Source: Anaeromassilibacillus sp. An250
GTDB taxonomy: Bacteria > Bacillota > Clostridia > Oscillospirales > Acutalibacteraceae
Reading direction: 5' to 3'
Assembly (NCBI RefSeq): GCF_002159845.1
Contig: NZ_NFJK01000009.1
Location: 1-64,000, forward strand
Length of the DNA: 64,000 bases
Made by a program: the position numbers and the translations under genes. Position 1 is the first letter of the stretch. Each line of letters starts with the position of its first letter. The notes under the pieces were generated by a model that searched no databases, was not told where the DNA came from, and saw only the letters and a program-made list of their open reading frames with translations. This document shows, piece after piece, positions 1 through 64,000 of the stretch.

Positions 1-90
1 TATTGCAAGCATTATCCGAACGTTAATACCGGATGCCCGGGATGGACAGATAATGATTGTTTTGAGTGGCGCGGCATTAAGGAGGACTGA
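1..90 (+). CDS. Partial Cys-rich phage protein (C-terminus)
   Basis: Only the last 29 residues are in the window, ending at a TGA at 88-90. The tail has spaced cysteines (Y-C-K-H, T-G-C-P-G-W, N-D-C-F) and ends W-R-G-I-K-E-D, a pattern common in tiny zinc-binding proteins of Clostridia phages. The next gene starts 2 bases later, and the AGGAGG at its end probably serves that gene. Function unknown. Confidence 0.6.
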   Translation, partial: YCKHYPNVNTGCPGWTDNDCFEWRGIKED

Positions 91-92
91 CC

Positions 93-533
93 ATGAAGCG
101 GCTGACAGAACGAAATAAAAATGGAACTGCTATGGCAGCTTGTTGCGGCGAAAACTGTAAATACAATTTTTGTTGTGAAAATGGTGGATTTGCCGAGTGT
201 GGCGATATGGATGATATTATTGACCGCCTCGCCGCCATCGAGGACATTCTGGGGGATGAGTACGATCTGGACGAGCTGAGGGAAATGGTTCAGGTCAAGC
301 GGAAGGGGCGATGTATAGTGCTGCCGTGCAAGAAGGGTGATACTGTGTGGCGTATCGTGCATGATGCAGCACCGCACATCACAAAAGACCGATGCACTGA
401 TATCAAGTATGAAAATAGAGACATATGGGTGCACTTAATCGGAGATAGAGTAATGGGCGGTTGGAATTTTGGCAAGCTATTATTTCTCACCCGCGAAGAG
501 GCCGAGGACGCACTACGGAGGGAGCAGGATTGA
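93..533 (+). CDS. Conserved phage hypothetical protein
   Basis: A 146-residue protein starting at ATG 93, with AGGAGG six bases upstream inside the end of the previous gene. It has a Cys-rich N-terminal stretch (CCGENCKYNFCC, residues about 17-28), an acidic helical middle, and a C-terminal part with V-L-P-C-K-K-G-D-T-V-W. Proteins of this layout are frequent in the accessory region of Clostridia prophages; I know of no assigned function. Its stop overlaps the TTG start of the next gene, so the two are probably translationally coupled. Confidence 0.75.
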   Translation: MKRLTERNKNGTAMAACCGENCKYNFCCENGGFAECGDMDDIIDRLAAIEDILGDEYDLDELREMVQVKRKGRCIVLPCKKGDTVWRIVHDAAPHITKDRCTDIKYENRDIWVHLIGDRVMGGWNFGKLLFLTREEAEDALRREQD

Positions 534-682
534 CCGAGATTGTTGCGACTTTGCAAGTAATAGCACTTGCCTTATTCTTGTTGCTGCTTTTCAAGGATAT
601 GAGCGGGCAGGATCAACTTCGAGGAATTAAGGAAGAATTAAAGCGGATCGCTGACGCGCTGGAACGGAGGGAAAAGGAATGA
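530..682 (+). CDS. Small single-pass membrane protein
   Basis: A 50-residue protein. I place the start at TTG 530, which overlaps the upstream TGA and has GGAGGGAGC just before it; an upstream ATG at 461 would add residues without sequence character and lacks a ribosome site. Residues about 5-23 (I-V-A-T-L-Q-V-I-A-L-A-L-F-L-L-L-L-F) form one transmembrane helix followed by a charged amphipathic tail (E-E-L-K-R-I-A-D-A-L-E-R-R). Stop overlaps the next ATG. Role unknown. Confidence 0.6.
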   Translation: MTEIVATLQVIALALFLLLLFKDMSGQDQLRGIKEELKRIADALERREKE

Positions 683-984
683 AGGAGTACATCGAGAGGG
701 CGGCTGTTGAAAAGATTATTGAGGATGGGCTGAACAATCCAGATAAAAATAAAGCCTTCGGACACGACGCAATTGAAATCATGGCAGAAATTCACTATAT
801 GCCCGCCGCCGACGTTGCGGAGGTGAAGCACGGGAGATGGGAACCAGGAAATCCTATTTGCCCTGTATGTGGTGAAAATAAATTTAAGGATTTGGATGCA
901 GATGTTTGGGCTGATTGGCAGCCTAAATTCTGCCCCAACTGCGGCGCTCGCATGGACAAGGAGGATGAGCATGAGGCTGGTTGA
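679..984 (+). CDS. Small zinc-ribbon phage protein
   Basis: A 101-residue protein whose ATG overlaps the previous stop. The C-terminal half carries two CxxC knuckles, C-P-V-C near residue 61 and C-P-N-C-G-A-R-M near residue 85, a rubredoxin-like zinc ribbon. The N-terminal half (E-Y-I-E-R-A-A-V-E-K-I-I) is a helical segment seen in many prophage proteins of gut Firmicutes. It probably binds zinc and perhaps nucleic acid or a protein partner, but no function is established. Confidence 0.75.
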   Translation: MKEYIERAAVEKIIEDGLNNPDKNKAFGHDAIEIMAEIHYMPAADVAEVKHGRWEPGNPICPVCGENKFKDLDADVWADWQPKFCPNCGARMDKEDEHEAG

Positions 985-1723
985 TGCAGATGTAGCAGAT
1001 AAATGGATGCGACAGAATAATAGTTTTATAGATGCCGCTATCTTAAAAGCGATTCCCACCATTGATGCCGTGCCTGTGGTCAGGTGCCGGGAGTGCGCTC
1101 ATTATAAAATCTGCGATGAATGGGAAAGCGGGAATCGAATGCTGTGTGAAATCCACCACCACTCATACTTAGATCATGACGGGGATAATCATTTTTGTTC
1201 CTGGGGGCAGCGAAAGATTGAAACTGTACTTCCAAAAAGTGACGCAAAAAATGAAAGTTTGGAGGAAATACATGCAAACACACGAAAAACGCACGCTGAT
1301 GCAATCGAAAACGCACGCGTGCATTCGGAGGAGGCCAACATGGACAAGCCGAGAATTTGCGAGGTGCTGGGGGTTGAGGTGGGAGAAGTATTTGGCTTTA
1401 ACGACTTCCCATTTGATGGATATAAAGAATTTGTGGTGAATGAAAATGGAGAAATAAAACCAAACGGAAATGGAACGATCTCCCCAAGTGAAGTGTGCTA
1501 TCTGATAAACAACGCGTCTTGTATCTCGAAAAATCCTATATGGACAGAGCAAGATACTCAGGATGCAAAAGTGCTGGCAAGAGCTTTGCTTGCAAGTGGG
1601 TTTGAAAGGGATATGGAAGGAGATGTTTATACTATATCAGAACGCGCCGGACGAACCCTATTGGACAGCAGGATGTTCCCTTCAATTGAACCAGGACAAA
1701 AAATTATGTTAAACGAAATTTAA
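971..1723 (+). CDS. Two-part phage hypothetical protein (possible gene fusion)
   Basis: Start chosen at ATG 971 (250 residues), preceded by AAGGAGGATGAGC; the frame is open further upstream but without a ribosome site. Residues 1-95 are a metal-binding type (C-R-E-C-A-H-Y-K-I-C, later a His/Cys group ending H-F-C-S-W-G). Residues about 124-250 begin M-D-K-P-R-I-C-E-V-L-G-V-E-V-G, which is the usual start of a separate small phage protein. That internal ATG at 1340 has its own strong CGGAGGAGG site and is in frame, so both a fusion and a separate shorter product are likely. Function unknown. Confidence 0.7.
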   Translation: MRLVDADVADKWMRQNNSFIDAAILKAIPTIDAVPVVRCRECAHYKICDEWESGNRMLCEIHHHSYLDHDGDNHFCSWGQRKIETVLPKSDAKNESLEEIHANTRKTHADAIENARVHSEEANMDKPRICEVLGVEVGEVFGFNDFPFDGYKEFVVNENGEIKPNGNGTISPSEVCYLINNASCISKNPIWTEQDTQDAKVLARALLASGFERDMEGDVYTISERAGRTLLDSRMFPSIEPGQKIMLNEI

Positions 1724-1799
1724 AATATTTAAATCAAACTGTAGTTACAATATCTGACAGCAAAAATGAAAGTTTTGACCTCAAACAGGAGAAAACGAA

Positions 1800-2105
1800 A
1801 TGAAAGCTAGAACTCCACCATCAGCAAAACTTAGCAAGAAACAAATAGATTTAATCGAAAAAATGTCTCACGAATTGGCGGAAGAAGCCTTGAAACGGGA
1901 GCAAAAGAATCTTATGCGTAGATGGTTTAAGCTCATGTGCGTTGCGTTACACAACACATATGGATTCAGCACAAGCCGTCTAGCTGTTGTTATCCAAGAG
2001 ATAGACAAACTTTCTACCCAAGCAGAAAAAGATGAAATTTTTTGGGAACATGTTGACCGCGTAGTGATCGATGAGCTCAAGATGGCCTTTGATAAGGAGG
2101 GGTGA
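1800..2105 (+). CDS. Phage hypothetical protein, helical
   Basis: A 101-residue protein, ATG 1800 with AGGAGAAAACGAA upstream. It is almost entirely helical and charged (K-L-S-K-K-Q-I-D-L-I-E-K-M near the start; F-S-T-S-R-L-A-V-V-I-Q-E-I-D in the middle). The F-S-T-S-R-L segment looks like a recognition helix, so a DNA-binding role is possible but unproved. AT-rich like its neighbours. I do not recognise a named family. Confidence 0.7.
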   Translation: MKARTPPSAKLSKKQIDLIEKMSHELAEEALKREQKNLMRRWFKLMCVALHNTYGFSTSRLAVVIQEIDKLSTQAEKDEIFWEHVDRVVIDELKMAFDKEG

Positions 2106-2167
2106 GTTTGAAAGGAAATCTTAGATGAGCTAGTAGATATTGGAATAGAAATTAATGGGAGGATAAA

Positions 2168-2347
2168 ATGGAAGAAAGGATAATGAAATTATATCCATGT
2201 AAAACATGCCCACAAAGTGATACATGCAATCAAAAAACATGTACTGCATGGAGATCATGGTTTTTGATAACTTGGAAATGGATAACTAGGATATATAAAA
2301 AGGGGGAAAGAAAAAGTGACAAGTCAAGACAAGAAGGCTTATCTTGA
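2168..2347 (+). CDS. Small Cys-rich phage protein
   Basis: A 59-residue ORF, ATG 2168 preceded by GGGAGGATAAA. It has the spacing C-K-T-C-P-Q-S-D-T-C then T-C-T-A-W-R-S-W, a pattern found in very short putative zinc-binding proteins of Clostridia prophages, followed by a hydrophobic aromatic segment (W-F-L-I-T-W-K-W-I). It overlaps the next gene by 32 bases. Small size makes the call less certain, but start signal, Cys spacing and tight packing all support it. Confidence 0.6.
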   Translation: MEERIMKLYPCKTCPQSDTCNQKTCTAWRSWFLITWKWITRIYKKGERKSDKSRQEGLS

Positions 2348-2729
2348 ACGTTACAGAGAAGCAGATCAAGAGATCGACCGCTTGTGCGAAGAGTTATCAC
2401 GATGGAGAGCGAGGGGGACAAAAATCGCTCCTAGTTTGTCCTCGGCGTCAGCGGAAGGCTATAAAGATGAAGATTTGGATGAATCTCCTGTAGAAAAGAT
2501 TATCTCCTTAGAAAGAGAAATAAATTCAACTATCGACAGGGCAATAGAAATCAAAAAGCAAGTGGAAGATACAATTAAGACTGTCCCAAATGGAACTTTA
2601 CGGGATATATTAATTAGGAGGTACATACTTGGAGAAACGTGGGAACAAATTTCAATTCATATGAATTATGGGTATCGTTGGATTTTACGATTACACGGAA
2701 AAGCTTTGAAGTTGGTAGAAGTGAAATAG
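2316..2729 (+). CDS. Late transcription regulator, sigma-70 region 4-like (DUF1492/ArpU type)
   Basis: A 137-residue protein from GTG 2316 with AGGGGGAAAG upstream. The N-terminal two-thirds is a charged coiled-coil-like helix (R-Y-R-E-A-D-Q-E-I-D-R-L-C). The C-terminal 45 residues (L-R-D-I-L-I-R-R-Y-I-L-G-E-T-W-E-Q-I-S-I-H-M) match the helix-turn-helix of sigma-70 region 4, as in phage DUF1492/RinA/ArpU-type activators of late genes. Position just before the terminase section fits a switch for late transcription. It may act on the leader elements described below, but that is inference. Confidence 0.75.
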   Translation: MTSQDKKAYLERYREADQEIDRLCEELSRWRARGTKIAPSLSSASAEGYKDEDLDESPVEKIISLEREINSTIDRAIEIKKQVEDTIKTVPNGTLRDILIRRYILGETWEQISIHMNYGYRWILRLHGKALKLVEVK

Positions 2730-2734
2730 ACCAT

Positions 2735-2763
2735 AGAAAGCCACTATGAAACTGTGGTATAAT
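2735..2763 (+). promoter_or_regulatory. Extended -10 promoter for the structured RNA region
   Basis: TATAAT at 2758-2763 is preceded by TGG, an extended -10 element. The -35 position (2735-2740) is a poor match, which extended -10 promoters tolerate. No ORF with a ribosome site follows for 500 bases, so the likely product is the structured RNA and the tRNA-like element downstream. Confidence 0.5.
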
Positions 2764-2769
2764 TAAGAC

Positions 2770-3105
2770 AAGAAAATAAACGGATGATAGACGATTTACT
2801 TTTGGCTCCTTTCATATTTTTCTCCTTGGTCCATGCCGTGCCGGGGGGCAGACCGGCGCGGCAGACATGCGGCAAAGAGTGCAACGCCGGTGCAACTCCG
2901 GCAGGCCGCACCACTTTTGTACCACCTGAAAAAACAGGGCCGTAGGTGGTGGGAATCCAACGGCTGATAAACCCGGACGTCAAGAGAGGCATTTTTGAGC
3001 GACAAGTCAGAACCGGGGAAAAAACTCTGGCGACCAGGAAAGACTGGTGTCGCTATGCAGAGTGCGGCTTAGAAATACTGCGCTATCCGGCCCAGCGCCG
3101 GAATA
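2770..3105 (+). ncRNA. Putative large structured non-coding RNA
   Basis: About 335 bases without a credible ORF, more GC-rich than the flanking genes, with a chain of stems visible by eye. They are: 10 bp at 2835-2844/2853-2862; a two-part stem 2868-2873/2905-2910 enclosing 2886-2890/2898-2902; 7 bp at 2921-2927/2944-2950; 5 bp 2972-2976/3013-3017; 3025-3029/3058-3062 enclosing 3030-3034/3049-3053; and 3087-3091/3097-3101. A promoter lies upstream and a tRNA-like fold directly downstream. Phages of Firmicutes are known to carry large ornate RNAs (GOLLD, ROOL) next to tRNAs; whether this belongs to either cannot be told by reading. Confidence 0.55.
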
Positions 3106-3106
3106 T

Positions 3107-3175
3107 GGCGTTTTAGCTCAGTCGGTAGAGCGTGCGGAGAACCGCAAGACGTTGGTTTGACCCCAACAAACGCCA
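3107..3175 (+). tRNA. tRNA-like element with shortened anticodon arm
   Basis: Acceptor stem GGCGTTT (3107-3113) pairs with AAACGCC (3168-3174), discriminator A 3175. The D arm is GCTC/GAGC with loop AGTCGGTA. The T arm is GTTGG/CCAAC with loop TTTGACC (T replaces the usual C56). The anticodon arm is TGCGG (3133-3137) and CCGCA (3142-3146) closing a loop of only four bases, AGAA, so no normal anticodon can be presented. All other arms are intact and perfectly paired. It is either a decayed tRNA or a tRNA-shaped RNA with another job. No encoded CCA. Confidence 0.6.
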
Positions 3176-3252
3176 TCTGCCTTTTCTTTTTCATAAACAC
3201 TTCCTTTCTTATTCACGGAAAACCGCCTGAGGAATGGCTTCATCTTATGGGG

Positions 3253-3270
3253 CTGCCCCAGGCAGTTTTT
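3253..3270 (+). terminator. Rho-independent terminator after the tRNA-like element
   Basis: CTGCC (3253-3257), loop CCA, GGCAG (3261-3265), followed directly by five T. It would end a transcript containing the structured RNA and the tRNA-like element. Confidence 0.55.
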
Positions 3271-3287
3271 ATACAAGGAGATTCACT

Positions 3288-3452
3288 ATGAGAGATAACA
3301 ATGCACTCAAAGATTTTATTAATTCGGTAGGGGCGCTCGCAGAAGTAGCGAAGATATTAAACGATTCTTTAAAGAGACAAGGGTTTAATGATCGAGAATC
3401 GTTGTATCTAACAAGCGAATTTTTGAAATCCACTTTTGGGGAGAGAAAGTAA
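3288..3452 (+). CDS. Small phage hypothetical protein
   Basis: A 54-residue protein. ATG 3288 with AAGGAGATTCACT upstream is chosen over an earlier ATG at 3234, which lies inside the terminator-like hairpin and lacks a ribosome site. The sequence is a helical, leucine-rich peptide (L-A-E-V-A-K-I-L-N-D-S-L-K-R-Q-G-F-N). No known family. It is the first gene after the structured RNA region. Confidence 0.55.
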   Translation: MRDNNALKDFINSVGALAEVAKILNDSLKRQGFNDRESLYLTSEFLKSTFGERK

Positions 3453-3538
3453 AAAATAATATAGGGGACTATATTTGCAATATAATTAAGGGCGAAGGTA
3501 TAACGATGCAATCGCCTAAACGTTTGAGAGAATGAAAG

Positions 3539-3805
3539 GTGACAACTTTGAACAAGAATGATACGACTATGGAGCAAGAAAATCTAGATGTTGAAAACCT
3601 CCAAAAGCAGCTTGAAGTTGTCCGGGCACTGTGCCGGTCAAAGGAATTAGAGATCGCAGACCTGAATGCAAAGGTTGCCCTCTACAAAGAAAAACTCCGA
3701 AACGCACAAATGGAAGCATCCTCCCGAAGCATGGAGAAAGAATCCGTCTACAAATACTGCATCGAACAACTATGCAAGGCGCTTGAAAGAAGGTGTTACG
3801 ACTGA
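3539..3805 (+). CDS. Coiled-coil phage protein
   Basis: An 88-residue protein beginning at GTG 3539 (ATG 3569 is an alternative). Residues 14-75 are a strong heptad-type coiled coil (L-Q-K-Q-L-E-V-V-R-A-L, then E-L-E-I-A-D-L-N-A-K-V). It overlaps the start of the putative small terminase by 13 bases, so it is probably translated with it. Function unknown; coiled-coil proteins next to terS are common in these phages. Confidence 0.65.
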   Translation: MTTLNKNDTTMEQENLDVENLQKQLEVVRALCRSKELEIADLNAKVALYKEKLRNAQMEASSRSMEKESVYKYCIEQLCKALERRCYD

Positions 3806-4359
3806 ATAAGAAAGAACTGGTTGAGCAGGGAGAGAAAGTAGTCAAGACCAAGATGAAACCCCGTGGCGGGAACTCTCCTGTGATCGGGGATAATGGGGTA
3901 CATACTCAGCCGGGAGATAATGCTAAGTATGCTGGAGTGCTTGCGACTATCCTTCGATGGGGGGATGTTGATAAGTCAGATGTTAAAGCCCTGGAAGATA
4001 GATTCTGGCAATTCGTCAACTATTGTTCGGAGCATGATGTCAGAGTAACAAATCAAGTAACATACCTTGCCCTTGGATTGAATAAAGATGAAGTATATGA
4101 TTGGGAAAATGGGCGTTCACGCAGCTCCGCACACTCCGAATTCATTAAAAAAGTTAAGAAATTTTGTGCCGCTTACCGTGAAATGTTAGGAGCCGACGGT
4201 AAACTAAACCCAGTCACTCTGGTCTGGTGGCAAAAGAACTATGACGGCCTTGTGGACAAGTCCGAGGTGGTGCTTACTCCCAACAACCCGCTAGGGACTA
4301 TTGCCGACCAAAAGCAGCTTGAAGAGCGGATCGCCGGGTCTGTTGTGGTGGAGGAGTGA
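3793..4359 (+). CDS. Putative terminase small subunit / DNA-packaging protein
   Basis: A 188-residue protein, GTG 3793. It follows the late regulator section and precedes the large terminase, which is where terS belongs. A central helical region (V-T-N-Q-V-T-Y-L-A-L-G-L then V-Y-D-W-E-N-G) looks like helix-turn-helix DNA binding, and the C-terminus has the V-L-T-P-N-N-P-L-G ending that I associate with this phage protein class. It would bind the packaging start site and recruit the large terminase. Repeats of CGACTAT lie in and just after it. Unlike most phages, about 4.6 kb of other genes separate it from terL. Confidence 0.55.
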   Translation: MLRLNKKELVEQGEKVVKTKMKPRGGNSPVIGDNGVHTQPGDNAKYAGVLATILRWGDVDKSDVKALEDRFWQFVNYCSEHDVRVTNQVTYLALGLNKDEVYDWENGRSRSSAHSEFIKKVKKFCAAYREMLGADGKLNPVTLVWWQKNYDGLVDKSEVVLTPNNPLGTIADQKQLEERIAGSVVVEE

Positions 4360-4442
4360 CGACTTTCTTGTGCAATTTTACCAACGAGGTATCGGAAAAT
4401 CCCGGGAAAACATTTTTGACGTTTGTAGTAGTTGCACAAAAA

Positions 4443-4663
4443 CGACTATCAAACGACTATGTCAGCGACTTTTTGGAGGTTCACCGACTATGGGACAGGA
4501 TTTCTCTTGCGACTATCTGGTAGATATTACTGGGTTGGTGGATAATGGAGAAAATCCTTATTCCTGCTGTCATCCGTCCGGCGTTATGTGTGGGAAAGAA
4601 GATTGTCCGGTTGTTATCGACTTTATGAGACGGTGCCAAAAGGACACAGCGGCCAACGACTAT
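4443..4663 (+). repeat. CGACTAT repeat cluster, candidate packaging site
   Basis: CGACTAT occurs at 4443, 4454, 4485, 4510 and 4657, with partial CGACTTT copies at 4360 and 4466; two more exact copies lie upstream at 3564 and 3944. All are on the same strand. The first spacings are 11 and 12 bases, about one helical turn. Repeats within or next to terS are typical of sites recognised by small terminase. Confidence 0.4.
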
Positions 4664-4867
4664 GACGATCTCACGCGTGGGAATCTGTGCCCACTGAAAG
4701 AAAGAGGGCCGATTGCTCAGACAGATATGCGTGCGCTGATGGATATGGCGAACGGGTGCCCGCCTCTAATAGCTCGCAAGCCCCCTTTGTGCAATGGATC
4801 CCGCTGCGCCTGGTGGGACGCTGAAAAAGAGCGCTGCGCGGTGCTATCCATCGCCCGGAACAAATGA
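4490..4867 (+). CDS. Cys-rich phage hypothetical protein
   Basis: A 125-residue protein. ATG 4490 is used because TTGGAGG lies about 12 bases upstream; the frame is open to 4301 but that part overlaps terS and has no ribosome site. It has about ten cysteines spaced as possible zinc ligands (S-C-C-H-P, M-C-G-K-E-D-C-P, then C-N-G-S-R-C-A-W-W near the end). Probably a small metal-binding protein; no function known. It is the last plus-strand gene before the minus-strand block. Confidence 0.6.
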   Translation: MGQDFSCDYLVDITGLVDNGENPYSCCHPSGVMCGKEDCPVVIDFMRRCQKDTAANDYDDLTRGNLCPLKERGPIAQTDMRALMDMANGCPPLIARKPPLCNGSRCAWWDAEKERCAVLSIARNK

Positions 4868-4872
4868 AAATA

Positions 4873-4905
4873 CCCCGGCTTACTCCATAGCGGAGCGGGC
4901 CGGGG
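4873..4905 (+). terminator. Terminator-like hairpin after the terS section
   Basis: CCCCGGC (4873-4879) pairs with GCCGGGG (4899-4905), with an inner CTCC/GGAG stem. It begins six bases after the last stop codon. The T tract is weak (TTGATTT), so efficiency is uncertain. Confidence 0.4.
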
Positions 4906-5152
4906 TTGATTTATGCCATGCTGGGCTTTCTGCGGGCCGCTGTGGGCCGCTTGGCGGCGTGGGAATATAGGGATAGCCACAATGGTATAAAACGCCGTGT
5001 AGTGCCTGCAAGTGGCCTTTACGGCGGTTTGCTGTTTTTGGGGTATGCTCCGCCCTGCTGGACGCGGGCACAAAATAGCCGCCTGCGGGCCGTAGGACGG
5101 CGCACAAGCGGCAGAAAGCAGGAAACGTTGTAGGGGTGCAAGAAACGGGAAG
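4906..5152. other. GC-rich stretch without a convincing gene
   Basis: Open frames on both strands here lack ribosome sites and overlap each other. The base composition is richer in GC than the phage genes to the left. I see no gene; it may be a remnant of an accessory insertion. Confidence 0.4.
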
Positions 5153-5179
5153 GCCCGCCACGGGAAAACCGTGGCGGGC
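5153..5179 (-). terminator. Terminator-like hairpin for the minus-strand pair
   Basis: GCCCGCCACGG (5153-5163) and CCGTGGCGGGC (5169-5179) form a perfect 11-bp stem with loop GAAAA, ten bases past the stop of the gene at 5190 on the minus strand. The T tract on the minus strand is short. Confidence 0.5.
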
Positions 5180-5189
5180 AGTGATCAAG

Positions 5190-5387
5190 TTATCCGAAAA
5201 TAAGATCATCCGGGGCAAGTTCCAGATACCGGGTCAAAAACGCCAGGTCTGATTCTGGACCCTCTGCGTGGACAGCCTCGATGGTATCAAAATCCATAAA
5301 GACTGCGAGTGCATCGAGTTCAACGCTTCCCAGCGCCTCTTCGGGGTCGATCCAGTGGTAGCCGTTGTCAATGCTAATTTTTTTCAT
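5190..5387 (-). CDS. Small acidic accessory protein
   Basis: A 65-residue acidic protein (M-K-K-I-S-I-D-N-G-Y-H-W, ending L-A-F-L-T-R-Y-L-E-L-A-P-D-D-L-I). Its ATG overlaps the stop of the 5554 gene by four bases. Small acidic proteins of this style recur in Clostridia phages and conjugative elements without known role. High acidity is compatible with a DNA-mimic or inhibitor role, but that is speculation. Confidence 0.65.
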   Translation of the reverse strand: MKKISIDNGYHWIDPEEALGSVELDALAVFMDFDTIEAVHAEGPESDLAFLTRYLELAPDDLIFG

Positions 5388-5554
5388 TTTGTCAACTTCC
5401 TTTCATTCTTTTTGTTTTTTAGTTGCTTATAATAATGAGCAACATCTGTAAAATATACGTCTTCCATCACATAGCCATACCTGGCTAGGTGATCATTTAC
5501 AATGGCCTCTTTAGCCATTTCCCAGAGTTTTTCATTCGCTGCTGTCACGCCCAT
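5384..5554 (-). CDS. Small accessory protein, first gene of the pair
   Basis: A 56-residue protein (M-G-V-T-A-A-N-E-K-L-W-E-M-A-K-E-A). ATG at 5554 has GAAAGGAAGGAAGG upstream on the minus strand, and the stop overlaps the next ATG (ATGA). It lies about 45 bases downstream of a strong promoter (5598-5626) that is repeated at two other places in the prophage. Function unknown. Confidence 0.6.
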   Translation of the reverse strand: MGVTAANEKLWEMAKEAIVNDHLARYGYVMEDVYFTDVAHYYKQLKNKKNERKLTK

Positions 5555-5597
5555 TCTGTTTTTCCTTCCTTCCTTTCTTTTTCCCTTCTGTGACTAC

Positions 5598-5626
5598 ATT
5601 ATATAACTATATACACTATTTGTAAA
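5598..5626 (-). promoter_or_regulatory. Shared accessory promoter, copy 1
   Basis: On the minus strand: -35 TTTACA (5626-5621), 17-base spacer AATAGTGTATATAGTTA, -10 TATAAT (5603-5598). Spacer and -10 are identical to the promoter at 36737-36765 and differ by one base in the spacer from the one at 37523-37551. Confidence 0.8.
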
Positions 5627-5681
5627 TAGAAAATCGGGGAAAATTTTAAATATTTTCAAATTTTTTTTTGGCTAGGCTTGG

Positions 5682-5747
5682 CTAGGATTTTTTCGCCGTC
5701 TCCCAGATAATCATGATCGGGAGCAGCAGGACAAGCAAGATGATCAA
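5682..5747 (-). CDS. Tiny hydrophobic peptide
   Basis: A 21-residue ORF from TTG 5747, overlapping the stop of the 5953 gene, with GAGGAGG eight bases upstream. Residues 2-15 are almost wholly hydrophobic (I-I-L-L-V-L-L-L-P-I-M-I-I-W), followed by a charged tail. It would be a single membrane helix. Small, so uncertain, but the ribosome site and coupling to the gene before it argue that it is translated. Confidence 0.4.
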   Translation of the reverse strand: MIILLVLLLPIMIIWETAKKS

Positions 5748-5953
5748 GCGTTGCACCTCCTCTCGATGGGAAGTGCTCCGGCGGGCCAGTGTCCGCGCCG
5801 GTAGACGATGTGCCAGCGGTCTAAATCATAGATCAGCGCCCCGGCCTCTTGCCGGTATTGCTTAAGTGTTTGCCGGGCCTCCTTCTGCGTGCGGTAGTCT
5901 CCGCGCTCGTCTGTGCCTATGTCCGGGTTGTATGTGATGATCTGATACGCCAT
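5744..5953 (-). CDS. Small accessory protein
   Basis: A 69-residue protein (M-A-Y-Q-I-I-T-Y-N-P-D-I-G-T-D, then A-R-Q-T-L-K-Q-Y-R-Q-E). A purine-rich GGGGGAAATAAC precedes the ATG. GC-rich codon choice differs from the phage structural genes. It sits in a minus-strand string with the genes at 6589 and 7090. Family known only as hypothetical; function unknown. Confidence 0.6.
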   Translation of the reverse strand: MAYQIITYNPDIGTDERGDYRTQKEARQTLKQYRQEAGALIYDLDRWHIVYRRGHWPAGALPIERRCNA

Positions 5954-5983
5954 GTTATTTCCCCCATTCTCCCGGCGGGCGGG

Positions 5984-6589
5984 TTAAGCCCGCGCCGCGT
6001 TGATAATCCACCGGGCCGCCTGATACAGTGCCCGCGCCTGCACGTCAAGCCAGGTTTCCCGGCTGTTCGGCTGGAGGTCTCCGCCGCGCTTGCGCTTGAG
6101 TTCTGACGGGGTGCAAAGGCGCTCCGCAATTTGGCAATCATAGCAGAGGGAGCAGCCGCCCCAGGAATATTGTGCCCAGTCCGCCGCGCCGTTTAGCAAG
6201 GCTTTTTTCAGCAATGCGGGGCTTTCCAGGTCTTCCGGGTCAATATATTCTCCGCCAATGCCCTCTTCCAGGCTTTCCAGGAGTTCCAGGGCGTAAACCT
6301 TTACGCCGCGCTCCCACGCACTGCGGGTGGGCTTGTTCTCGATGGTCTCACGGATTTTCTCGACGGAATCCCCTTTTTCGGCCTCTGCGCCGTCGGCAGG
6401 TTTCCAGCCGTCCGGCACACGGTCAACAGGCATTCCGGGCTTAATCATTCCGTTGTGCTCACTCACGCCGTACAGCGTCGCGGTGGGTTCGTTCTCCTCG
6501 AAGTAGGCGCGGGCCGTTTCTGCGCTGGGTGCGTCAATCAATCGGCACTGGCAAACGGTGTTCTTTTCAAAACTGATTTGGTACAACAT
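5984..6589 (-). CDS. Accessory hypothetical protein, Cys-containing
   Basis: A 201-residue protein. I use the ATG at 6589 because AAGGAGG sits directly before it; ATG 6610 would add seven residues and overlaps the small ORF upstream. The N-terminus (M-L-Y-Q-I-S-F-E-K-N) leads into an acidic middle. Near residue 155 it has S-C-S-L-C-Y-D-C-Q-I-A-E-R-L-C-like spacing (W-G-G-C-S-L-C-Y-D-C), probably a metal site. Unknown function; widespread in accessory segments of gut Clostridia phages. Confidence 0.65.
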   Translation of the reverse strand: MLYQISFEKNTVCQCRLIDAPSAETARAYFEENEPTATLYGVSEHNGMIKPGMPVDRVPDGWKPADGAEAEKGDSVEKIRETIENKPTRSAWERGVKVYALELLESLEEGIGGEYIDPEDLESPALLKKALLNGAADWAQYSWGGCSLCYDCQIAERLCTPSELKRKRGGDLQPNSRETWLDVQARALYQAARWIINAARA

Positions 6590-6606
6590 TTCTTTTTTCC
6601 TCCTTG

Positions 6607-6711
6607 TCATGGAGGGCCCGCCCGTGATACAATGGGGGCGGCCCTGGTTTGGTGGTATGGATCGGGGTTTCTCTTCGCCCTGGTCACTATTGCGAGAAGT
6701 GGCCGGGGCAT
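6607..6711 (-). CDS. Possible 34-residue ORF
   Basis: ATG 6711 to TGA 6607, basic and proline-rich (M-P-R-P-L-L-A-I-V-T-R-A-K-R-N-P-D-P). It fills the gap between two neighbouring genes and its stop overlaps an ATG of the next (ATGA). I have a sense of having seen similar short ORFs in related elements, but the call is weak. Confidence 0.3.
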   Translation of the reverse strand: MPRPLLAIVTRAKRNPDPYHQTRAAPIVSRAGPP

Positions 6712-6748
6712 TTGCTTTGCCCTCGTAACCTCCGGGGCGGGTCTTTTG

Positions 6749-7090
6749 TTAACCTTCCAGGACGGCCCTTACAAGCCCGTTGAAATCAGAGATGGTGAGC
6801 ACATCCAGCCCCAGCGTATTGCTGTAGTTGATGTATTCGGGGTAGTTCACCGTCCAGCCGAACAGGACGCTAGCCCGGTGGGAGAAGCCCCGGAGCTGGT
6901 CGGCATTGTCAAACTGCTGGCCCAGCTTCTTTGCCTCCGCTACGCTGCACCCGAACCAGCCATAGCTGCTCTTGATCTCGTCCAGGATGGCGGCCAGTGT
7001 ACCGGCCTGGGTATTCTCCCAAAAGCCAAAGCTATCTTTGCTGGCTGCTTTCATGATGCGCTTTTCAGTGGTGGCGGTGATGTACTTCAT
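6749..7090 (-). CDS. Accessory hypothetical protein
   Basis: A 113-residue protein from ATG 7090, preceded by GGGAGGCAACAGAA on the minus strand; the open frame runs back to 7255 but the extra part has no start signal. It contains I-T-A-T-T-E-K-R-I-M-K-A-A and a conserved-looking F-W-E-N-T-Q-A-G-T-L-A-A-I-L-D. First gene of the leftward string 7090 to 5682, behind its own promoter. Family recurrent in phages and conjugative elements of gut Clostridia; function unknown. Confidence 0.65.
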   Translation of the reverse strand: MKYITATTEKRIMKAASKDSFGFWENTQAGTLAAILDEIKSSYGWFGCSVAEAKKLGQQFDNADQLRGFSHRASVLFGWTVNYPEYINYSNTLGLDVLTISDFNGLVRAVLEG

Positions 7091-7163
7091 TTCTGTTGCC
7101 TCCCGGCCTGTGGCCTGTCGTGTGCCGCCCTGTGTGGGTGGCCTTGTCTCTTGCTGTGAGTAT

Positions 7164-7192
7164 AAGATACCACACTTGCATTTACTTGTCAA
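7164..7192 (-). promoter_or_regulatory. Promoter of the minus-strand accessory string
   Basis: On the minus strand: TTGACA (7192-7187), 17-base spacer, TATCTT (7169-7164). The CTATTGACAA around the -35 is also seen in the shared promoter copies, but the spacer differs. Confidence 0.6.
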
Positions 7193-7352
7193 TAGGTAAA
7201 TACAAAATAATTTCAAGATTTTTTGCAAGTTACGAGACGCGGCATGTCCAGGCACCGGGAGGGCGGAGGCCGGGACGGGTACACCGGCGGGGGATATTCG
7301 CCGGAATAAGGTATGTAGGTCAGTCCCGCCAGCACCGAAAATAGAAAAAAGG

Positions 7353-7410
7353 CTTGTTGCAAAAACCTATTGACATTTACAAAAACAAATGATACAATAA
7401 GTGCAACAAG
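7353..7410 (+). promoter_or_regulatory. Recombinase promoter framed by an inverted repeat
   Basis: TTGACA (7370-7375), 17 bases, TACAAT (7393-7398). Flanking it, CTTGTTGC (7353-7360) and GCAACAAG (7403-7410) are perfect inverted repeats. The arrangement suits an operator, or a recombinase binding site, covering the promoter. Confidence 0.7.
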
Positions 7411-7425
7411 CGAGGGGTGAAAGAT

Positions 7426-8187
7426 ATGATGGAGTTCAAAAATGCCATTGGGTATATTCGGGTAAGCACGGAGGCTCAGGCGGCGGATGATAAATATGGC
7501 ATTGAGGCGCAGAAGGAAAAGATATTGGCCTATGCGAATGACAATGGGTATAACGTTGTTAAGTGGTTTTGCGATGAAGAAAGCGGAACGAGTGACGAGA
7601 GGCCGGAGCTAAACAAAATACTGTATGACGAGGACATTTCTAATCCTCCGTTTGAGGCCGTGATTGCGTTCAAGAGTGACCGGGTGGCGAGAGACACCAA
7701 ACTGTATTTCTACTATCTGTATGTCCTTGAAAAGCGTAACATTAAGTTGCTGAGTACGCAAGAGGTATTCCCAGAAGGAGATTTTGCAAATATCTACCGT
7801 GCATTGATGTTGTTTGTGGCAGAGCAGGAACGAAAGAATATTGCGCTCCGAACGGGGAACGGCAGGAAGATTAAGGCGGCTGCTGGCGGATATAGTGGTG
7901 GTCGTACTGCCTATGGGTACAAGGTTGACAATGGGCGGCTTGTTATCAACGAAGAGGAGCGGCCCATTGTGGAGTTTGTGTTTGCGGAACATAAGAAGGG
8001 AACCCCTATGCTGACGATTGCAGATAAGCTGAATGACCTTGGCTATCGGACGCGAAAAGGAACGAAGTTTCAGAACACAAGTGTCCGCAGCATTATAAAG
8101 AATGAGCCGCTTTACCGGGGAATGTATAAGTACGGAGACATGAATTGGGTAAAGGGCGTACACGAGCCTATTTTGAAGGACTCCTAA
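7426..8187 (+). CDS. Short serine recombinase
   Basis: A 253-residue protein from ATG 7426 (ATG 7429 equally possible), with GAGGGGTG upstream. The N-terminal resolvase domain has Y-I-R-V-S-T-E with catalytic Ser14, then F-K-S-D-R-V-A-R-D near residue 85. Residues about 155-245 match the start of the Recombinase domain (G-G-R-T-A-Y-G-Y, then Y-R-G-M-Y-K-Y-G). It stops where large serine recombinases (usually 450 or more residues) continue into zinc-ribbon and coiled-coil parts. It lies between small and large terminase rather than at a phage end, so it may act on local DNA rather than being the integrase. Own promoter. Confidence 0.85.
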   Translation: MMEFKNAIGYIRVSTEAQAADDKYGIEAQKEKILAYANDNGYNVVKWFCDEESGTSDERPELNKILYDEDISNPPFEAVIAFKSDRVARDTKLYFYYLYVLEKRNIKLLSTQEVFPEGDFANIYRALMLFVAEQERKNIALRTGNGRKIKAAAGGYSGGRTAYGYKVDNGRLVINEEERPIVEFVFAEHKKGTPMLTIADKLNDLGYRTRKGTKFQNTSVRSIIKNEPLYRGMYKYGDMNWVKGVHEPILKDS

Positions 8188-8219
8188 AATCGCAGAAAAA
8201 CAAAAAAGGAAGTGATACT

Positions 8220-8543
8220 GTGAGCAAAGATTTCACTGTAATTTATAAGATTCTGAGGACATTGCAGAAGTGGAGGGGCAGGGAAAGTTTTGAAGTTGAA
8301 CTGATCTCCGCAAAGGCGATGAAGATGGAATATGAGGACTGGGAACAGCTGATGATCGAATTGCAGGAAGATGGGTATATTAAAGGGCTTGTATACTCGC
8401 AGGGTCTGACAGATATGTTTCCGCACATTGCAGAGCCGATAAGACCTCGCATTACGATGAAAGGAATTGACTTCCTGAATGAAAACGAATGGATGAAGAA
8501 AGCAGCAAAGGCGTTGAAAAGTATAGGGGAATTCATACCGTAA
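8220..8543 (+). CDS. YjcQ-like phage protein, copy 1
   Basis: A 107-residue protein from GTG 8220 with AAAGGAAGTG upstream; the longer open frame overlaps the recombinase. It matches the YjcQ family: N-terminal Y-K-I-L-R-T-L-Q-K, a central E-D-G-Y-I-K-G-L, then I-T-M-K-G-I-D-F-L-N-E-N. Fold is a winged helix, so DNA or protein binding is likely. The next gene is a diverged second copy. Role in phages is unknown. Confidence 0.75.
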   Translation: MSKDFTVIYKILRTLQKWRGRESFEVELISAKAMKMEYEDWEQLMIELQEDGYIKGLVYSQGLTDMFPHIAEPIRPRITMKGIDFLNENEWMKKAAKALKSIGEFIP

Positions 8544-8558
8544 AAGGGGGGTGAACCG

Positions 8559-8879
8559 ATGAACAATTTCAAGGTGATATATCAGATTTTGAAGCGCCTG
8601 GAGACATATCTTGATTGCGAGGAATTTGATGTTGAGACGATAAGTCCGTTTCGGCTTGGCATTACCCGTGAGCGCTGGGAGCAGATTTTGATTATGATGC
8701 AGGACAACGGGTATATCAAGGGGCTAGTGGTGACGAAGAACTTGGGAGACATGAAGCGGCACATTTCAGAGCCGATCTGCCCGGAAATCACGATCAAGGG
8801 GCTGGAGTACTTGGAGGAAAACAAGTTCATGCGGAAAGCGGCTAATATGCTGAAAGGTGCAGTAGATGTTGTGAAGTAA
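8559..8879 (+). CDS. YjcQ-like phage protein, copy 2
   Basis: A 106-residue paralogue of the gene before it, ATG 8559 with AAAAGGGGGGTG upstream. It shares Y-Q-I-L-K-R-L-E, D-N-G-Y-I-K-G-L-V and I-T-I-K-G-L-E-Y-L-E-E-N at the same positions as copy 1. The pair is separated by 15 bases and most likely arose by tandem duplication followed by divergence. Winged-helix fold expected from the family. Confidence 0.8.
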   Translation: MNNFKVIYQILKRLETYLDCEEFDVETISPFRLGITRERWEQILIMMQDNGYIKGLVVTKNLGDMKRHISEPICPEITIKGLEYLEENKFMRKAANMLKGAVDVVK

Positions 8880-8945
8880 AAAATCGCCGCGCGAAACAAA
8901 AAGAGTTATAAATTGAATACCGCACCCCGCCACAGGACGGGCGTA

Positions 8946-9021
8946 GACAGTGCCAAGTGCCTCTCCATTTGGAGCTGACAGTGCCAAGTGCCTTTTATCT
9001 TTTACGGGATAGGAGGCACTT
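8946..9021 (+). promoter_or_regulatory. Leader module 1 (upstream of terL): GTGCCAAGTGCC repeats and hairpin
   Basis: GACAGTGCCAAGTGCC occurs at 8946-8961 and again at 8977-8992, 31 bases apart (about three helical turns). The end of the second copy, AAGTGCC (8986-8992), pairs with GGCACTT (9015-9021), which overlaps the terL ribosome site AGGAGG (9011-9016) and is followed by ATTTTT. The hairpin could act as an attenuator or hide the ribosome site. Confidence 0.6.
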
Positions 9022-9027
9022 ATTTTT

Positions 9028-10650
9028 ATGGAAATACACAAGTTGGTAGACAAAGCGTTCAAGCGTGATTTATCTGACCCGTCAGCACTGGATGATGCGT
9101 TCGACACGCTTAGATTGCTTGAACCTGAAAATTTTTCGTTGGCGCACGAGAAGAACAAAGAAGTCCGCCGCCTGTCAGCCAAATATGCTGCGGAGCGGAC
9201 GGACATGAAGATGTTTGAATTGAATAAGAGGGCGCTGCTGTTTGATGCGCCGTATGATTTTGACGCGGCGATTCGATACGCTGAATGGGACAGGGAACCA
9301 AAAAAGAAGTTCTATATGCCGCGCAGAAAGCAATTGCTACCTGTTGTTCAGGCCATGCAACGGCTCTCTGAAAGAAAAATCCGCATTCTTGGTGTGATGG
9401 CGCCCCCGGGTGTCGGAAAGACCACAATCGAATTGATGTTCATGGTGATGGAGGGGCTAAAGAACCCAGATCTTAGTATTCTGATGGGATCACACTCAAA
9501 CTCGTTTCTGCGTGGGGCATACGAAGAAGTGGGCCGGATGCTCGATCCGAAGGGAGAATATCTCTGGAAGGACATCTTTCCTGCCGTTCAGGTGGTAAAG
9601 ACCAATGCCCAGGACATGAGGATTGACCTGGGGAAGCGCAAGCGATTTGAAACGTTTGAATTTTCGTCCATTGGCTCTGGCAACGCCGGTAAAGTCCGTG
9701 CCTCTAACCTTTTGGTCGCGGATGACCTTGTGCCCGACATTGAGTCCGCGATGAGCAAGGAGCGCATGGACAAGCTCTGGCAGCAGTATTATACAGACCT
9801 CATGCAGCGTATGATTGGCGATTGCGTCCAACTCCTTGTTCAAACCCCTTGGACGCTGCACGACCCGATTGACCGGCTTGAGTTGACCCATACTGATGAC
9901 CCGCAAGCAGAGTTTATTCATCTCCCCGCGCTGGATGAAAACGACGAGAGTAATTTTGACTATCCATATGGGCTTGGATTTACAACGGAGTTTTATCGCA
10001 ATCAGCGCGACATTATGGACGATGCAAGTTGGCGGGCGCTATATATGACACAGCCGATTGAGCGTGAAGGCCAACTATACAATGAAGACGAATTGCGGAG
10101 GTATTTTGAAATACCTGACAGAAAGCCGGACGCCATCCTGTTTGTCTGCGACACAAAGGACAAGGGAACCGATTACTGCGTGATGCCGATTTGCTACCAG
10201 TATGGAAATGACTTCTATTGCGAAGATGTTGTGTGCGACAATTCAAACCCAGAAATCGTGGAAGCTAGGTTGGTGTCGAAGCTGCTTCAGCACAAGGCGC
10301 AGATGGGCCAGTTCGAGAGCAACAGCGCTGGCGGTAAAGTTGCGGAAAAGGTACAAAAAGAAGTTAAAGAAGCTGGTGGTATTGCAAAGATTACAACGAA
10401 ATATACAACAAGTAATAAAGAGACGCGCATTATAGTAAACTCACCGTGGCTTAAAGAACACGTTCTGTTTAAAGATAATTCCGTCATTAAGAAAGACAAG
10501 GAATATCGGCGTATGCTTAATTTCCTCTGTGGATATACGATGGCTGGAAAAAATAAGCACGACGACGTTCCAGATGCGTGGAGTTTGTTTGCGGAATATG
10601 TTCAACAACTCGAAGGAAATAAGATCGAAGTTTTCCACAGGCCTTATTAA
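9028..10650 (+). CDS. terL: Terminase large subunit
   Basis: A 540-residue packaging motor and nuclease. The ATPase domain has Walker A A-P-P-G-V-G-K-T (residues 125-132) and Walker B L-L-V-A-D-D (228-233). The C-terminal RNase H-like nuclease has F-V-C-D-T-K-D-K-G (372-380) and a late acidic H-D-D-V-P-D-A-W. Length fits the family. It pumps DNA through the portal encoded at 11022. It starts at ATG 9028, behind leader module 1. The separation from the presumed small subunit by recombinase and accessory genes is unusual. Confidence 0.93.
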   Translation: MEIHKLVDKAFKRDLSDPSALDDAFDTLRLLEPENFSLAHEKNKEVRRLSAKYAAERTDMKMFELNKRALLFDAPYDFDAAIRYAEWDREPKKKFYMPRRKQLLPVVQAMQRLSERKIRILGVMAPPGVGKTTIELMFMVMEGLKNPDLSILMGSHSNSFLRGAYEEVGRMLDPKGEYLWKDIFPAVQVVKTNAQDMRIDLGKRKRFETFEFSSIGSGNAGKVRASNLLVADDLVPDIESAMSKERMDKLWQQYYTDLMQRMIGDCVQLLVQTPWTLHDPIDRLELTHTDDPQAEFIHLPALDENDESNFDYPYGLGFTTEFYRNQRDIMDDASWRALYMTQPIEREGQLYNEDELRRYFEIPDRKPDAILFVCDTKDKGTDYCVMPICYQYGNDFYCEDVVCDNSNPEIVEARLVSKLLQHKAQMGQFESNSAGGKVAEKVQKEVKEAGGIAKITTKYTTSNKETRIIVNSPWLKEHVLFKDNSVIKKDKEYRRMLNFLCGYTMAGKNKHDDVPDAWSLFAEYVQQLEGNKIEVFHRPY

Positions 10651-10677
10651 TCTGACCTATATATGCGCATACATGTA

Positions 10678-10706
10678 TTGAATATCCATATATATTGTGT
10701 TAAAAT
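10678..10706 (+). promoter_or_regulatory. Putative promoter before the zinc-ribbon gene and portal
   Basis: TTGAAT (10678-10683), 17-base spacer, TAAAAT (10701-10706), 37 bases upstream of the small zinc-ribbon gene. AT-rich surroundings raise the chance of a false match. Confidence 0.4.
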
Positions 10707-10742
10707 TAACTCAAAACAGTATATGGGGGAGTGGGTAAAAGC

Positions 10743-10901
10743 TTGAAGTTAGAAATTTTCTGCCCCATTTGTGCTGAGGCAGGGATAAGAAGAAAGCTAC
10801 TGGAAGTTGATTCGGAAGCATCCGGAACTATATACCCATATTGCAAGGGATGCAAAAAAAACATTGCAATTAATTTGCGGAGAAAAGAAAAGCCCCGATA
10901 A
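10743..10901 (+). CDS. Small zinc-ribbon protein (Com-like)
   Basis: A 52-residue protein from TTG 10743, with GGGGGAGTGGG upstream. Two CxxC pairs, F-C-P-I-C near the start and Y-C-K-G-C near residue 34, form a zinc ribbon, followed by a basic tail (N-L-R-R-K-E-K-P-R). This resembles the Com zinc-finger regulators of phage Mu type, which act on mRNA. It lies directly before leader module 2, so RNA binding there is an attractive but unproved idea. Confidence 0.6.
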   Translation: MKLEIFCPICAEAGIRRKLLEVDSEASGTIYPYCKGCKKNIAINLRRKEKPR

Positions 10902-10908
10902 AATATTT

Positions 10909-10960
10909 AGTGCCAAGTGCCAGATGTGCCAAGTGCACAACCTAAGAGTGCCAAGTGCCA
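10909..10960 (+). promoter_or_regulatory. Leader module 2 (upstream of portal): three GTGCCAAGTGC repeats
   Basis: Copies start at 10910, 10926 and 10948 (the second ends in A instead of C). The last copy runs straight into the left arm of the terminator hairpin at 10953. Same motif as at 8946-8992 and 18252-18279. Confidence 0.65.
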
Positions 10961-10999
10961 ATAAATCGCTGAGTTTCTAGCGATTTATTGGCACTTTTT
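10953..10999 (+). terminator. Strong Rho-independent terminator or attenuator before portal
   Basis: An 18-bp perfect stem, AAGTGCCAATAAATCGCT (10953-10970) with its complement at 10979-10996, loop GAGTTTCT, then a T run ending at 10999. It ends 22 bases before the portal start, so transcripts reaching portal from terL must pass through it. That implies antitermination, or a promoter that I have not found. Confidence 0.85.
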
Positions 11000-11021
11000 G
11001 TTTTGCTCTGGAGGTGAATTG

Positions 11022-12497
11022 TTGACAGAATATGAAAATGTAATATCCTGTTGGCCTGACGATGGGCTACATGGAAGACATGTGGCGTATACGAACCAAA
11101 AAGAGATCACCCCAGAAAATGTGTCCGATGTGATCGGAAAAGCAATGCCCACACACTTTAGGAACAAGGCAGAAATCCAGTATCTATACGATTGTTTTCG
11201 GGGGAAGCAGGATATTCGCCTGAAAGAGAAGGTTGTCCGCCCAGAAATCAACAACAAGGTCATGGTAAACCGTGCAAATGAGATCGTAACCTTCAAGACA
11301 GCCTATCTGCTAGGGGAGCCCCTCCAATATGTGTCCAATGGTGGAAATGATTCTGTTTCCGAAAAGGTAAACACACTGAATGAATTCATGCGTGCCGAAA
11401 GCAAGGACACGAAGGACAAGGAAATCGCTGACTGGATGCACATTTGCGGCGTAGGTGTTCGTATGGTGGTTCCTGACGAGGAAGGCGAGGAGGACGGTTC
11501 TCCTGTTTGCATCTACACGCTGGATCCAAGAGATGCTTTTGTTATCTATTACAGCGGCGTGGGACACAAGCCACTTGCTGGTGTGCTGCGGCAGTGGGAC
11601 GAGGAAGGCAAGCCCTATCAGTGCGTGTACACCCGTGAATGGTACTTCGAGATTGCTGGCGGAGAAATAAAGAAGCAGGAAGCTAGAACAATTCCCTATA
11701 TCCCTATTATCGAGTACCCAAACAACGATGCCCGCATGGGAGCTTTCGAGGTTGTTCTTCCCCTGCTAAACGCTATCAACACCGTGGAGAGCAATCGCGT
11801 TGACAGCATTCAGGATTTTGTCAATGCGTTTGATGTGTTCCAGAACTGCGAAATTGATAAAAATGCGTATAAATCGCTTTCTTCTGGAGGAATGGCAGTA
11901 GAAATCAAAGGTCAGCCAGGCATGGAGGCGAAGGTTTATCGTATTGCCTCAGAACTGAACCAGACCAATACACAGACACTTGTGGATGACCTGTACGACA
12001 CCGCCCTGACCATTTGTGGTATGCCGAACCGAAACGGCGGTAGTTCTACCAGCGATACCGGGACGGCGGTTATCTACCGTGACGGCTTTGCGGAGGCAGA
12101 GAGTCGGGCGAAGGACACAGAAAAAACCTTCATTCGATCTGAACGGGAGTTCCTTCGGATTGTGCTCTACATCTGCCGGAATACCGCCGACCTGAATTTG
12201 CAGTTATCTGACATCAAGCCGGAGTTCACCAGAAAGAACCTGTCTAATATTCAGTCTAAGGTGCAGGTACTTTGTGAGCTGCTAAACAACAGCAAGGTAC
12301 ACCCCAAGGATGCTTACGACGTGTCCGGCGTGTTTGCCGACGCTGAGGGCGCTTACCGGCGCGGAATGGAATGGGAAAAAGAACAGCAGGAAGTGTTAAA
12401 CCGAACGTTGAGGGATGAACTGGCGGCGGAGAGAGAAAGCCGGAATACAGAAGGCGGGGGCGAAAATGAGCAAGGAAACAATCCAGACGTGGAATGA
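11022..12497 (+). CDS. Portal protein, SPP1 gp6-like
   Basis: A 491-residue portal. I place the start at TTG 11022, six bases past GGAGGTG; there is no ATG in frame nearby. Typical features are N-R-A-N-E-I-V-T-F-K-T-A-Y-L-L-G near residue 85, the long helical middle with T-V-E-S-N-R-V-D-S, and an acidic low-complexity C-terminus (E-G-G-G-E-N-E-Q). Twelve copies form the ring through which DNA is pumped. It overlaps the next gene by 32 bases. Confidence 0.9.
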   Translation: MTEYENVISCWPDDGLHGRHVAYTNQKEITPENVSDVIGKAMPTHFRNKAEIQYLYDCFRGKQDIRLKEKVVRPEINNKVMVNRANEIVTFKTAYLLGEPLQYVSNGGNDSVSEKVNTLNEFMRAESKDTKDKEIADWMHICGVGVRMVVPDEEGEEDGSPVCIYTLDPRDAFVIYYSGVGHKPLAGVLRQWDEEGKPYQCVYTREWYFEIAGGEIKKQEARTIPYIPIIEYPNNDARMGAFEVVLPLLNAINTVESNRVDSIQDFVNAFDVFQNCEIDKNAYKSLSSGGMAVEIKGQPGMEAKVYRIASELNQTNTQTLVDDLYDTALTICGMPNRNGGSSTSDTGTAVIYRDGFAEAESRAKDTEKTFIRSEREFLRIVLYICRNTADLNLQLSDIKPEFTRKNLSNIQSKVQVLCELLNNSKVHPKDAYDVSGVFADAEGAYRRGMEWEKEQQEVLNRTLRDELAAERESRNTEGGGENEQGNNPDVE

Positions 12498-12699
12498 ATT
12501 TTTTGACGCAGTAAGAACCGCACTTTCTGAGCTTACGGAAAACATAAATAAATTTATTGAAAGCCTAAATGAGTTTTTTGACTCAGATAGAAAGCGGGAA
12601 AAAGAGCGTAGGACATGGGTAAGAAACTACAAAGCAAAGCACTATGTTCTCTTTCAAGATAAAAGAGCAAAAGTGCACAGATGCAGAAATTCTTGCTAA
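12466..12699 (+). CDS. Small phage hypothetical protein in head operon
   Basis: A 77-residue protein from ATG 12466, inside the end of the portal gene, with AAGGCGGGGGCG upstream. N-terminal amphipathic helix (W-N-E-F-F-D-A-V-R-T-A-L) and a very basic C-terminus (R-K-R-E-K-E-R-R, then R-A-K-V-H-R-C-R). Possibly nucleic-acid binding. Small accessory ORFs between portal and minor head protein are common and of unknown use. Confidence 0.55.
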   Translation: MSKETIQTWNEFFDAVRTALSELTENINKFIESLNEFFDSDRKREKERRTWVRNYKAKHYVLFQDKRAKVHRCRNSC

Positions 12700-12712
12700 T
12701 GGTTGATTGCTT

Positions 12713-13324
12713 ATGCCAAAAAATTTTTACGAAACCACAGACAAAGCGATTGAACTTCTGAACCGCAGAGCGACGAAACGGTTTGAAGATGCCAAGGACA
12801 AGGCGGCAAAAGACGGATTTGATGAACTGTCGGTGCTGTCCGTCGCTCGTGAGCTATATGACCAACTGGAAGCGGATAATCGCCAAGTGTACTTGGAGTT
12901 GGCGCAAGAGCGGTATCAGGAGGCCGAACCGCACGGAGAAGAACCGCCTGACTTAGCGTGGTTGTTGGCGTTGCTGGCTGCTTACAACGCTGTTACGAAA
13001 TACCAGTACACAAATGAGGTGGAACGAAAAAGGCAGTACACCGCTGAGGGTATCAATTCCAGCACCGCAAAGGTGACGGAGTTTCGGCGTGGCCTACATT
13101 ACTGGGCTGGTTTGACAGCGGATTATGCAGATATTGTGACCGATGAATCCACACTGAAATCCTATCGTGATGCCGGTGTGCGCCGTGTGCGCTGGGTGAC
13201 GGTGGGCGATGAAAAGGTGTGTGAAACCTGCCGAGAGCGGAATGGGAAGGTGTACTCCATCAATGCGATTCCGCCGAAACCGCATAGACGGTGTAGGTGC
13301 ATATTTCAACCGATTATGAAATAA
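12713..13324 (+). CDS. Minor head protein, SPP1 gp7 / Mu F-like
   Basis: A 203-residue protein from ATG 12713. The C-terminal signature of the Mu F/SPP1 gp7 family is plain: W-V-T-V-G-D-E-K-V-C-E-T-C then P-P-K-P-H-R-R-C-R-C, with Cys and His as in other members. The family is part of the procapsid near the portal and is thought to help DNA entry or exit. Shorter than the longest members but complete. Position after portal and before scaffold is normal. Confidence 0.88.
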   Translation: MPKNFYETTDKAIELLNRRATKRFEDAKDKAAKDGFDELSVLSVARELYDQLEADNRQVYLELAQERYQEAEPHGEEPPDLAWLLALLAAYNAVTKYQYTNEVERKRQYTAEGINSSTAKVTEFRRGLHYWAGLTADYADIVTDESTLKSYRDAGVRRVRWVTVGDEKVCETCRERNGKVYSINAIPPKPHRRCRCIFQPIMK

Positions 13325-13337
13325 CGGAGGGAAAACA

Positions 13338-13592
13338 ATGGAACTGAAAGACACAATTTCTTTAATGACTAGCGAAGATTACAAAAACCGCTTCAAGGCG
13401 GAATACATTCAAAATGTTGTCAGATACAAGAAGTTAAAGTCTATGCTGGATAAGTGGGATAATGGAAAACTTGATTTTTCTCCTACTTGCCCAAGAAGCG
13501 CATACAACATTCAGGTAAAGGCTATGACAGATTATATTGCCGTTCTTGAGGCAAGAGCAGTAATGGAGGGAATTGAACTTCCTGAACTTTAA
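13338..13592 (+). CDS. Small conserved phage protein (crAss001_48-related type)
   Basis: An 84-residue protein, ATG 13338 with ACGGAGGGAAAAC upstream. The N-terminus M-E-L-K-D-T-I-S-L-M-T-S-E-D-Y-K-N-R-F-K leads into K-A-E-Y-I-Q. This matches a short helical protein found in many gut phages that is sometimes labelled crAss001_48-related; that name is from memory and moderately sure. Function unknown. The stop is followed at once by a repeat element (13593). Confidence 0.6.
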   Translation: MELKDTISLMTSEDYKNRFKAEYIQNVVRYKKLKSMLDKWDNGKLDFSPTCPRSAYNIQVKAMTDYIAVLEARAVMEGIELPEL

Positions 13593-13632
13593 GCGGCCCA
13601 GCCGTTTGAATATGGCCCCAGAGAAGGGGCGG
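13593..13632 (+). repeat. Repeat element copy 1 with two hairpins
   Basis: GCGGCCCAGCCG followed by TTTGAATAT (13593-13613), then GCCCC, loop AGAGAA, GGGGC. The partner at 14317-14355 has the same first part with one mismatch and the same AGAGAA loop on a different stem (CGTC/GACG). The two copies bracket the phosphatase gene. Confidence 0.65.
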
Positions 13633-13647
13633 TACAGCGGTGAGATC

Positions 13648-14355
13648 ATGAAACGCTTGATTGCAATCGGTGATATTCACGGGTGCTTCTACACATTGGA
13701 ATCCTTACTGGAAAAGGCAAAGTGGAACCCAAAAACGGATACGCTGGTATTCATTGGTGATTACATAGACCGCGGGAAGAACAGCCTGGCGGTTGTGCTT
13801 GCGCTGATTGGTATGCAAATCAAACATGGGAAAGAAAAAGTTGTTTGTTTGCGTGGGAATCATGAACAGATGGCCATAAATGCATACAGGAAAAACGAAA
13901 CAGGCATCTGGTTTATGAACGGCGGACAAGAAACAGTACAAAGTTTTTCTGGACGAACAGATTGCTTTGAAGAAGCAATTTCATGGTTTGATGGCCTGCC
14001 TCTTTACCATGAAACGGAAAATAATATTTTTTGCCATGCCGGATTATCAAGGCCAAAGCTGAAAGAGAACTTCCCGGCTGAACTTTTGTGGGGAAGAAAC
14101 TGGATGGAAAAAGATAGCCGGAAACGGGAAAAGCAGGTTGTATTTGGGCATACGCCCAGTGAAACCGGATTTGCATACACAACATTGACCGGCGATATTT
14201 GTATCGATTCCGCCTGTGTGTTTGGCGGGAATCTATGCGCTTTGCTGATTCCGGAACATGGTGAAAAAGAGTACGTGTATGCGCCAAAATCTTCAAAAGA
14301 CAGCGAACGTATTTCAGCGGCCCAGCCGCTTGAATATCGTCAGAGAAGACGTTAA
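13648..14355 (+). CDS. Serine/threonine protein phosphatase (lambda PPase type), moron
   Basis: A 235-residue metallophosphoesterase. I start at ATG 13648 (GGTGAGATC upstream), giving M-K-R-L-I-A-I-G-D-I-H-G-C. PPP-family motifs are complete: GDIHG (8-12), GDYIDRG (37-43), RGNHE (69-73), then F-C-H-A-G and F-G-H-T-P. It probably removes phosphate from proteins or nucleotides in the host. It is not needed for heads: it sits between a minor head gene and the scaffold, and a duplicated sequence on both sides marks it as an insertion. Confidence 0.88.
   Translation: MKRLIAIGDIHGCFYTLESLLEKAKWNPKTDTLVFIGDYIDRGKNSLAVVLALIGMQIKHGKEKVVCLRGNHEQMAINAYRKNETGIWFMNGGQETVQSFSGRTDCFEEAISWFDGLPLYHETENNIFCHAGLSRPKLKENFPAELLWGRNWMEKDSRKREKQVVFGHTPSETGFAYTTLTGDICIDSACVFGGNLCALLIPEHGEKEYVYAPKSSKDSERISAAQPLEYRQRRR
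14317..14355 (+). repeat. Repeat element copy 2 with two hairpins
   Basis: GCGGCCCAGCCG then CTTGAATAT (14317-14337), followed by CGTC, AGAGAA, GACG. It forms the last codons of the phosphatase gene. CGGC-CCA-GCCG makes the first hairpin in both copies; the second hairpin differs in stem sequence but keeps the loop. Confidence 0.65.
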
Positions 14356-14432
14356 AACGCAAACCTGAGAGAACAGTAAACGCAAATACGGGGCGGAGAT
14401 GCCCGACGAAAAAGCGCAAAGGAGAATTGATT

Positions 14433-15005
14433 ATGCCTACCATTAGCACCGAAGGTATTGAAGGATTCGATAGCATGACCGCAGAGCAGAAGGTTGAAGC
14501 ACTTTTGAAAGTGGAAGTGCCGGAGAAGGTTGATCTTGCGGGATATGTGAAGAAAGACCTGTTTGACAAGACCGCCTCCGAACTGGCCGAAGCGAAGAAA
14601 ACCATCAAGGCCAAGATGACCGACGACGAAGCGGCCAAGGCACAGGCTGACGCTGATCGCAAGGCACTGGAGGACAAGTACACTGAACTGTTGCGCAAGT
14701 CTACCATTGCAGAGCATACAGCACGGTTTATTGCCATGCCAGGATATGACGAGAAACTGGCCCGCGAGACTGCCGAGGCCCTGTTTGACGGAAACATGGA
14801 CAAGGTTTTCGAGAACCAGCAGAAGGCCAACACCTCCTATGAGAAGAAACTCCGGGCAGAGATGGTCAAGCAGGATCCAAAGCCTGATGGCGCTGGTGGA
14901 GATGACCAGAAAAAAGACACCGCTATTGAGTTTGCCCGCAATTTAGGCAAGCAGAGAGCGGACGCCCTCAAAAATGCGAACGAGGGGCTGAAGCACTATT
15001 TTTAA
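14433..15005 (+). CDS. Capsid scaffolding protein (GP20 type)
   Basis: A 190-residue acidic, helical protein from ATG 14433, AAAGGAGAATTG upstream. It has the look of phage minor structural protein GP20: a coiled-coil middle (A-E-A-K-K-T-I-K-A-K-M), then L-R-K-S-T-I-A-E-H-T-A-R, and a charged flexible end (P-K-P-D-G-A-G-G-D-D). Scaffolds guide procapsid assembly and leave before or during packaging. Location just before capsid genes supports this. Confidence 0.85.
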   Translation: MPTISTEGIEGFDSMTAEQKVEALLKVEVPEKVDLAGYVKKDLFDKTASELAEAKKTIKAKMTDDEAAKAQADADRKALEDKYTELLRKSTIAEHTARFIAMPGYDEKLARETAEALFDGNMDKVFENQQKANTSYEKKLRAEMVKQDPKPDGAGGDDQKKDTAIEFARNLGKQRADALKNANEGLKHYF

Positions 15006-15020
15006 AAAGGAGAGATACGG

Positions 15021-15353
15021 ATGATTTTTTCCAAGACTTCTGTCAGCGGAACCGTTGAGATTCTGGCCGCTGACGAGTTCACCGCGATTCCTATTCTGGT
15101 GGATGAGACCTCCGCTGTTAAGGCCGGTACGCCCATGACTTCCGCCGGGAAAAAGATTGCCGCGACCAGCTTTGCTACTGCTGCGGGGATGCTGCTGTAC
15201 GATGTTGACCCTACCGTAAATCCCAATGGCGCTCTGCTGGTTCAGGGCGTTGTGGACAAGAAGAAGGCGCAGGCGCACTCCGGTGTGACGCTGGACACTA
15301 CCTTTGCCGTCCCCGGCATTATCCTGCGGGACAACATCGGCGTGAACGAGTAA
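15021..15353 (+). CDS. Head decoration or capsid accessory protein
   Basis: A 110-residue protein from ATG 15021. Beta-rich with small residues (S-K-T-S-V-S-G-T-V-E-I-L, then A-G-T-P-M-T-S-A-G-K-K), and a turn containing N-P-N-G-A-L-L-V-Q-G. This is the size, composition and position (directly before the major capsid gene) of decoration proteins that stabilise expanded heads. The identity rests mainly on position. Confidence 0.65.
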   Translation: MIFSKTSVSGTVEILAADEFTAIPILVDETSAVKAGTPMTSAGKKIAATSFATAAGMLLYDVDPTVNPNGALLVQGVVDKKKAQAHSGVTLDTTFAVPGIILRDNIGVNE

Positions 15354-15367
15354 GGAGGGATACATAG

Positions 15368-16435
15368 ATGGACCTGAGAGAAATTTTTACTCCCGCTGCT
15401 GTTGCGGCTAACTGGACGGAGGTTGCCTCCAACCAGATTCCTTACCTGGGCGCTACTCTGTTCCCTGCCCGTAAAAAGGCTGGTCTTGACCTGTCTTGGA
15501 TCAAGGGAAGCCGGGGCCTGCCCGTCTCCCTGATGCCCTCCGCCTTTGATACCAAGGCTACCTTCCGTGATCGGATTGGCTTTGACAAACTGGAAACTGA
15601 GATGGCGTTCTTCCGTGAGGGCTTCAAGATTAAGGAACGCGACCGCCAGGAGATGCTTCGTGTGCAGGAGTCTACTGACCCCTATGCTGCTGAGGTCATT
15701 GCGCGGATTTTTGACGATGCCCGCGACCTGATTGATGGTGCGAATGTGGTGCCCGAGCGGATGATTATGCAGCTTCTGTTCCCGGAGGGTGGAGATTGCG
15801 GCATTACCATCACAGCTAATGGTGTGGACTACACCTATGACTACGACCCTGGCGATGTGTGGAAGACCAATAACTATACTGCGTTGACCACAACCGCTCT
15901 TTGGACGGCACCTACCACCGCTGACCCGTTTGCGGCGTTCAAGACCGTCAAGGATGCGATTCGGTCTAAGACTGGCGATGAACTGACCATTGCCATTATG
16001 AACACCTACACCTTCAATCTGATGGCGGCCACGGATGCTGTGAAAAACCGCTACCTGACCACCAACGGCCTGTCCCTTGGCTATCTGACCGATGCCGAGG
16101 TAAAGGCTATTGTGGAGGCCACCTCTGGCCTGCGTATTGCCATTTATGACAAGCAGTACAAGGATGAGAGCGGTACTGCCCACAGCTTTGTGCCGGACGG
16201 CTATGTGTGCCTGATCCCCGCTGGGAACCTGGGCAACACCTGGTATGGCACCACTCCCGAGGAGGCCGACCTCCAGGGTGCGTCCAGTGCCGAAGTGTCT
16301 ATTGTGAACACCGGCGTTGCTATCACCCGCGAGATTCAGAACCACCCCGTGAACATTAACACCTTTGCGTCCGAGATCGTTCTGCCCTCCTACGAGCGGA
16401 TGGATTCCGTTGGCGTTCTGAAGGTCATTACCTGA
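15368..16435 (+). CDS. Major capsid protein, E family
   Basis: A 355-residue protein from ATG 15368. It matches the phage major capsid protein E family (HK97 fold): W-I-K-G-S-R-G-L-P-V near residue 44, I-G-F-D-K-L-E-T-E-M near 72, and P-V-N-I-N-T-F-A-S-E-I-V-L-P-S near the C-terminus. No prohead protease gene is present, as expected for lambda-type E capsids that use a separate decoration protein. Rich in optimal codons, consistent with very high expression. Confidence 0.92.
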   Translation: MDLREIFTPAAVAANWTEVASNQIPYLGATLFPARKKAGLDLSWIKGSRGLPVSLMPSAFDTKATFRDRIGFDKLETEMAFFREGFKIKERDRQEMLRVQESTDPYAAEVIARIFDDARDLIDGANVVPERMIMQLLFPEGGDCGITITANGVDYTYDYDPGDVWKTNNYTALTTTALWTAPTTADPFAAFKTVKDAIRSKTGDELTIAIMNTYTFNLMAATDAVKNRYLTTNGLSLGYLTDAEVKAIVEATSGLRIAIYDKQYKDESGTAHSFVPDGYVCLIPAGNLGNTWYGTTPEEADLQGASSAEVSIVNTGVAITREIQNHPVNINTFASEIVLPSYERMDSVGVLKVIT

Positions 16436-16451
16436 TAGGAGGTGAGGCGGC

Positions 16452-16673
16452 GTGAGGTTTATCCCAAAGTATCGTGTTTGCTATAAGGGAACGTTTTACA
16501 AGGCGGGTCAGGAGTTCAGGATTGAACCGAAGGACGAAACCGAGATGAAGCAGCACGGGCGAGTCGTGGATGACTCCACGCCGCCCAGCGCAGAAGCAAA
16601 GAAGCCGGGGCGCCCCAGGAGGGTTGAACATGGACAATCTGTCGAGGCTGAAACTAAGAACCGGAGAGCCTGA
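16452..16673 (+). CDS. Small hypothetical protein in connector region
   Basis: A 73-residue basic protein starting GTG 16452 with TAGGAGGTGAGGCGGC upstream. N-terminal M-R-F-I-P-K-Y-R-V-C-Y-K-G-T-F-Y-K-A-G then K-K-P-G-R-P-R-R near the end. Similar short proteins with a K-G-x-F-Y-x-A-G motif often follow capsid genes. It overlaps the next gene. Function unknown, perhaps a minor head component. Confidence 0.6.
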   Translation: MRFIPKYRVCYKGTFYKAGQEFRIEPKDETEMKQHGRVVDDSTPPSAEAKKPGRPRRVEHGQSVEAETKNRRA

Positions 16674-16935
16674 CGAGGCCATCCTGGAGGACTGCCTGGA
16701 GAGCGCTAAGAGTGCGATACTCGCCCGTCGCTATCCGTATGGGGAGTGGCCGGATGAACTGGAGAGCCGGTATCTGGACTTGCAATTTCGGTGCGCGATG
16801 GACTTGTATAACAGAATCGGAGCTGAAGGGGAACTTAGCCATTCAGAGAACGGTATTTCTCGTAGTTATGAATCCTCCTGGATTTCTGAATCTCTCTTGC
16901 AGGAAGTGACGCCGATTGCGAAGGTGGTGACTTGA
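16630..16935 (+). CDS. Head-tail connector protein
   Basis: A 101-residue protein from ATG 16630 with AGGAGGGTTGAAC upstream; the open frame begins earlier without a ribosome site. The fold-type sequence R-L-K-L-R-T-G-E-P-D-E-A-I-L-E-D and L-Q-F-R-C-A-M-D-L-Y-N-R-I-G-A-E-G matches small helical connector proteins (gp6/gp15 type) that bind below the portal. Followed by head-closure and tail-completion genes in normal order. Confidence 0.78.
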   Translation: MDNLSRLKLRTGEPDEAILEDCLESAKSAILARRYPYGEWPDELESRYLDLQFRCAMDLYNRIGAEGELSHSENGISRSYESSWISESLLQEVTPIAKVVT

Positions 16936-17381
16936 TGAGGTCACTTTTGCGCAACCAACAGCCCGTATTCTTCAAACTCTTGCAAGGCCAAGAGGAAATT
17001 GTGGATGAATATGGAAATCCAACCGGATCCTATATCCCGGTTTATAGCGAATTGAAATCCGCCATGCTGTGTGTTTCGCCGAACAAGGGAAGTTCTGAGG
17101 TTGAGCAGTTTGGTTCTCTGGAAGATTATGACCGCACTATGACGACGGCGGACACTGACTGCGAGATTGACGAAGATGCGGTGTTGTGGGTGGACGGTGC
17201 TGACACTGACGGCCCATACAATTACATAGTCAAGTTAGTGGCCCCCTGGAAGAACAGTGTTTCCTTCGCAATCAAGCGCGTGGAGGTTTCCGAATATGAG
17301 GCCGAACAAAGCCTGTTTGCGAAGAAAGCGGAGATTGAGGCGGCGATAGCAAATGCTGACCATCAAACTGAAACTGAATGA
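16935..17381 (+). CDS. Head-closure / head-tail adaptor protein
   Basis: A 148-residue protein from ATG 16935, overlapping the previous stop. A beta-barrel type sequence: E-I-V-D-E-Y-G-N-P-T-G-S-Y near residue 21 and V-K-L-V-A-P-W-K-N-S-V-S-F-A-I-K-R-V near 108. This matches stoppers that close the portal channel (SPP1 gp16 type). It overlaps the next gene by 29 bases. Confidence 0.75.
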   Translation: MRSLLRNQQPVFFKLLQGQEEIVDEYGNPTGSYIPVYSELKSAMLCVSPNKGSSEVEQFGSLEDYDRTMTTADTDCEIDEDAVLWVDGADTDGPYNYIVKLVAPWKNSVSFAIKRVEVSEYEAEQSLFAKKAEIEAAIANADHQTETE

Positions 17382-17832
17382 CCAATCCATCAATCAGGCG
17401 TTGAAGGAACTGAAAGCATATCAGAAGAAGGTTGACGCCGCCGGTGAGAATCTGACTCATTCGTTGACGGAACAGGGCGTGTCGCTGGCACAGCTTAATG
17501 CCTCCTATATGTCCATATACGACACCGGAGAATTGGTCAACGGGATTGAGAGCCAGTACAGGGGCGACAAGGGATATGTGGTGTCCACCGCCACGCACAG
17601 CGCTTTCGCTGAATTTGGGACCGGAATTCGAGGTGCCCAAAGCCCACACCCGGAACCCGGCCTTGCTGGATGGCGATACGATGTGAACGAGCATGGAGAG
17701 GAAGGCTGGTGGTACTGGAAAGATGGAGAATGGCATTGGACTGCTGGTATGCCGTCGAGGCCGTATATGTATGACACCGCCCGGATGCTCCGAAACATGG
17801 TTGTTCCGACGGCAAAGGAGGTGTTGAAGTGA
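17353..17832 (+). CDS. Tail completion protein, HK97 gp10-like
   Basis: A 159-residue protein. Middle part has A-E-F-G-T-G-I-R-G, then a run of aromatic residues (W-W-Y-W-K-D-G-E-W-H-W) and P-S-R-P-Y-M-Y-D-T-A near the end. F-G-T-G and R-P-Y-M-Y motifs are typical of the HK97 gp10 family, which joins tail to head. ATG 17353 lies in the end of the previous gene. Confidence 0.8.
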   Translation: MLTIKLKLNDQSINQALKELKAYQKKVDAAGENLTHSLTEQGVSLAQLNASYMSIYDTGELVNGIESQYRGDKGYVVSTATHSAFAEFGTGIRGAQSPHPEPGLAGWRYDVNEHGEEGWWYWKDGEWHWTAGMPSRPYMYDTARMLRNMVVPTAKEVLK

Positions 17833-18233
17833 TTGACATTGAGTCAATCGTTTTCTCAACGGTTGCCTCTGCGCTGAGAGAAAAATATGACGGCATCTTT
17901 GTAAGCGGTGAATTTACAGACCTGCCCGCAAAGTTCCCGGCTGTGACCATTGTGGAGTCGGATAACTCAATCGTTCAGCGAATGCGGACAACCAACATCG
18001 AGAACGCGGTCACGGTGATGTACGAAGTTGGAATTTACTCTAACACCGTGGGCTACAAGAAGTCAGAGGCAAAGGACATTCTGGAAGTCGTAGACAACGA
18101 ATTTGCCAAGATGGGCTTTGCAAGAATCCTGTGCAACCCGGTTGCAAACTTGAGCGACGCCACAATCTACAGAATCGTCGCACGGTATCAAGCCTCGATA
18201 GACAAGGATTTGTGGGTTTATCGGGCAGAGTAA
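17829..18233 (+). CDS. Tail terminator protein
   Basis: A 134-residue protein from GTG 17829, overlapping the stop before it. F-P-A-V-T-I-V-E-S-D near residue 37 and V-M-Y-E-V-G-I-Y-S-N then R-Y-Q-A-S-I-D near the end fit the tail terminator fold (lambda gpU/gp24 type), which caps the tail tube. Its position between completion protein and tail tube is canonical. Sequence signature is weak, so the name leans on gene order. Confidence 0.7.
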   Translation: MIDIESIVFSTVASALREKYDGIFVSGEFTDLPAKFPAVTIVESDNSIVQRMRTTNIENAVTVMYEVGIYSNTVGYKKSEAKDILEVVDNEFAKMGFARILCNPVANLSDATIYRIVARYQASIDKDLWVYRAE

Positions 18234-18251
18234 AACAAAACAAAGGCTAAC

Positions 18252-18313
18252 AGTGCCAAGTGCCTATGTGCCAAGTGCCTCCTATGAATATTAAATTCAA
18301 GGAGGTATTTTTT
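18252..18313 (+). promoter_or_regulatory. Leader module 3 (upstream of tail tube): repeats and SD-hiding hairpin
   Basis: AGTGCCAAGTGCC at 18252-18264 and GTGCCAAGTGCC at 18268-18279. The end of the second copy gives CCTCC (18278-18282), which pairs with the ribosome site GGAGG (18301-18305); an inner TGAAT/ATTCA stem completes the hairpin, and TATTTTTT follows up to the ATG. As with terL, the repeat, a hairpin with T run and the start signal overlap. Confidence 0.65.
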
Positions 18314-18784
18314 ATGGCTTCTCCCAGACTTTCCACCGCTGGAATGACGCTCCAGTATGCAGTGGAGACCACACCTGGCACCCGGCCCACCACGGGATAC
18401 ATCAAGATTCCCGAAGTGAAGTCCATGCCCAACTTTAACCCCTCCCCCAACACCATTGACAGTACCACCCTGGAGGAGACCGAGTACATGACTTATGTTC
18501 AGGGGTTGAAGGACCTTGGCGGCGCTCTGGAGTATGGCGCTAACCTGACTGAAGATTTGATCGAGGCGTGGGACACGCTCATGGAAGCGTATGACACGGC
18601 GATTGAAGGCGGGAAGCAGGTTTGGTTTGCTGTGGTTCATCCGAAGCTGACAAATGCGACCTACTTTGTTGGCACTCCTGCCCCTCTTGGCCTGAACGAG
18701 GCTGAGGTGGACGCAATGTTGGAGACCACCCTGTACATTACTCCCAATAGCGCCCCCGAGATGGCGGCGGCTCCCACGGTGTAA
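18314..18784 (+). CDS. Major tail (tube) protein
   Basis: A 156-residue protein from ATG 18314, directly after leader module 3. Typical tail-tube sequence: L-Q-Y-A-V-E-T-T-P-G-T-R-P near residue 13, I-P-E-V-K-S-M-P, then I-D-S-T-T-L-E-E-T. Tube proteins form hexameric rings stacked along the tape measure. Optimal codon use agrees with high expression. Followed by the tail assembly chaperone as usual. Confidence 0.85.
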   Translation: MASPRLSTAGMTLQYAVETTPGTRPTTGYIKIPEVKSMPNFNPSPNTIDSTTLEETEYMTYVQGLKDLGGALEYGANLTEDLIEAWDTLMEAYDTAIEGGKQVWFAVVHPKLTNATYFVGTPAPLGLNEAEVDAMLETTLYITPNSAPEMAAAPTV

Positions 18785-18796
18785 GGAGGACAGAAA

Positions 18797-19171
18797 ATGA
18801 GCGAGAAAGTGACAAACCTTCAGGAGTTTATTCAGCCTGCCCGTCTGACAGACGATCAGACCGGGCAGGTATATGAGTTAGATTTCAGCAAGGAGAGCGT
18901 GGTGTTTGCCGAGCGAAACAAGTTCAAGCTGGAAGACGCTATCGAGTTTCCTGTGACCGGGATGCGGGACCTGTTCTATTACAGTTTTCGGAAGAATCAC
19001 CGCAATGTCCCTCGTGAGAAAACCGACAAGCTGATTGACCGTTGGGGTGGCGGCGTGCCGGAAAAACTGGTTAAGCGGCTCATTCAGCTCTACCAGCAGG
19101 CCCAGGCATCCAATGCCATTCTGGTTGATGAGGATGCCGAAAAAAACTCCGGCCTGACCCTGGAGCTGTAA
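18797..19171 (+). CDS. Tail assembly chaperone, G-type product
   Basis: A 124-residue protein from ATG 18797 (AAGGAGGACAG upstream). Contains D-F-S-K-E-S-V-V-F-A-E-R-N-K-F and a helical C-terminal half (L-V-K-R-L-I-Q-L-Y-Q-Q-A). It binds tape measure protein during tail assembly. A slippery A AAA AAC lies at 19141-19147, eight codons before the stop, from which ribosomes can move to the -1 frame and make the longer GT form. Confidence 0.85.
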   Translation: MSEKVTNLQEFIQPARLTDDQTGQVYELDFSKESVVFAERNKFKLEDAIEFPVTGMRDLFYYSFRKNHRNVPREKTDKLIDRWGGGVPEKLVKRLIQLYQQAQASNAILVDEDAEKNSGLTLEL

Positions 19172-19560
19172 CGCGCCAGCGGTCATATGAGGAAATCTTT
19201 CTTGCTGACTGTCCGTACTATCTCTCCATTGGAATGACATGGGACCAGTATTGGTACGGGGATGTGCGGATGGCAGCAATTTATAGGGAGGCTGATAGAC
19301 GTCGCATGGAGAGGATCAATGCAGAGGCCCACTTGATGGGGTTGTATGTGTATGAAGCTCTATGCGACGTTTCTCCCGTTTTACATGCCTTTGCAAAGAA
19401 AGGCACAAAGCCAAAACCGTTCAGGACGGAACCTTATGCGCTGAACGGGGAAAAAGAGGACAAGTCCGAACAGCAAGAAGAAGCCGAGCGTCTGCGAGCT
19501 GAAATCTATATGAAGCAGATGATGCGGGCCGGAAAAAATTGGGGAAAGAAGCAAAATTGA
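19147..19560 (+). CDS. Tail assembly chaperone, T extension made by -1 frameshift
   Basis: In the -1 frame after the slippery site the reading is continuous: Y-E-E-I-F-L-A-D-C-P-Y-Y-L-S-I-G-M-T-W-D, then a helical, charged domain to 19560. The Y-E-x-I-F segment lies upstream of the first ATG of this frame (19234), so most of the conserved part is reached only by frameshifting. The GT fusion would be about 254 residues. This is the classic two-product chaperone of siphoviruses. Confidence 0.88.
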   Translation, partial: LRPDPGAVTRQRSYEEIFLADCPYYLSIGMTWDQYWYGDVRMAAIYREADRRRMERINAEAHLMGLYVYEALCDVSPVLHAFAKKGTKPKPFRTEPYALNGEKEDKSEQQEEAERLRAEIYMKQMMRAGKNWGKKQN

Positions 19561-19595
19561 CCCTTTCTCCCCTATTGCACCTTGAAAACTTCATA

Positions 19596-19608
19596 TCGAG
19601 ATAGCGGA
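19596..19608 (+). repeat. Left copy of the repeat flanking the membrane moron
   Basis: TCGAGATAGCGGA at 19596-19608 followed by GAATTTT. The right copy, TCGAGGTAGCGGA (20384-20396), is the right arm of the moron terminator. One mismatch between them. Confidence 0.55.
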
Positions 19609-19617
19609 GAATTTTGG

Positions 19618-19646
19618 TTGACTCCTCCTCTGTGTTGTGGTATGAT
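19618..19646 (+). promoter_or_regulatory. Moron promoter
   Basis: TTGACT (19618-19623), 17-base spacer, TATGAT (19641-19646), 21 bases before the first moron ATG. A private promoter in the middle of a late operon allows expression in the lysogen. Confidence 0.75.
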
Positions 19647-19666
19647 GCAGGGGAGGAGGGAGTAGA

Positions 19667-19822
19667 ATGGCACGCAGAAAGACAAGGACAGACGAAGATA
19701 AAGACGTTATTCAACTTCTATGTTTTATTTTGATGCTTATTCCGTTTGGAATATATCAGTTGTGCAAAGGAATTGCTCTAACAATATCTGAAATTTTCAG
19801 ACGGAGCGGAGGCTTAAAATGA
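19667..19822 (+). CDS. Small membrane protein of the moron
   Basis: A 51-residue protein from ATG 19667, with GGGGAGGAGGGAG upstream. A basic, polar N-terminus (M-A-R-R-K-T-R-T-D-E-D) is followed by one hydrophobic helix (V-I-Q-L-L-C-F-I-L-M-L-I-P-F-G-I-Y). Stop overlaps the next ATG (ATGA). Probably sits in the membrane with its partner. Role unknown; superinfection exclusion is a common role for such lysogen-expressed membrane pairs, but this is inference. Confidence 0.7.
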   Translation: MARRKTRTDEDKDVIQLLCFILMLIPFGIYQLCKGIALTISEIFRRSGGLK

Positions 19823-20346
19823 ATGACAAAGCCTTTGTGATAGGAGTTTTTGTGGTTCTGTCTGCGTTTCTGATTGCGCTTACAGTTACATCTGTTCTCT
19901 CTGCGATCAAGAAAAAGAAAGGAATCTTTGTTTCTTTCCTCTTGAGCATAGTTTCAGTTGCTTGCGTGTGGTTTTCGGTGTATTTGATGACGCTGCCGGA
20001 AAGAGATGAAATCCAAAAAGAAGAGATACAATCGGCTGTTACCTTTTCTGAAATATTTAGAGAATATGAGAAAAACGAGCTAAGAGCAGATGAGTTATAT
20101 AAAAATAACCGATACATTGTAACTGCCACAATTAACGGAATGGAAACGGATGGATTGCTCAATTGGTCTGGCGGGGCAACGCTCACAATGGAAACCAGAG
20201 TAGACAACACTATTGTTTTCTTTTATGCAGAATTTGAAAAAGAGCAGGAAGAAGCACTTAAAGATGTAAATGTCGGAGACGAGATTACGTTTGAAGGTGA
20301 ATGTTTAAGCGCAGGAACATGGGTAGAATGTGAACTAATTGAATAA
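19819..20346 (+). CDS. Membrane-anchored OB-fold-like moron protein
   Basis: A 175-residue protein from ATG 19819. Two hydrophobic segments (residues about 6-26 and 34-55) are followed by a domain with L-Y-K-N-N-R-Y-I-V-T-A-T-I, V-F-F-Y-A-E-F and V-N-V-G-D-E-I-T-F-E-G-E-C, the pattern of the tRNA_anti-like OB-fold family. That family is found in many small secreted or membrane proteins with no clear biochemical role. AT-rich and non-structural, between chaperone and tape measure genes. Confidence 0.75.
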   Translation: MNDKAFVIGVFVVLSAFLIALTVTSVLSAIKKKKGIFVSFLLSIVSVACVWFSVYLMTLPERDEIQKEEIQSAVTFSEIFREYEKNELRADELYKNNRYIVTATINGMETDGLLNWSGGATLTMETRVDNTIVFFYAEFEKEQEEALKDVNVGDEITFEGECLSAGTWVECELIE

Positions 20347-20364
20347 CTAAATAATCGAAGTTTT

Positions 20365-20403
20365 CCGCTATCTCGATATGGAGTCGAGGTAGCGGAATTT
20401 TTT
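20365..20403 (+). terminator. Moron terminator
   Basis: CCGCTATCTCGA (20365-20376), loop TATGGAG, TCGAGGTAGCGG (20384-20395), then AATTTTTT. The stem has one G-T pair. It would stop moron transcripts before the tape measure gene, but late transcripts must also cross it. Confidence 0.85.
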
Positions 20404-20422
20404 ATGTTTAGGTGGTGGTTAC

Positions 20423-23400
20423 ATGGCCGTTGACATTGATAGCCTGCAAATTGAAATCGAGGTAACATCCAGCGACGCGGCATCGAAAATCGAACAGCTT
20501 GCCACTGCCCTGACCAACTTGAAGTCTGCGGCAAAGGGCGGTGCGGGGCTGACTACCACTACCAAACAGCTCCAAGCTCTCTCTAATGCGGCGAAGCTGA
20601 TTAACGGGACAAACCTTAATTCTCAGAAAATCCAGCAGTTTGCCTCTGCTATGAATAGTCTTTCCACTATCCAGAAGGCAAGCGGGTTAAACTCTACGAT
20701 CAACGCATTGAAGAAATTACCGGAGATAAGCACCGCCCTTGATAAAGCCGATCTTGGAAAGTTTGCCCAGCAGATGAACCAAGTGGCTTCCGCTATGCGT
20801 CCCCTTGCAACAGAGATGCAAAGAGTCGCAAATGGTTTTTCTGCATTTCCAATTCGAATCCAAAGGATAATATCTAGTAATGCAGGACTTGCTGCATCGA
20901 ATAATTCTGCCGCAAATAGTTTTAATATTCTTGGAAACAGTGCAGATAGAGCAAAATTAAAGTTTGGAATTTATTTAATCGCATTTCGGAAAATTGCTTC
21001 TGTAATGTCTAATTGGGTAAAAGAGTCAAACGATTACGTTGAGAACTTAAACCTGTTTACCGTGGCTATGGGCGAATATGCTGAGTCCGCAAAGGCATAT
21101 GCAGAAGAAGTTCAGGCGCTTACGGGGATTGACTCCTCTGAGTGGATGCGCAACCAAGGCGTGTTCATGCAGATGGCATCCGGGTTTGGCGTAGCATCTG
21201 ACAGTGCAGCACTCATGTCAAAGAATTTGACTCAGCTTGGCTACGACATTAGCTCCTTCTATAACATCTCAATTGAGGAGGCAATGCAGAAGCTCCAGTC
21301 TGGTCTTGCTGGAGAGATTGAGCCGCTTCGTCGCTTGGGCTACGCAATTGATGTTGCATCTTTGAAGCAAGTGGCGCTGAACCACGGGATTACTGAGAGC
21401 GTAAATGCGATGACCCAGGCTGAGAAGTCTCAGCTTCGGTACATCGCAATTATGGAGCAAAGCACCAACGCAATGGGAGATTTGTCCAGAACAATCCAGA
21501 CCCCTGCCAATGCGATAAGGATCTTAAATCAGCAAATCGTCCAGCTTCGTCGTGCTCTTGGCAATATGCTGATCCCCATACTTCAGCAAGTTATTCCGTG
21601 GGTTCAGGCATTTGTTGAAGTGTTGACAGAAGCGGCCCAGGCTATTGCGAACTTCCTTGGGTTTGAACTTCCAACCATTGACTACTCTGGCCTTGAAGGT
21701 GTAGCCGGTGGCGCAACCGACGCAAGCAACGCGCTGGATGATGCAGCGGAAGCGGCCAAAAAGCTGCAAGACTACACGCTTGGGATTGACGAATTGAATA
21801 TCATCTCCCCCGCACAGAATGCAGCTGCTGGAGGCGGAGCAGGAGTATCTGGTGGCGATCTTGGGCTTGACCTGCCTGAATATGACTTTTTGAATGGGTT
21901 GACTGACCAGACTAATGAGTTGAAGGAAGCGGTTAAAGACCTTCTTTACAATTATGTCATCCCAGCTGGGGCTGCGTTTGCGGCGTGGAAAGTCGCAACT
22001 GGCCTACTTCAATCTATCGAGAAAATCAAAACCGCTTTGGCGGGTTTAAAAGGGGCGTCGCTTCTTTTAAACCTTGAATTTAAGGCGCTAGGATTAACGA
22101 TGTTCCTTGCAGACCTTAATGAGTTCATGCGCTATCTGAACGATTTCAGAGAAAATGGCGCCACTGTCCAGAACGTTGCAGGAATGATAAGTGAGTTTGC
22201 AGGAATGGTTGGGGACGCGCTTATCTTGCTTGGAAGCCTTAAATTCGGCGGAGCATTAAAGGTTATTCAAGGGATCGGAGAGATTGTTGTAGCCATTAAA
22301 GACATTTCCGAGAATGGTGTGAATTGGGGCAATGCGCTAACAGCGGTTAGGGGACTTACCAACATTGCGATTGGAATCGGAGTGTTTACCGGGAACATCA
22401 AACTTGCCGCATGGGGAGTTGCAATCCAAGGATTTACAGTTATCGTCCGGGAAATTGCGACAAACTGGGAAGAGATTAAAGAAGGTGACTGGAGCGGGGT
22501 CGATAAAGCTACGCTGATTATCGGAGCGCTAGAGGTTCTTGGTGGTCTTGCAGTAGCTCTTGATGCTTTCTCGAAGTTAAAGAGTATTGCAAATATCGGG
22601 AAGGCCGCAACAGCCGTTGATACTGTTGCAACCGCAACGGAAGCTGTTAATACGTCGGTAAGTGGCAAGCTGTCCCCAAGTTTATCCTCTCTCGCCAAAA
22701 ACCTGGGACTAGGCGTTGCAATCATAGCAGAAGTTTCTGCGGCGGCTGTAATTGTTGTCGGAGCGATTGCAATTCTTGGATATGAGTTGGAGCAGGTAGG
22801 AATTGCATGGGAGCCGGTAATTGACAATGGTGCCACAGTTGCGGCTGGTGTTGGGCTTGGTACTGCGGCCCTTGTGGCTGTTGGGCTTGCCACTTATGGC
22901 CTTGGAACACTAGGAGCACCAGCGGCGTTAAACATTGGGATTGGAACGGCCATTCTTCTGGAACTTGGCGTGGCAACCGGGTTATTTATTGTTGAAATTT
23001 GGGCTATTGGTAAGGGGCTTAATGAAATAGGTCATGCTTGGCAACCAGTTCTTGACAATGGTGAAACGATTGCTTCTGGGATTGCGCTTGGGACATCATT
23101 ATTGGTCGGAATTGGCGTTGTAACAGCAGCTCTTGGCGCAGCAACAGTAGCAAGTGCTGGATTACTTCCTGTTGCAATCGGCCTTGGTACCGCTATCCTG
23201 GTTGAGCTTGCTGCCGCTTTTATCGCTTTTACAGAAAGTCTAATTTCTGTTGCAAATGAATTGGGGGACAAACTTTCTCCATCGCTGGATGATCTTAATG
23301 GGAAATTACCGGGGCTTGAAACGAATATGGCCGATTTTACAGATTACATGACTGGATTGGCCGGTGAGATTTCTTCGTATACAGGCAGCATGGGGAGTAT

Positions 23401-24346
23401 TACGTGGGATAGCATTGTAAGTGGATTCCAGAAACTATTTGCTGGGAACCCGATCGGTGGCCTTGCGAACGATGTATGGAACATGGTCGATGATGTAACA
23501 AGGCTAAAGGAAAATCTTGAGACAATAAACCCGGAGTTGGTAGAAACCGTTTCTTTGCTGACTGTTTACAACAGTTTAATGTCAACGCTCAAGAATTTAA
23601 CTGAGTCTGCGGGGAACATTCAACTTTCGGATGATATGTACGTTAACATGCGCAGCGTAGGTAAGAACTTAATTTCAGGGCTTTCTAAGGGCATGGAAGA
23701 CAGTTCGCCGCAGTTACGAAGCGAGTTTACAAACGTAAAGAATATGTGGGGCAGCACGGTAACGGAGATGAAGGATTCTGCAACAACATTCTCTTCTGAG
23801 GTCTACACCATAATTGATACAACGCTGGCCTTCTTCCTCACTTCCATTGCTACCGCACAGACCGAAAACCAAAGGTTCACTGATGCAATGACCACCATGT
23901 ATAGAAGCATGGCAAGTCAAAGCAATTCGGCTATCCAGTCTATTATCTCCAGCCTGAACTCCATTCCGCGCAACATCACAACGGTCCATACCATTGTTAC
24001 GCAGAGCGTAAGTGGCGGTAAGTCAACGAAGGCGTTTGCGTCCGGCGGCTTCCCCGAGACTGGACAGATGTTCCTCGCAAGAGAGGCGGGGCCGGAACTG
24101 GTTGGGACCATTGGGAGCCGAACTGCTGTGGCGAATAACGCTCAAATTGTAGAGGGAATCGCTGCTGGCGTATCGGATGCAAATCAGGCGCAGAACGCTT
24201 TGCTAAGGGAGCAGAACGAGCTTCTGAGGGCGATCCTCGCAAAAGAGGGCGTTGTCAACATTGATGGAAAGCAGATAAAAAAGGCATATGACCGCGCATC
24301 CAGAAACAGCGGGGCCTCCATTATGGTAGGGGGTGTGGTTGGATGA
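20423..24346 (+). CDS. Tape measure protein
   Basis: A 1307-residue protein, the longest gene of the prophage, from ATG 20423. The N-terminal third is helical with L-A-T-A-L-T-N-L-K-S-A-A type repeats and Q-T-P-A-N-A-I-R-I-L near residue 357, a tape-measure hallmark. The middle (about 500-950) has many hydrophobic, alanine- and glycine-rich stretches that could form membrane helices after injection. The end has F-A-S-G-G-F-P-E-T-G-Q-M-F, also typical. Length sets the tail length and indicates a long siphovirus tail. The stop overlaps the next start. Confidence 0.93.
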   Translation: MAVDIDSLQIEIEVTSSDAASKIEQLATALTNLKSAAKGGAGLTTTTKQLQALSNAAKLINGTNLNSQKIQQFASAMNSLSTIQKASGLNSTINALKKLPEISTALDKADLGKFAQQMNQVASAMRPLATEMQRVANGFSAFPIRIQRIISSNAGLAASNNSAANSFNILGNSADRAKLKFGIYLIAFRKIASVMSNWVKESNDYVENLNLFTVAMGEYAESAKAYAEEVQALTGIDSSEWMRNQGVFMQMASGFGVASDSAALMSKNLTQLGYDISSFYNISIEEAMQKLQSGLAGEIEPLRRLGYAIDVASLKQVALNHGITESVNAMTQAEKSQLRYIAIMEQSTNAMGDLSRTIQTPANAIRILNQQIVQLRRALGNMLIPILQQVIPWVQAFVEVLTEAAQAIANFLGFELPTIDYSGLEGVAGGATDASNALDDAAEAAKKLQDYTLGIDELNIISPAQNAAAGGGAGVSGGDLGLDLPEYDFLNGLTDQTNELKEAVKDLLYNYVIPAGAAFAAWKVATGLLQSIEKIKTALAGLKGASLLLNLEFKALGLTMFLADLNEFMRYLNDFRENGATVQNVAGMISEFAGMVGDALILLGSLKFGGALKVIQGIGEIVVAIKDISENGVNWGNALTAVRGLTNIAIGIGVFTGNIKLAAWGVAIQGFTVIVREIATNWEEIKEGDWSGVDKATLIIGALEVLGGLAVALDAFSKLKSIANIGKAATAVDTVATATEAVNTSVSGKLSPSLSSLAKNLGLGVAIIAEVSAAAVIVVGAIAILGYELEQVGIAWEPVIDNGATVAAGVGLGTAALVAVGLATYGLGTLGAPAALNIGIGTAILLELGVATGLFIVEIWAIGKGLNEIGHAWQPVLDNGETIASGIALGTSLLVGIGVVTAALGAATVASAGLLPVAIGLGTAILVELAAAFIAFTESLISVANELGDKLSPSLDDLNGKLPGLETNMADFTDYMTGLAGEISSYTGSMGSITWDSIVSGFQKLFAGNPIGGLANDVWNMVDDVTRLKENLETINPELVETVSLLTVYNSLMSTLKNLTESAGNIQLSDDMYVNMRSVGKNLISGLSKGMEDSSPQLRSEFTNVKNMWGSTVTEMKDSATTFSSEVYTIIDTTLAFFLTSIATAQTENQRFTDAMTTMYRSMASQSNSAIQSIISSLNSIPRNITTVHTIVTQSVSGGKSTKAFASGGFPETGQMFLAREAGPELVGTIGSRTAVANNAQIVEGIAAGVSDANQAQNALLREQNELLRAILAKEGVVNIDGKQIKKAYDRASRNSGASIMVGGVVG

Positions 24347-24720
24347 CGCCGATGGTCTCTATTGGGAGTTTTGCGTTCCCCGAGCCGTCCACCTATTCAG
24401 CCACCACCTCTACCGTGGTGGATTCTGGCCGAAACGTTGAGGGATATGTCATCGGGGCTGTGATAAGAGACGATATAGCCAAGGTTGAGCTTGGGTGGAC
24501 ATTTATATCAGCTTCAAATTGGGCATCCATTTTGGCACAGTTTAGCCCAGCTAGAGGCGGGTCGTTCTACAACAATGTAACCTTCTATCTGCAAGACACA
24601 AACTCGTGGGTGACGAGGCAAATGTATGTGTCGGACAGAACCGCTGCTGTATTCCTAAGAAACAAAGATGGAAGCATTAAGGGATATCAAAATGCGGGCC
24701 TTTCGCTAGTAGAAGTGTAA
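24343..24720 (+). CDS. Small tail-tip protein (distal tail-like)
   Basis: A 125-residue protein whose ATG overlaps the tape measure stop. Beta-rich, with S-T-Y-S-A-T-T-S-T-V-V-D-S-G-R-N near residue 17, followed by G-Y-V-I-G-A-V-I-R-D-D. The R-N-x-x-G-x-V-I-G pattern is found in small proteins directly after the tape measure that form the tail tip base. Shorter than standard Dit proteins. It probably makes a ring at the tail end. Confidence 0.65.
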   Translation: MTPMVSIGSFAFPEPSTYSATTSTVVDSGRNVEGYVIGAVIRDDIAKVELGWTFISASNWASILAQFSPARGGSFYNNVTFYLQDTNSWVTRQMYVSDRTAAVFLRNKDGSIKGYQNAGLSLVEV

Positions 24721-24741
24721 TTCAGGAAGGGGGCTGCTTCT

Positions 24742-26286
24742 ATGCAACAGGTATCACAGGCGTGGAAAGATGCACAGGAGCAGACCCTTGTTCCTGAAAG
24801 CTACGTAGAAATCATCCTTAATGTGGGAGACCCGGACGCTCAAGCGGATGCGGCCCCATCTGACAACGGGCATGAAGATTTTTCAAGCACAGAGCACCTG
24901 ATCGATGAGACCGAAAAAGAGCAAGTGCTGTATGCCACACTGGAGCATAACATTTGGCCCTTAAATGGAACAGCGCGCATCGTCCCTAACTCTGGCCCAT
25001 ATGGGAACAACGGCTTTATAGGCAATGAACTGTCTGGCAATGACGGCACTTATAGCGTTACACCGACAATTACGATTCAGTTCTCAGAGGTATTCAATGC
25101 AGTAATTCCAGGGATAACGGTTACATGGGCACCATCCTACAACGAATACGCATCCAGTTTTAAAATAACAGCCTATAACGGTACCGCTCAAGTGTTCACC
25201 AAAACAGTGATTGAGAATGAAGAGATCTCATCCGTTGTTGAAGGGGACATCCAAGGGTACAACAGGATCGTCATTGAAGTCTTGGAATGGTGCAAACCAT
25301 CCAGGCGGGCACGAATAGAGCGGATCATTGTTGGAGTTGAAAAGACTTACGGAAAATCCGAACTTATGAGCTATGGGCACGATATGTTTGTGGATCCGAT
25401 GTCCGCAGAGCTTCCAAAGTCGGAAATTACATTTGAAATCGTCAACCTTAACGGCGAATACAACCCGGACAACCCGCAGGGTGCAGAGAAATATCTGATG
25501 GAGCGGCAGTCTATTACGGCCAGGTATGGGTATAAGCTCAATGGCTCTGTTGAGTGGATTAAGGCCGGTACATTCTACATGAGCGAATGGGATACTCCGC
25601 AAAATGGCATTACAGCCACATTCAAAGCGAGGGATGCCCTGGAATTTATGAGCGATACATATACTGGTCCTTCAACGGGTACGCTGGCGGATATTGCTAC
25701 TTCCGCTCTACAACAAGCAGACCTTCCAACTATGCCGGATGGTTCCGATAGGTGGACCCTGGATGCTTCTCTAAGTTCCATTACTGCCGCCGAATCTGCG
25801 GATTTATCCGAAAATACTATTGCAGAGGTCCTGCAATATGTGGCAAATGCGGCCTGCTGTGTCTTTTATCAAGACCGTGACGGGATGCTCCACATTGAGC
25901 CATTGGGAAGCGGAGCAACAGACTATGAGATAAACCGTTTTAATAGCTACTCAAACTCTGAGATTAGCCTGACAAAGCAATTAAAGGCAGTCAATGTAAA
26001 TGATGGGGCAGCGGTTTTAACGGTTGGGACCACAGGGGAAACGCAGGACATCAGCAATCCGTTGGTATCTTCTGAGCGTGCCTCTGCTGTAGCACAATGG
26101 GCCGCCGATTATCTGGAAAACAGGAAAGTGCTGTCTGGAGCATTCCGGGCAGACCCGCGCCTTGACCCGCTGGATAGAGTGACGAACAAGAACCAGTTTG
26201 CAGAAAGTACAGTCCTGGTGACTGAGATACAGTACACCTATAACGGGGCGTTCCGCGGGAATTATGAGGGGAGGGCTGTTGTATAA
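24742..26286 (+). CDS. Tail tip / baseplate hub protein
   Basis: A 514-residue protein from ATG 24742 with AGGAAGGGGG upstream. Region 190-330 has D-M-F-V-D-P-M-S-A-E-L-P-K-S-E-I and F-E-I-V-N-L-N-G-E-Y-N-P-D-N-P, a pattern shared by tail proteins after the tape measure. The C-terminal part (S-N-S-E-I-S-L-T-K-Q-L-K) resembles hub domains of Tal or gp27 type. It likely forms the tail tip channel that carries receptor-binding parts. No peptidase motif seen. Confidence 0.75.
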   Translation: MQQVSQAWKDAQEQTLVPESYVEIILNVGDPDAQADAAPSDNGHEDFSSTEHLIDETEKEQVLYATLEHNIWPLNGTARIVPNSGPYGNNGFIGNELSGNDGTYSVTPTITIQFSEVFNAVIPGITVTWAPSYNEYASSFKITAYNGTAQVFTKTVIENEEISSVVEGDIQGYNRIVIEVLEWCKPSRRARIERIIVGVEKTYGKSELMSYGHDMFVDPMSAELPKSEITFEIVNLNGEYNPDNPQGAEKYLMERQSITARYGYKLNGSVEWIKAGTFYMSEWDTPQNGITATFKARDALEFMSDTYTGPSTGTLADIATSALQQADLPTMPDGSDRWTLDASLSSITAAESADLSENTIAEVLQYVANAACCVFYQDRDGMLHIEPLGSGATDYEINRFNSYSNSEISLTKQLKAVNVNDGAAVLTVGTTGETQDISNPLVSSERASAVAQWAADYLENRKVLSGAFRADPRLDPLDRVTNKNQFAESTVLVTEIQYTYNGAFRGNYEGRAVV

Positions 26287-27308
26287 GTATTATTGACACA
26301 TTAATATTCGATAGAACTCTTCAAGATGTGGAGGCACTTACTTCCAAAGGACACTATAACGTATCTGACCTTAATCGAGTTTGTGAAGCGACCGATTACA
26401 TAGCAAATTTGTTGCAGGAATATGGATATAAGGTAGACTACTCTCCTATTTTCATTCCTCATAGGATGCCTCAAAAATATCAGGAATTAGAGTATATACA
26501 GTCTACCGGGTCACAATATATCTCCACAGGAATTAATCCTACGAGTAATACAAGAATTGTATGTGATTTCCAGTTTACCCAAACAATAAGTGCGTTCCAA
26601 AGCGTGTTCGGAGGGAGGGGGAAGACCCCAACATATGAGGGAAGATTTTGCTTCCATCTTACAGAAGATGGACTATTCAGATCAGACTATAACGATACAA
26701 ACGAATTATTTGATAGTTCAATCTCTCCGACAGGAAGACACCTTGTAGATAAAAATAGAAATGTTTGTAAGCTAGATTCAGCTACAGTAACAAATTCTGA
26801 TGGAGATTTCACAGGTCAATATCAAATATATGCATTTGGCGGAAACACATACGGTGAAGCCACAGAACTAGCAAATCTTAAAATTTACTCAATGAAAATA
26901 TATGATGGCGAGATATTGGTGCGTGATTTCATACCTGTTTACGATATGAATGGAGAGGCTTGCCTATATGACAAGATTACGAATAACTTTTTTCGCAATT
27001 CGGGCATGGGTAAATTTGCAGCAAGCCAAGAATTCAACCCTGATGATATAGTCTCCATTAACACTACTTGGCAAAGAGAAGATATCCCATTAAAAAGCCA
27101 GATGAGTAGATATTTAACAAACATCTCTGCAATAAGATCGGCAATATCTGTGTATGAAACCACACCAGAACCACCGTCTAGTATGGATAATTTAACATGG
27201 AAACAAGCTAATAACATAGAAAAAATCTTATTTGATCTCGATGAGATTATAACGAAGATGGAACAAGCTTGGTTTTACAGCGGAGACTTATATTCAGGGG
27301 AGGCATGA
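26283..27308 (+). CDS. Tail appendage protein with inserted LamG-like domain; non-AUG start
   Basis: Reading starts most plausibly at ATA 26283: GAGGGGAGGG lies seven bases upstream, and the residues S-I-I-D-T-L-I-F-D-R-T from there match the usual start of this family. The first standard start, GTG 26328, would cut off 15 residues and has no ribosome site. The family is normally about 120 residues: Y-N-V-S-D-L-N-R-V at the N-terminus and N-N-I-E-K-I-L-F-D-L-D then W-F-Y-S-G-D-L-Y at the end. Here about 200 residues with L-E-Y-I-Q-S-T-G-S-Q-Y-I and a G-x-F ending, a LamG-like jelly roll, are inserted between them. It probably binds a surface glycan. Confidence 0.7.
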   Translation: MSIIDTLIFDRTLQDVEALTSKGHYNVSDLNRVCEATDYIANLLQEYGYKVDYSPIFIPHRMPQKYQELEYIQSTGSQYISTGINPTSNTRIVCDFQFTQTISAFQSVFGGRGKTPTYEGRFCFHLTEDGLFRSDYNDTNELFDSSISPTGRHLVDKNRNVCKLDSATVTNSDGDFTGQYQIYAFGGNTYGEATELANLKIYSMKIYDGEILVRDFIPVYDMNGEACLYDKITNNFFRNSGMGKFAASQEFNPDDIVSINTTWQREDIPLKSQMSRYLTNISAIRSAISVYETTPEPPSSMDNLTWKQANNIEKILFDLDEIITKMEQAWFYSGDLYSGEA

Positions 27309-28907
27309 CTTATCAAAGATAGGATACCAACACATCCGGGGCGGGTATTGCTTACGCCTGTCAGCGGACAGACCAATGTATTTGACATGAGCCGCGCAGA
27401 CGATCCAATAGAGGATGGTACTCCACTCAATAAGGCGACGCTGCTACAGGACGATACGGCTGCGCTATATGGGCTTGGACAAGATGCAACGCCAGATGAC
27501 GTGTTCCGTGTGCTTGCCTCTCCGGATTATGCCACAAAGCTGATTATCCATGTGGATACGGAGGACGGGGGAGATGTCGGAGATACCCGTGTAAGGATCA
27601 GTAATAGTGAGCTGGGTGTTAATCTGACTAAGCCGCTGGACGCGCTCGACAACGCAGAGTTTGACGTGCTCCAAGGGCACACGTACTATGTCCTGCTTAT
27701 CGACTATCCAGATGAGTATTATGGAGCAGCAGCGCTCATCCGGGCTACAGGAGGGCAGGTGCAGCGCGAGACGCTTACGCTGCCAACCGAGCCAGATATT
27801 ATAGGATGGAGAATCGACGAGAGTACAGCAACCGTGGAGTATACGGATGGGGCATCCGAATGGATACCGGCGAGCATGTCAGGGAGTACGTTTGATCCAG
27901 GTTCTGTTGGAGGATGCTGGCTATTTAAAAATATTCGTCCATGTCTTCTTAAAAACGGGGTAGTACAGTATTATCTTGATCCGGATGATTATTCAAAGCG
28001 CTCCGATGGCACAGCGGCGGACATTACATCTGGGGATGATGGGGATGTAATGATTGAGTTTCCACTTGTATATTACAAATTCTACGAGGATCAGAGCGGT
28101 GGGAAAACCTGGAAAGGATGCAAATTTAGTCTAACACAACCAGACAACACCTACTGTGCCAATGCATATCTGTCGGAGTCTGGAGTTATACAGCAGACAA
28201 TGTATATGTCCGCATATGAGGGTACAGTTGTCAACAACAAGCTGCGATCACTTAGCGGAGTGGAGGCTGCTCGCAACACATCCTCCAGTTATAGGGGATA
28301 TGCAACAGCCAATGGCAAAGGATACCAACAGCAAGAGTGGGCAAAACGTATATTACTCCAGGCAATGTTTGTGATGATGTTTTGTGATGCTGACTCACAA
28401 ACCTCGTTGGGAATTGGCAAGTCTGAGGATGATGCTGATAATATGACCGGGACAATGGACAAAAAAGGTATGGTATACAGTGGCTCCGAGGGAATCAAAT
28501 TTTGTGGGATAGAGCACTTTTGGGGGAGCAAGGCCAAAATGTGCGACGGGCTGGATTATACGGCTGACTCATATTATTACAAGATACATGCTCCATATGG
28601 GTCAAGTCACGATGGCTCCATAGACCCTTTTTTGGGTGAGAGTAGCTTTGACCAATATTACATCGGAGGGATGTCATATAACAACGCTTACGGTATGCTC
28701 CCAAATGTCAAAGGCGTTATTGATGACAATCCTAATGCGCCGCCTTACTATGATACGTTTTTTCATACACACTCTAATGAGTCGTCAATTGGGACTGGAT
28801 CGTACTTTAGAGATTATGATGCGGCTGTAGGTGGGACAGGTATATTTTGCATAACTAGATCAAATATCAGAGCAGCATATCTCTCCTATACCCCACAAGG
28901 AGGCTGA
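27309..28907 (+). CDS. Large tail fibre / receptor-binding protein; start damaged or unusual
   Basis: Up to 532 residues. The expected family start (I-K-D-R-I-P-T-H-P-G-R) is in frame right after the previous stop, but the codon before it is CTT; a good ATG at 27305 is one base out of frame. The first standard start is TTG 27348. The N-terminus (T-P-V-S-G-Q-T-N-V-F-D-M, then E-D-G-T-P-L-N-K-A) attaches to the tail; residues 100-180 look like a carboxypeptidase-regulatory or Ig-like domain. The long C-terminal part is rich in Tyr, Gly and Asn (S-Y-N-N-A-Y-G, H-T-H-S-N-E-S-S) like exposed fibre tips. Confidence 0.7.
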   Translation, partial: LIKDRIPTHPGRVLLTPVSGQTNVFDMSRADDPIEDGTPLNKATLLQDDTAALYGLGQDATPDDVFRVLASPDYATKLIIHVDTEDGGDVGDTRVRISNSELGVNLTKPLDALDNAEFDVLQGHTYYVLLIDYPDEYYGAAALIRATGGQVQRETLTLPTEPDIIGWRIDESTATVEYTDGASEWIPASMSGSTFDPGSVGGCWLFKNIRPCLLKNGVVQYYLDPDDYSKRSDGTAADITSGDDGDVMIEFPLVYYKFYEDQSGGKTWKGCKFSLTQPDNTYCANAYLSESGVIQQTMYMSAYEGTVVNNKLRSLSGVEAARNTSSSYRGYATANGKGYQQQEWAKRILLQAMFVMMFCDADSQTSLGIGKSEDDADNMTGTMDKKGMVYSGSEGIKFCGIEHFWGSKAKMCDGLDYTADSYYYKIHAPYGSSHDGSIDPFLGESSFDQYYIGGMSYNNAYGMLPNVKGVIDDNPNAPPYYDTFFHTHSNESSIGTGSYFRDYDAAVGGTGIFCITRSNIRAAYLSYTPQGG

Positions 28908-28908
28908 A

Positions 28909-29715
28909 ATGAGGATTACAAGCATCCAAAAACCGCCTGGTTCGTTTGAGATTGCAGGCAGTAGTGCTATTTTTTATGACGGGATCACCGAGGGAACGGA
29001 GATTGATGGTTCTACAGGGAAAAGTATCCAAACTTGGACATACGATCAATACACGCTTCCCGTTCATCCGTCTCTAAATTTATCCGCAAGAATTGCGTCT
29101 GCTTATGAGTATTGGCTCAACCTAGCCAAGCAGCATGAGCAGGATGAAGAGGCGTCTAAAATCCGAGAATACAGAGATAAACTACTAGATGACTGTGATA
29201 AAACGTTTTGTAATGCTGAACAGTGGGCAAAAATGGAAGAAGCTGAACAATCTATATGGGCGCAATACAAGCAAGAATTGCGAGATATTTCTTTGCAACC
29301 CGAATTTCCATATAATGTGGTTTTTCCTATAGCACCAGCAGAAAAGTTTGGAGGCGATCATTTGACAGCAATTATGGCGGACGGGACAGAAATTTCTTTA
29401 TTGAGTGCGGAGCAGAATGCTATCTATGCTGACGGGAAAAGATGTCTCAGCCTTGAATTATGCGTTGATGCAAATACATATCAAGATCAAAAATTGAGAG
29501 AGTTATTTTCAGAGCCCAACAAGTCAAAATCGATAACAATTGAAAAGAAAGAGTACAAAGGATTTACGGAACTTGTTCGTAGTGTATATGAGTCAGGAAA
29601 AATTACAATTATAATCTCCCAAAAGGCAGATGATGATAATTTGAAACTACAAGAACAAGTTGCAGCACAGCAGGAAGCGATTTCTATTTTAATGGGAGGG
29701 ACAAACAATGGCTGA
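28909..29715 (+). CDS. Tail fibre-associated protein with assembly-chaperone-like segment
   Basis: A 268-residue protein from ATG 28909, AAGGAGGCTGAA upstream. Residues about 75-145 carry W-A-K-M-E-E-A-E-Q-S-I-W-A-Q-Y-K and L-R-D-I-S-L-Q-P-E-F-P-Y, the pattern of the phage tail assembly chaperone (XkdW/APC type) domain attached to many fibres. The rest is charged and helical. It follows the fibre gene and may help fold or attach it. Confidence 0.7.
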   Translation: MRITSIQKPPGSFEIAGSSAIFYDGITEGTEIDGSTGKSIQTWTYDQYTLPVHPSLNLSARIASAYEYWLNLAKQHEQDEEASKIREYRDKLLDDCDKTFCNAEQWAKMEEAEQSIWAQYKQELRDISLQPEFPYNVVFPIAPAEKFGGDHLTAIMADGTEISLLSAEQNAIYADGKRCLSLELCVDANTYQDQKLRELFSEPNKSKSITIEKKEYKGFTELVRSVYESGKITIIISQKADDDNLKLQEQVAAQQEAISILMGGTNNG

Positions 29716-30193
29716 ATTTGACAGGGAAAAACTGATTACCGAAGCGAAAAGAATCCGAGCGGTAATCGAAGCCATCTCTAATTATGCCCCGGACAATCTC
29801 GCCGTAGAAAACAAACTGCTTTACCCGGTATGGGTGCCAGAGGTAAAGGTATACGACGATAAAGACCTGGATCATCCTCAAACCAAAATGCGGGGGCCTA
29901 CAAGCGGGTTGCTATACAAGTGCAAAACGTCACATACGACGCAAGGAGATTGGCCGCCCGAAATCACGCCGGCACTTTGGACTGTGATTGACGAGACCCA
30001 CGCCGGGACAAAAGACGATCCAATCCCAGCGGCACGGGGAATGGAATATACATACGGATTATATTATAGAGACCTAGAAGACGGAAAGCTGTATATCTGC
30101 AAACGAGTAGGAGAGGAAGACGGGGGCAAAGTCGAATTACAGTTTTTGCCACATGAATTATTAAATCAATATTTTGAAGAGGTGGCAGAATGA
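29708..30193 (+). CDS. Phage protein with carbohydrate-binding-like module
   Basis: A 161-residue protein from ATG 29708. Y-K-C-K-T-S-H-T-T-Q-G-D-W-P-P-E near residue 71, followed by P-A-L-W-T-V-I, matches the CBM5/12-like chitin- or glycan-binding module often found in phage fibre genes. A second aromatic stretch (Y-T-Y-G-L-Y-Y-R-D-L-E-D-G-K-L-Y-I-C-K-R) could be another binding face. Its stop overlaps the amidase start, so it may be made together with lysis proteins. Confidence 0.7.
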   Translation: MAEFDREKLITEAKRIRAVIEAISNYAPDNLAVENKLLYPVWVPEVKVYDDKDLDHPQTKMRGPTSGLLYKCKTSHTTQGDWPPEITPALWTVIDETHAGTKDDPIPAARGMEYTYGLYYRDLEDGKLYICKRVGEEDGGKVELQFLPHELLNQYFEEVAE

Positions 30194-30987
30194 ACATCGT
30201 GCAGCATCCCAGCCCGAACTATGGAAGCCGCAACGGCTGGAAACCGGACATAATCGTCAACCACATCACCGCAGGAAGTACAGCATCCGGCGCACTTGCT
30301 ACGCTTTGTAATCCCGCAAGAGAAGCTTCGGCCCACTTCGTCGTTGACAAGGACGGAACGGTCTATCAATTGGTAGCGCTTGACCGTGCGGCTTGGGCCA
30401 ACGGCACCAGCAACGTTGCCACAGACAACCGATATTATGGGCGCTCTAAGCTAGCAACTGTACGGGACCGGCGGGTAAACGCCAATCTCTACACCATCAG
30501 CATTGAGCATGTCTGCGTGAGCGGCGGGACTTTGACCACGGAGCAACTTGCAGCAAGCATCGATCTGCACCGGTATATCATCGCGGAAGTAAAACGTCTC
30601 TATGGAGTCGTCATCCCGGTTGACCGGGCGCATATTGTCGGGCACTGCGAGATCAATCCGGTGACGAAACCGAATTGTCCGGGCAAGGATTTTCCGTACA
30701 ATAAAATTTTGGAGGGGTTACAAAACGTGGCTATTACAAGTGATACCAGCGGGACAGTAAAAATCAAACGCGGCGGATACTATACGGCGAAATTCTCCGG
30801 TGCCAATGCGACCCAGATTCAAGTGACTGCGGGAACGGGGGACGTAGTGACCATCGTGCCGATCAACCGTGGAGAGGACAAGCTGGCGGCAATCGTACCG
30901 ATTGGAAAGCCGGGGGATATGACGGGCATCTACACCACCGCCCCGGGCGGACAGCCGGTGAAACAATTTGCCGCACAGATTGTATAA
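30190..30987 (+). CDS. N-acetylmuramoyl-L-alanine amidase (endolysin)
   Basis: A 265-residue protein from ATG 30190. Amidase_2 fold with zinc ligands His25 (V-N-H-I-T-A-G), His152 (I-V-G-H-C-E-I) and Cys163 (K-P-N-C-P-G-K-D-F), and catalytic-type E in I-S-I-E-H-V. It cuts the bond between MurNAc and L-Ala. Residues 175-265 form a separate beta-rich domain, likely for wall binding. No signal peptide, so release depends on the holins downstream. Confidence 0.93.
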   Translation: MNIVQHPSPNYGSRNGWKPDIIVNHITAGSTASGALATLCNPAREASAHFVVDKDGTVYQLVALDRAAWANGTSNVATDNRYYGRSKLATVRDRRVNANLYTISIEHVCVSGGTLTTEQLAASIDLHRYIIAEVKRLYGVVIPVDRAHIVGHCEINPVTKPNCPGKDFPYNKILEGLQNVAITSDTSGTVKIKRGGYYTAKFSGANATQIQVTAGTGDVVTIVPINRGEDKLAAIVPIGKPGDMTGIYTTAPGGQPVKQFAAQIV

Positions 30988-31000
30988 GGAGGCGGTTCCA

Positions 31001-31327
31001 ATGGAGTGGATTGAAAACTATGGCCCGCAACTGTTGTATTGGGCTTTGACGGGTGTTGTAGGCGCTTTTGCCGTATGGGTATGGCGTAAGATTAAAGCAC
31101 AGAAGGTGGAACAAGACGCAATCGAAGACGGCGTAAAAGCGATCCTGCACGACCGTATCTATCAGGCACATCGCTATTACACGGAACGGGGATATTGCTC
31201 GTTGGACGATAAGAAAAATATCGAATATCTATACCGCCCTTATGAACGATTGGGCGGAAATGGGACAGGGAAACAAGCGTATAAAGAAATTATGGGATTA
31301 CCGACAGAACCAGAAAAGGAGGACTAA
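31001..31327 (+). CDS. Holin-like membrane protein
   Basis: A 108-residue protein from ATG 31001, preceded by AAGGAGGCGGTTCCA. One helix near the N-terminus (L-L-Y-W-A-L-T-G-V-V-G-A-F-A-V-W-V-W) and a charged cytoplasmic tail. Directly after the amidase and before a second small membrane protein; such pairs form the lysis cassette in Clostridia phages. It could be holin or antiholin. Confidence 0.72.
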   Translation: MEWIENYGPQLLYWALTGVVGAFAVWVWRKIKAQKVEQDAIEDGVKAILHDRIYQAHRYYTERGYCSLDDKKNIEYLYRPYERLGGNGTGKQAYKEIMGLPTEPEKED

Positions 31328-31330
31328 ATA

Positions 31331-31627
31331 ATGGAGACTATTGTATTGTTTTTGACTCTGGCCGTCACGGTTGAAGGGCTTGTGGAATATGTGAAAAACA
31401 TCATCGAGGGAGAGCGCCGGGCGGTGGTCATCCAGCTTTGCGCGTTGGTCGTTGCTGTTGCGTTGTGTGTACTGGCTGGGGCGGACATTTATGCGTCTTT
31501 GGGAGTGACTTTTAGTGTGCCATACGTTGGATGCGTATTGACCGGTATTTTTGCAAGCCGGGGAGCGAACTATGCGTCTGATATTCTTGGAAAATTGCAG
31601 AGCAGCGGCGGCAAATATGCGGCATAA
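31331..31627 (+). CDS. Phage holin
   Basis: A 98-residue protein from ATG 31331, three bases after the previous stop. Two hydrophobic stretches (residues about 5-22 and 33-60: V-V-I-Q-L-C-A-L-V-V-A-V-A-L-C-V-L-A-G) with a third weak one near 65-78. The I-V-L-F-L-T-L-A-V-T-V-E-G-L-V-E-Y start matches holins next to amidases in this phage group. It makes the pore that lets the endolysin reach the wall. Confidence 0.8.
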   Translation: METIVLFLTLAVTVEGLVEYVKNIIEGERRAVVIQLCALVVAVALCVLAGADIYASLGVTFSVPYVGCVLTGIFASRGANYASDILGKLQSSGGKYAA

Positions 31628-31639
31628 AGGGGGCACAGC

Positions 31640-32587
31640 ATGGAACCCAAAACAGTAAAAGCGATTATCGACGGGCAGGAGTACACTCTTACCTATAACG
31701 GAGAGACAAAAAAATGGACCGCCTTATTCACCGCGCCAAGCAGATCATCTTATAACGAGGAAGGTCATTATTATGATGTGACCGCAAGAGCGACGGATGA
31801 GGCGGGAAACGTAAAAGAAGTTAACTCATCCACCGAAGGGGCAATCGGCGAAGCGCTGCGGCTGGAAGTGAATGAGCATGTAAAACCAACCGCCACGATC
31901 ACCGCGCCCGGCGAGAATGCGTTGCTCACGGACAACACGCCGGAAATCACAGTCCAGTTGCGCGACGATGACAGTGGTATCAACATCGATACATTTTTGC
32001 TCGAGATCGACAGCAACCCGGCGATCAGAAGCGACTCTCCGGGGGTGTCTACGGAATCTGTATCCGGAGGATATGATGTTGTTTACACGCCACAAGAGGC
32101 TCTTGGAGACGGCGCTCATACGATTAAAGTAAACGTATCCGACAATGACGGAAATGCAGCAGACACAGTTACGCGGTCGATCAAAATAGACACTACGCCG
32201 CCATCTTTGGACATCACAAGTCCGCCGGATAACTTTGTTACAAATCAAAAAACAATCACATTTGAGGGGTCGGCATCAGACGCAAGCGGGACTCCGACGG
32301 TCACCATGATACTAAACGAAAAAACCGATCAAGGAGAAGTCACGCTAAACGAAGAAGGAAAATTTACCAAGCAAGTCACGCTCGAAAACGAAGGGGTCAA
32401 CTATGTAGACACGACCGCAACAGACAAAGCGGGAAAAACTACCACAATCAGGCGTACGATAATCCTTAACACGCATGCTCCTGAATTTAAAACAGTGACA
32501 CTTACGCCGAATCCGGTAGATGCAGGAGCCACGTGCCAAATTGATATAACCTTTGAGGATGCAAACGAAGAGGCGATGAATGGGTAG
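31640..32587 (+). CDS. Ig-like repeat surface/fibre protein
   Basis: A 315-residue protein from ATG 31640. At least three Ig-like (Big/bacterial Ig) domains are visible through repeated D-T-T-P-P-S-L-D-I-T-S-P-P type openings and V-N-V-S-D-N-D-G-N-A-A-D endings. It stops in the middle of what looks like a fourth domain (I-T-F-E-D-A-N-E-E-A-M), with the next gene starting eight bases before its stop in another frame. Such proteins decorate virions or fibres and bind sugars weakly. Located after lysis genes. Confidence 0.75.
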   Translation: MEPKTVKAIIDGQEYTLTYNGETKKWTALFTAPSRSSYNEEGHYYDVTARATDEAGNVKEVNSSTEGAIGEALRLEVNEHVKPTATITAPGENALLTDNTPEITVQLRDDDSGINIDTFLLEIDSNPAIRSDSPGVSTESVSGGYDVVYTPQEALGDGAHTIKVNVSDNDGNAADTVTRSIKIDTTPPSLDITSPPDNFVTNQKTITFEGSASDASGTPTVTMILNEKTDQGEVTLNEEGKFTKQVTLENEGVNYVDTTATDKAGKTTTIRRTIILNTHAPEFKTVTLTPNPVDAGATCQIDITFEDANEEAMNG

Positions 32588-32906
32588 CGTAGTAAAGGTA
32601 TGGGGAAACGCCGATCAGTACAGCCTTATATTTAAACAAGAGGAAGGTGGGGTCTGGCGGGCGTCGGTCCCCACCGATTTGGCGGACGGGCAATACGCGT
32701 GTGAGTTTTGGGCGGAGAACGCCATAGGGGAGCAGGCGTATTGGTCAGGTATCCTGTACATACAAGATAGTCGACTAGTCTGCATCCGATTAGAAGAGGA
32801 CCCATACCAAGTGGTCTTGTTGCCAGAGCGAGTCGAAGCCAAACTGGAAAACGACCGGTACACAGTGATTTTTAAAAGGGGGTGCTGCTGTGCTGCCAGT
32901 GTATAA
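32580..32906 (+). CDS. Beta-rich adhesin fragment or small fibre protein
   Basis: A 108-residue protein from ATG 32580 (overlapping the Ig-like gene). W-R-A-S-V-P-T-D-L-A-D-G-Q-Y-A-C-E-F-W-A is the kind of strand pattern of an Ig-like domain end, so this may once have been continuous with the previous gene. Ends in a Cys-rich tail (R-G-C-C-C-A-A). Function unknown. Confidence 0.55.
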   Translation: MGSVVKVWGNADQYSLIFKQEEGGVWRASVPTDLADGQYACEFWAENAIGEQAYWSGILYIQDSRLVCIRLEEDPYQVVLLPERVEAKLENDRYTVIFKRGCCCAASV

Positions 32907-33171
32907 GCGCGATTGGATTTTAGGCGAGGATAAATACATCGAACTAGAGGTGCACAGCAAACAATCAGGCCCGATTGTTATCCCGTCGGCATCGTGGGAA
33001 TTGAAAAAGAACATGGACGCCGATCCGGAACAAGCCGGAGCGTGCGAGATCGACGGCGCGCAGATCAGCGTATTGGTAGAGCCGAGGGAAACGGGCGTCT
33101 ACACGCTGGAAATCACGTATGAAATACCGCCGGAAACACGGAAAGTGCGGGTGGTCCTAAATGTCCATTAG
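32890..33171 (+). CDS. Small beta-rich structural protein
   Basis: A 93-residue protein from GTG 32890 (AAAGGGGGTGCT upstream), overlapping the gene before. V-Y-K-R-D-W-I-L-G-E-D-K-Y-I-E-L-E-V then E-T-G-V-Y-T-L-E-I-T-Y-E-I look like a single beta-sandwich domain. Tightly packed with neighbours on both sides. Probably part of the fibre complex; no named family recognised. Confidence 0.55.
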   Translation: MLPVYKRDWILGEDKYIELEVHSKQSGPIVIPSASWELKKNMDADPEQAGACEIDGAQISVLVEPRETGVYTLEITYEIPPETRKVRVVLNVH

Positions 33172-33403
33172 GATCACGTCCGCACAGATCATCCCGAATC
33201 CTGCCTCTACCGGTCAAGGATGCTTAATCTCGATAGGGACAGAAGAATATGGAGTGCTGAAAGAGTCTTCTGGGGCGGTCCTTTACGATAGCGGCGGCGC
33301 AGAACTCCACACAGCAGACAAACAGGACCATACAATCCCGTACGCCGGCGCACAGATCGATGAAGCAATAGGAGGACTGTTATCATGGCTGAGTACACCT
33401 TAA
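33161..33403 (+). CDS. Small structural protein of fibre module
   Basis: An 80-residue protein starting ATG 33161, overlapping both neighbours. I-T-S-A-Q-I-I-P-N-P-A-S-T-G-Q near the start resembles the Ig-like opening P-N-P-x-x-x-G seen in the 31640 gene. C-terminal D-E-A-I-G-G-L-L-S-W. Probably an adaptor between beta-rich proteins. Function unknown. Confidence 0.55.
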   Translation: MSIRITSAQIIPNPASTGQGCLISIGTEEYGVLKESSGAVLYDSGGAELHTADKQDHTIPYAGAQIDEAIGGLLSWLSTP

Positions 33404-34119
33404 CCCACACAGGCGAGGAAGTGGATGCCGCCGTAGAGGGGTGGCAGACCGCACAGGCCCAGGCGGACGCAACCGCCAGCGACATCGCGGAAGGAAAAAA
33501 GGCGATTACCTCCGCGGGATTGGTAACAGGTACGATGCAGGCAGGCGCGGCAATCCCCATTGTTACAACAGCGGGTACCGGAAGCGCGTTTACGGCTACG
33601 ATAGACGGCGTTACAGAGCTAACGGTTGGTATGCTGATTACGATTATCCCGCATAGGGCAAGCTCGAGTTCCACGCCTACGTTAAATATCAATGGGTTGG
33701 GCGCAAAAGAAATCCGACGCCGCTACAGCTACACAAACAGCTCAGCAACGACCGGATATACATCTTCATGGCTGTCTTCCGGCGATCCTCAGCTCTTACA
33801 ATACGACGGGACTTATTGGATCGCGGTTGGCGCAAACAAACCCTATACCTCTGATTTAAGTAGTTCTGTCAGCGTGTCAAAAGGCGGTACAGGGAAAACA
33901 AGCTGGTCGTCGTACCGACTGATTTATCCGTCAAGCACCACCGCATTGACACAGCTGGCATTTCCCACAACTGCTGGCTCATTTTTGCGGCAAGGAACAA
34001 GCGGTGCGCCTTACTGGACAACGCCGGACGACGTCCGGGAAGCGATTGGAGCGGCCTCAGCAGAAGAAGTCGGGAACATCAGTGCCTTGCTTGATGAGAT
34101 CAACGGGGAGGTGGTCTGA
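33385..34119 (+). CDS. Tail fibre protein
   Basis: A 244-residue protein from ATG 33385. The N-terminus Y-T-L-T-H-T-G-E-E-V-D-A-A-V is the usual start of gut-phage fibre proteins. Residues about 45-155 give a Ser/Thr-rich shaft with T-A-T-I-D-G-V-T-E-L and Q-L-L-Q-Y-D-G-T-Y-W-I-A-V-G. V-S-K-G-G-T-G-K-T-S-W-S near 168 is a well-known fibre repeat motif. Its stop overlaps the next start. Confidence 0.8.
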   Translation: MAEYTLTHTGEEVDAAVEGWQTAQAQADATASDIAEGKKAITSAGLVTGTMQAGAAIPIVTTAGTGSAFTATIDGVTELTVGMLITIIPHRASSSSTPTLNINGLGAKEIRRRYSYTNSSATTGYTSSWLSSGDPQLLQYDGTYWIAVGANKPYTSDLSSSVSVSKGGTGKTSWSSYRLIYPSSTTALTQLAFPTTAGSFLRQGTSGAPYWTTPDDVREAIGAASAEEVGNISALLDEINGEVV

Positions 34120-34856
34120 TGGGGAGCGTTGCAGACAAGCTTAGCAAACTTATGGAGACAAAGAGCGCTATAAAATCGGCAATTACCGCAAAAGGCGTAA
34201 CCATATCAGATAGCGACCCATTTTCCAGCTATGCGGGGAAAATAGCACAGATTGAAGGTGGAGGTGGAGGAGAAGCCATTTCTGCTTTGATCGAGGGAAC
34301 TATTACAGACTATTCTGGAAACGAAACAAGCATCAGGGAGCGTTGTTTTTACGGATGCAATAATTTGGTATCCGCAAATTTCCCCAACGCAAAAAGCATA
34401 GGAAGTTATTCATTTTCGTATTGCGATTCACTCGGATCGTTAAGCCTCCCACTTGTAACAATCATCCCGGATTATGGTATCTATGGATGCAAGGTTCTTA
34501 CAACAGTAAATCTTTCTTCTGTTGAAAAAATAGAATCCCGCGGATTGGGGAATTGCTACGATCTTACCTTAATAAATCTCCCTGCGTTATCAGAAATTGA
34601 TACTTATGCGTTTTCATATTGCAGCAGTTTAACGTCAATTATTATTTTAAATAATAATATTTGCAAGTTGAATGGCAAAAACGCTTTCAACGGCACTCCG
34701 ATAGGAAGCGGAACTGGATACATATATGTGCCAAAGACGCTTGTTGACACATACAAATCTGCTACAAACTGGACAACGTACGCAGACCAAATCCGCGCGA
34801 TTGAAGATTACCCGGATATTGCCAATATCGTAGCTACTATGGAGGATGCAGCATGA
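34119..34856 (+). CDS. Leucine-rich-repeat (BspA-type) fibre tip protein
   Basis: A 245-residue protein from ATG 34119. N-terminal helical attachment part, then at least five LRR_5 repeats of the form I-x-x-x-x-F-x-x-C-x-x-L-x-x-x-x-x-P (for example C-F-Y-G-C-N-N-L, Y-S-F-S-Y-C-D-S-L, Y-A-F-S-Y-C-S-S-L). The end I-Y-V-P-K-T-L-V-D-T-Y-K-S-A is the standard cap of BspA-like repeats. These bind surface proteins or glycans, so this is a strong candidate for host recognition. More AT-rich than its neighbour. Confidence 0.85.
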   Translation: MGSVADKLSKLMETKSAIKSAITAKGVTISDSDPFSSYAGKIAQIEGGGGGEAISALIEGTITDYSGNETSIRERCFYGCNNLVSANFPNAKSIGSYSFSYCDSLGSLSLPLVTIIPDYGIYGCKVLTTVNLSSVEKIESRGLGNCYDLTLINLPALSEIDTYAFSYCSSLTSIIILNNNICKLNGKNAFNGTPIGSGTGYIYVPKTLVDTYKSATNWTTYADQIRAIEDYPDIANIVATMEDAA

Positions 34857-35077
34857 TTAAAACAGAGACGATCACTATTAAAGGCAAACAATTTATGCAT
34901 ACATACTCCACTGCTGGTTGTTACATCGAGCGAGACGGAGAACGCTATGCAGATGCAATTGACCCATTGGACAGCGGGCGAACATACACGGAAACCGACA
35001 TCCCGATCAAAACCGAAGAAGAGGACGTGTACCGCGCTGCCTACAACATTGTCACCGGGCAGGAGGTGCAGGAATGA
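34853..35077 (+). CDS. Small hypothetical protein at end of fibre module
   Basis: A 74-residue protein, ATG 34853 overlapping the stop before it. I-K-G-K-Q-F-M-H-T-Y-S-T-A-G-C-Y-I and A-D-A-I-D-P-L-D-S-G-R-T-Y-T-E-T-D. Similar short proteins follow fibre genes in gut phages; purpose unknown. Its end overlaps the next gene by four bases. Confidence 0.6.
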   Translation: MIKTETITIKGKQFMHTYSTAGCYIERDGERYADAIDPLDSGRTYTETDIPIKTEEEDVYRAAYNIVTGQEVQE

Positions 35078-35232
35078 TACCAAAGGCGGATAAATCCGGT
35101 CTTATAGGCCAGGGCGTGCCATTCGAGCGTATCCGTCGGATCACCGGCTATTTGGCTGGCACCGTAGAGCGGTTCAACAATGCAAAGCGCGCGGAAGTAC
35201 GCGATCGGGTAAAACATGGATTGACTAAATAA
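35074..35232 (+). CDS. Short protein resembling anaerobic RNR-linked peptide
   Basis: A 52-residue ORF from ATG 35074 with AGGAGGTGCAGGA upstream. R-I-R-R-I-T-G-Y-L-A-G-T-V-E-R-F-N-N-A-K-R resembles a segment near the C-terminus of anaerobic ribonucleotide reductase (usually written G-Y-L x x x x x R x N x x K), and short proteins of this type are often labelled as such in gut phages. It lacks the enzyme body. Last plus-strand gene before the terminator. Confidence 0.6.
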   Translation: MIPKADKSGLIGQGVPFERIRRITGYLAGTVERFNNAKRAEVRDRVKHGLTK

Positions 35233-35234
35233 AG

Positions 35235-35275
35235 AAAAGGTGCAGCTATCCAAAAAACGGGCAGCTGCACCTTTT
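35235..35275. terminator. Bidirectional terminator between fibre genes and repressor operon
   Basis: AAAAGGTGCAGCT (35235-35247) and AGCTGCACCTTTT (35263-35275) are perfectly complementary, giving A/T runs on both sides. It ends the late transcript on the plus strand and the XRE operon on the minus strand. Confidence 0.9.
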
Positions 35276-35279
35276 GACT

Positions 35280-35711
35280 TTATACTTTTTTGATTGCCCC
35301 TCCCTCTCCAACGATAGCAACGGTTTCCCAACCGGGCAAAGCTGCCGTCGTGTCCAGTTTATCAATCGGGATACGCCGGATGAGCGCATGATCCTCTTTC
35401 TCAAATATCGCATACCGATATAGCTCGGTATCGATCATACGCTCGCTTACAACCCGCCTTAAAAACGAGTCGCGAACTCTCTTGCTGGCTTTTGCCGCAA
35501 GCTCTCCACCCTCATAATCCACCAGATCCCGGAGATCGGTGATCTCCAAAGCATCGGCGATACGGAGCGCGAGTGCCAAAGACACCCGGCTGAAATCCTT
35601 TTCGCCGCTCGCAAGTTTCCACAGATATACCGTGGATATGCCCGCGGCCTTTGCCAAAGATTTTTGGCTTACGCCTTTTTCATCGATAGCTTTTTGTAAT
35701 TTTGTTTCCAT
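35280..35711 (-). CDS. XRE-family transcriptional regulator
   Basis: A 143-residue protein. N-terminal helix-turn-helix with V-S-Q-K-S-L-A-K-A-A-G-I-S-T-V-Y-L-W-K-L (residues 14-33), followed by a C-terminal domain that has no peptidase motif, so it is not a LexA/CI self-cleaving type. Third gene of a minus-strand operon behind the shared promoter at 36737. It may repress that promoter and its copies elsewhere, or act as an antitoxin-like partner for the gene upstream. Confidence 0.8.
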   Translation of the reverse strand: METKLQKAIDEKGVSQKSLAKAAGISTVYLWKLASGEKDFSRVSLALALRIADALEITDLRDLVDYEGGELAAKASKRVRDSFLRRVVSERMIDTELYRYAIFEKEDHALIRRIPIDKLDTTAALPGWETVAIVGEGGAIKKV

Positions 35712-35714
35712 TAT

Positions 35715-36386
35715 TTATTCTCCTTTCTCCTCTTTTTTGTGACGCCGGACGTAATAATTAAAATTATCATCCGACAGTTCACCGCAAAACTTCCAGCGCT
35801 TCCCGACATTTTTAAAAAAGTCGAGAAGATGCAATTGCTCTTCTTGAGCCTTGTGGCGCAACAACTCCTGGGTGGGCACATCTGTCCATGCCCACTCAGA
35901 TGAATTGATCGCGCACGTCAGAACGTCGATCCGTTCCTCGGCGGGGGAATATCCCGTGTAATCCCCGTCTTCCTCTGGCTGGGCATCCATAAAAGCTCCC
36001 CAGCCTCTTTTGCCGTCGGCATCGGGAGCCTCTTCACGTTCCGTTTCTTCGGCCTCGTCATCCGAGAGGTCAAAGAACTCGGAATAATCCTCGTAATCTG
36101 TAAGGTTTAGCCGGATGCCATGATCCCGGCACCACAAGACCCGATACAGATTCAGGTCTCTCATTTCTCCGGGGACAAAGTCCTCGGAGAAAATCCATTC
36201 TCCCTCCCACTTGCCGTCGATTAAACGGTAAGCGAAGAGGGCGTAATCTTTTCCCACCCTCCAACCGGAAGAAAAGAATACTTCTCCGGCATCGGTAACA
36301 AACCGGATAAACCCCGGTTTCACGGTAAATCCATTGACTGTGTCGTTGCGGTCGAAAATCTCAACATCAATGATCTTCTTTTTCAT
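35715..36386 (-). CDS. Accessory hypothetical protein, acidic
   Basis: A 223-residue protein from ATG 36386 (AAGGAGGAAACGAAA upstream); the open frame before that overlaps another gene. Opening M-K-K-K-I-I-D-V-E-I-F-D, then F-F-S-S-G-W-R-V-G-K-D, a very acidic middle (E-E-T-E-R-E-E-A-P-D-A-D-G) and a basic tail (Y-V-R-R-H-K-K-E-E). Stands three bases upstream of the XRE gene. Function unknown. Confidence 0.65.
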   Translation of the reverse strand: MKKKIIDVEIFDRNDTVNGFTVKPGFIRFVTDAGEVFFSSGWRVGKDYALFAYRLIDGKWEGEWIFSEDFVPGEMRDLNLYRVLWCRDHGIRLNLTDYEDYSEFFDLSDDEAEETEREEAPDADGKRGWGAFMDAQPEEDGDYTGYSPAEERIDVLTCAINSSEWAWTDVPTQELLRHKAQEEQLHLLDFFKNVGKRWKFCGELSDDNFNYYVRRHKKEEKGE

Positions 36387-36405
36387 TTTCGTTTCCTCCT
36401 TATTG

Positions 36406-36702
36406 TTACGCGGCGAAGAACTCGCCGGTAAAGTTATCGACATAACCGACCTTCTGCTCGCTCTTACAGTTCCACGCGTTTGTATAAATGCGTGTAGCAA
36501 TGTAAGTGCGGTTCTTTCCATACTTTACCCAGTCGTTAGCCACGACTCGGTAATTCCATCCAGACTCTTTGCCGATTTCTTCTGCCGCCATCATCGCCTT
36601 TTCAAGCGCCCAGGCAGCTTTCAGCGCAACAGACATAGACACGTTTGCGCTTTTTCTAATTGCCCATGCATTTCTCATGATGTTACTTTTGTTATATTTC
36701 AT
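36406..36702 (-). CDS. Accessory hypothetical protein, first gene of XRE operon
   Basis: A 98-residue basic protein. Start at ATG 36702 with GAAAGGAAAATAAAA upstream, 35 bases from the promoter -10 (36742-36737); the longer frame would begin upstream of the promoter. Helical N-terminus (A-W-A-I-R-K-S-A-N-V-S-M-S-V-A-L-K-A-A-W) and a beta-like end (T-Y-I-A-T-R-I-Y-T-N-A-W-N-C). Similar proteins occur widely in Firmicutes mobile elements, function unknown. Confidence 0.65.
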   Translation of the reverse strand: MKYNKSNIMRNAWAIRKSANVSMSVALKAAWALEKAMMAAEEIGKESGWNYRVVANDWVKYGKNRTYIATRIYTNAWNCKSEQKVGYVDNFTGEFFAA

Positions 36703-36736
36703 TTTTATTTTCCTTTCTTTTCTCTCTCTGTGATTA

Positions 36737-36765
36737 ATTATATAACTATATACACTATTTGTCAA
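36737..36765 (-). promoter_or_regulatory. Shared accessory promoter, copy 2
   Basis: Minus strand: TTGACA (36765-36760), spacer AATAGTGTATATAGTTA (17 bases), TATAAT (36742-36737). Perfect consensus boxes. Spacer and -10 are identical to copy 1. Drives the operon that includes the XRE regulator. Confidence 0.85.
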
Positions 36766-36800
36766 TAGAAAATCAGAAAAAATTAAAATATTTTTCAAAC

Positions 36801-36832
36801 AAAAAGCCCTCTGGACAAAGTGATCCAGAGGG
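36801..36832 (-). terminator. Terminator on minus strand
   Basis: CCCTCTGGA (36807-36815) and TCCAGAGGG (36824-36832) form a 9-bp stem; on the minus strand it is followed by GCTTTTTG. Second of two terminators shielding the XRE operon from the gene at 37469. Confidence 0.75.
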
Positions 36833-36867
36833 TCTAAATACTATCAAAAGCAAATCCGTCAAAAGAG

Positions 36868-36895
36868 AAAAACCGCCCAGGTTGTCCCTGGGCGG
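36868..36895 (-). terminator. Terminator of the 37469 gene (minus strand)
   Basis: CCGCCCAG (36873-36880) and CTGGGCGG (36888-36895), loop GTTGTCC, with TTTTT on the minus strand directly after. It lies eight bases past the stop of the gene at 36903. Confidence 0.85.
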
Positions 36896-36902
36896 GAAGT
36901 AG

Positions 36903-37469
36903 TTACATCTTAACGGCGCGATCTACGCGGAGTAGCGGCTCCCCGTCGGCGCCGGTGCCGACGCGATCTCCATACAGGCGGTATGCTGGACGGTCTGCGA
37001 CGGTCAAATAACTGACCTCTAATACTTGGGTCAAGAGGAGACGAAAACTGCCGTCTGAGGCGATCTCAGCCTCAAAGCAGGAGACACCGGACTCTAATGT
37101 GTTATCTCGGTGATTGCGGCTGCGCCCGCCGTCCGGTAGCGCCCCGAAGCGGATATACCCATGTTCCGCACCTGCGAATTTGGCCGATGCTGCGGCTTGC
37201 GCTGCATCTATGACTGCCTGCGTCTCTTTGTGAATGCAGTCGATCACGGGATTTCCGTGCCCGTCCTTGCGGATAGTGCATTCCCACCCGTCTGCCTCCA
37301 TCTCGGCGGCGATGGCTTCCGGAGCTGTGTTACCATCCCACTTGCGATCTGGACAATCATTGACGTGAGACAGGCTATAATAAGCTGATCCAAAGGCCGG
37401 GGTAAACCATCCAAACATAGATACGGTGGCTTTTGCATCTGGACGGCCTATTGTATCGCGGTAGATCAT
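36903..37469 (-). CDS. Accessory hypothetical protein
   Basis: A 188-residue protein. I choose ATG 37469 because GGAGG lies eight bases upstream; ATG 37484 would overlap that ribosome site. Opening M-I-Y-R-D-T-I-G-R-P-D-A-K-A-T-V, with Y-Y-S-L-S-H-V-N-D-C-P near residue 31 and Y-R-L-Y-G-D-R-V near the end. GC-rich codon use unlike phage structural genes. Single-gene unit with the shared promoter and its own terminator. Known only as hypothetical in Clostridia phages. Confidence 0.65.
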   Translation of the reverse strand: MIYRDTIGRPDAKATVSMFGWFTPAFGSAYYSLSHVNDCPDRKWDGNTAPEAIAAEMEADGWECTIRKDGHGNPVIDCIHKETQAVIDAAQAAASAKFAGAEHGYIRFGALPDGGRSRNHRDNTLESGVSCFEAEIASDGSFRLLLTQVLEVSYLTVADRPAYRLYGDRVGTGADGEPLLRVDRAVKM

Positions 37470-37522
37470 AATCGTTGCCTCCATGTACTGCTTGTTGTCT
37501 ATATCTTATCTCTTTGTGATTT

Positions 37523-37551
37523 ATTATATAACTATATACACAATTTGTCAA
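37523..37551 (-). promoter_or_regulatory. Shared accessory promoter, copy 3
   Basis: Minus strand: TTGACA (37551-37546), spacer AATTGTGTATATAGTTA, TATAAT (37528-37523). One base differs from copies 1 and 2 in the spacer; downstream ATCACA is also shared with copy 2. Confidence 0.85.
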
Positions 37552-37602
37552 GATGTTTTTTGAAAAAAGTTGCAATTTTTTTAAAAAATATATCATCAGT
37601 AA

Positions 37603-37800
37603 TTGCGGCGCAATCAAACAGATGGTATACTAGTGTTAATCTAAGAGACATAATTTTAAAGTGCAGGCTCATGGCGGGATCATGCGGATTTGCGGAACGT
37701 TGTACATACTATGCATTGCAGACCTCCGCAACCACATTGTGCGACCAAAAAAGATATCGCACCGAAAAAGCCCGGAACCATGCGGTTTCCGGGCTTTTTT
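37603..37800 (+). ncRNA. Possible short transcript: promoter to terminator without an ORF
   Basis: TTGCGG (37603-37608), 17-base spacer, TGG then TATACT (37626-37631) form a promoter with an extended -10. A clear terminator lies at 37769-37800 (AGCCCGGAACC and GGTTTCCGGGCT, one bulged T, then TTTTTT). Open frames here run past the terminator and lack ribosome sites, so a small RNA of about 160 bases is the simplest reading. Confidence 0.4.
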
Positions 37801-37957
37801 CGTGTCCAAATTTTACTGCACAAGAAAAAGATATCATCCGGCCTTTCCCCTATGGGGTGAGGACTTGAACTAAATCCCGGCGCTTTTCAGCCCGCTTTCG
37901 AGGTGAAAATACGGAAATAATTCGTGTTCTCCAAAAAATATTTTGTTAATTTTTTGT

Positions 37958-38002
37958 GAACGAAGTGGATTGTACCAAAATGTAGTACAATCCACTTCGT
38001 TC
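37958..38002. repeat. Long perfect inverted repeat at the phage-ICE junction
   Basis: GAACGAAGTGGATTGTAC (37958-37975) and GTACAATCCACTTCGTTC (37985-38002), 18 bp each, separated by nine bases. No T run follows directly, so it is not a standard terminator. It may be a protein-binding site, an end structure of one element, or a hairpin RNA. Confidence 0.7.
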
Positions 38003-38014
38003 TGAAGTTCTGTG

Positions 38015-38047
38015 GCCGTCACCTATATTCAGGTGGCGGCTTTTTTT
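38015..38047 (+). terminator. Terminator upstream of the conjugative element genes
   Basis: GCCGTCACCT (38015-38024), loop ATATTC, AGGTGGCGGC (38031-38040), then seven T. One G-T pair in the stem. With the palindrome at 37958 and the possible small RNA at 37603, this fills the 38,090-37,552 gap that has no gene. Confidence 0.85.
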
Positions 38048-38090
38048 ATTTGCGCGGGCGTATAAATTGAAATGACTGGAGGTCTTTCTG

Positions 38091-38783
38091 ATGGAGCATC
38101 ACAACAAGATGGATAGAGAACAATTTTACCGAGAACTTTGCACGGTGCTTGGCCGGGAAGGCTTCACCACGCAGCCGGAGCAGGATGATCTTCTCCCGGT
38201 GGAATGGGATGGTCTCCCCCTCTGCCGGATCACAGAGGGCGGAGGGGTTCGCTACTGGCAGGAGGATGTGGCAACGGCGGAACGGGAACGAGCCTGTGAG
38301 CGAGTCACTGATCTGGCCTGCACAGTGCGGGAGTACATGACGCTGCTGGAACAGGCTCCGCCCCTGCAGGCCCAAAGCCTGACCGGCGACTACCGCCTGC
38401 TGGCCGACTTCAACGGCACAGTGCTGGCTGCCCACCCCACCCGGCTTGGCGTCCATTTCGTCACATGGGACTGGAGCTGTGACCGCACAGGTCTCAACCA
38501 AGGCCATTACTTTCAGGATAACTATACGGGAGCCAAGCAGGACTTCGCCATCCGTGCCGGTCTCGTCTCCAAACAGCTGATTTTTAACGAAGCACAGCTC
38601 ACCGAAATCTATCGATGCTGCACCGACACACTGGATGCCGGAGTTGATTTGACTGTCGACCAGGAACAATGCATTAAAAGTGTTCAGGAACAGATCCTAC
38701 GTGGAATGCCCAACATCCTGGAGCGCATGCGAGAGCAGGAGCAGCACTCCTTGGATTCTCAAAGCCAGGAACTGACCATGTAA
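38091..38783 (+). CDS. Conserved ICE hypothetical protein
   Basis: A 230-residue protein from ATG 38091 with CTGGAGGTCTTTCTG upstream. Soluble, mixed fold: F-Y-R-E-L-C-T-V-L-G-R-E-G-F, then L-A-D-F-N-G-T-V-L-A-A-H-P-T near residue 108 and V-Y/I-Y-R-C-C-T-D-T-L later. Similar proteins occur at the same place in other Clostridia elements of this kind; I know no function. A single-gene unit between two terminators. Confidence 0.7.
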   Translation: MEHHNKMDREQFYRELCTVLGREGFTTQPEQDDLLPVEWDGLPLCRITEGGGVRYWQEDVATAERERACERVTDLACTVREYMTLLEQAPPLQAQSLTGDYRLLADFNGTVLAAHPTRLGVHFVTWDWSCDRTGLNQGHYFQDNYTGAKQDFAIRAGLVSKQLIFNEAQLTEIYRCCTDTLDAGVDLTVDQEQCIKSVQEQILRGMPNILERMREQEQHSLDSQSQELTM

Positions 38784-38790
38784 TACACCG

Positions 38791-38831
38791 AGCGCCGGAG
38801 TTTTAGAAATAAGACTCCGGCGCTTTTTTAT
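38791..38831 (+). terminator. Terminator after first ICE gene
   Basis: AGCGCCGGAGT (38791-38801) and ACTCCGGCGCT (38814-38824) make a perfect 11-bp stem followed by six T. Confidence 0.9.
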
Positions 38832-38855
38832 TTCACCGAAAGGAGCACACCACCC

Positions 38856-39551
38856 ATGACGCGCTACTTCATGAGAGATACCCCCTTATACCAGATGGAG
38901 CAGATGATGATGACCCCGCCCCATTTCAAGCCCAGAGGTCACGGCCTACGCCGACCTACATTTCACTATCAGTCTGAAGATGTCGATTGCCAGTACTGCA
39001 CAAACTACTCAAAGGAAAATCCCTGCCCGCTGTGTGAATGCACTTGCCTGGGGGAACGAATCGAGACCGGGTCGCTCAGCCTTGCGAAAGTAATTGAGGA
39101 CTGCCTCCGTGGCAAGCTGAGAATGAGGCTTTGGAAACGGTTGGCACAGGAGATCTACCCATATCCTCTGCAAGCCTTCCATTCTGACGAACACCGTAGC
39201 CGTTGGATGCACTGGCGAACACGTTGCCGCCGATTGTCGCAGCGCAACCAGGCCGCACTGTTTCTCCTGACAGCCTACGACGATATCTGGCGCAGGATGA
39301 TCTGGAAGTTTGATGCCTGCGGATTTGATTTCCAGTCCCTCCGGCTGGCCGGCATCCAGCCGGAGCTTTACAGCGTTTATCAGGCGGCCAAAGCCATTTC
39401 CACCGGCAGCCAAAACATTACCATTGCCGATCTCGCATCCCCCGAATTGGTCACAGATGAGGCGTTCCACCTGATTATCTGCGCTCTGCTTCTGGCCAAG
39501 TACGGTGATGCGATTTTGAATTTTGAGAAAAAGAAAGGTGATGCAAATTGA
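38856..39551 (+). CDS. ICE hypothetical protein with Cys cluster
   Basis: A 231-residue protein from ATG 38856, AAGGAGCACACC upstream. Residues 45-65 contain C-Q-Y-C and C-P-L-C-E-C-T-C-L, a likely zinc site; the rest is basic and helical with many aromatic residues (W-M-H-W-R-T-R-C-R-R-L). It may bind DNA. First gene of the operon that continues through the ArdA-like genes. No named family recognised. Confidence 0.65.
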   Translation: MTRYFMRDTPLYQMEQMMMTPPHFKPRGHGLRRPTFHYQSEDVDCQYCTNYSKENPCPLCECTCLGERIETGSLSLAKVIEDCLRGKLRMRLWKRLAQEIYPYPLQAFHSDEHRSRWMHWRTRCRRLSQRNQAALFLLTAYDDIWRRMIWKFDACGFDFQSLRLAGIQPELYSVYQAAKAISTGSQNITIADLASPELVTDEAFHLIICALLLAKYGDAILNFEKKKGDAN

Positions 39552-39553
39552 TC

Positions 39554-40747
39554 ATGAAAGCAGTTCTGAGCAACGCCGACCACCCGGAATATGGTGTTGC
39601 GACGATCCCCCTGCCCATTCCCAGAAATCAATACGACCACTGCGTTGCGCTGTTGGAGTCACTGGAAATCGGCCATGTATCGGATGCCGACTGCCATGTG
39701 GACGCACTCGACAGCGCCTGGCCTGTGCTGTATCGGCTGGAAGGTGCCAGGGTCAATCTGGACGAGCTGGACTATCTGGCTAAGCGGCTGGACAGCTTTG
39801 ATGTGGGCGAGTTTTCGCAATTTCAGGCCATGGCCGAAAAACTGCAGCTCACCAGCATGAAGGATCTCATCAACCTGACCTTTTGCTGCCAGCAGGCAAC
39901 GGTGATCACGGACTTCACAAATTTGAAAGAGGTTGGCCGTGATCACTACATGAACATCCATGGCGGGTGTGCCAGCATGGAGGAACTGGAGCAGTTGGAC
40001 GGAGAGGAAACCGCCATCTTGCTGATTGAGGGCAACGAGGGAACCATCACCCGCTACGGTGTGGTCTATGACAACGGTATGCAGCTCTCGCAGCTCTACG
40101 ATGGAAAGCACCTGCCCTGCTATCACTATGAGGCCGATCTGACCGCTATCGGAATATCTTCCCGACAGGAACCGGAGAACACCCAAAATGTCACCTGGAT
40201 ATACCTCCCTGCCTCCAAAGGCCAGATTGAACGCGCCATGCAGCGCAGCGGCATTGCGCCTGAGAATAGGTGTCTTTGGATGAGTGAAAGCTCATTTCCC
40301 GAGGAAGTGGATGTGGTACTGGACTTCCGGTGCGAAAACATACACGAGCTCAATGAGCTGGCGCTGGTCATGGACAAGCTTTCATATGACGCCCGTGAGA
40401 AGCTGGGGGCCGCAGTCAGCATGGCCAAGCCGGAGTGCGCCGGTCAGATCCGGCATCTGGCGGAAAACCTGGATCTCTTTGCATTTGCCCCCGGCGCACA
40501 TACCCCTGCGGAATACGGAAAATACATGATCCAGAAATCCGGTCATTTTGAGTATGACCCCAATCTGGACGAGTTCTATGACTACGAGCGGTATGGCCTG
40601 CAGCACATGGATCAGGAGTCCGGCGTGTTTACTGACCGCGGCTATATCGCCTACCAGGGTGCGCTGAGTCTGGAGGAACTGATGGCGGATGACCCGGCAG
40701 AAGCCTATCAGCGGGAACAGGACTTTCAGATAGGGGGAATGGCATGA
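39554..40747 (+). CDS. ArdA-like antirestriction protein, paralogue 1
   Basis: A 397-residue protein from ATG 39554 (GGTGATGCAAATTG upstream). It shows ArdA family features: L-N-E-L-A-L-V-M-D-K-L near residue 275 and Y-D-Y-E-R-Y-G-L-Q-H-M then G-V-F-T-D-R-G-Y-I-A-Y near the end. ArdA proteins are acidic DNA mimics that block type I restriction enzymes during conjugation. This one is over twice the size of classic ArdA (about 165 residues) and has an extra N-terminal region. Overlaps the next paralogue by four bases. Confidence 0.7.
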   Translation: MKAVLSNADHPEYGVATIPLPIPRNQYDHCVALLESLEIGHVSDADCHVDALDSAWPVLYRLEGARVNLDELDYLAKRLDSFDVGEFSQFQAMAEKLQLTSMKDLINLTFCCQQATVITDFTNLKEVGRDHYMNIHGGCASMEELEQLDGEETAILLIEGNEGTITRYGVVYDNGMQLSQLYDGKHLPCYHYEADLTAIGISSRQEPENTQNVTWIYLPASKGQIERAMQRSGIAPENRCLWMSESSFPEEVDVVLDFRCENIHELNELALVMDKLSYDAREKLGAAVSMAKPECAGQIRHLAENLDLFAFAPGAHTPAEYGKYMIQKSGHFEYDPNLDEFYDYERYGLQHMDQESGVFTDRGYIAYQGALSLEELMADDPAEAYQREQDFQIGGMA

Positions 40748-41865
40748 TCCAACTCTTCATGAAACGAAGCGGCAGTCCGGCCATTGTCCCGCTCCATTTT
40801 CCCGCATCGCATGACGCTATGACAGAAGCGGTCAGCCGGCTTGATGAGGCCAGCAGAACGGGCAAAACAGAGATCGTCGAGATCAAAAGCGTGATCGCTA
40901 ATCTGCCGTCGTACCTCAGCGGGCTTGACCCCGATTCCAGAACGCAGCTTGCACAGCTGAATCAGCTTTCCAGCATCATTGCCAAAATGGACTCCCGTGA
41001 ACGGAACATCTATGCCGGCGCATTGGATGGCAGCAGCATCAATGACCTGAGTGATATGATTCGTGTGGCGGAACAGGTGCCGGACTACATCCTCATTCCC
41101 AATGTCAATTCAGATGTGACACTTGGCCGTTATGTCGCTGTTGCAGGCCAGATTCAGGGCGATCCCAGATTCCCTGAAGCCGCCTGGCCCTACCTGGACT
41201 TTGCGAAGATCGGCGCAGAATACTATGCCGACCATGGCGGCGCCTATACCCATGCAGGCTATGTGCTCCGCAAGCAGGATGATGCGCTTGTCAGAGAGAA
41301 AAAGTCGAAGGTCCAGCTCGACCTCTCCTCCGCTAAGGCGCAAGCGATCGTCTGCCTTCCGGCAACGAAAGAGGAATTGGAGCGAGTAAAAAGAACACTG
41401 GGCATCGATTGTTTTGCCGAGGCAGCAATCACCAGAGTGTCGTTTTCTGTTCCCTATATGGACGAGCATATTCCCACTACAGGGGTCTGCGTGGAAGACG
41501 CAAACGAATTGGCCTGGGCCATTGAGGGGATGCAGTGTGACGATGGTGAGCTGCTGAAATATCTGTCGGTTCTTTCTGTGGAACAGCCAGGGACCATGCA
41601 GGAGGCGCTCCGCTATGCCATGAATCTGGACGACTACGAGCGCATCCCGGAGGACGCCTATGAATACGGGCAAACGGTCCTTCGGCGCATCGGTGCCGAT
41701 GATGAACTGATCGATACCATCGACGGGTATATGGATTTCGAGAAGCTGGGCGAGGACGCCATGGTGGAGGACGGAGTCCGGCGCACGGAATTTGGCCTGA
41801 TTCGCCGGTGCAGCAGCCCCTTTGCTGAGGAAACGCAGGCGATGGAGATGGAAGGGCTTTCCTGA
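40744..41865 (+). CDS. ArdA-like antirestriction protein, paralogue 2
   Basis: A 373-residue acidic protein from ATG 40744. Two ArdA-type modules are visible: L-N-Q-L-S-S-I-I-A-K-M-D leading to Y-L-D-F-A-K-I-G-A-E-Y-Y, and a second with N-E-L-A-W-A-I-E leading to Y-M-D-F-E-K-L-G-E-D-A and F-G-L-I-R-R. This doubled layout suggests fusion of two ancestral units. Likely protects incoming element DNA from host restriction; activity cannot be judged from sequence. Confidence 0.7.
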   Translation: MIQLFMKRSGSPAIVPLHFPASHDAMTEAVSRLDEASRTGKTEIVEIKSVIANLPSYLSGLDPDSRTQLAQLNQLSSIIAKMDSRERNIYAGALDGSSINDLSDMIRVAEQVPDYILIPNVNSDVTLGRYVAVAGQIQGDPRFPEAAWPYLDFAKIGAEYYADHGGAYTHAGYVLRKQDDALVREKKSKVQLDLSSAKAQAIVCLPATKEELERVKRTLGIDCFAEAAITRVSFSVPYMDEHIPTTGVCVEDANELAWAIEGMQCDDGELLKYLSVLSVEQPGTMQEALRYAMNLDDYERIPEDAYEYGQTVLRRIGADDELIDTIDGYMDFEKLGEDAMVEDGVRRTEFGLIRRCSSPFAEETQAMEMEGLS

Positions 41866-41968
41866 TGCCCCACGAAACCGAACTGCTCTGCGTAAAGCTG
41901 GCGGCGTATTCTCTCCTCGATATGCAGGTGACCTGAACAACACGATCCAATGATTGGGAGGAATGTGA

Positions 41969-42082
41969 ATGAAGAAGAAAATAATGATCACAATAGCATC
42001 TATGGCGGCACTGGGAGCCGCTGTCGCCGGGTATCTCCACTTTTCCGGCAAGATGCCTTTTGGCCATAGCCATTTCCGCTGA
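41969..42082 (+). CDS. 37-residue membrane or secreted peptide
   Basis: ATG 41969 with TTGGGAGGAATGTGA upstream. Basic start M-K-K-K-I, a hydrophobic Ala-rich helix (A-S-M-A-A-L-G-A-A-V-A-G-Y-L), and a His-containing end (F-G-H-S-H-F-R). Could be a small membrane peptide or a short signal-bearing peptide. Stands alone between the ArdA-like genes and the LPD28 gene. Confidence 0.5.
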   Translation: MKKKIMITIASMAALGAAVAGYLHFSGKMPFGHSHFR

Positions 42083-42128
42083 GCTGTGGTATGTTGTGTA
42101 GCTATACCAAGGGGAAAGAGGTGAAATA

Positions 42129-43139
42129 ATGAGCGTCAATGCGATGACTGAGGAGTATGAGCATATCGAGCTGTTTGGGAAGCCTGCCCTGTTCACCAAT
42201 GCGCGAGTAGACACCCACACTGTGCCGGACGGTTGGCATGTATATGATCTGCGAGGCAGTGACAATGATCCGGGCTCACCCTGTACGCTGGAAATTCTGG
42301 TTGTGGTTAATCACGCTGGTTCTATCGTTGTGCCGGAACCGATTTCCTTTCCGGATAATCAGGACTACCGTGAGATTGGTGATGCGCTGGATTTTCTCGG
42401 CGATGAGATCACACTCACGGAATTTTGCAAACAGTATGGGTTGAAGACTCCACCCAAATATAAACTCAGGCCCGCTTCCCGTGAGGAGGCGGGCCTGTTC
42501 TATTCTCAGGTGGAAGAAGAACGGGACCTTCAGGCCGGTACAGTGGGCCATATGCGGATGGATTTCGGTTCTTCCGGAAAAGGATTTCACCATTCCTGGT
42601 GGCCCCATAACGAAGACCAATTCAACACCGGGGAATTTAAGGATGACCTTCAGGAAGTGGTGGACACCCTTCGTGCCGATGGCCCGTTGAAGGACCTGGC
42701 ATCGATGAGAGCCTACTGCTATCGGAACGGCGGGGCCATCACCGAGGACGGCCGGAGTTATGGCTACATCGCAGAAACGGAGCATTACCGCTACTGCCTG
42801 CGCTGCACCCCGTTTCCCGGCGACTACCAGGGGTATCTCTACTGCTATGACCTGCGTCAGCAGCAGATGGCCCAGCAGAACAGGGCCGTGGGGCGTGCGA
42901 CCTTTGCCAATGGGGAACAGCGGGAGTATCACGATCCCCAAACCTATCTGGCTGCCATCCGGCAGGAACTGCCGTATCGGGATGTGACGGGTTTCCGGTA
43001 TGAGACTCTGACGGATGACCCGGCTGTCCGCAAACAGGTGGATGACATCCTCTTCGACCTTTATGGCGAAGAAAATCCCCATTCTCTTGCGGACTATGAA
43101 AACAATCCCGGCCAAAATATGAATATGGGAGGAATGTAA
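42129..43139 (+). CDS. LPD28 domain protein
   Basis: A 336-residue protein from ATG 42129 (AAGAGGTGAAATA upstream). The N-terminal 95 residues match the LPD28 domain: Y-E-H-I-E-L-F-G-K-P-A-L-F-T-N-A-R-V and H-V-Y-D-L-R-G-S-D. The C-terminal part has W-W-P-H-N-E-D-Q-F-N-T-G-E-F and H-Y-R-Y-C-L-R-C. LPD domains are common in large polyvalent proteins of phages and conjugative elements and are linked to protection of incoming DNA. Ends in an N-M-G-G-M tail shared with other genes here. Confidence 0.78.
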   Translation: MSVNAMTEEYEHIELFGKPALFTNARVDTHTVPDGWHVYDLRGSDNDPGSPCTLEILVVVNHAGSIVVPEPISFPDNQDYREIGDALDFLGDEITLTEFCKQYGLKTPPKYKLRPASREEAGLFYSQVEEERDLQAGTVGHMRMDFGSSGKGFHHSWWPHNEDQFNTGEFKDDLQEVVDTLRADGPLKDLASMRAYCYRNGGAITEDGRSYGYIAETEHYRYCLRCTPFPGDYQGYLYCYDLRQQQMAQQNRAVGRATFANGEQREYHDPQTYLAAIRQELPYRDVTGFRYETLTDDPAVRKQVDDILFDLYGEENPHSLADYENNPGQNMNMGGM

Positions 43140-44237
43140 ATGTCAGCACCAAAAGAATGGCTGGACTTCCTGCGGGAACAGTTCCCCGCAGGTTCGAGGA
43201 TCAAGCTCAGAGAGATGAAAGACCCGTATGCCCCGCTGGAGCCGGGCAGCACAGGGACTCTGGACTACATCGACGATGCTGGGCAGTTCCACATGAAGTG
43301 GGACAACGGCAGAACCCTGGCGCTGATCATCGGTGAGGACAGCTTCACCGTTCTGCCGCCCGAGCCCACCACCCTGAAGCTGTATATGCCCCTGACCGCC
43401 GATCTCTACACCCGCAACGAGTATGGGGAGATGGAGGACGACAGCACCCCGCTGGACGGAAGGCTGCTGCGGTGCTATGAGGGCGAGATCCTCAGAGCCC
43501 TGATCAACAACCGGATGCCGGAAGAAGCCGAGAGCGGCATCATGCACTGGTATGGCAAGGATGACAGCGTCAACCAGAAGGTCAAATCCGCCGTGTTCAC
43601 CGTCGAGGAGCGGAACGGCCGGCTATGGGGCGTGGCTGAGTGCCGGGTGGTCGGCGCCCTCACCCCGGAAGATCTGACCACCCTGAAGGAGTACGTCTCC
43701 GGCCAGGCCTCGGATGGCTGGGGCGAGGGTTTCGAACAGCGGGAGATCTGCGTCGGCGACGACGAGCTGTATGTCCACCTGTGGAGCATGGAGGACAATT
43801 GGGACATCCGAACCGAGGCGGAGCAGTTCGCGCCCAGAGTGGCAGACGGCCTGCCGGAGATGTGCTTCTCCACCCTCAGGTCCACCGGCGATCTCATCTG
43901 CATCCGCCGGGGCGAGACCGGCTACTACCCCTCCGATTGGGACACCGGCGACAAGGAGAAAAATGTGGAGCTGGCGGACGAGCTGAACGAAAAACTGGGA
44001 GTCAGCCCCATTCAGCGGCAGGCCATGGAGGTGGGCAGTATGTGCGGCTGGGATGCCCCCGGCGCTGACCCCGCCAAGTACCAGGAAGACTATGTACAAA
44101 CCGGGGCCCCCGCCGAAGCCCGGCACAGCGGGTTCGGTGGGGAGAGGAGTTCCGGCAAAATGAGTGAGCCTTGTCCCCCGGACGAGGCGAATGATATGGA
44201 GCATGGAACGACGATGGGAGGGATGACCCTTGGATAA
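43140..44237 (+). CDS. DUF4314 domain protein
   Basis: A 365-residue protein from ATG 43140, one base after the previous stop. Residues 13-60 are the DUF4314 domain ([12 protein letters not shown] then [17 protein letters not shown]), a small beta-barrel. The middle 150-250 looks like an additional acidic domain. The end is low-complexity and contains the hairpin repeat at 44108. Role unknown; typical cargo in such elements. Confidence 0.78.
44108..44149 (+). repeat. Covarying hairpin repeat, copy 1
   Basis: Arms of 13 bases, CCCCGCCGAAGCC (44108-44120) and GGGTTCGGTGGGG (44130-44142), loop of nine, then AGAGGAG. One mismatch and one G-T pair. Copy 2 at 61140-61181 has the same geometry with compensatory changes. 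Confidence 0.7.
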
Positions 44238-45408
44238 AGTGTTTCGTGTGGAGCTGTTCGGGGAGAAGACGAACCGGTGGTGCGAGCTGGAGCTTCCGGC
44301 TACCTACTACGGCCTTCTGGATGCGCTGGACAAGCTTCAGATGACGCTGGGCGAAAAGCCGAGATGGGAATTCCTCGAACACCATGGCTTTGTCTTCCTG
44401 CAAGACCATTTGGCCCATGAATGCGATCTCTATCAGCTTAACGCTTTGGCAACCTGTCTGGGACAGATGAACGGCAGAGAAAAGACTGCCTTTGAAGGGC
44501 TGTTCAACATGGAGGTGGCCAAAAAGTACGGCCCCATCAGTGTTGCCACCATGATCGATCTGGCCTACAGCACAGACTGCTGCCACGTGGTCAACGCCTC
44601 AACGGATGAGCAGCTGGGCAGATTCTACGCCGAGAATGATTTCATCCCCGCACTTGACAAAGTCCCCGACCCCATCTTCGAGTACCTGGACTTTGAGAAG
44701 CTCGGCAGAAACGCCCGATTTGAGGAGGGCGGCGTCTTTGCAAACGGTGGTTATGTCACGCAGCACAACGAGCTGAAGCAGGTATATGACAGCCTGGCCT
44801 TGATCCCCGAAGCGCCGGAATATGGCATCCGCCTGACGGTCGGCAAGTGTCCCTCCCACTCCGATGAGCAGCCGGACAACAGGATGTGCCTGGATCTGCC
44901 CGCTACGCAGGAACGGCTGGACGCTGTTCTGGAGGCTTACGGAGGCGCCTCATGGTCGGAAATGTCTGTCCAGGTGGAGGACAGCGCGATGCCCGCGCTT
45001 CTGGAAAGCATGGACTGCAATGATGTTCACGAACTGAACGAGTTGGCCAAATGCTTCAAGGAGATGGTCGCGCAAGGAGACCTCTCCACATACAAGGCGG
45101 TTATCCTTGCGGCGGATTGTCACGATATCGCTGCCGCTGTCCGAATTGCGGAAAATCTGGATGACTACCTGATCGAGCCGGATCAGCGGACCCCCGAGGA
45201 GGTGGCCGTAGAGGAGCTTCGCTTCATTGTGGATGAGCATTCCCGGTCTATTTTGCAAAAGCACATTGTCCTCTACAGCTACGGCAAGGATGTCATGGCG
45301 TCAAACAACGCACTGCTGACCCCCTATGGGCTGGTCCAGCGCAGGGATGGCGAGCCGATCCGCAGCGAAGAAATGCAGGCAGAGAAGGCCGGAATGGAGA
45401 TGATGTGA
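44230..45408 (+). CDS. ArdA-like antirestriction protein, paralogue 3
   Basis: A 392-residue protein from TTG 44230, overlapping the end of the DUF4314 gene. [12 protein letters not shown] near residue 77, [11 protein letters not shown] then [10 protein letters not shown] near 157, and a second [11 protein letters not shown] further on. Same two-module design as paralogue 2. Acidic overall, in line with a DNA mimic. Confidence 0.72.
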
Positions 45409-46445
45409 TGGCAAATCGGCAAACCAGGCGGCTCCTTGATCTCCTGGACGGCTTTGAAATGACCAAGTCCCAGCACGACTGGCTGGAGCGGCGGTTCGAG
45501 AACATGACGGTCAAAGAAAGTCTCCTGTTCCGAGGGGCCATGCAGATCGAGCAGCCGAGGATGACCTGCGATGTGATGCTGATTGCCAGTCAATTGGATC
45601 ACTACGACCTGTTCTACGGCGCCGGGGACGATGCCCGACTTGGCAAATTTATCATGGAACAGATCCAGCGCCCTGCCTCCCAGGCACGTGCATTTCTTGA
45701 CCCGGAGAAAGTGGGGGCAGCTTACCGCCAGAAAGGTGGGAACACCTTCTGCGACGGGCACTTCATCAGGGTCACCTCCCTGATCGATCCGTTTCTGGAT
45801 GGCGCCCCGACGCTGAATCCCGACAAAGGCGACTACGGTATCCGAGTCAGGCTGGCAAGCCGCTTCAATACGGACGGCGTGTGGGTGGGATTCCCGGACA
45901 CCGGCGAGTATATGGATGCCGCACACCCGGACGAGCTTCTCCTGGCGCTGGACGCACTGGAGGTGGAGTCTTTGAGCGAGTGCATTGCTGTGGATGTGGG
46001 CTGCTGCCTCCCGCAGCTGAAGGACATCCTCTCTCAGTACGGCTCCGCAGCGGAACTCGTCCGTCACGCCATCGACTTCGGCTATGTCTGGGCGGAACAG
46101 GGGCAGGGAGGACCCCAGTGGCTGGATAAATGGCAGGCTGTGATGGAGCTGGAGGATTGCCACCGTCTGGATTACGCCCTGGATCTGGCACAGAACCTCC
46201 ACTGCTATCACTTCATGCCCCGTGACATGGAACTCGCCGATTTCGGAAAAGAGCTGGCGAAACGGGACGGCGTATACCCCAGGGACGAGCTGCTTGCCTC
46301 CTGCTTTGATGCGGAGGGGTATGCCAACCAGAGGATGAAGAACATGGGTCTGTCCGCCGCTGCGCATGGCTTCGTATCCTGGAACGGCACAGAGCTGGTC
46401 TATGAGTACAGTCAGCCGGATATGGAGCCGACCATGTCCATGTGA
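45408..46445 (+). CDS. ArdA-like antirestriction protein, paralogue 4
   Basis: A 345-residue protein from ATG 45408, overlapping the stop before it. F-L-D-P-E-K-V-G-A-A-Y near residue 100 corresponds to the Y-L-D-F-E-K-L-G motif of the others, and L-D-L-A-Q-N-L-H-C-Y-H-F-M-P resembles their N-L-D-D-Y segment. Ends in P-T-M-S-M, similar to tails of neighbours. The most diverged of the four. Confidence 0.65.
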   Translation: MANRQTRRLLDLLDGFEMTKSQHDWLERRFENMTVKESLLFRGAMQIEQPRMTCDVMLIASQLDHYDLFYGAGDDARLGKFIMEQIQRPASQARAFLDPEKVGAAYRQKGGNTFCDGHFIRVTSLIDPFLDGAPTLNPDKGDYGIRVRLASRFNTDGVWVGFPDTGEYMDAAHPDELLLALDALEVESLSECIAVDVGCCLPQLKDILSQYGSAAELVRHAIDFGYVWAEQGQGGPQWLDKWQAVMELEDCHRLDYALDLAQNLHCYHFMPRDMELADFGKELAKRDGVYPRDELLASCFDAEGYANQRMKNMGLSAAAHGFVSWNGTELVYEYSQPDMEPTMSM

Positions 46446-46513
46446 AAAGCCACCCACAGACCAGCCGCCGCAACGGAGGTGATGAAATAAGAAATGAAAT
46501 AGCCTGAACACCA

Positions 46514-46556
46514 CAGGGGCCGTTACCCGAAAGGGACAAACGGCCCCTGATTTTTT
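46514..46556 (+). terminator. Terminator after the ArdA-like operon
   Basis: CAGGGGCCGTT (46514-46524) and AACGGCCCCTG (46539-46549), perfect 11-bp stem, then ATTTTTT. Confidence 0.9.
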
Positions 46557-46594
46557 GCGCTCTTTTCGGGTGACAGCCCCGGAAAGGAGCCCGC

Positions 46595-46933
46595 ATGACC
46601 ACGACAAACCCCATCGCTGCGTACCTGAAGACCTATCACAAGGGAGCGGAAAGGGTCGTATCCAGCCGGGAGCTGGAGGCAGCTTTCCAGATCCGCGGCC
46701 CCGACCTGCGCCGGTTGATCAACAGCCTGCGTGGGGATGGCGTCCCCATCTGCAGCTCGGCTTCCGGCTATTATTACGCCGGTACTGAGGAAGAACTGCG
46801 CAGAACGATCCGGCAGCTCCGGAGCCGGATCAAGAAGATCGCCCACGCGGAACGCGGTCTCACCAAGGCGCTGGAGCAATCCATCGACAGCGGACAGATA
46901 TCCCTTCCGCTGGAGGGCGGTGATACCGCTTGA
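46595..46933 (+). CDS. Winged-helix protein
   Basis: A 112-residue protein from ATG 46595 (CGGAAAGGAGCCCGC upstream). Residues 20-60 form a winged helix: V-V-S-S-R-E-L-E-A-A-F-Q-I-R-G-P-D-L-R-R-like recognition part, then G-V-P-I-C-S-S-A-S-G-Y-Y-Y as the wing. The end is a basic helix. Small wHTH proteins of this form appear next to replication and methylase genes in phages and elements. Overlaps the methylase start by four bases. Confidence 0.75.
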   Translation: MTTTNPIAAYLKTYHKGAERVVSSRELEAAFQIRGPDLRRLINSLRGDGVPICSSASGYYYAGTEEELRRTIRQLRSRIKKIAHAERGLTKALEQSIDSGQISLPLEGGDTA

Positions 46934-47910
46934 AAAGCTTCATCCCCTGGGTGGGCGGTAAAAGCAAGCTGCTGTGGCTGATCCGAAAGCTGTCTCCCTC
47001 GCGGTATTCCCGGTTTATTGATGTGTTCGGCGGCAGCGGCACAGTGACCCTGAGCCGCCCCATCCAGCCGGGATGTATGGAGGTCTACAACGACTTCAAC
47101 AGTGACCTGACCAACCTGTTCTGCTGTGTCAAAAACAGGACCATGGCGCTTCTGCTGGAGTTGGGTTTTCTGCCGCTGAATACACGCGACGATTTCAATG
47201 TGCTGTATAAGTTCTTCTCCAAAGAGGAATTCACCGATGACTATCTGGACGAGGAGATGGAGCTGACGGAGCGGTATCTGGAGCCGCCGGATGCCGAGAC
47301 CATCCGAAGGATGATGCTGGAACGGGCGCCTCGCGGCGATGTGCGGCGGGCCGCCGACTTTTTCAAGCTGATCCGATACAGCTTCAGCGGCGGTGCCAAG
47401 TCCTTTGCCGGAAAATCCTGCGACATCCGCCGTTTCTTCTACCTGATTTGGGAGTGCTCCCGCAGGCTGGCAAATGTCGTCATCGAAAACAAGGACTGTG
47501 TGGAGGTCGCCCGTCAGTACGACCGGCCAGACGCATTTCTGTATTTTGATCCGCCCTATTACGATGCGGAGGACTGTTATGCGGCGGTGTTTCCCAAGGA
47601 AGATCATCAGCGCCTCCACGACGCCCTTCTGGAGTGCCAGGGGTATGTGATGGTGTCCTACAACTACTGCCCCTTCATCGTGGAGCTGTACAAGGAGTTT
47701 TACATCTTCCACACCACTCGCCCCAACAGCATGTCGCAGAAGGCCGGAAGCGAGTATGAGGAGATCGTCATCACCAATTACGACCCCCGCCGCCACAATT
47801 CCGCAAGGCATTGGCAGCTCAACCTTTTCAACCTGTCTGCCGCGGATGAGGAGGAGGGAAAATACACCCTGATCCATGAACCCACAAAAGAACTCAAACA
47901 GGAGGAATGA
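46930..47910 (+). CDS. DNA adenine methyltransferase (D12 class, Dam type)
   Basis: A 326-residue enzyme from TTG 46930. N-terminal W-V-G-G-K-S-K-L binds SAM region, F-G-G-S-G-T (33-38) is motif I and D-P-P-Y (206-209) the catalytic motif IV. It puts a methyl group on N6 of adenine, probably in a short site. Alone without a partner nuclease, it is likely for self-protection or regulation on transfer. Longer than E. coli Dam (278), with an extended C-terminus. Confidence 0.92.
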   Translation: MKSFIPWVGGKSKLLWLIRKLSPSRYSRFIDVFGGSGTVTLSRPIQPGCMEVYNDFNSDLTNLFCCVKNRTMALLLELGFLPLNTRDDFNVLYKFFSKEEFTDDYLDEEMELTERYLEPPDAETIRRMMLERAPRGDVRRAADFFKLIRYSFSGGAKSFAGKSCDIRRFFYLIWECSRRLANVVIENKDCVEVARQYDRPDAFLYFDPPYYDAEDCYAAVFPKEDHQRLHDALLECQGYVMVSYNYCPFIVELYKEFYIFHTTRPNSMSQKAGSEYEEIVITNYDPRRHNSARHWQLNLFNLSAADEEEGKYTLIHEPTKELKQEE

Positions 47911-47912
47911 AC

Positions 47913-48356
47913 ATGACATTTATCAAGTACACAAGCGACGGCAAGGCCGTCATCCAGCCCGCCGCCCTGACCTTAAGCGGGCTGGACAGGGAGGAAACGC
48001 TGGAGCTGCACACCCTGGAAAACGCCATCGTCCTGCTCAAGCAGGAGATGGAGCCTGCGGAGAAGGCTGCCGCCACGACAACTCTGCTGCGACTGGCCCA
48101 CAGCCTGATGGAGGATATGCTGGCCGACTGGGAGGCCCAGGAGGACGATGGGGATATGTGCGACGGCTGCCACGGCTGCGATGAAGATATGCTCCCCATC
48201 CCCGCCGAAGCCTTTGCGGATGCCGGCATCCTGTACGATAACCTCTGTGTGTTCAGCGTGGACGGCGCTGTTCTGGTGGTATCCGATGACCACAAGACCA
48301 CATGGAGCGATGCGCTGACCAAGGCGATCCTTGAAAGTGGGAAAGCCAATGACTAA
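47913..48356 (+). CDS. ICE hypothetical protein, acidic
   Basis: A 147-residue protein; ATG 47913 lies seven bases past AGGAGG, while ATG 47907 is too close. Helical and acidic, with M-C-D-G-C-H-G-C-D-E-D near residue 87 as a potential metal site. Same position behind the Dam-type gene in related elements. Overlaps the next gene by eight bases. Function unknown. Confidence 0.65.
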   Translation: MTFIKYTSDGKAVIQPAALTLSGLDREETLELHTLENAIVLLKQEMEPAEKAAATTTLLRLAHSLMEDMLADWEAQEDDGDMCDGCHGCDEDMLPIPAEAFADAGILYDNLCVFSVDGAVLVVSDDHKTTWSDALTKAILESGKAND

Positions 48357-49074
48357 AGACCACGCCTACCTCTATCTCAGTTCCTTCGCCGAGGCCAAAC
48401 GGCAAAACGAGGTGGCCCTCTGGCGGGCAAGCCACTTGGAGAACATCGCCTGTAAGCAGGCCATCGAGGAATCCATCCGCCGGGGCTTTGATGGGATGCA
48501 CCTGGACCGTGACTGCGCCAGAAGTGTCATCGATAATTTCGGATTCAAACGTGTGGGGTGGGTGCTGTCCGCCACGCTTCAGCAAAAGCAGTACGACGGA
48601 CGATTCAGCCCGCAAAACAAAGCGTGGGCCGCCTCCACCTTCATCCCGCCCAGCGACCGCAATTATGAGTTTACCGTGGAGAGCCACCCCGCCGTGCTGG
48701 ACGGCTTCGTCAACGACTTCCGCAAGGCACAGGCAGAGCTGAAGCTGTTCACCGGCTCCCAGTGCGACGATATGACCGGCCAAAATCTGGAGGGCAAGGT
48801 GCTGGTCATGAGTCCGTTCACACTGAAGGAGTCCTGCTGGGCGCCGGAAAATCAGCTCTGGCTGGCCACCGGCGGCTTTGGCTGCGTCCCCACCGCCGCA
48901 GGCAGAGCGGTATACGCCACCTGTCTTGGCGATGGAGAGCAGACACGCTGGAACCGCAGCGACTTTATCGGCATTCTCCGGGAGGAGCATCTGCCCGACT
49001 GGGCCAGAGAGCGGCTGGAGCAACTCCGGCAGGAATCGCCCGCCGGTCTCGAAATGAGTCATCCATCCATGTAA
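48349..49074 (+). CDS. DUF3849 domain protein
   Basis: A 241-residue protein from ATG 48349. DUF3849 signature in the N-terminal third: H-A-Y-L-Y-L-S-S-F-A-E-A-K-R-Q-N-E, then S-I-R-R-G-F-D-G-M-H-L and F-G-F-K-R-V-G-W-V-L-S-A-T-L. This domain is common in large conjugative-element and phage proteins of Clostridia but has no known activity. Second half is specific to this version. Confidence 0.78.
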   Translation: MTKDHAYLYLSSFAEAKRQNEVALWRASHLENIACKQAIEESIRRGFDGMHLDRDCARSVIDNFGFKRVGWVLSATLQQKQYDGRFSPQNKAWAASTFIPPSDRNYEFTVESHPAVLDGFVNDFRKAQAELKLFTGSQCDDMTGQNLEGKVLVMSPFTLKESCWAPENQLWLATGGFGCVPTAAGRAVYATCLGDGEQTRWNRSDFIGILREEHLPDWARERLEQLRQESPAGLEMSHPSM

Positions 49075-49096
49075 AGAAAGAAAGGAGATTTGTCAC

Positions 49097-49456
49097 ATGG
49101 CAACACAGAAGAAAAAGCAGCAGGAAACCCCCACGCCCCAGGTGGAGGCGCGAATCGACCGTATGGTGGATGGGGACTTCAAGACCAAAGCCTATGCCAG
49201 CGCCACCATCGGCGGCGCCTTTGCCGTCCACGGCATCCGGGTCATTGAGTCCGACAAGGGGCGCTTCATCTCCATGCCCCAGGAGTCCTACAAGAAAAAT
49301 GGCGAAACCAAATACAACGACACCTTCCACGCCATTACCGCCGAGGCACGGACCGCGCTGGTGGAGGCGGTCAACGACGCTTACGAGCAGAAGCTCCAGG
49401 AGCAGCAGGAGCAGAAAAGCGACGCTCCCGAGCAGGCTATGAGTCAGCAGATGTAA
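49097..49456 (+). CDS. SpoVG family protein
   Basis: A 119-residue protein from ATG 49097, AAAGGAGATTTGTCAC upstream. Middle region A-S-A-T-I-G-G-A-F-A-V-H-G-I-R-V-I and G-R-F-I-S-M-P-Q-E-S-Y match the SpoVG fold, an RNA/DNA-binding regulator domain. C-terminal Gln/Glu-rich tail is extra. Element-borne SpoVG-like proteins are frequent, probably regulating element genes. Confidence 0.82.
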   Translation: MATQKKKQQETPTPQVEARIDRMVDGDFKTKAYASATIGGAFAVHGIRVIESDKGRFISMPQESYKKNGETKYNDTFHAITAEARTALVEAVNDAYEQKLQEQQEQKSDAPEQAMSQQM

Positions 49457-49485
49457 ACCGGTTGTCCGGAAGGAGGTGATGCACC

Positions 49486-50043
49486 CTGATTCGTTTCACA
49501 GTAGACAACCAAAACCGCCTGATCTTCTATGGCAATATGGTGGGCTATGTAAAGGACAGCACCGCCGTTGTGGACGAAATGTTCCAGACCGATGAGCTGT
49601 CCCGTTATCTGGCCAGAATGAACCTGGCTCCCCAGTGGGAGGAGGGCGTATTCGACCGCCTGACTGCCGGTGAGGTACCCGGTGAGGAGCTGGGTCAGCC
49701 GCAGAAGGGCTGCCGCATCTGGCAGCTCCGAAAAGATGTGGATGTCACCATGCGTTTCATCGGATATGAGGATCTGGTCAAAAAGTTCGGAGAACCGGAT
49801 GCCGGCAACTATACCCAGGTATTCGAAGGGAATCTGGGAACCAATGATCTGGAGCGGATCTATGCCATCTGCAGGGATAGCCCTCCTCCCGGATACCGGG
49901 GATACCGAATGGCACTGTCCGATGTGGTGGAGCTTTACGACGCTTCCGGCAGCGAGTTTTATTACTGCGACCGGGTGGGCTTTCGTCCCATCCAGTTCAG
50001 CCAGAGTCAGGAGCAAGCAGAATGTATTGAAATGACCATGTAG
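49486..50043 (+). CDS. YodL domain protein, CTG start
   Basis: A 185-residue protein. The family start I-R-F-T-V-D-N-Q-N-R follows CTG at 49486, nine bases past AGGAGG; the first ATG (49537) would remove conserved residues. Residues 120-165 match YodL: Y-A-I-C-R-D-S-P-P-P-G-Y-R-G, then S-L/A-L-S-D-V-V-E-L-Y and F-Y-Y-C-D-R-V-G-F. YodL domains occur in anti-restriction-type regions of mobile elements; no function known. Confidence 0.75.
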   Translation: MIRFTVDNQNRLIFYGNMVGYVKDSTAVVDEMFQTDELSRYLARMNLAPQWEEGVFDRLTAGEVPGEELGQPQKGCRIWQLRKDVDVTMRFIGYEDLVKKFGEPDAGNYTQVFEGNLGTNDLERIYAICRDSPPPGYRGYRMALSDVVELYDASGSEFYYCDRVGFRPIQFSQSQEQAECIEMTM

Positions 50044-50073
50044 GCCGGACGTTTGCCCATCGTCCGGCCTTTA
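50043..50073 (+). terminator. Terminator before the pilus operon
   Basis: GGCCGGACG (50043-50051) and CGTCCGGCC (50061-50069), then TTT. Starts on the last base of the YodL stop. Confidence 0.7.
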
Positions 50074-50186
50074 CCTTGTCAGGGCGTAGCCGCAGCCCTC
50101 CCGCATCAGGAAGACTGTGACCGAACCTACATCATCAAGCCATCCACAAACAATCAAAATTGATTTACTTACAGGAGGTATTTTTC

Positions 50187-50441
50187 ATGAAGAAGCTGTT
50201 TAAGAACATCGCCAACACCGCCAAGACCACCGCCGCCAGCTACAAGTCTTCCATCGCCGCCTTCCACAGCCGGGCTGTCAGCGGCAACGCCGGCGAGGGC
50301 TACATCGATACCGCCGTCAAGGTGCTGATCGCCGTCGTTCTGGGCGCCCTGGTGCTGGCCGGTCTGTACGCTGTGCTGGACGACACCGTCATGCCCACCG
50401 TCACCCAGCGGATTCAGGAGATGTTCAACTACGCGGGCTGA
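50187..50441 (+). CDS. Flp/Tad pilin-like protein (DUF6133 type)
   Basis: An 84-residue protein from ATG 50187 (CAGGAGGTATTTTTC upstream). A polar N-terminus ends in A-G-E-G-Y-I-D, followed by one hydrophobic helix (V-L-I-A-V-V-L-G-A-L-V-L-A-G-L-Y). This is the layout of small Flp-type pilins cut by a prepilin peptidase, whose gene follows directly. Similar proteins head Tad-like sets in other Clostridia elements. Confidence 0.78.
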   Translation: MKKLFKNIANTAKTTAASYKSSIAAFHSRAVSGNAGEGYIDTAVKVLIAVVLGALVLAGLYAVLDDTVMPTVTQRIQEMFNYAG

Positions 50442-50845
50442 TGCTCTGGGTACAGGCACTGGTCTTCTGCGGCGGTCTCATCTATGCCGCCGTGGATGAC
50501 CTGAAAACCAGAACGGTCTGCGACATCGTCTGTATCATCATTGCTGCGGCGGGGCTGATCACCATCAGCCCCGCCTCCCTTTTGGGGGCGCTGCTGGCAA
50601 TGGCCCCATTTTACCTCTGTGCAGGTCTCGGCCTGATGGGGGGCGGCGATTGGCGGTTAGCCGCCGCCGTTGGATTTGTTCTGGGAGTTGACCGGGTAAT
50701 CACCGGCTTGTGTCTTATGGCCGCTGCGCTCCTTTTCGTTTCCTTTGCCATGCGGGTGATCCCGGCACTGCGGGAGGGCGCATCGGCAAAGCAGCCGCTG
50801 GTTCCGTATTTCGCGGTGGCTTTCATCCCCGCATATTTCTTATAA
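50441..50845 (+). CDS. Prepilin peptidase (TadV/CpaA type, A24 family)
   Basis: A 134-residue integral membrane protease from ATG 50441, overlapping the pilin stop. The two catalytic aspartates are seen in A-V-D-D-L-K-T (near residue 20) and G-G-G-D (67-70, the GxGD motif). Four to five hydrophobic helices. Lacks the N-methyltransferase domain, as in archaeal-type and Tad peptidases. It would cut the pilin-like proteins that share the G-E-G motif. Confidence 0.88.
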   Translation: MLWVQALVFCGGLIYAAVDDLKTRTVCDIVCIIIAAAGLITISPASLLGALLAMAPFYLCAGLGLMGGGDWRLAAAVGFVLGVDRVITGLCLMAAALLFVSFAMRVIPALREGASAKQPLVPYFAVAFIPAYFL

Positions 50846-50855
50846 GGAGGCTCAT

Positions 50856-51686
50856 ATGAAAATCTTTCGCAACCGCACCGTGGTCGGTGTGCTGTGTATC
50901 CTTCTTGCGCTCCTCATCTGCTTTGGGGTGACGCCCCTGTTCAGCCGCAGCGCCAGCGAGAAGACTGAAATCGTCCGCGTCACCGCCGACATCAAGGAGG
51001 GCGACGAGATCACCGCCGAGATGGTGCAGACCGTGGAGGTGGGCGCTTATAACCTGCCCTCCGGCATTATGACAGACAAGGATGACGTCATTGGCAAGTA
51101 TGCCACCGCCGACCTGAAGATGGGCGACTACATTCTGGACAGCAAGCTCTCCTATGAGCCCGCCGCTGAGAACGCCTATCTGTACAGTCTGGACGGGAAC
51201 AAACAGGCCATCTCGGTCACTATCAAGAGCTTTGCCACCGGCCTTTCCGGCAAGCTGGAGAGCGGAGACATCGTCTCCGTCCTTGTGGCCGACTACAAGG
51301 GTATGGGCGAAACCGTGATCCCGCCTGAGCTGCAGTATGTAGAGGTCATCTCCGTCACCGCTTCCTCCGGTTACGACGCCAACACCGGCGAGGCTGTTGA
51401 GGATGAAAAAGAGCTTCCCTCTACCGTAACGCTTCTGGTGACCACCGAGCAGGCCAAGGTGCTGGCCGGACTGGAACAGGAAAGCGAGCTGCATCTGGCC
51501 CTGGTCTACCGCGGCGCACCTGAGAATGCCGATGAATTTATCGCGGCGCAGGACGCTCTGATCGAGGAACTGTACGCCGAGCCGGAGGCTGAGGCGGCGG
51601 AGGGCGCTGAAAATGCGGAAAGCGCTGAAACCGAGGAAAGCGAGGGCGCTGATCCTGCCGCAGAGAGCGAGGCGGCTGGAGAATGA
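50856..51686 (+). CDS. CpaB/RcpC-like SAF domain protein
   Basis: A 276-residue protein from ATG 50856. N-terminal signal anchor (V-V-G-V-L-C-I-L-L-A-L-L-I-C-F-G-V), then SAF domain (V-T-A-D-I-K-E-G-D-E-I-T-A-E-M-V). The C-terminal 50 residues are a low-complexity Glu/Ala stretch. In Tad systems CpaB sits at the outer face and organises the assembly; here it would span the wall zone of a Gram-positive cell. Confidence 0.88.
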   Translation: MKIFRNRTVVGVLCILLALLICFGVTPLFSRSASEKTEIVRVTADIKEGDEITAEMVQTVEVGAYNLPSGIMTDKDDVIGKYATADLKMGDYILDSKLSYEPAAENAYLYSLDGNKQAISVTIKSFATGLSGKLESGDIVSVLVADYKGMGETVIPPELQYVEVISVTASSGYDANTGEAVEDEKELPSTVTLLVTTEQAKVLAGLEQESELHLALVYRGAPENADEFIAAQDALIEELYAEPEAEAAEGAENAESAETEESEGADPAAESEAAGE

Positions 51687-52489
51687 ACTTCATCAAAGGA
51701 AGCCTGTTTCGTCGAAACACGGAGCCGGAGGAACTGGAACCTGTTGTGGAGTCCGGCGGTGGCGTTCTCGCCGTGTGGGGAAGCCCCGGCTGCGGTAAAA
51801 CGGTTACCGCGGTGAAGATCGCAAAGCATCTGGCCTCCCAGAAGAAAAATGTGGCGCTGCTGCTCTGTGACATGACCGCCCCCATGATGCCCTGCATCTG
51901 CCCGCCCTCCGAGCTGGAGTGCGATAAATCCCTGGGCAGCATCTTTGCGGCCCAGCGCATCTCCGTCAACCTCATCAAGCACAACCTGACCACCCACAAA
52001 AAGCTGTCCTATCTGACCATACTGGGGCTGCGAAAGGGCGAGAACGAGTATACCTACGCGGCCTGCACCAAGCAGCAGGCCGAGGAACTCATCCGCGGTC
52101 TGCGTGAGATCGCCCCCTATGTGGTCATCGACTGCTCCAGCTATATCGCCAATGACATCCTCTCCGCCGTGGCGCTCATGGAGGCCGACAGCGTCCTCCG
52201 GCTGGCCAACTGCGATCTGAAGTCCATCGGGTACCTGTCCAGCCAGCTCCCGCTCCTCCGGGAACTGCACTGGGACGAGGACAAGCAGTATAAAGCTGCG
52301 TCCAATATCAAGCCTCTGCAGGCTGCCGACCGTATCGGTCAAGTGCTGGGCAGCGTTGCTTTCAAGCTGCCGTACTCTCAGGAACTGGAGGAGCAGTATC
52401 TGGAGGGGACGCTCCTGAATGACCTCTCCATGAAGGACAGCAAGGCGTTTCGCCGGGAGATCGAGAAAATCTGCAAGGAGGTGTTCTGA
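51683..52489 (+). CDS. TadZ/CpaE-like ATPase (MinD/ParA superfamily)
   Basis: A 268-residue protein from ATG 51683. P-loop G-S-P-G-C-G-K-T (33-40), then C-D-M-T-A-P-M-M-P near 63 in the switch I region and V-V-I-D-C-S-S-Y near 150 as Walker B. The P-loop lacks the second lysine of the deviant Walker motif. In Tad pili such proteins place the machine at the cell pole. Confidence 0.85.
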   Translation: MNFIKGSLFRRNTEPEELEPVVESGGGVLAVWGSPGCGKTVTAVKIAKHLASQKKNVALLLCDMTAPMMPCICPPSELECDKSLGSIFAAQRISVNLIKHNLTTHKKLSYLTILGLRKGENEYTYAACTKQQAEELIRGLREIAPYVVIDCSSYIANDILSAVALMEADSVLRLANCDLKSIGYLSSQLPLLRELHWDEDKQYKAASNIKPLQAADRIGQVLGSVAFKLPYSQELEEQYLEGTLLNDLSMKDSKAFRREIEKICKEVF

Positions 52490-53985
52490 TGCTTGGCGAC
52501 AAGAGAAGCAATTCCATATTTGCTGCGCACCCGGTCGCCGCCCCGGTGGAAGCCAGGCCAGAACCGGCCGAGGTGCATGATATCGCCTTTGAGGAGGATA
52601 CCGGACGGTCCATCTTTGCGGAAGCCAAGGTCGCCCCCAAGGCAAGCGAAGTCTTCTTCGCTCCCCAGGCCGAGGGGATGCCCTTCGGGGAGGTACTCAG
52701 TCAGGTGCAGTCCTACCTCTCCGGCGCCTATGCCACCCTGATTACCGACAGCGGGGATGAGGCCAAGGAGCAGATGAAGCGCCGCATCGCCCGGTATCTG
52801 CAGGACAACCGAATGGCTGTGGACGGCATGACGCAGGGCGAGCTGGTGGACGCTCTGTACACGGAAATGGCCGAATACGGTTTCCTCACCAAGTACATCT
52901 TTGCAGACGGCATCGAGGAGATCGACATCAATTCCTGGCGGGACATCGAGATCCAATATTCCGACGGCCGCACCGTCAAGCTGGAGGAACACTTTGACTC
53001 GCCGGACCATGCGGCCAATGTCATCCGCCGTATGCTGCAGAACTCCGGCAAGGTGCTGGACAACGCCAGTCCCATCATCACCTCCCGTCTGGCCAAAAAC
53101 ATCCGTGTTTCGGTCATTAAGACCCCCGTGCTGGACGAGGACGCAGGTGTTGCGGCCTCCATCCGAATCGTCAATCCCAAGAATCTGACCAAGGAGGACT
53201 TTGTGGGCAGCGGAACCGCTACGGAGGAAATGCTGGACTTTCTGTCCGCCTGCCTGCGCTATGGCGTGTCCATCTGTGTGGCAGGCGCGACCAGCTCCGG
53301 CAAGACTACCGTGGCGGGCTGGCTCCTGTCCACCATCCCTGACCGCAAGCGGATCTTCACCATCGAGGACGGCTCCCGTGAGCTTCAGCTCATCCGGGAG
53401 CAGAACGGCAGGGTGGTCAACTCCGTCGTCCACACCCAGACCCGCGACAGCGAGAACGAGCGGCAGCGCATCGACCAGATTGCACTGCTGGACATCGCCC
53501 TTCGCTTCAATCCCGACATCATCGCCGTGGGCGAGATGCGAGGCCCGGAGGCTAATGCTGCCCAGGAGGCCGCCCGCGTGGGCGTGGCCGTTCTCACCAC
53601 CATCCATTCCAGCTCCAGCGAGGGCACCTATCGCCGCATGGTATCCCTGTGCAAGCGGGCCGTGGACACCCCTGACGATACGCTCATGGGCTATGTCACC
53701 GAGGCATATCCCATTGTGGTCTACTGCCGCCAGCTGGAGAACAAGGAGCGCCGCATCACCAACATCTCCGAGTGCGAGATCCTGCCGGATGGGAGCCGAC
53801 GGCTTCACAAGCTCTATGAGTACAACATCACCGAAAACCGTCTGGAGGGCGACCGGTTCATCATTGAGGGACACCACCAGAAGTGCGAGGAGATGTCCGA
53901 GAGCCTGCAGCGCCGCTTTATCGAGAACGGTATGCCCCGCGGTGAGCTGGAGCAGTTCATCCAGAGAAAGGAGGAAACTGCATGA
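52489..53985 (+). CDS. CpaF/TadA pilus assembly ATPase
   Basis: A 498-residue secretion ATPase of the GspE/VirB11 superfamily from ATG 52489. Walker A G-A-T-S-S-G-K-T (266-273), Walker B I-I-A-V-G-E-M-R-G (344-352) and His-box T-I-H-S-S-S (371-376). Residues 1-90 are a low-complexity extension. It drives pilin extrusion with TadB and TadC, encoded next. Confidence 0.93.
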   Translation: MLGDKRSNSIFAAHPVAAPVEARPEPAEVHDIAFEEDTGRSIFAEAKVAPKASEVFFAPQAEGMPFGEVLSQVQSYLSGAYATLITDSGDEAKEQMKRRIARYLQDNRMAVDGMTQGELVDALYTEMAEYGFLTKYIFADGIEEIDINSWRDIEIQYSDGRTVKLEEHFDSPDHAANVIRRMLQNSGKVLDNASPIITSRLAKNIRVSVIKTPVLDEDAGVAASIRIVNPKNLTKEDFVGSGTATEEMLDFLSACLRYGVSICVAGATSSGKTTVAGWLLSTIPDRKRIFTIEDGSRELQLIREQNGRVVNSVVHTQTRDSENERQRIDQIALLDIALRFNPDIIAVGEMRGPEANAAQEAARVGVAVLTTIHSSSSEGTYRRMVSLCKRAVDTPDDTLMGYVTEAYPIVVYCRQLENKERRITNISECEILPDGSRRLHKLYEYNITENRLEGDRFIIEGHHQKCEEMSESLQRRFIENGMPRGELEQFIQRKEETA

Positions 53986-54911
53986 CAATGATCCAACTGA
54001 TCGCCTGCATTGGCATGATTGCCGGGCTTTTTATGGTGCTGGGGATCTCCCCCGCAGAAATGAGCGACAGCATCTTCTCCCGGCTGACTGCTGCTCCCGG
54101 CAGCATCCGGGCGGATATCAACGAGACGACCAAGCGAAAAAAGGCCGGCTTCTTCCGCCGGGAGATCACGGAAGCCCAGGCGGTGCTGGCCGCATCCGGG
54201 CGTGAGGGGAAGTTTCCCATGGTGTGCATGGCCTCCCTGGTGCTGTTTGCCCTGGGCGCCTGCATCGCCATTCTCGCCGGGAACGCATTCCTTGTCCCTG
54301 TGCTGGCCATCGGTTTCATGCTGACTCCGTTCTGGTATGTCAAGCTGACAGCCGGAGGCTTCAAAAAGGATGTGGCCGCAGAGCTGGAAACGGCGCTGTC
54401 GGTCATCACTACCGCCTATCTCCGCACAGAAAACTTTCAGCAGGCAGTGGAGGAAAATGTCCGATACCTGCACCACCCGGTGCAAAATGTGTTTCAGCGG
54501 TTTCTGACCCGCATCAAGCACATCGACCCGGACATGGACGCCGCGCTTCACGACCTGAAATACGCCATCGACAACGAGGTATGGCAGGAGTGGTGCGAGG
54601 CGGTGATGGCGTGCCAGACAGACCGCAGCCTGAAAAGCACCCTGACGCCCATCGTCAGCAAGCTGTCGGATATGCGAGTGGTCAACGGAGAGCTGGAAAA
54701 TCTGGTCTTCGGCCCCCGCAAGGAGTTCGTCACCATGGCGATCCTGGTGCTGATCAATATCCCGCTGGTGCGGTTCATCAACACCGATTGGTACCACACC
54801 CTGGTGGACACCATCCCCGGCCAGATGGTCATCGCCGTCTGCATCGCAGCCGTATTCGTGTCCTTTGCCTTTGTGGTGAAGCTGACCCAGCCTATTGAGT
54901 ATCGGAGGTGA
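53982..54911 (+). CDS. TadB-like pilus platform protein
   Basis: A 309-residue membrane protein from ATG 53982, overlapping cpaF. N-terminal helix, then two hydrophobic segments around residues 80-125, a cytoplasmic domain with F-Q-R-F-L-T-R-I-K-H-I-D, and a last pair of helices near 245-300. T2SSF-like fold: E-L-E-T-A-L-S-V-I-T-T-A-Y is the conserved helix. Forms the inner platform with TadC. Confidence 0.85.
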   Translation: MTMIQLIACIGMIAGLFMVLGISPAEMSDSIFSRLTAAPGSIRADINETTKRKKAGFFRREITEAQAVLAASGREGKFPMVCMASLVLFALGACIAILAGNAFLVPVLAIGFMLTPFWYVKLTAGGFKKDVAAELETALSVITTAYLRTENFQQAVEENVRYLHHPVQNVFQRFLTRIKHIDPDMDAALHDLKYAIDNEVWQEWCEAVMACQTDRSLKSTLTPIVSKLSDMRVVNGELENLVFGPRKEFVTMAILVLINIPLVRFINTDWYHTLVDTIPGQMVIAVCIAAVFVSFAFVVKLTQPIEYRR

Positions 54912-54915
54912 GGAA

Positions 54916-55788
54916 ATGGGTGTACTTTTATTCCTGTTCGGGACCGCGCTGGCCGCCGGACTGTATTTCGTCCTCGCCGACCTTCTGAAGATTCCCAGAC
55001 TGGCCACGGAACGGGCGCTCATCTCTGCCGGACGGAGGGAGCGGAGCCTGGTCAAAGCTCTGGAGGCGCTGATTCTCGGCTGGGCGCTGAAGCTGGCGCC
55101 GCTGATCCGAATGGACGAATACAAATACCGCCGGCTGGAGAGCAAGCTCACGGCGGCAGGGTTGGATATGACGCCCCAGGTCTACACGGCCTATTCGATC
55201 CTGAAGCCCTGCCTCATCCTGCTCGGCATCATCCCGTGCCTGCTGATCCTGCCCATCCTGAGCCCCCTCATCGTGGTGCTGGCCGTGCTGACCTGGTTCA
55301 AGGAGAGCCGTCGGGCTGACGAGCTGGTCAAGGCCAGAATGGAGCTGATCGAGGGCGAGCTGCCCCGGTTCGTCGCCACCATCCATCAGGAGCTGGCAGC
55401 CAGCCGGGATGTGCTGCGGATTCTGGAAAACTACAAGAAACACGCCGGGCCTGACTTTGGTCGTGAGCTGGATGTGCTGACGGCGGATATGCGTTCCTCC
55501 TCCTATGAAGCGGCGCTCATCCGCTTTGAGGCCAGAATGGGCTCCGCCATCATTTCGGACATCGTCCGCGGCCTCATCGGCATCCTGCGGGGTGACGACG
55601 GGCGAATGTACTTCCAGATGCTGTCCCACGATCTGAAGGCATTGGAACTGCAGCGCCTCAAGGCCAAGGCCGCCAAGATCCCGCCCAAGATTCGGGTGTT
55701 CAGCTTCATCATGCTCATGTGCTTCATGATGACCTACATCGTCATCATCGTGTACCAGATCGTCAATTCTCTGGGAAGCCTGTTCTAA
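54916..55788 (+). CDS. TadC-like pilus platform protein
   Basis: A 290-residue membrane protein from ATG 54916, GGAGGTGAGGAA upstream. Hydrophobic segments at about 1-20, 90-130 and 265-290, with the conserved cytoplasmic region E-G-E-L-P-R-F-V-A-T-I-H-Q-E-L. Second platform component paired with TadB. Four bases after its stop-distance neighbour, so co-translated. Confidence 0.85.
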   Translation: MGVLLFLFGTALAAGLYFVLADLLKIPRLATERALISAGRRERSLVKALEALILGWALKLAPLIRMDEYKYRRLESKLTAAGLDMTPQVYTAYSILKPCLILLGIIPCLLILPILSPLIVVLAVLTWFKESRRADELVKARMELIEGELPRFVATIHQELAASRDVLRILENYKKHAGPDFGRELDVLTADMRSSSYEAALIRFEARMGSAIISDIVRGLIGILRGDDGRMYFQMLSHDLKALELQRLKAKAAKIPPKIRVFSFIMLMCFMMTYIVIIVYQIVNSLGSLF

Positions 55789-55799
55789 AGGAGGTCGCC

Positions 55800-56195
55800 A
55801 TGAAAAAAATACTGAAACGGCGCTCCGGCGAAGGCTATATCGATGTATGCGTCCTGGTGGTGTGCGCCATGCTGGTGCTGGCGCTGGTGGTTCGTGTGCT
55901 GCCGGTCTATATCACCAAGCAGCAGCTGGATACCTATGCCGTGGAGCTGGTGCGCGAGGCGGAGATCGCCGGCCGGGTTGGCACGGAGACCACCCGCCGG
56001 GCCGCGGCGCTTACCGACAGCACCGGACTTGACCCCGACATCCGGTGGTCCACCACCGGACGCATCCAGCTCAATGACGAGGTCACCGTGACCCTGAAGC
56101 TGGAAACGGATATCGGCCTGTTCGGAGGATTTGGCTCGTTCCCGATCACGCTGACGGCTTCCGCCACAGGCAAGTCGGAGGTGTATTGGAAGTGA
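55800..56195 (+). CDS. DUF4320 pseudopilin
   Basis: A 131-residue protein from ATG 55800 with AAAGGAGGTCGCC upstream. Basic leader M-K-K-I-L-K-R-R-S-G-E-G-Y-I-D then a hydrophobic helix (V-C-V-L-V-V-C-A-M-L-V-L-A-L-V-V), the same G-E-G-Y-I-D signature as the pilin at 50187. Matches DUF4320, a TadE-like family of Clostridia elements. Probably a minor pilin cut by the peptidase at 50441. Confidence 0.82.
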   Translation: MKKILKRRSGEGYIDVCVLVVCAMLVLALVVRVLPVYITKQQLDTYAVELVREAEIAGRVGTETTRRAAALTDSTGLDPDIRWSTTGRIQLNDEVTVTLKLETDIGLFGGFGSFPITLTASATGKSEVYWK

Positions 56196-56266
56196 GCAGC
56201 GTGCCGCTGCACCCAGTTCGCGCACCAGGAGCCGGAATAATCGGGCCCGTATGCCCGCGATGAAAG

Positions 56267-56815
56267 TTGGTGAAACCATTGAAATGCAAGCATATCTTTC
56301 GCCGTCGCTCCGGCGAGGGCACCCCCATGATCCTTGCTATCGTGCTGGTCTTGCTGATGCTGTTCTGCGCCATTGCCGAGTTCAGCCGGCTGTGGATCAT
56401 TGCCCAAGGTGTAAAGGAGGCCGCGCAGCAGGCGGTCATTTCCACCGTTAATGACAACTATGACGATGTGTACCACGCCGTCCGCGAGGGATACGCCGCG
56501 GGCTGGTATCCGGACGGCACAGGCCGCTGGGATGAGAGCATCGACACCGGTGATGTGTACGGCCAGCTCTCTGAAACGCTCGGCCTGGAAAATACAGCGG
56601 GCGGGTATCAGAAAATTTCAGGCGGCGAGGTGGAATATACCATCTCCGACCTGTCCGTGGTTCTGGAAAATAACAGCCTCGGTTCCGGCCAGAGCGAGGG
56701 ATATACCGCGCTGGTGGAGATCCATCTGGAGGTGCCCGTCCGGTTTCTGGGGAATCTTTTGCCCGCCGCCAGCATGACTTTGCACACAGAGGCCAAATAT
56801 GTGCCTCTCTTCTGA
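56267..56815 (+). CDS. TadE/TadG-like pseudopilin
   Basis: A 182-residue protein from GTG 56267 (TTG 56279 is possible). Leader F-R-R-R-S-G-E-G-T-P then a hydrophobic helix (M-I-L-A-I-V-L-V-L-L-M-L-F-C-A-I-A-E-F). Exported domain with N-D-N-Y-D-D-V-Y-H-A-V-R and a beta-rich end. The Glu shortly after the helix, as in TadE/F, and the G-E-G motif mark it as a minor pilin. Confidence 0.78.
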   Translation: MVKPLKCKHIFRRRSGEGTPMILAIVLVLLMLFCAIAEFSRLWIIAQGVKEAAQQAVISTVNDNYDDVYHAVREGYAAGWYPDGTGRWDESIDTGDVYGQLSETLGLENTAGGYQKISGGEVEYTISDLSVVLENNSLGSGQSEGYTALVEIHLEVPVRFLGNLLPAASMTLHTEAKYVPLF

Positions 56816-56833
56816 TCCATCCGGTCTTTTCAA

Positions 56834-56862
56834 TAGACTTCCACATGAAAATGTGGTATTGT
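56834..56862 (+). promoter_or_regulatory. Possible promoter with palindrome in the spacer
   Basis: TAGACT (56834-56839), 17-base spacer, TATTGT (56857-56862). The spacer holds CCACAT-GAAA-ATGTGG, a perfect 6-bp inverted repeat that could be an operator. Boxes are weak. Confidence 0.35.
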
Positions 56863-56898
56863 CCCATTAACAAGTAATACACCAAGGAGGCATACACC

Positions 56899-57486
56899 AT
56901 GACAGATAAGACAAAGAGGATCGTCCTCATCGCCGTCTGCTGCCTGCTCTGCGTTGCGGCAGCCATTGGGATCGCCGCCCGGTTCGGCGGCAATGCCGAG
57001 ATTTCTTCCGGTGTGGTTTCCGATGACTCCACCCAGAGCGGTGATCCCAATGTGGATATCGACAATAACGGCCAGACTGATCTGGATGTCAAGGTGGAAA
57101 CGCCGGACGCATCCGAAACCGATCCCGCCCAGGGCGCGGACTCCAGCGGCCTGGAGCAGACCATCCAGGCAGATCCCGTAAAGCCGGAATCCCCCGAAAA
57201 ACCGGAAGCGCCCGCCGGCACCACCACGCTGCCGGATGACCACGACGGAGCGGATGTGCCGGAGGAGGAGCGCAAGACCGAAGATGAGGCGCCGCCCACC
57301 TATGAGGAGACTCCCACAGTGACTCCTACTGAAACGGAGCCTGCCGCGGGAAGCACCAACAGCTCCGGTCAGGTCTATGTACCCGGCTTCGGCTACGTGG
57401 ATAACAGTGGTGAGAACACCGGTGTTCAGGACAACAGTATGTATGAAAACGGAAATAAGATTGGCGAGATGGGCGGCGGTAATTGA
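56899..57486 (+). CDS. Anchored proline/glutamate-rich protein (DUF6550 type)
   Basis: A 195-residue protein from ATG 56899 (CAAGGAGGCATACACC upstream). One N-terminal membrane helix (I-V-L-I-A-V-C-C-L-L-C-V-A-A-A-I-G-I-A) and then a long disordered acidic, Pro/Thr/Glu-rich stalk ending G-Y-V-D-N-S-G-E-N. It probably spans the wall next to the pilus or transfer channel. Family name DUF6550 is from memory. Confidence 0.68.
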   Translation: MTDKTKRIVLIAVCCLLCVAAAIGIAARFGGNAEISSGVVSDDSTQSGDPNVDIDNNGQTDLDVKVETPDASETDPAQGADSSGLEQTIQADPVKPESPEKPEAPAGTTTLPDDHDGADVPEEERKTEDEAPPTYEETPTVTPTETEPAAGSTNSSGQVYVPGFGYVDNSGENTGVQDNSMYENGNKIGEMGGGN

Positions 57487-57502
57487 CCCCCTCATCCGCA
57501 AT

Positions 57503-57532
57503 AACGGCGCAGTCGGAAGTGACTGCGCCGTT
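57503..57532 (+). terminator. Terminator after the pilus operon
   Basis: AACGGCGCAGTC (57503-57514), loop GGAAGT, GACTGCGCCGTT (57521-57532), perfect 12-bp stem followed by TCTATTTG, a weak T tract. Confidence 0.75.
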
Positions 57533-57564
57533 TCTATTTGAAAAAATCGGAAAGGAGGGCACCT

Positions 57565-59319
57565 GTGAAGCGAATCCTTGCTCTTATTCTCTCCGCTGTC
57601 CTGATGCTGTCCATCGCTGTACCTGCCTACGCAACTGGAGATGAAAACATTGACGGCGGTGGCGGCAACATGGGCAGCGGAACATCTACAAGCTATTGGA
57701 ATCCCGGCATGGATGGCGTCCGTGTATCCGTAATCAATGTGGACAGCCATGCCGTAGTGGGCAATGTGATCGATCTGACCAACAAAACACCCGCATCGGG
57801 CGTTATCCATTTCGGCAAGGTCAGCAAGCTGTCCTATAACGCCGGACGGAGTCTCTCTCCGGTAGTGGGAAACTACAGTTATATCAATCCCTCGCAGAGC
57901 CTGCCCCGCATCATCTCCTCCGGCAGCTATCCGGCCAGCATTGATGCCATCCGCAGCTACTTCACCGATGAACAGGTCATCCGAGCCATCGCTGGATATG
58001 TGGGGATGGACTTCGATACGCTGATCTGCGGCGATTACAAAATCGTCATCGAGCCGATTGCGTATCTGGTCTATAACGGCGCCAACTACGCTATGACTGC
58101 CACCGAGGCCGCTTTGTACGACCAGGTGGTCAGCGGCAACTTGCGCTATTGGATGGGATCGCTGACCCATCAGAATCTCCCGCTCGCTATCTTCCTGGAG
58201 GAGGCCGACCTCGGGTATCCCGCCTGGTCAGGCAGCACTACCAGCAAGGTCAGTAACGAGCAGATCATCTCCTCGCTGGGGATCGGCATTGTCCGCTTCA
58301 ACGATGAGGTGGAGGAACCGGAGGTGGATGAGTTTGACTACGAATACCGGGTGGACACCGATGTCATTACCTCGGTGGAGGTGTCCGGCGGGCAGTCAGA
58401 CCCGGACAGCCCGGTCACCGTGCAGTTTGTGATCGAAGGCAGCACCTATACCGTCAGCAATGTCTACTATCCGGACGGCGACAGCCAGCTGGTCTGGGTG
58501 AAGTGGCATACCCCCGATGAACCCTGTGTCTGCACCATTCAGGTCAGGGTGTTGGGCGGAGGCACGGCGCAAAGCACCATCACCGCCAACATCGTGGATC
58601 TGGACGGCAACGACCCGCCCAATCCCGTGGCCGATGACCGAAACGACACCTTCACCCTCGCGGATATCCCGGAGAAAGAAGAAGTGTCCTCCGCCTCTTG
58701 GGGCATCTGGTCTCCTTGGTGGCAGGAAAATTGGGTGTGGGTTGAAAACTGGGAGAAGTGCTGGCACACGGATCGGTGGACGGACAGCGAGGGCAAATCC
58801 CACACGGACCGCTGGTACCACTGGGTGGACAACGGCTGGTGGGAGGATCAGGGCTGGTGGGAGTTTGATTATAGCGGCTACTCCGCCAGCCTGTCGGCTT
58901 CCATGGCCATTACGCCGGATAGCATGTCCCCCACAGCAAGCGCCACGACCGCCAAAAGCGGTTACGGCATCCAGCAGACTGTGACTGCCAATGTCAGCAC
59001 GACCCAGAGCTCTGCCGTGACTGCGGCGCAAAATGCCGTGACCTATTTCCCGGAGTTCAACTACGAAGGATTCTGGCGGCTTCTGGATCGAAGCGTCAGC
59101 GGCAAACGCTCCGCCTTCGCCTTCAAGAATAATCCCTACAGCACATATAACAGGCCGACCCATTTCACCCCCATCTGGTATCCCGATGGAAGCTATACGC
59201 CGTACACCTGGCTCCTGGACTGCTGGACGCCGGCAGGCATGCTGTCCATGAACCTAACGGATTCCATTCGGATTTCGGGCGACCTATGGGAAGACTGGCA
59301 TATCGCCCCCGCAAATTAA
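57565..59319 (+). CDS. Secreted Trp-rich surface protein
   Basis: A 584-residue protein from GTG 57565, chosen because AAAGGAGGGCACCT precedes it. Signal peptide R-I-L-A-L-I-L-S-A-V-L-M-L-S-I-A-V-P-A-Y-A. Beta-rich middle, then a striking stretch (about residues 378-434) with some fifteen Trp in under 60 residues (W-G-I-W-S-P-W-W-Q, W-Y-H-W, W-W-E-D-Q-G-W-W). No sortase or membrane anchor is seen at the C-terminus. Probably an exported adhesin or part of the mating contact. Family unknown to me. Confidence 0.7.
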   Translation: MKRILALILSAVLMLSIAVPAYATGDENIDGGGGNMGSGTSTSYWNPGMDGVRVSVINVDSHAVVGNVIDLTNKTPASGVIHFGKVSKLSYNAGRSLSPVVGNYSYINPSQSLPRIISSGSYPASIDAIRSYFTDEQVIRAIAGYVGMDFDTLICGDYKIVIEPIAYLVYNGANYAMTATEAALYDQVVSGNLRYWMGSLTHQNLPLAIFLEEADLGYPAWSGSTTSKVSNEQIISSLGIGIVRFNDEVEEPEVDEFDYEYRVDTDVITSVEVSGGQSDPDSPVTVQFVIEGSTYTVSNVYYPDGDSQLVWVKWHTPDEPCVCTIQVRVLGGGTAQSTITANIVDLDGNDPPNPVADDRNDTFTLADIPEKEEVSSASWGIWSPWWQENWVWVENWEKCWHTDRWTDSEGKSHTDRWYHWVDNGWWEDQGWWEFDYSGYSASLSASMAITPDSMSPTASATTAKSGYGIQQTVTANVSTTQSSAVTAAQNAVTYFPEFNYEGFWRLLDRSVSGKRSAFAFKNNPYSTYNRPTHFTPIWYPDGSYTPYTWLLDCWTPAGMLSMNLTDSIRISGDLWEDWHIAPAN

Positions 59320-59343
59320 CAAACTCACAATGGAGGTTCATCT

Positions 59344-59691
59344 ATGCGTAAATATAACTGCAAACGCCTGATTGTTATGATGATCGTGGTGCTGGCTATG
59401 GTCTGCCTGACGGCAACCACGGCCTTTGCCGCAGGGACCGGGGATGTGGCCGGCGCCGTGGAGAGTACCTGGACCACCGCATCCGCTCAGATCAAGACTG
59501 TGGTCAACAACGTGGTGTTTCCCGCCATTGACCTGATCCTGGCGGTGTTCTTCTTTGCCAAGCTGGGTACCGCTTATTTCGAGTATCGGAAGTCCGGTCA
59601 GTTTGAGTGGGCGGCTCCCGCCATCCTGTTTGCCTGTCTCGTGTTTACCCTCACTGCGCCCATGTATCTCTGGAGCATCATTGGAATCTAA
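59344..59691 (+). CDS. VirB2-like conjugal protein (DUF3852)
   Basis: A 115-residue protein from ATG 59344. Signal peptide (L-I-V-M-M-I-V-V-L-A-M-V-C-L-T-A-T-T-A-F-like) cut after A-F-A-A, then two hydrophobic helices (V-V-F-P-A-I-D-L-I-L-A-V-F-F-F and I-L-F-A-C-L-V-F-T-L). This is the VirB2/TrbC pilin-like layout, and matches DUF3852 of Clostridia elements. Likely a subunit of the conjugation channel. Confidence 0.82.
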   Translation: MRKYNCKRLIVMMIVVLAMVCLTATTAFAAGTGDVAGAVESTWTTASAQIKTVVNNVVFPAIDLILAVFFFAKLGTAYFEYRKSGQFEWAAPAILFACLVFTLTAPMYLWSIIGI

Positions 59692-59700
59692 GGAGGGTAT

Positions 59701-60126
59701 ATGAACTTTTTCGAACAGGAGCTTCACAAGATCGTTGCCCCAAAGTATCCGGACGCCACCTATGTAGGACGAGCCTGCTATGTGCGTCTCGATGAGTTGA
59801 ATCGGGCAAAGATCCAGTTCGTCACGGGGATCGTCGCAAATCAATACCATGCCCTTCGCGTTTCCATTCTGAATCGGAACGAAGGCCAGGTGGATGTGCT
59901 GCTTCTGAATCTTTCCGACATCCTCGGGAAAAAGCAAACCGGCAACCCGAACTTCCGAAATGGGATCAATCCCTACATCTGGGATGACTACGGGAAAGCG
60001 GATTGGTATGTCTACCATCCAAACAGCCAGGACTACCAGCAGCTCACGGATGCGGTGTCGGATTATTTGGAGGTGTTTCAGGAGCAAGCCCAAACCGCTG
60101 ACCCCCAGTGGCAGCAGACCATGTAA
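59701..60126 (+). CDS. Conserved ICE hypothetical protein
   Basis: A 141-residue soluble protein from ATG 59701, nine bases after the VirB2-like gene. C-Y-V-R-L-D-E-L-N-R-A-K-I-Q-F near residue 24 and W-D-D-Y-G-K-A-D-W-Y-V-Y near 93 recur in related element proteins. No signal peptide. Position within the transfer genes suggests a supporting role, but nothing specific is known. Confidence 0.68.
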   Translation: MNFFEQELHKIVAPKYPDATYVGRACYVRLDELNRAKIQFVTGIVANQYHALRVSILNRNEGQVDVLLLNLSDILGKKQTGNPNFRNGINPYIWDDYGKADWYVYHPNSQDYQQLTDAVSDYLEVFQEQAQTADPQWQQTM

Positions 60127-60136
60127 AGAACTGACC

Positions 60137-60172
60137 CAGGGGCCGTACCAGCTGTACGGCCCCTGGCCTTTT
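60137..60172 (+). terminator. Attenuating terminator within the transfer region
   Basis: CAGGGGCCGTAC (60137-60148) and GTACGGCCCCTG (60154-60165), perfect 12-bp stem, then GCCTTTT. Confidence 0.8.
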
Positions 60173-60209
60173 ATCCCAAGCAGTTGGTGCGGCCTCACAC
60201 CGAAAAGAG

Positions 60210-61121
60210 GTGAACGAACCATTGTTTATTTGGGATTTTGTTGCCGACACCATCCTCGGTCAGATCGTGGATTGGATCTACGGCCAGGTCATGGGCTTCC
60301 TCGGGAACTTCTTTGCCGAGATGGGGAACATGGGCGTTGAGCTGTTCGAGATGAGCTGGGTGCAGAGCGTGGTACTGTTTTTCTCCTATCTGGCCTGGGC
60401 GCTCTACGGCACCGGCCTGGTGGTGGCCTGCTTTGAATGCGGCATTGAATACTCCTCCGGCAGAGGAAATGTCAAGGAGATCGCCCTCAACGCCATCAAG
60501 GGCTTTATGGCGGTAAGCCTGTTTACCGTGGTGCCGGTTCGGCTCTATGAACTCTCTGTCACGCTGCAGGCCAGCCTCACCGCCGGAATTACCGGATATG
60601 GGACCTCCATTGGCGAGGTGGCGACCGAGATTGTCGATACGCTCAGCGGAGTGGATTCCCTGACAGGCATGACATCCGGCTCATACTTTGGGTTTGCATC
60701 CATCACCAGCCCGATCATGCTGCTGTTCTGTATTATCCTGATGGCCTATGCGGTGATCAAGGTATTCTTTGCAAACCTGAAGCGCGGCGGTATCCTTCTG
60801 ATTCAAATTGCGGTAGGCAGTCTCTATATGTTCAGCGTGCCCCGCGGCTATACCGACGGCTTCATCCAGTGGTGCAAGCAGATCATCGGCCTGTGCCTGA
60901 CCGCTTTCCTGCAATCCACCATATTGATAGCCGGATTGATGGTGTTTAAAGATAATGCGCTTCTGGGCCTTGGCCTGATGCTGTCCGCCGGTGAGATCCC
61001 CCGTATCGCCGGAGCCTTTGGCCTGGATACCACCACAAGAGCCAACATCATGTCTGCGGTCTACACCGCCCAGGCCGCAGTCTCCACCACAAGAACCATC
61101 GTTCAGGCGGTAGCCAAATGA
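60210..61121 (+). CDS. VirB6/TrbL-like conjugation membrane protein
   Basis: A 303-residue protein from GTG 60210 (AAGAGGTGAACGAACC region upstream). Six to seven hydrophobic segments (V-V-L-F-F-S-Y-L-A-W-A-L-Y-G, I-M-L-L-F-C-I-I-L-M-A-Y-A-V and others). Matches polytopic VirB6-like proteins of Clostridia elements (CD0801-like annotations). It forms the inner-membrane channel core. Followed by the methylase gene with a four-base overlap. Confidence 0.82.
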   Translation: MNEPLFIWDFVADTILGQIVDWIYGQVMGFLGNFFAEMGNMGVELFEMSWVQSVVLFFSYLAWALYGTGLVVACFECGIEYSSGRGNVKEIALNAIKGFMAVSLFTVVPVRLYELSVTLQASLTAGITGYGTSIGEVATEIVDTLSGVDSLTGMTSGSYFGFASITSPIMLLFCIILMAYAVIKVFFANLKRGGILLIQIAVGSLYMFSVPRGYTDGFIQWCKQIIGLCLTAFLQSTILIAGLMVFKDNALLGLGLMLSAGEIPRIAGAFGLDTTTRANIMSAVYTAQAAVSTTRTIVQAVAK

Positions 61122-61921
61122 GAACAAACAGCATGGGGCCCCCGCACAAGCCCGATACCGCGGCTTGTGTGGGGAGAGGAGGCGCAGCGGAGCGAGTGAA
61201 TTTTCGTGTCCGCACGGAAATGAACGATGCGAAACTTGCGCCGACGATGGGCAGCCTGTTTGACGGGATCGGGGGATTCCCGCTGGCCGCCATTCACAAC
61301 GGCATCGTTCCTGTGTGGGCCAGCGAGATCGAAGCATTCCCGATAGAGGTGACCCGGCTTCGATTTCCCGATATGGTCCATGTAGGCGATATCACAAAGC
61401 TTGACGGTGCGGAGCTGCCGCCGGTGGACATCATCTGCGGCGGCTCTCCCTGTCAGGACTTGTCTGTGGCCGGAAACCGCGCCGGTCTCTCCGGCGCGCG
61501 CTCCGGCTTGTTCATGGAACAGGTCAGACTTGTAAAGGAGATGAGAAATGCAGAACGATTACGAAACAGAACAGCTCTCTATATACGACCTCGATTTATG
61601 GTGTGGGAGAATGTTCCCGGAGCCTTCTCCAGCGGAACTCCCAAAGGAGAGGACTTCCGGATCGTCCTCGAGGAGATCGTCCGAATTAAAGTCGGTGGTG
61701 TTTCAGTCCCTCGACCTGACACCGGGCGCTGGGAATCTGCTGGGCGAATCGTATTGGGAACTGATTTCTCCCTGGCGTGGCGATGCCTTGACGCTCAATA
61801 CTGGGGTGTCCCCCAGAGAAGAAAAAGAATCTTCCTTGTCGCAGATTTTGCAGGACGATCCGCCGGACAAATACTATTTGACCCCGAAAGCCTGCCTGGG
61901 TATCCTGCGCCGGGCCCTTGA
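61118..61921 (+). CDS. C5 cytosine methyltransferase, catalytic N-terminal part (frame A)
   Basis: A 267-residue product from ATG 61118, or 233 from ATG 61220. All early motifs are present: I G-S-L-F-D-G-I-G-G-F (45-54), IV G-G-S-P-C-Q-D-L-S (108-116), VI W-E-N-V-P-G (163-168), VIII V-P-Q-R-R-K-R-I-F (231-239). It stops before the target-recognition domain and motifs IX-X, which are in the overlapping frame B ORF. The 61118 start encodes the hairpin repeat (61140-61181), so 61220 may be the true start. A two-subunit enzyme like M.AquI is possible. Confidence 0.85.
   Translation: MRTNSMGPPHKPDTAACVGRGGAAERVNFRVRTEMNDAKLAPTMGSLFDGIGGFPLAAIHNGIVPVWASEIEAFPIEVTRLRFPDMVHVGDITKLDGAELPPVDIICGGSPCQDLSVAGNRAGLSGARSGLFMEQVRLVKEMRNAERLRNRTALYIRPRFMVWENVPGAFSSGTPKGEDFRIVLEEIVRIKVGGVSVPRPDTGRWESAGRIVLGTDFSLAWRCLDAQYWGVPQRRKRIFLVADFAGRSAGQILFDPESLPGYPAPGP
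61140..61181 (+). repeat. Covarying hairpin repeat, copy 2
   Basis: CCCCGCACAAGCC (61140-61152) and GGCTTGTGTGGGG (61162-61174), loop of nine, then AGAGGAG. Pairing is complete with one G-T. Relative to copy 1 two base pairs are replaced by two other base pairs. Confidence 0.75.
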
Positions 61922-63170
61922 GCGAGGAAAAGAGCTCCCCAAGAAGCTCAAACGGGCGCTGGAAATCCAATCTGGAGTCGCTCCACCGGACGGCGACGCC
62001 ACCAAGTTGGAAGCGTACCATATCAACCAGAGGGATGAAGGTATCAACCTGCACGGAGTGTCCGGCGCCCTAATGGCCACTAACAATATGCAAATGCAGA
62101 CCTTTGTCACACAGCCAGACAAGGATGATGTGGAAGGCTTTGATGGGTACAATGGCGATTTGACCGGCGATGTTGCGGCAACGCTTGGCGTAAACTGCGG
62201 GATGTCCACAGGCCGAAACGGTCTGCTCCAGCCGATTGCCTTTGCGGCAAATCAGAGAGATGAAGTCCGGGATCTGCACGATGTGGCCGGAGCCTTGGGC
62301 GCCCAACCGGGAATGAAGCAGCAAACCTTCATTGCGGAAGGTGTAGTGGCCAAGGGCAACGGCGATTGTTTCCTGACGCCGGAGCGCCATACATCCCTGA
62401 GTGCAGGGGGCGGTCAGGCCGGACAGGGCTACCCTTGCGTCCTGACTGCCGGTTTCTCTGCCGGTGCAGGAGCATCCGCCGGAGGCATCGGCTATGGCGA
62501 AGAACTCGCCCCCACGCTGAAGGGCAGCGCTGGCGGGAACTGCATGCCATCGGTTTTGTGCCTCAACGACCAGGGCGGCAGCGTCATGGAATGCAGTGAA
62601 AATGTGACAGGGACTCTCCGAGCCCAGGAACACGGACACCAGCCGCTGGTCTATGAGAACCACGGCATCGACTCCCGCTACACCGGTCCGCATCGGGTCG
62701 CTCCCACCATGTCCGCACGGTACGGTACCGGCGGCAACAATGTGCCGTTGGTAGAGCAGGAACCGGTATTCTGCATCACCGGCAACGCCATCGACAGGCA
62801 ACCCAAAAACGGTGGGAACGGCATCGGCTATCAGCAGGACATCGCCTATACCTTGACCGCAACCGACCACCATGCGGTATTCAGCAGGCAGCGGGTGGAT
62901 GTGTTCAAGGACGGCGAGGTGGTCAGCACCCAGAGTGCCCGTCAGCATAAGGATGCCACAGATCTTGTGCTGCAAGGGACAGGCCGGCCAAAGCTGATTC
63001 GCAGGCTGACCCCACTGGAGTGTGAGCGCCTTCAGGGCTTCCCGGACAATTGGACAGCCATCCCCGGCGCCTCGGACTCAGCCCGCTACAAAGCACTGGG
63101 CAATTCCGTTGCCATTCCGTGCGTGGACTATGTTCTCCATGGCATTTCGCTGGTGCTTCTGGCAAGCTGA
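61548..63170 (+). CDS. C5 methyltransferase recognition/C-terminal part with own N-terminus (frame B)
   Basis: A 540-residue ORF from ATG 61548 (AAGGAGATGAGAA upstream), in the +1 frame relative to frame A and overlapping it for 374 bases. Its N-terminus M-Q-N-D-Y-E-T-E-Q-L-S-I-Y-D-L-D is a conserved start that I know from other elements, so both frames are coding. The middle holds repeated units (N-Q-R-D-E-G/V-x-x-L-H twice; V/I-A-x-T-L several times) that look like target-recognition repeats. The end, R-R-L-T-P-L-E-C-E-R-L-Q-G-F-P-D and Y-K-A-L-G-N-S-V, is motif IX-X of C5 enzymes. It likely pairs with the frame A product. Confidence 0.8.
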   Translation: MQNDYETEQLSIYDLDLWCGRMFPEPSPAELPKERTSGSSSRRSSELKSVVFQSLDLTPGAGNLLGESYWELISPWRGDALTLNTGVSPREEKESSLSQILQDDPPDKYYLTPKACLGILRRALERGKELPKKLKRALEIQSGVAPPDGDATKLEAYHINQRDEGINLHGVSGALMATNNMQMQTFVTQPDKDDVEGFDGYNGDLTGDVAATLGVNCGMSTGRNGLLQPIAFAANQRDEVRDLHDVAGALGAQPGMKQQTFIAEGVVAKGNGDCFLTPERHTSLSAGGGQAGQGYPCVLTAGFSAGAGASAGGIGYGEELAPTLKGSAGGNCMPSVLCLNDQGGSVMECSENVTGTLRAQEHGHQPLVYENHGIDSRYTGPHRVAPTMSARYGTGGNNVPLVEQEPVFCITGNAIDRQPKNGGNGIGYQQDIAYTLTATDHHAVFSRQRVDVFKDGEVVSTQSARQHKDATDLVLQGTGRPKLIRRLTPLECERLQGFPDNWTAIPGASDSARYKALGNSVAIPCVDYVLHGISLVLLAS

Positions 63171-63287
63171 ATGTGCCTTGTTGCTTCTGCTTCGTTTACG
63201 CTTGCTTCTTTGTTGGGTTGTGTGAATAGCTATTTGTCCTTGGGTGCAGTATGCTTTGCCTGCAAAATACAGAAAGGAGAACGCTCC

Positions 63288-63623
63288 ATGAATGCGAAAA
63301 AGAATCTCTGTGCAATGATTCCCGCAGACCTCCACGCCAAGGTCATTGCGGAGAAAGAGCAGCTGGCGCTGAGCACCTTGGGAGAATATGTGGAACTGGT
63401 ACTCAAAGAACACTTCGAAGGAGGAAAAACGATCATGGCAGCAACCAAAACCTTGGCATTCCAAATCTCTGAGGAACTGGATCAGCGGCTGAAGAACTTC
63501 ATCGCCGCCGAAAAGAAGCGCGGCCGGAAGATCAGCCAGAAGGAGTTCGTCATCGGACTCATCGAACAGGCGCTGGCCGAATATGAGGCGCAGAACCAGA
63601 CCGAGGAAACGACCAACGAATGA
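63288..63623 (+). CDS. Ribbon-helix-helix-like DNA-binding protein
   Basis: A 111-residue protein from ATG 63288 with AAAGGAGAACGCTCC upstream; the longer open frame lacks a start signal. N-terminal helix-rich half with I-P-A-D-L-H-A-K-V-I-A-E-K, and C-terminal half T-L-A-F-Q-I-S-E-E-L-D-Q-R-L-K-N-F leading to K-E-F-V-I-G-L-I-E-Q-A-L. Both halves resemble ribbon-helix-helix units, so this may be a tandem pair. Likely controls transfer genes or binds the origin. Confidence 0.7.
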   Translation: MNAKKNLCAMIPADLHAKVIAEKEQLALSTLGEYVELVLKEHFEGGKTIMAATKTLAFQISEELDQRLKNFIAAEKKRGRKISQKEFVIGLIEQALAEYEAQNQTEETTNE

Positions 63624-63637
63624 GATACCGCATGGAC

Positions 63638-63666
63638 GCCGGGGAATGAACCCCGGCGGCTTTTTT
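63638..63666 (+). terminator. Terminator before the VirB3-like gene
   Basis: GCCGGGG (63638-63644) and CCCCGGC (63651-63657), then GGC and TTTTTT. Confidence 0.8.
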
Positions 63667-63683
63667 CTTGGAGGTGAACTATC

Positions 63684-63941
63684 CTGTACATCTATCCCGA
63701 TAACCTGACCGCCAAAGCAATGCTGTGGCTTTGGGAACTCAAGGATGTGGGCGTCATCGGCGTAGGGCTTTTGCTCTCCGTCCTGGCGCTGACCCAGACC
63801 GGAATTTTTATTCCGCTGGTGCTGACGGCGGTCTACGCCTTCCTCAGCATCCGGTTTGACGGCACCAGCATTCTGGACTTTATCCGGTATGCGGTGGCCT
63901 TCCTGATCACCAGACAGCAATTTTATGAATGGAGAATGTGA
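63684..63941 (+). CDS. VirB3/PrgI-like conjugation membrane protein, CTG start
   Basis: An 85-residue protein. The conserved start Y-I-Y-P-D-N-L-T-A-K-A follows CTG 63684, seven bases past GGAGGTG; ATG 63720 would drop it. Two hydrophobic helices (V-G-V-I-G-V-G-L-L-L-S-V-L-A-L and F-I-P-L-V-L-T-A-V-Y-A-F-L) match the VirB3/PrgI layout. In these elements the next gene is usually the VirB4 ATPase. Confidence 0.72.
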   Translation: MYIYPDNLTAKAMLWLWELKDVGVIGVGLLLSVLALTQTGIFIPLVLTAVYAFLSIRFDGTSILDFIRYAVAFLITRQQFYEWRM

Positions 63942-63942
63942 T

Positions 63943-64000
63943 ATGAGCTATGACGAAACCATGTTCGGTACGGCGCCTCCTTTCTCTTTTGAGGAAACCG
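63943..64000 (+). CDS. Partial CDS at window end, probably conjugation protein
   Basis: ATG 63943, one base after the previous stop, reads M-S-Y-D-E-T-M-F-G-T-A-P-P-F-S-F-E-E-T to the window end. Too short to name; position suggests a VirB4-type ATPase or a small gene before it. Confidence 0.5.
   Translation, partial: MSYDETMFGTAPPFSFEET

Follow-up and report, generated by a model that had tools for sequence, protein, structure and literature searches.

A 46-nt mini-tRNA, made of an acceptor arm and a T-arm with a short linker between them, lies in a prophage of Anaeromassilibacillus sp. An250. It occurs again between late genes of unrelated phages and, in some Clostridia, ahead of a zinc-finger gene. 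Its structure is well supported, it cannot read codons, and it is possibly a cutting or recognition site for the cellular tRNA machinery. We tentatively propose that phages and Clostridia share an undescribed class of tRNA mimics incapable of decoding, whose forms extend from a cloverleaf with a shortened anticodon arm down to an acceptor and T-arm alone, that these mimics serve as RNase P punctuation between late phage genes and before the zinc-finger gene, and that a host leader element was taken up and miniaturised by phages; this reading, taken as a whole, we hold to be possible, well short of an even chance.

A structured non-coding stretch in the prophage

The window, by which we mean the whole 64,000-nucleotide stretch of DNA analysed, contains a GC-rich, structured stretch without coding at 2758-3275, between the late regulator and small terminase genes (Table 1). 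Just three close copies were found, two of them in the source genome: copy A is that of the window, copy B lies in a second prophage of the same genome and copy C (L048) in an uncultured Clostridia MAG.

Table 1. Features of the structured stretch and its flanking genes, in window coordinates
Feature	Position	Strand	Evidence or remark
Late transcriptional regulator gene	2316..2729	+	phrog_36 match; upstream of structured stretch
Promoter-like site, extended -10 (TG before TATAAT)	2734..2763	+	10/12; begins right behind late-regulator gene
Unpaired leader CTCCTTTCATA-TTTTTCTCCTTGG, anti-Shine-Dalgarno-like	2806..2828	+	kept in copies A, B and C
P1 hairpin	2829..2866	+	11 consecutive pairs, 2834-2844 with 2853-2863
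A-2 U-1, with the predicted RNase P cut behind 2868	2867..2868	+	AU in 21/30 chosen phage members vs 9.5% background
Mini-tRNA: acceptor arm and T-arm, short linker between	2869..2913	+	model R2, 54.0 bits (window copy in training set); alignment
Conserved 3′ module, terminal hairpin 3086-3091 with 3097-3102	3051..3102	+	96% to copy B
A-2 U-1 ahead of tRNA-like end	3105..3106	+	sequence
tRNA-like element without anticodon	3107..3175	+	RF00005, 56.2 bits; four stems paired
Terminator-like hairpin and T-run	3248..3270	+	ahead of next gene
Small terminase gene	3793..4359	+	phrog_606 match; downstream of structured stretch

The earlier note had described a region differing in composition from its neighbours, lacking a credible ORF, rich in stems and ending in a tRNA-like fold, and this structured non-coding observation is real. 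GC content is 0.57 over 2800-2999, against 0.34 (2600-2799) and 0.35 (3300-3499) outside; only short ORFs occur, the longest plus-strand frame of copy B ending early in copy C at a stop codon; many separate stems form in the regional fold, among them P1, which gains three additional pairs (2829-2831 with 2864-2866) in a 94-nt fold; and the tRNA-like end is recognised by Rfam with all four stems paired (Table 1). The promoter and terminator that it had also named were both located, but the scan of both strands returned two sites of each kind, where shuffled sequences give 1.0 and 0.6 respectively. A similar TGTGATATAGT is seen by eye in the promoter region of copy C. The energy of folding is by itself weak evidence (plus strand, z -1.87, with 5/100 shuffles equally good; minus strand, z -2.55, better than plus); support for structure comes from relatives, namely the copies and the covariation of the 46-nt core.

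The leader at 2800-2830, CTCCTTTCAT(AAT)ATTTTTCTCC, is kept in the three copies, and its complement reads as ribosome sites, a Shine-Dalgarno sequence plus ATG; no conserved peptide from that complement was seen in the three copies. We take the leader to resemble the 3′ end of 16S rRNA.

The mini-tRNA of the window

The acceptor of the mini-tRNA pairs 2869-2875 with 2903-2909, the outer five of seven pairs being formed and the two inner ones mismatched, and the T-arm pairs 2886-2890 with 2898-2902 around the loop UGCAACU (2891-2897), which carries G55. The D and anticodon arms of a tRNA are absent from 2868-2913; a linker of about 10 nt containing AGTGCA stands there instead. A73 is found at 2910 and CCA at 2911-2913. 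For copy B, RNAfold favours an alternative pairing of the T-arm.

There was no match to RF00005 at 2868-2913 at E up to 10, and no Rfam 15 family reached its gathering score over the mini-tRNA in scans of loci other than the chromosomal cloverleaf forms. Below threshold, RF04354 aligned to the opposite strand (E 0.0068 in L086, 0.26 in the window) and RF00233 (Tymo_tRNA-like), far under threshold, to two members (E 0.71 and 1.2). The L4 T-loop of the cobalamin riboswitch is similar in sequence to that of the mini-tRNA, but the riboswitch gave no match at E up to 10 and the remainder of its core was not seen.

Occurrence and covariation in phages

One weak match lay ahead of a ParA-like gene (L033, at the genome place of L046), and phage record MT835532.1 holds a relative of it (93.8%, covering 77% of the query). 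The window, the ParA-context copy and MT835532.1 have in common one stem enclosing a T-loop hairpin, and pattern scans of viral contigs found the same piece in unrelated phages. The register is that of tRNA: 12 nt separate the T-loop from the acceptor end (5 + 7, as in tRNA), after which comes A in most cases and CCA in some, with the linker of about 10 nt where tRNA has its D and anticodon arms. Conservation of the linker AGTRTA and the loop UGCAACU was largely imposed by the search pattern.

The pattern gave 69 hits, 48 of which (non-redundant, with enough flank) were used for an unselected test: 22/48 pair 6/6 in the fixed register, against 1.26 predicted from swapping halves between loci. 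In a chosen set of 32 rows, both partners had changed in 142 cells (47.4 when shuffled), and 89.1% of cells are paired, against 36-48% with the partner slid; because rows were selected by their pairing in this set and in those of 30 and 31 rows below, the pairing figures of these sets have an upward bias. The membership of L072 and L123 is uncertain. Model R2 returned 39 matches in the 50 loci given, mostly its training loci. In genomes of the order it matched 6/295 at E up to 0.01, and in genomes of the class 3/391 at E up to 0.001, the source genome being included in both; one match in each was judged false, L134 since it is without a T-loop and L144 since it lies inside a gene by eye, as does L053. 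A new R2 match, L143, has a different linker and again stands behind a gene matching the capsid query. A relaxed T-loop scan produced 20 stretches, 13 of them known already; most of the remaining seven are ordinary tRNAs or chance finds.

In the 30 chosen phage members, U-1 occurs in 27, A-2 in 22 and both in 21, on an AT background of 9.5%; +1 is G or C in 28 and A73 is present in 20. CCA is not conserved (C74 in 16, C75 in 12, A76 in 18). Folding of the 38 upstream bases gave z below -1.5 for 26 of 31 members, and in 25 of these 31 the last upstream pair ends 2-7 nt ahead of the acceptor, often with a T-run after it, so that T at -1 is in part expected in some phage copies.

Several copies show features of their own. 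At about 3370-3420 of L136 the viral-contig mini form, by eye, has the ordinary T-loop TTCAAAT and a linker of about 16 nt, and at about 420-450 (minus) of L083 a 12-bp hairpin, wobbles allowed, closes a TGCAACT loop without a clear acceptor arm. The ParA-context copy (L046, 3590-3730, minus) has the 8-mer TGTCGTTC twice, and one strand behind the mini-tRNA can pair with either occurrence, a possible switch; the downstream TGTCGTTC pairing is preserved in L055 through a compensatory change.

Gene context in phages

Ten upstream and ten downstream proteins were scanned. Those upstream gave four matches to a major head protein and two to a minor head or head morphogenesis protein, and those downstream one match to a scaffold, one to a small terminase, one to a DNA-binding protein and three to families of unknown function, with four unmatched. 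An ORF starts within 20 nt downstream of the mini-tRNA in 11/21 other loci examined; the rest of the window's stretch is therefore absent there. The mini-tRNA is an accessory element in prophages, being found in only 1/14 that have a related capsid gene; the four phage records checked for capsid synteny had none, and another neighbour, used as query against phage proteins, gave no match.

The chromosomal version and the full-size fold

One genome match (L131) has a SigH-like sigma gene on one side and a zinc-finger gene (PF13451; TIGR04272) on the other, the latter found in 99/118 relatives. Sixteen of 79 relatives matched at E up to 0.01, all in one genus (48 genomes counted); two further relative searches gave 6/80 and 1/76. 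Upstream regions of the zinc-finger gene were fetched through the protein, regardless of any prior RNA match: 105 places were listed and 102 taken (three partial or extra ones left out), and after setting aside three where no start was found and two with an odd start, 97 regions were counted. Acceptor and T-arm occur in 48/97, where 20 mononucleotide shuffles average 8.3 and never exceed 14; 16 of the 97 regions come from genomes with an earlier R2 match, and 15 of these are among the 48. The 48 comprise 31 minis, 16 long forms and one between; among the long forms at least L205 is really a mini whose register differs, and L257 is apparently a chance find.

For the cloverleaf, 20 rows were picked by D-arm pattern, which imposes the conservation of that arm, and L234 and L262 were dropped by eye. 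The remaining 18 long forms can be aligned on a cloverleaf whose D-arm and T-arm flank a shortened anticodon arm; they have 35 double-change cells against 15.5 in shuffles (0/500 as high) and an acceptor paired in 71% of cells. ARAGORN called no tRNA in any of the 97 regions. The minimum-energy fold of one long form, L253, is not a cloverleaf (z 0.18), so the case for the cloverleaf rests on covariation. Genera differ in what the equivalent chromosomal spot holds, a fuller tRNA-like fold or a mini, and from this we infer that the mini is a reduced tRNA mimic.

The element at 3107-3175 is of the same kind as the long chromosomal forms. It is nearest to tRNA-Asn(GUU) of relatives, but a four-nucleotide loop, AGAA, replaces CTGTTAA, so that the 7-nt loop with the anticodon is missing; the acceptor stem differs in sequence from that of tRNA-Asn(GUU) yet stays fully paired. 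This combination suggests that it has been kept as a structure without decoding. CCA is absent after position 73, the element is preceded by a hairpin and AU like the mini-tRNA, and ARAGORN called no tRNA in the window.

Extent of the conserved unit

The earlier note had proposed a single large RNA of a new class, which the comparison does not support: the widely conserved unit is the 46-nt mini-tRNA near the 5′ side, and the remainder occurs in three copies only. Covariation, on which that proposal had been staked, is found across phages for the 46-nt core, but the whole stretch is represented by three close copies; the middle and the 3′ module are common to these alone, and the copies are too alike for a covariation test. 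Copy B matches the window in two blocks (92% and 96%), with a middle region not conserved between A and B, and copies B and C differ at 2/296 bases. By eye, copy B sits behind a regulator-like gene and ahead of terminase-like genes, a seemingly equivalent place, and the adjacent regulator and small-terminase-like genes of B and C differ despite the near-identical RNA stretch. The full tRNA-like end is missing from B and C, two of the three copies.

The absence of a known large-RNA family, also part of the earlier claim, stands: whether at gathering or at relaxed thresholds, tRNA is the one credible family that Rfam returns for the window, and the Rfam covariance models of GOLLD and ROOL gave no match there. 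A phage BLAST with the window element gave no match either. A 16-mer of the 3′ module was found in 17 stretches of viral contigs, all but two of them (viral records of the source genome) chance by eye. A pseudoknot pairing the loop of P1 with the strand that follows the mini-tRNA was rejected because this loop has only 3 nt in phage E.

A proposed role in RNA processing

Structure, covariation and position together suggest that RNase P, and perhaps RNase Z, cuts at the mini-tRNA, separating and stabilising transcripts, a proposal to which we give slightly less than an even chance. The transcript between the late regulator and terminase genes would then carry two decoding-incompetent tRNA mimics, 2868-2913 and 3107-3175. 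RNase P would recognise the stacked acceptor and T-arm and cleave behind U-1, the RNA upstream of the cut retaining a protective 3′ hairpin and that downstream gaining resistance to 5′ decay from the compact fold at its start; RNase Z is a possible trimming enzyme for copies without CCA. Two cuts in the prophage transcript would release 2869-3106 as a stable RNA of about 240 nt.

According to a review (PMC11143913), RNase P cleaves at the canonical site in model hairpins that consist of an acceptor, a T-stem and a T-loop, and the mini-tRNA has the acceptor and T-stem over 12 nt with a T-loop at the level of secondary structure, stacking of the arms being presumed. The register, T-loop, U-1 and A73 of the phage copies are consistent with such cutting. 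Against it stand the lack of CCA conservation (no CCA was seen among the chromosomal minis listed), the identity of -1 in the chromosomal minis (U in 14/35, C in another 14/35) and the lack of C56 in the T-loop of 12/18 fuller forms. An upstream hairpin is found by eye in few of the chromosomal copies read, the T-loop has G55, the inner acceptor pairs of the window copy are mismatched, and the occurrence in 1/14 prophages with a related capsid gene also counts against it. The ORF starts within 20 nt in 11/21 loci fit translation control as well.

That last observation bears on an alternative we consider unlikely, in which the mimic in an mRNA leader is an operator bound by a host tRNA-binding protein (on the chromosome, perhaps the zinc-finger product) that regulates translation, phages having borrowed the operator. 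E. coli thrS autoregulates, which provides a precedent; a constant position before one gene family (PF13451, TIGR04272) and nearness to ribosome sites in 11/21 phage loci agree with this. Yet the phage copies precede several unrelated genes, the window, B, D and E copies lie more than 100 nt from a start codon, and conservation of A-2 U-1 would be left unexplained. A conserved linker and loop in a leader position could belong to a small riboswitch or sensor that binds a ligand and controls the next gene; that conservation was largely imposed by the search pattern, the next genes have no evident pathway in common and other genera have fuller tRNA-like folds at the orthologous site of the chromosome, and we regard this as highly improbable.

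An uncut 5′ or intercistronic stabiliser, in which hairpin and compact tRNA-like fold block exonucleases, would account for the compact fold and for the upstream hairpin in most of the 31 phage copies, but has no need of the 12-nt register, the T-loop or the AU ahead of the acceptor, and seems to us quite improbable. Nor do we favour, rating it very doubtful, the whole of 2758-3275 as one large structured RNA like GOLLD or ROOL: two modules are kept in three copies with terminator-like ends (those of B and C by eye) and a tRNA-like end is present, whereas the window is without an Rfam large-RNA match, the middle differs between A and B, and the similarity of the 3′ module to copies D and E is weak, 33/1000 shuffles being as good for D.

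Relation to known RNAs

Minimal model substrates of RNase P such as AT1 have the same two stacked arms and T-loop, with a cut expected 5′ of the acceptor (PMC11143913), but they are laboratory designs with a 3′ RCCA contact, whereas the mini-tRNA is natural, with a linker of about 10 nt and no conserved CCA. Non-tRNA substrates include the phage C4 antisense RNA, T4 gene 32 mRNA, riboswitch structures and plant-virus tRNA-like ends; the part of PMC11143913 at hand mentions no recurring acceptor and T-arm element between phage late genes. The Bacillus cereus pseudo-tRNA tRNAOther is also a tRNA-like gene without translation function, but flanks a genomic island (the part of PMC3399842 at hand, compared here by description only). 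GOLLD and ROOL are likewise phage-encoded structured RNAs, often near tRNAs, but larger than the stretch in the window, which has no Rfam match to them (PMC12286853, from the portion at hand). None of the open-access titles and abstract beginnings among the matches listed describes the mini-tRNA; it may have been included earlier, without a name, among the thousands of candidate structured RNAs of PMC8040213, judging from the portion of that source at hand.

If cutting by RNase P is correct, the minimal substrates of the test tube occur in nature and RNase P regularly shapes phage and bacterial mRNAs. The mini-tRNA would then provide a testable sequence signature that may account for the tRNA-like pieces close to the late genes of phages, and its covariance model could be used for annotation.

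Other features of the two prophages

In the window, a serine-recombinase-like ORF, recognised by eye at 7417-8187 between the small and large terminase genes, is perhaps an inserted mobile gene. The second prophage (L005, 5472-5535) contains a GP20-b RNA (RF03003, 49 bits). A spacer of a CRISPR array in the source genome (L006, about 1135-1168; G000:C4:70134-70167; repeats by eye) is 94% identical to the 5′ block, which suggests that relatives of these phages have probably been met before.
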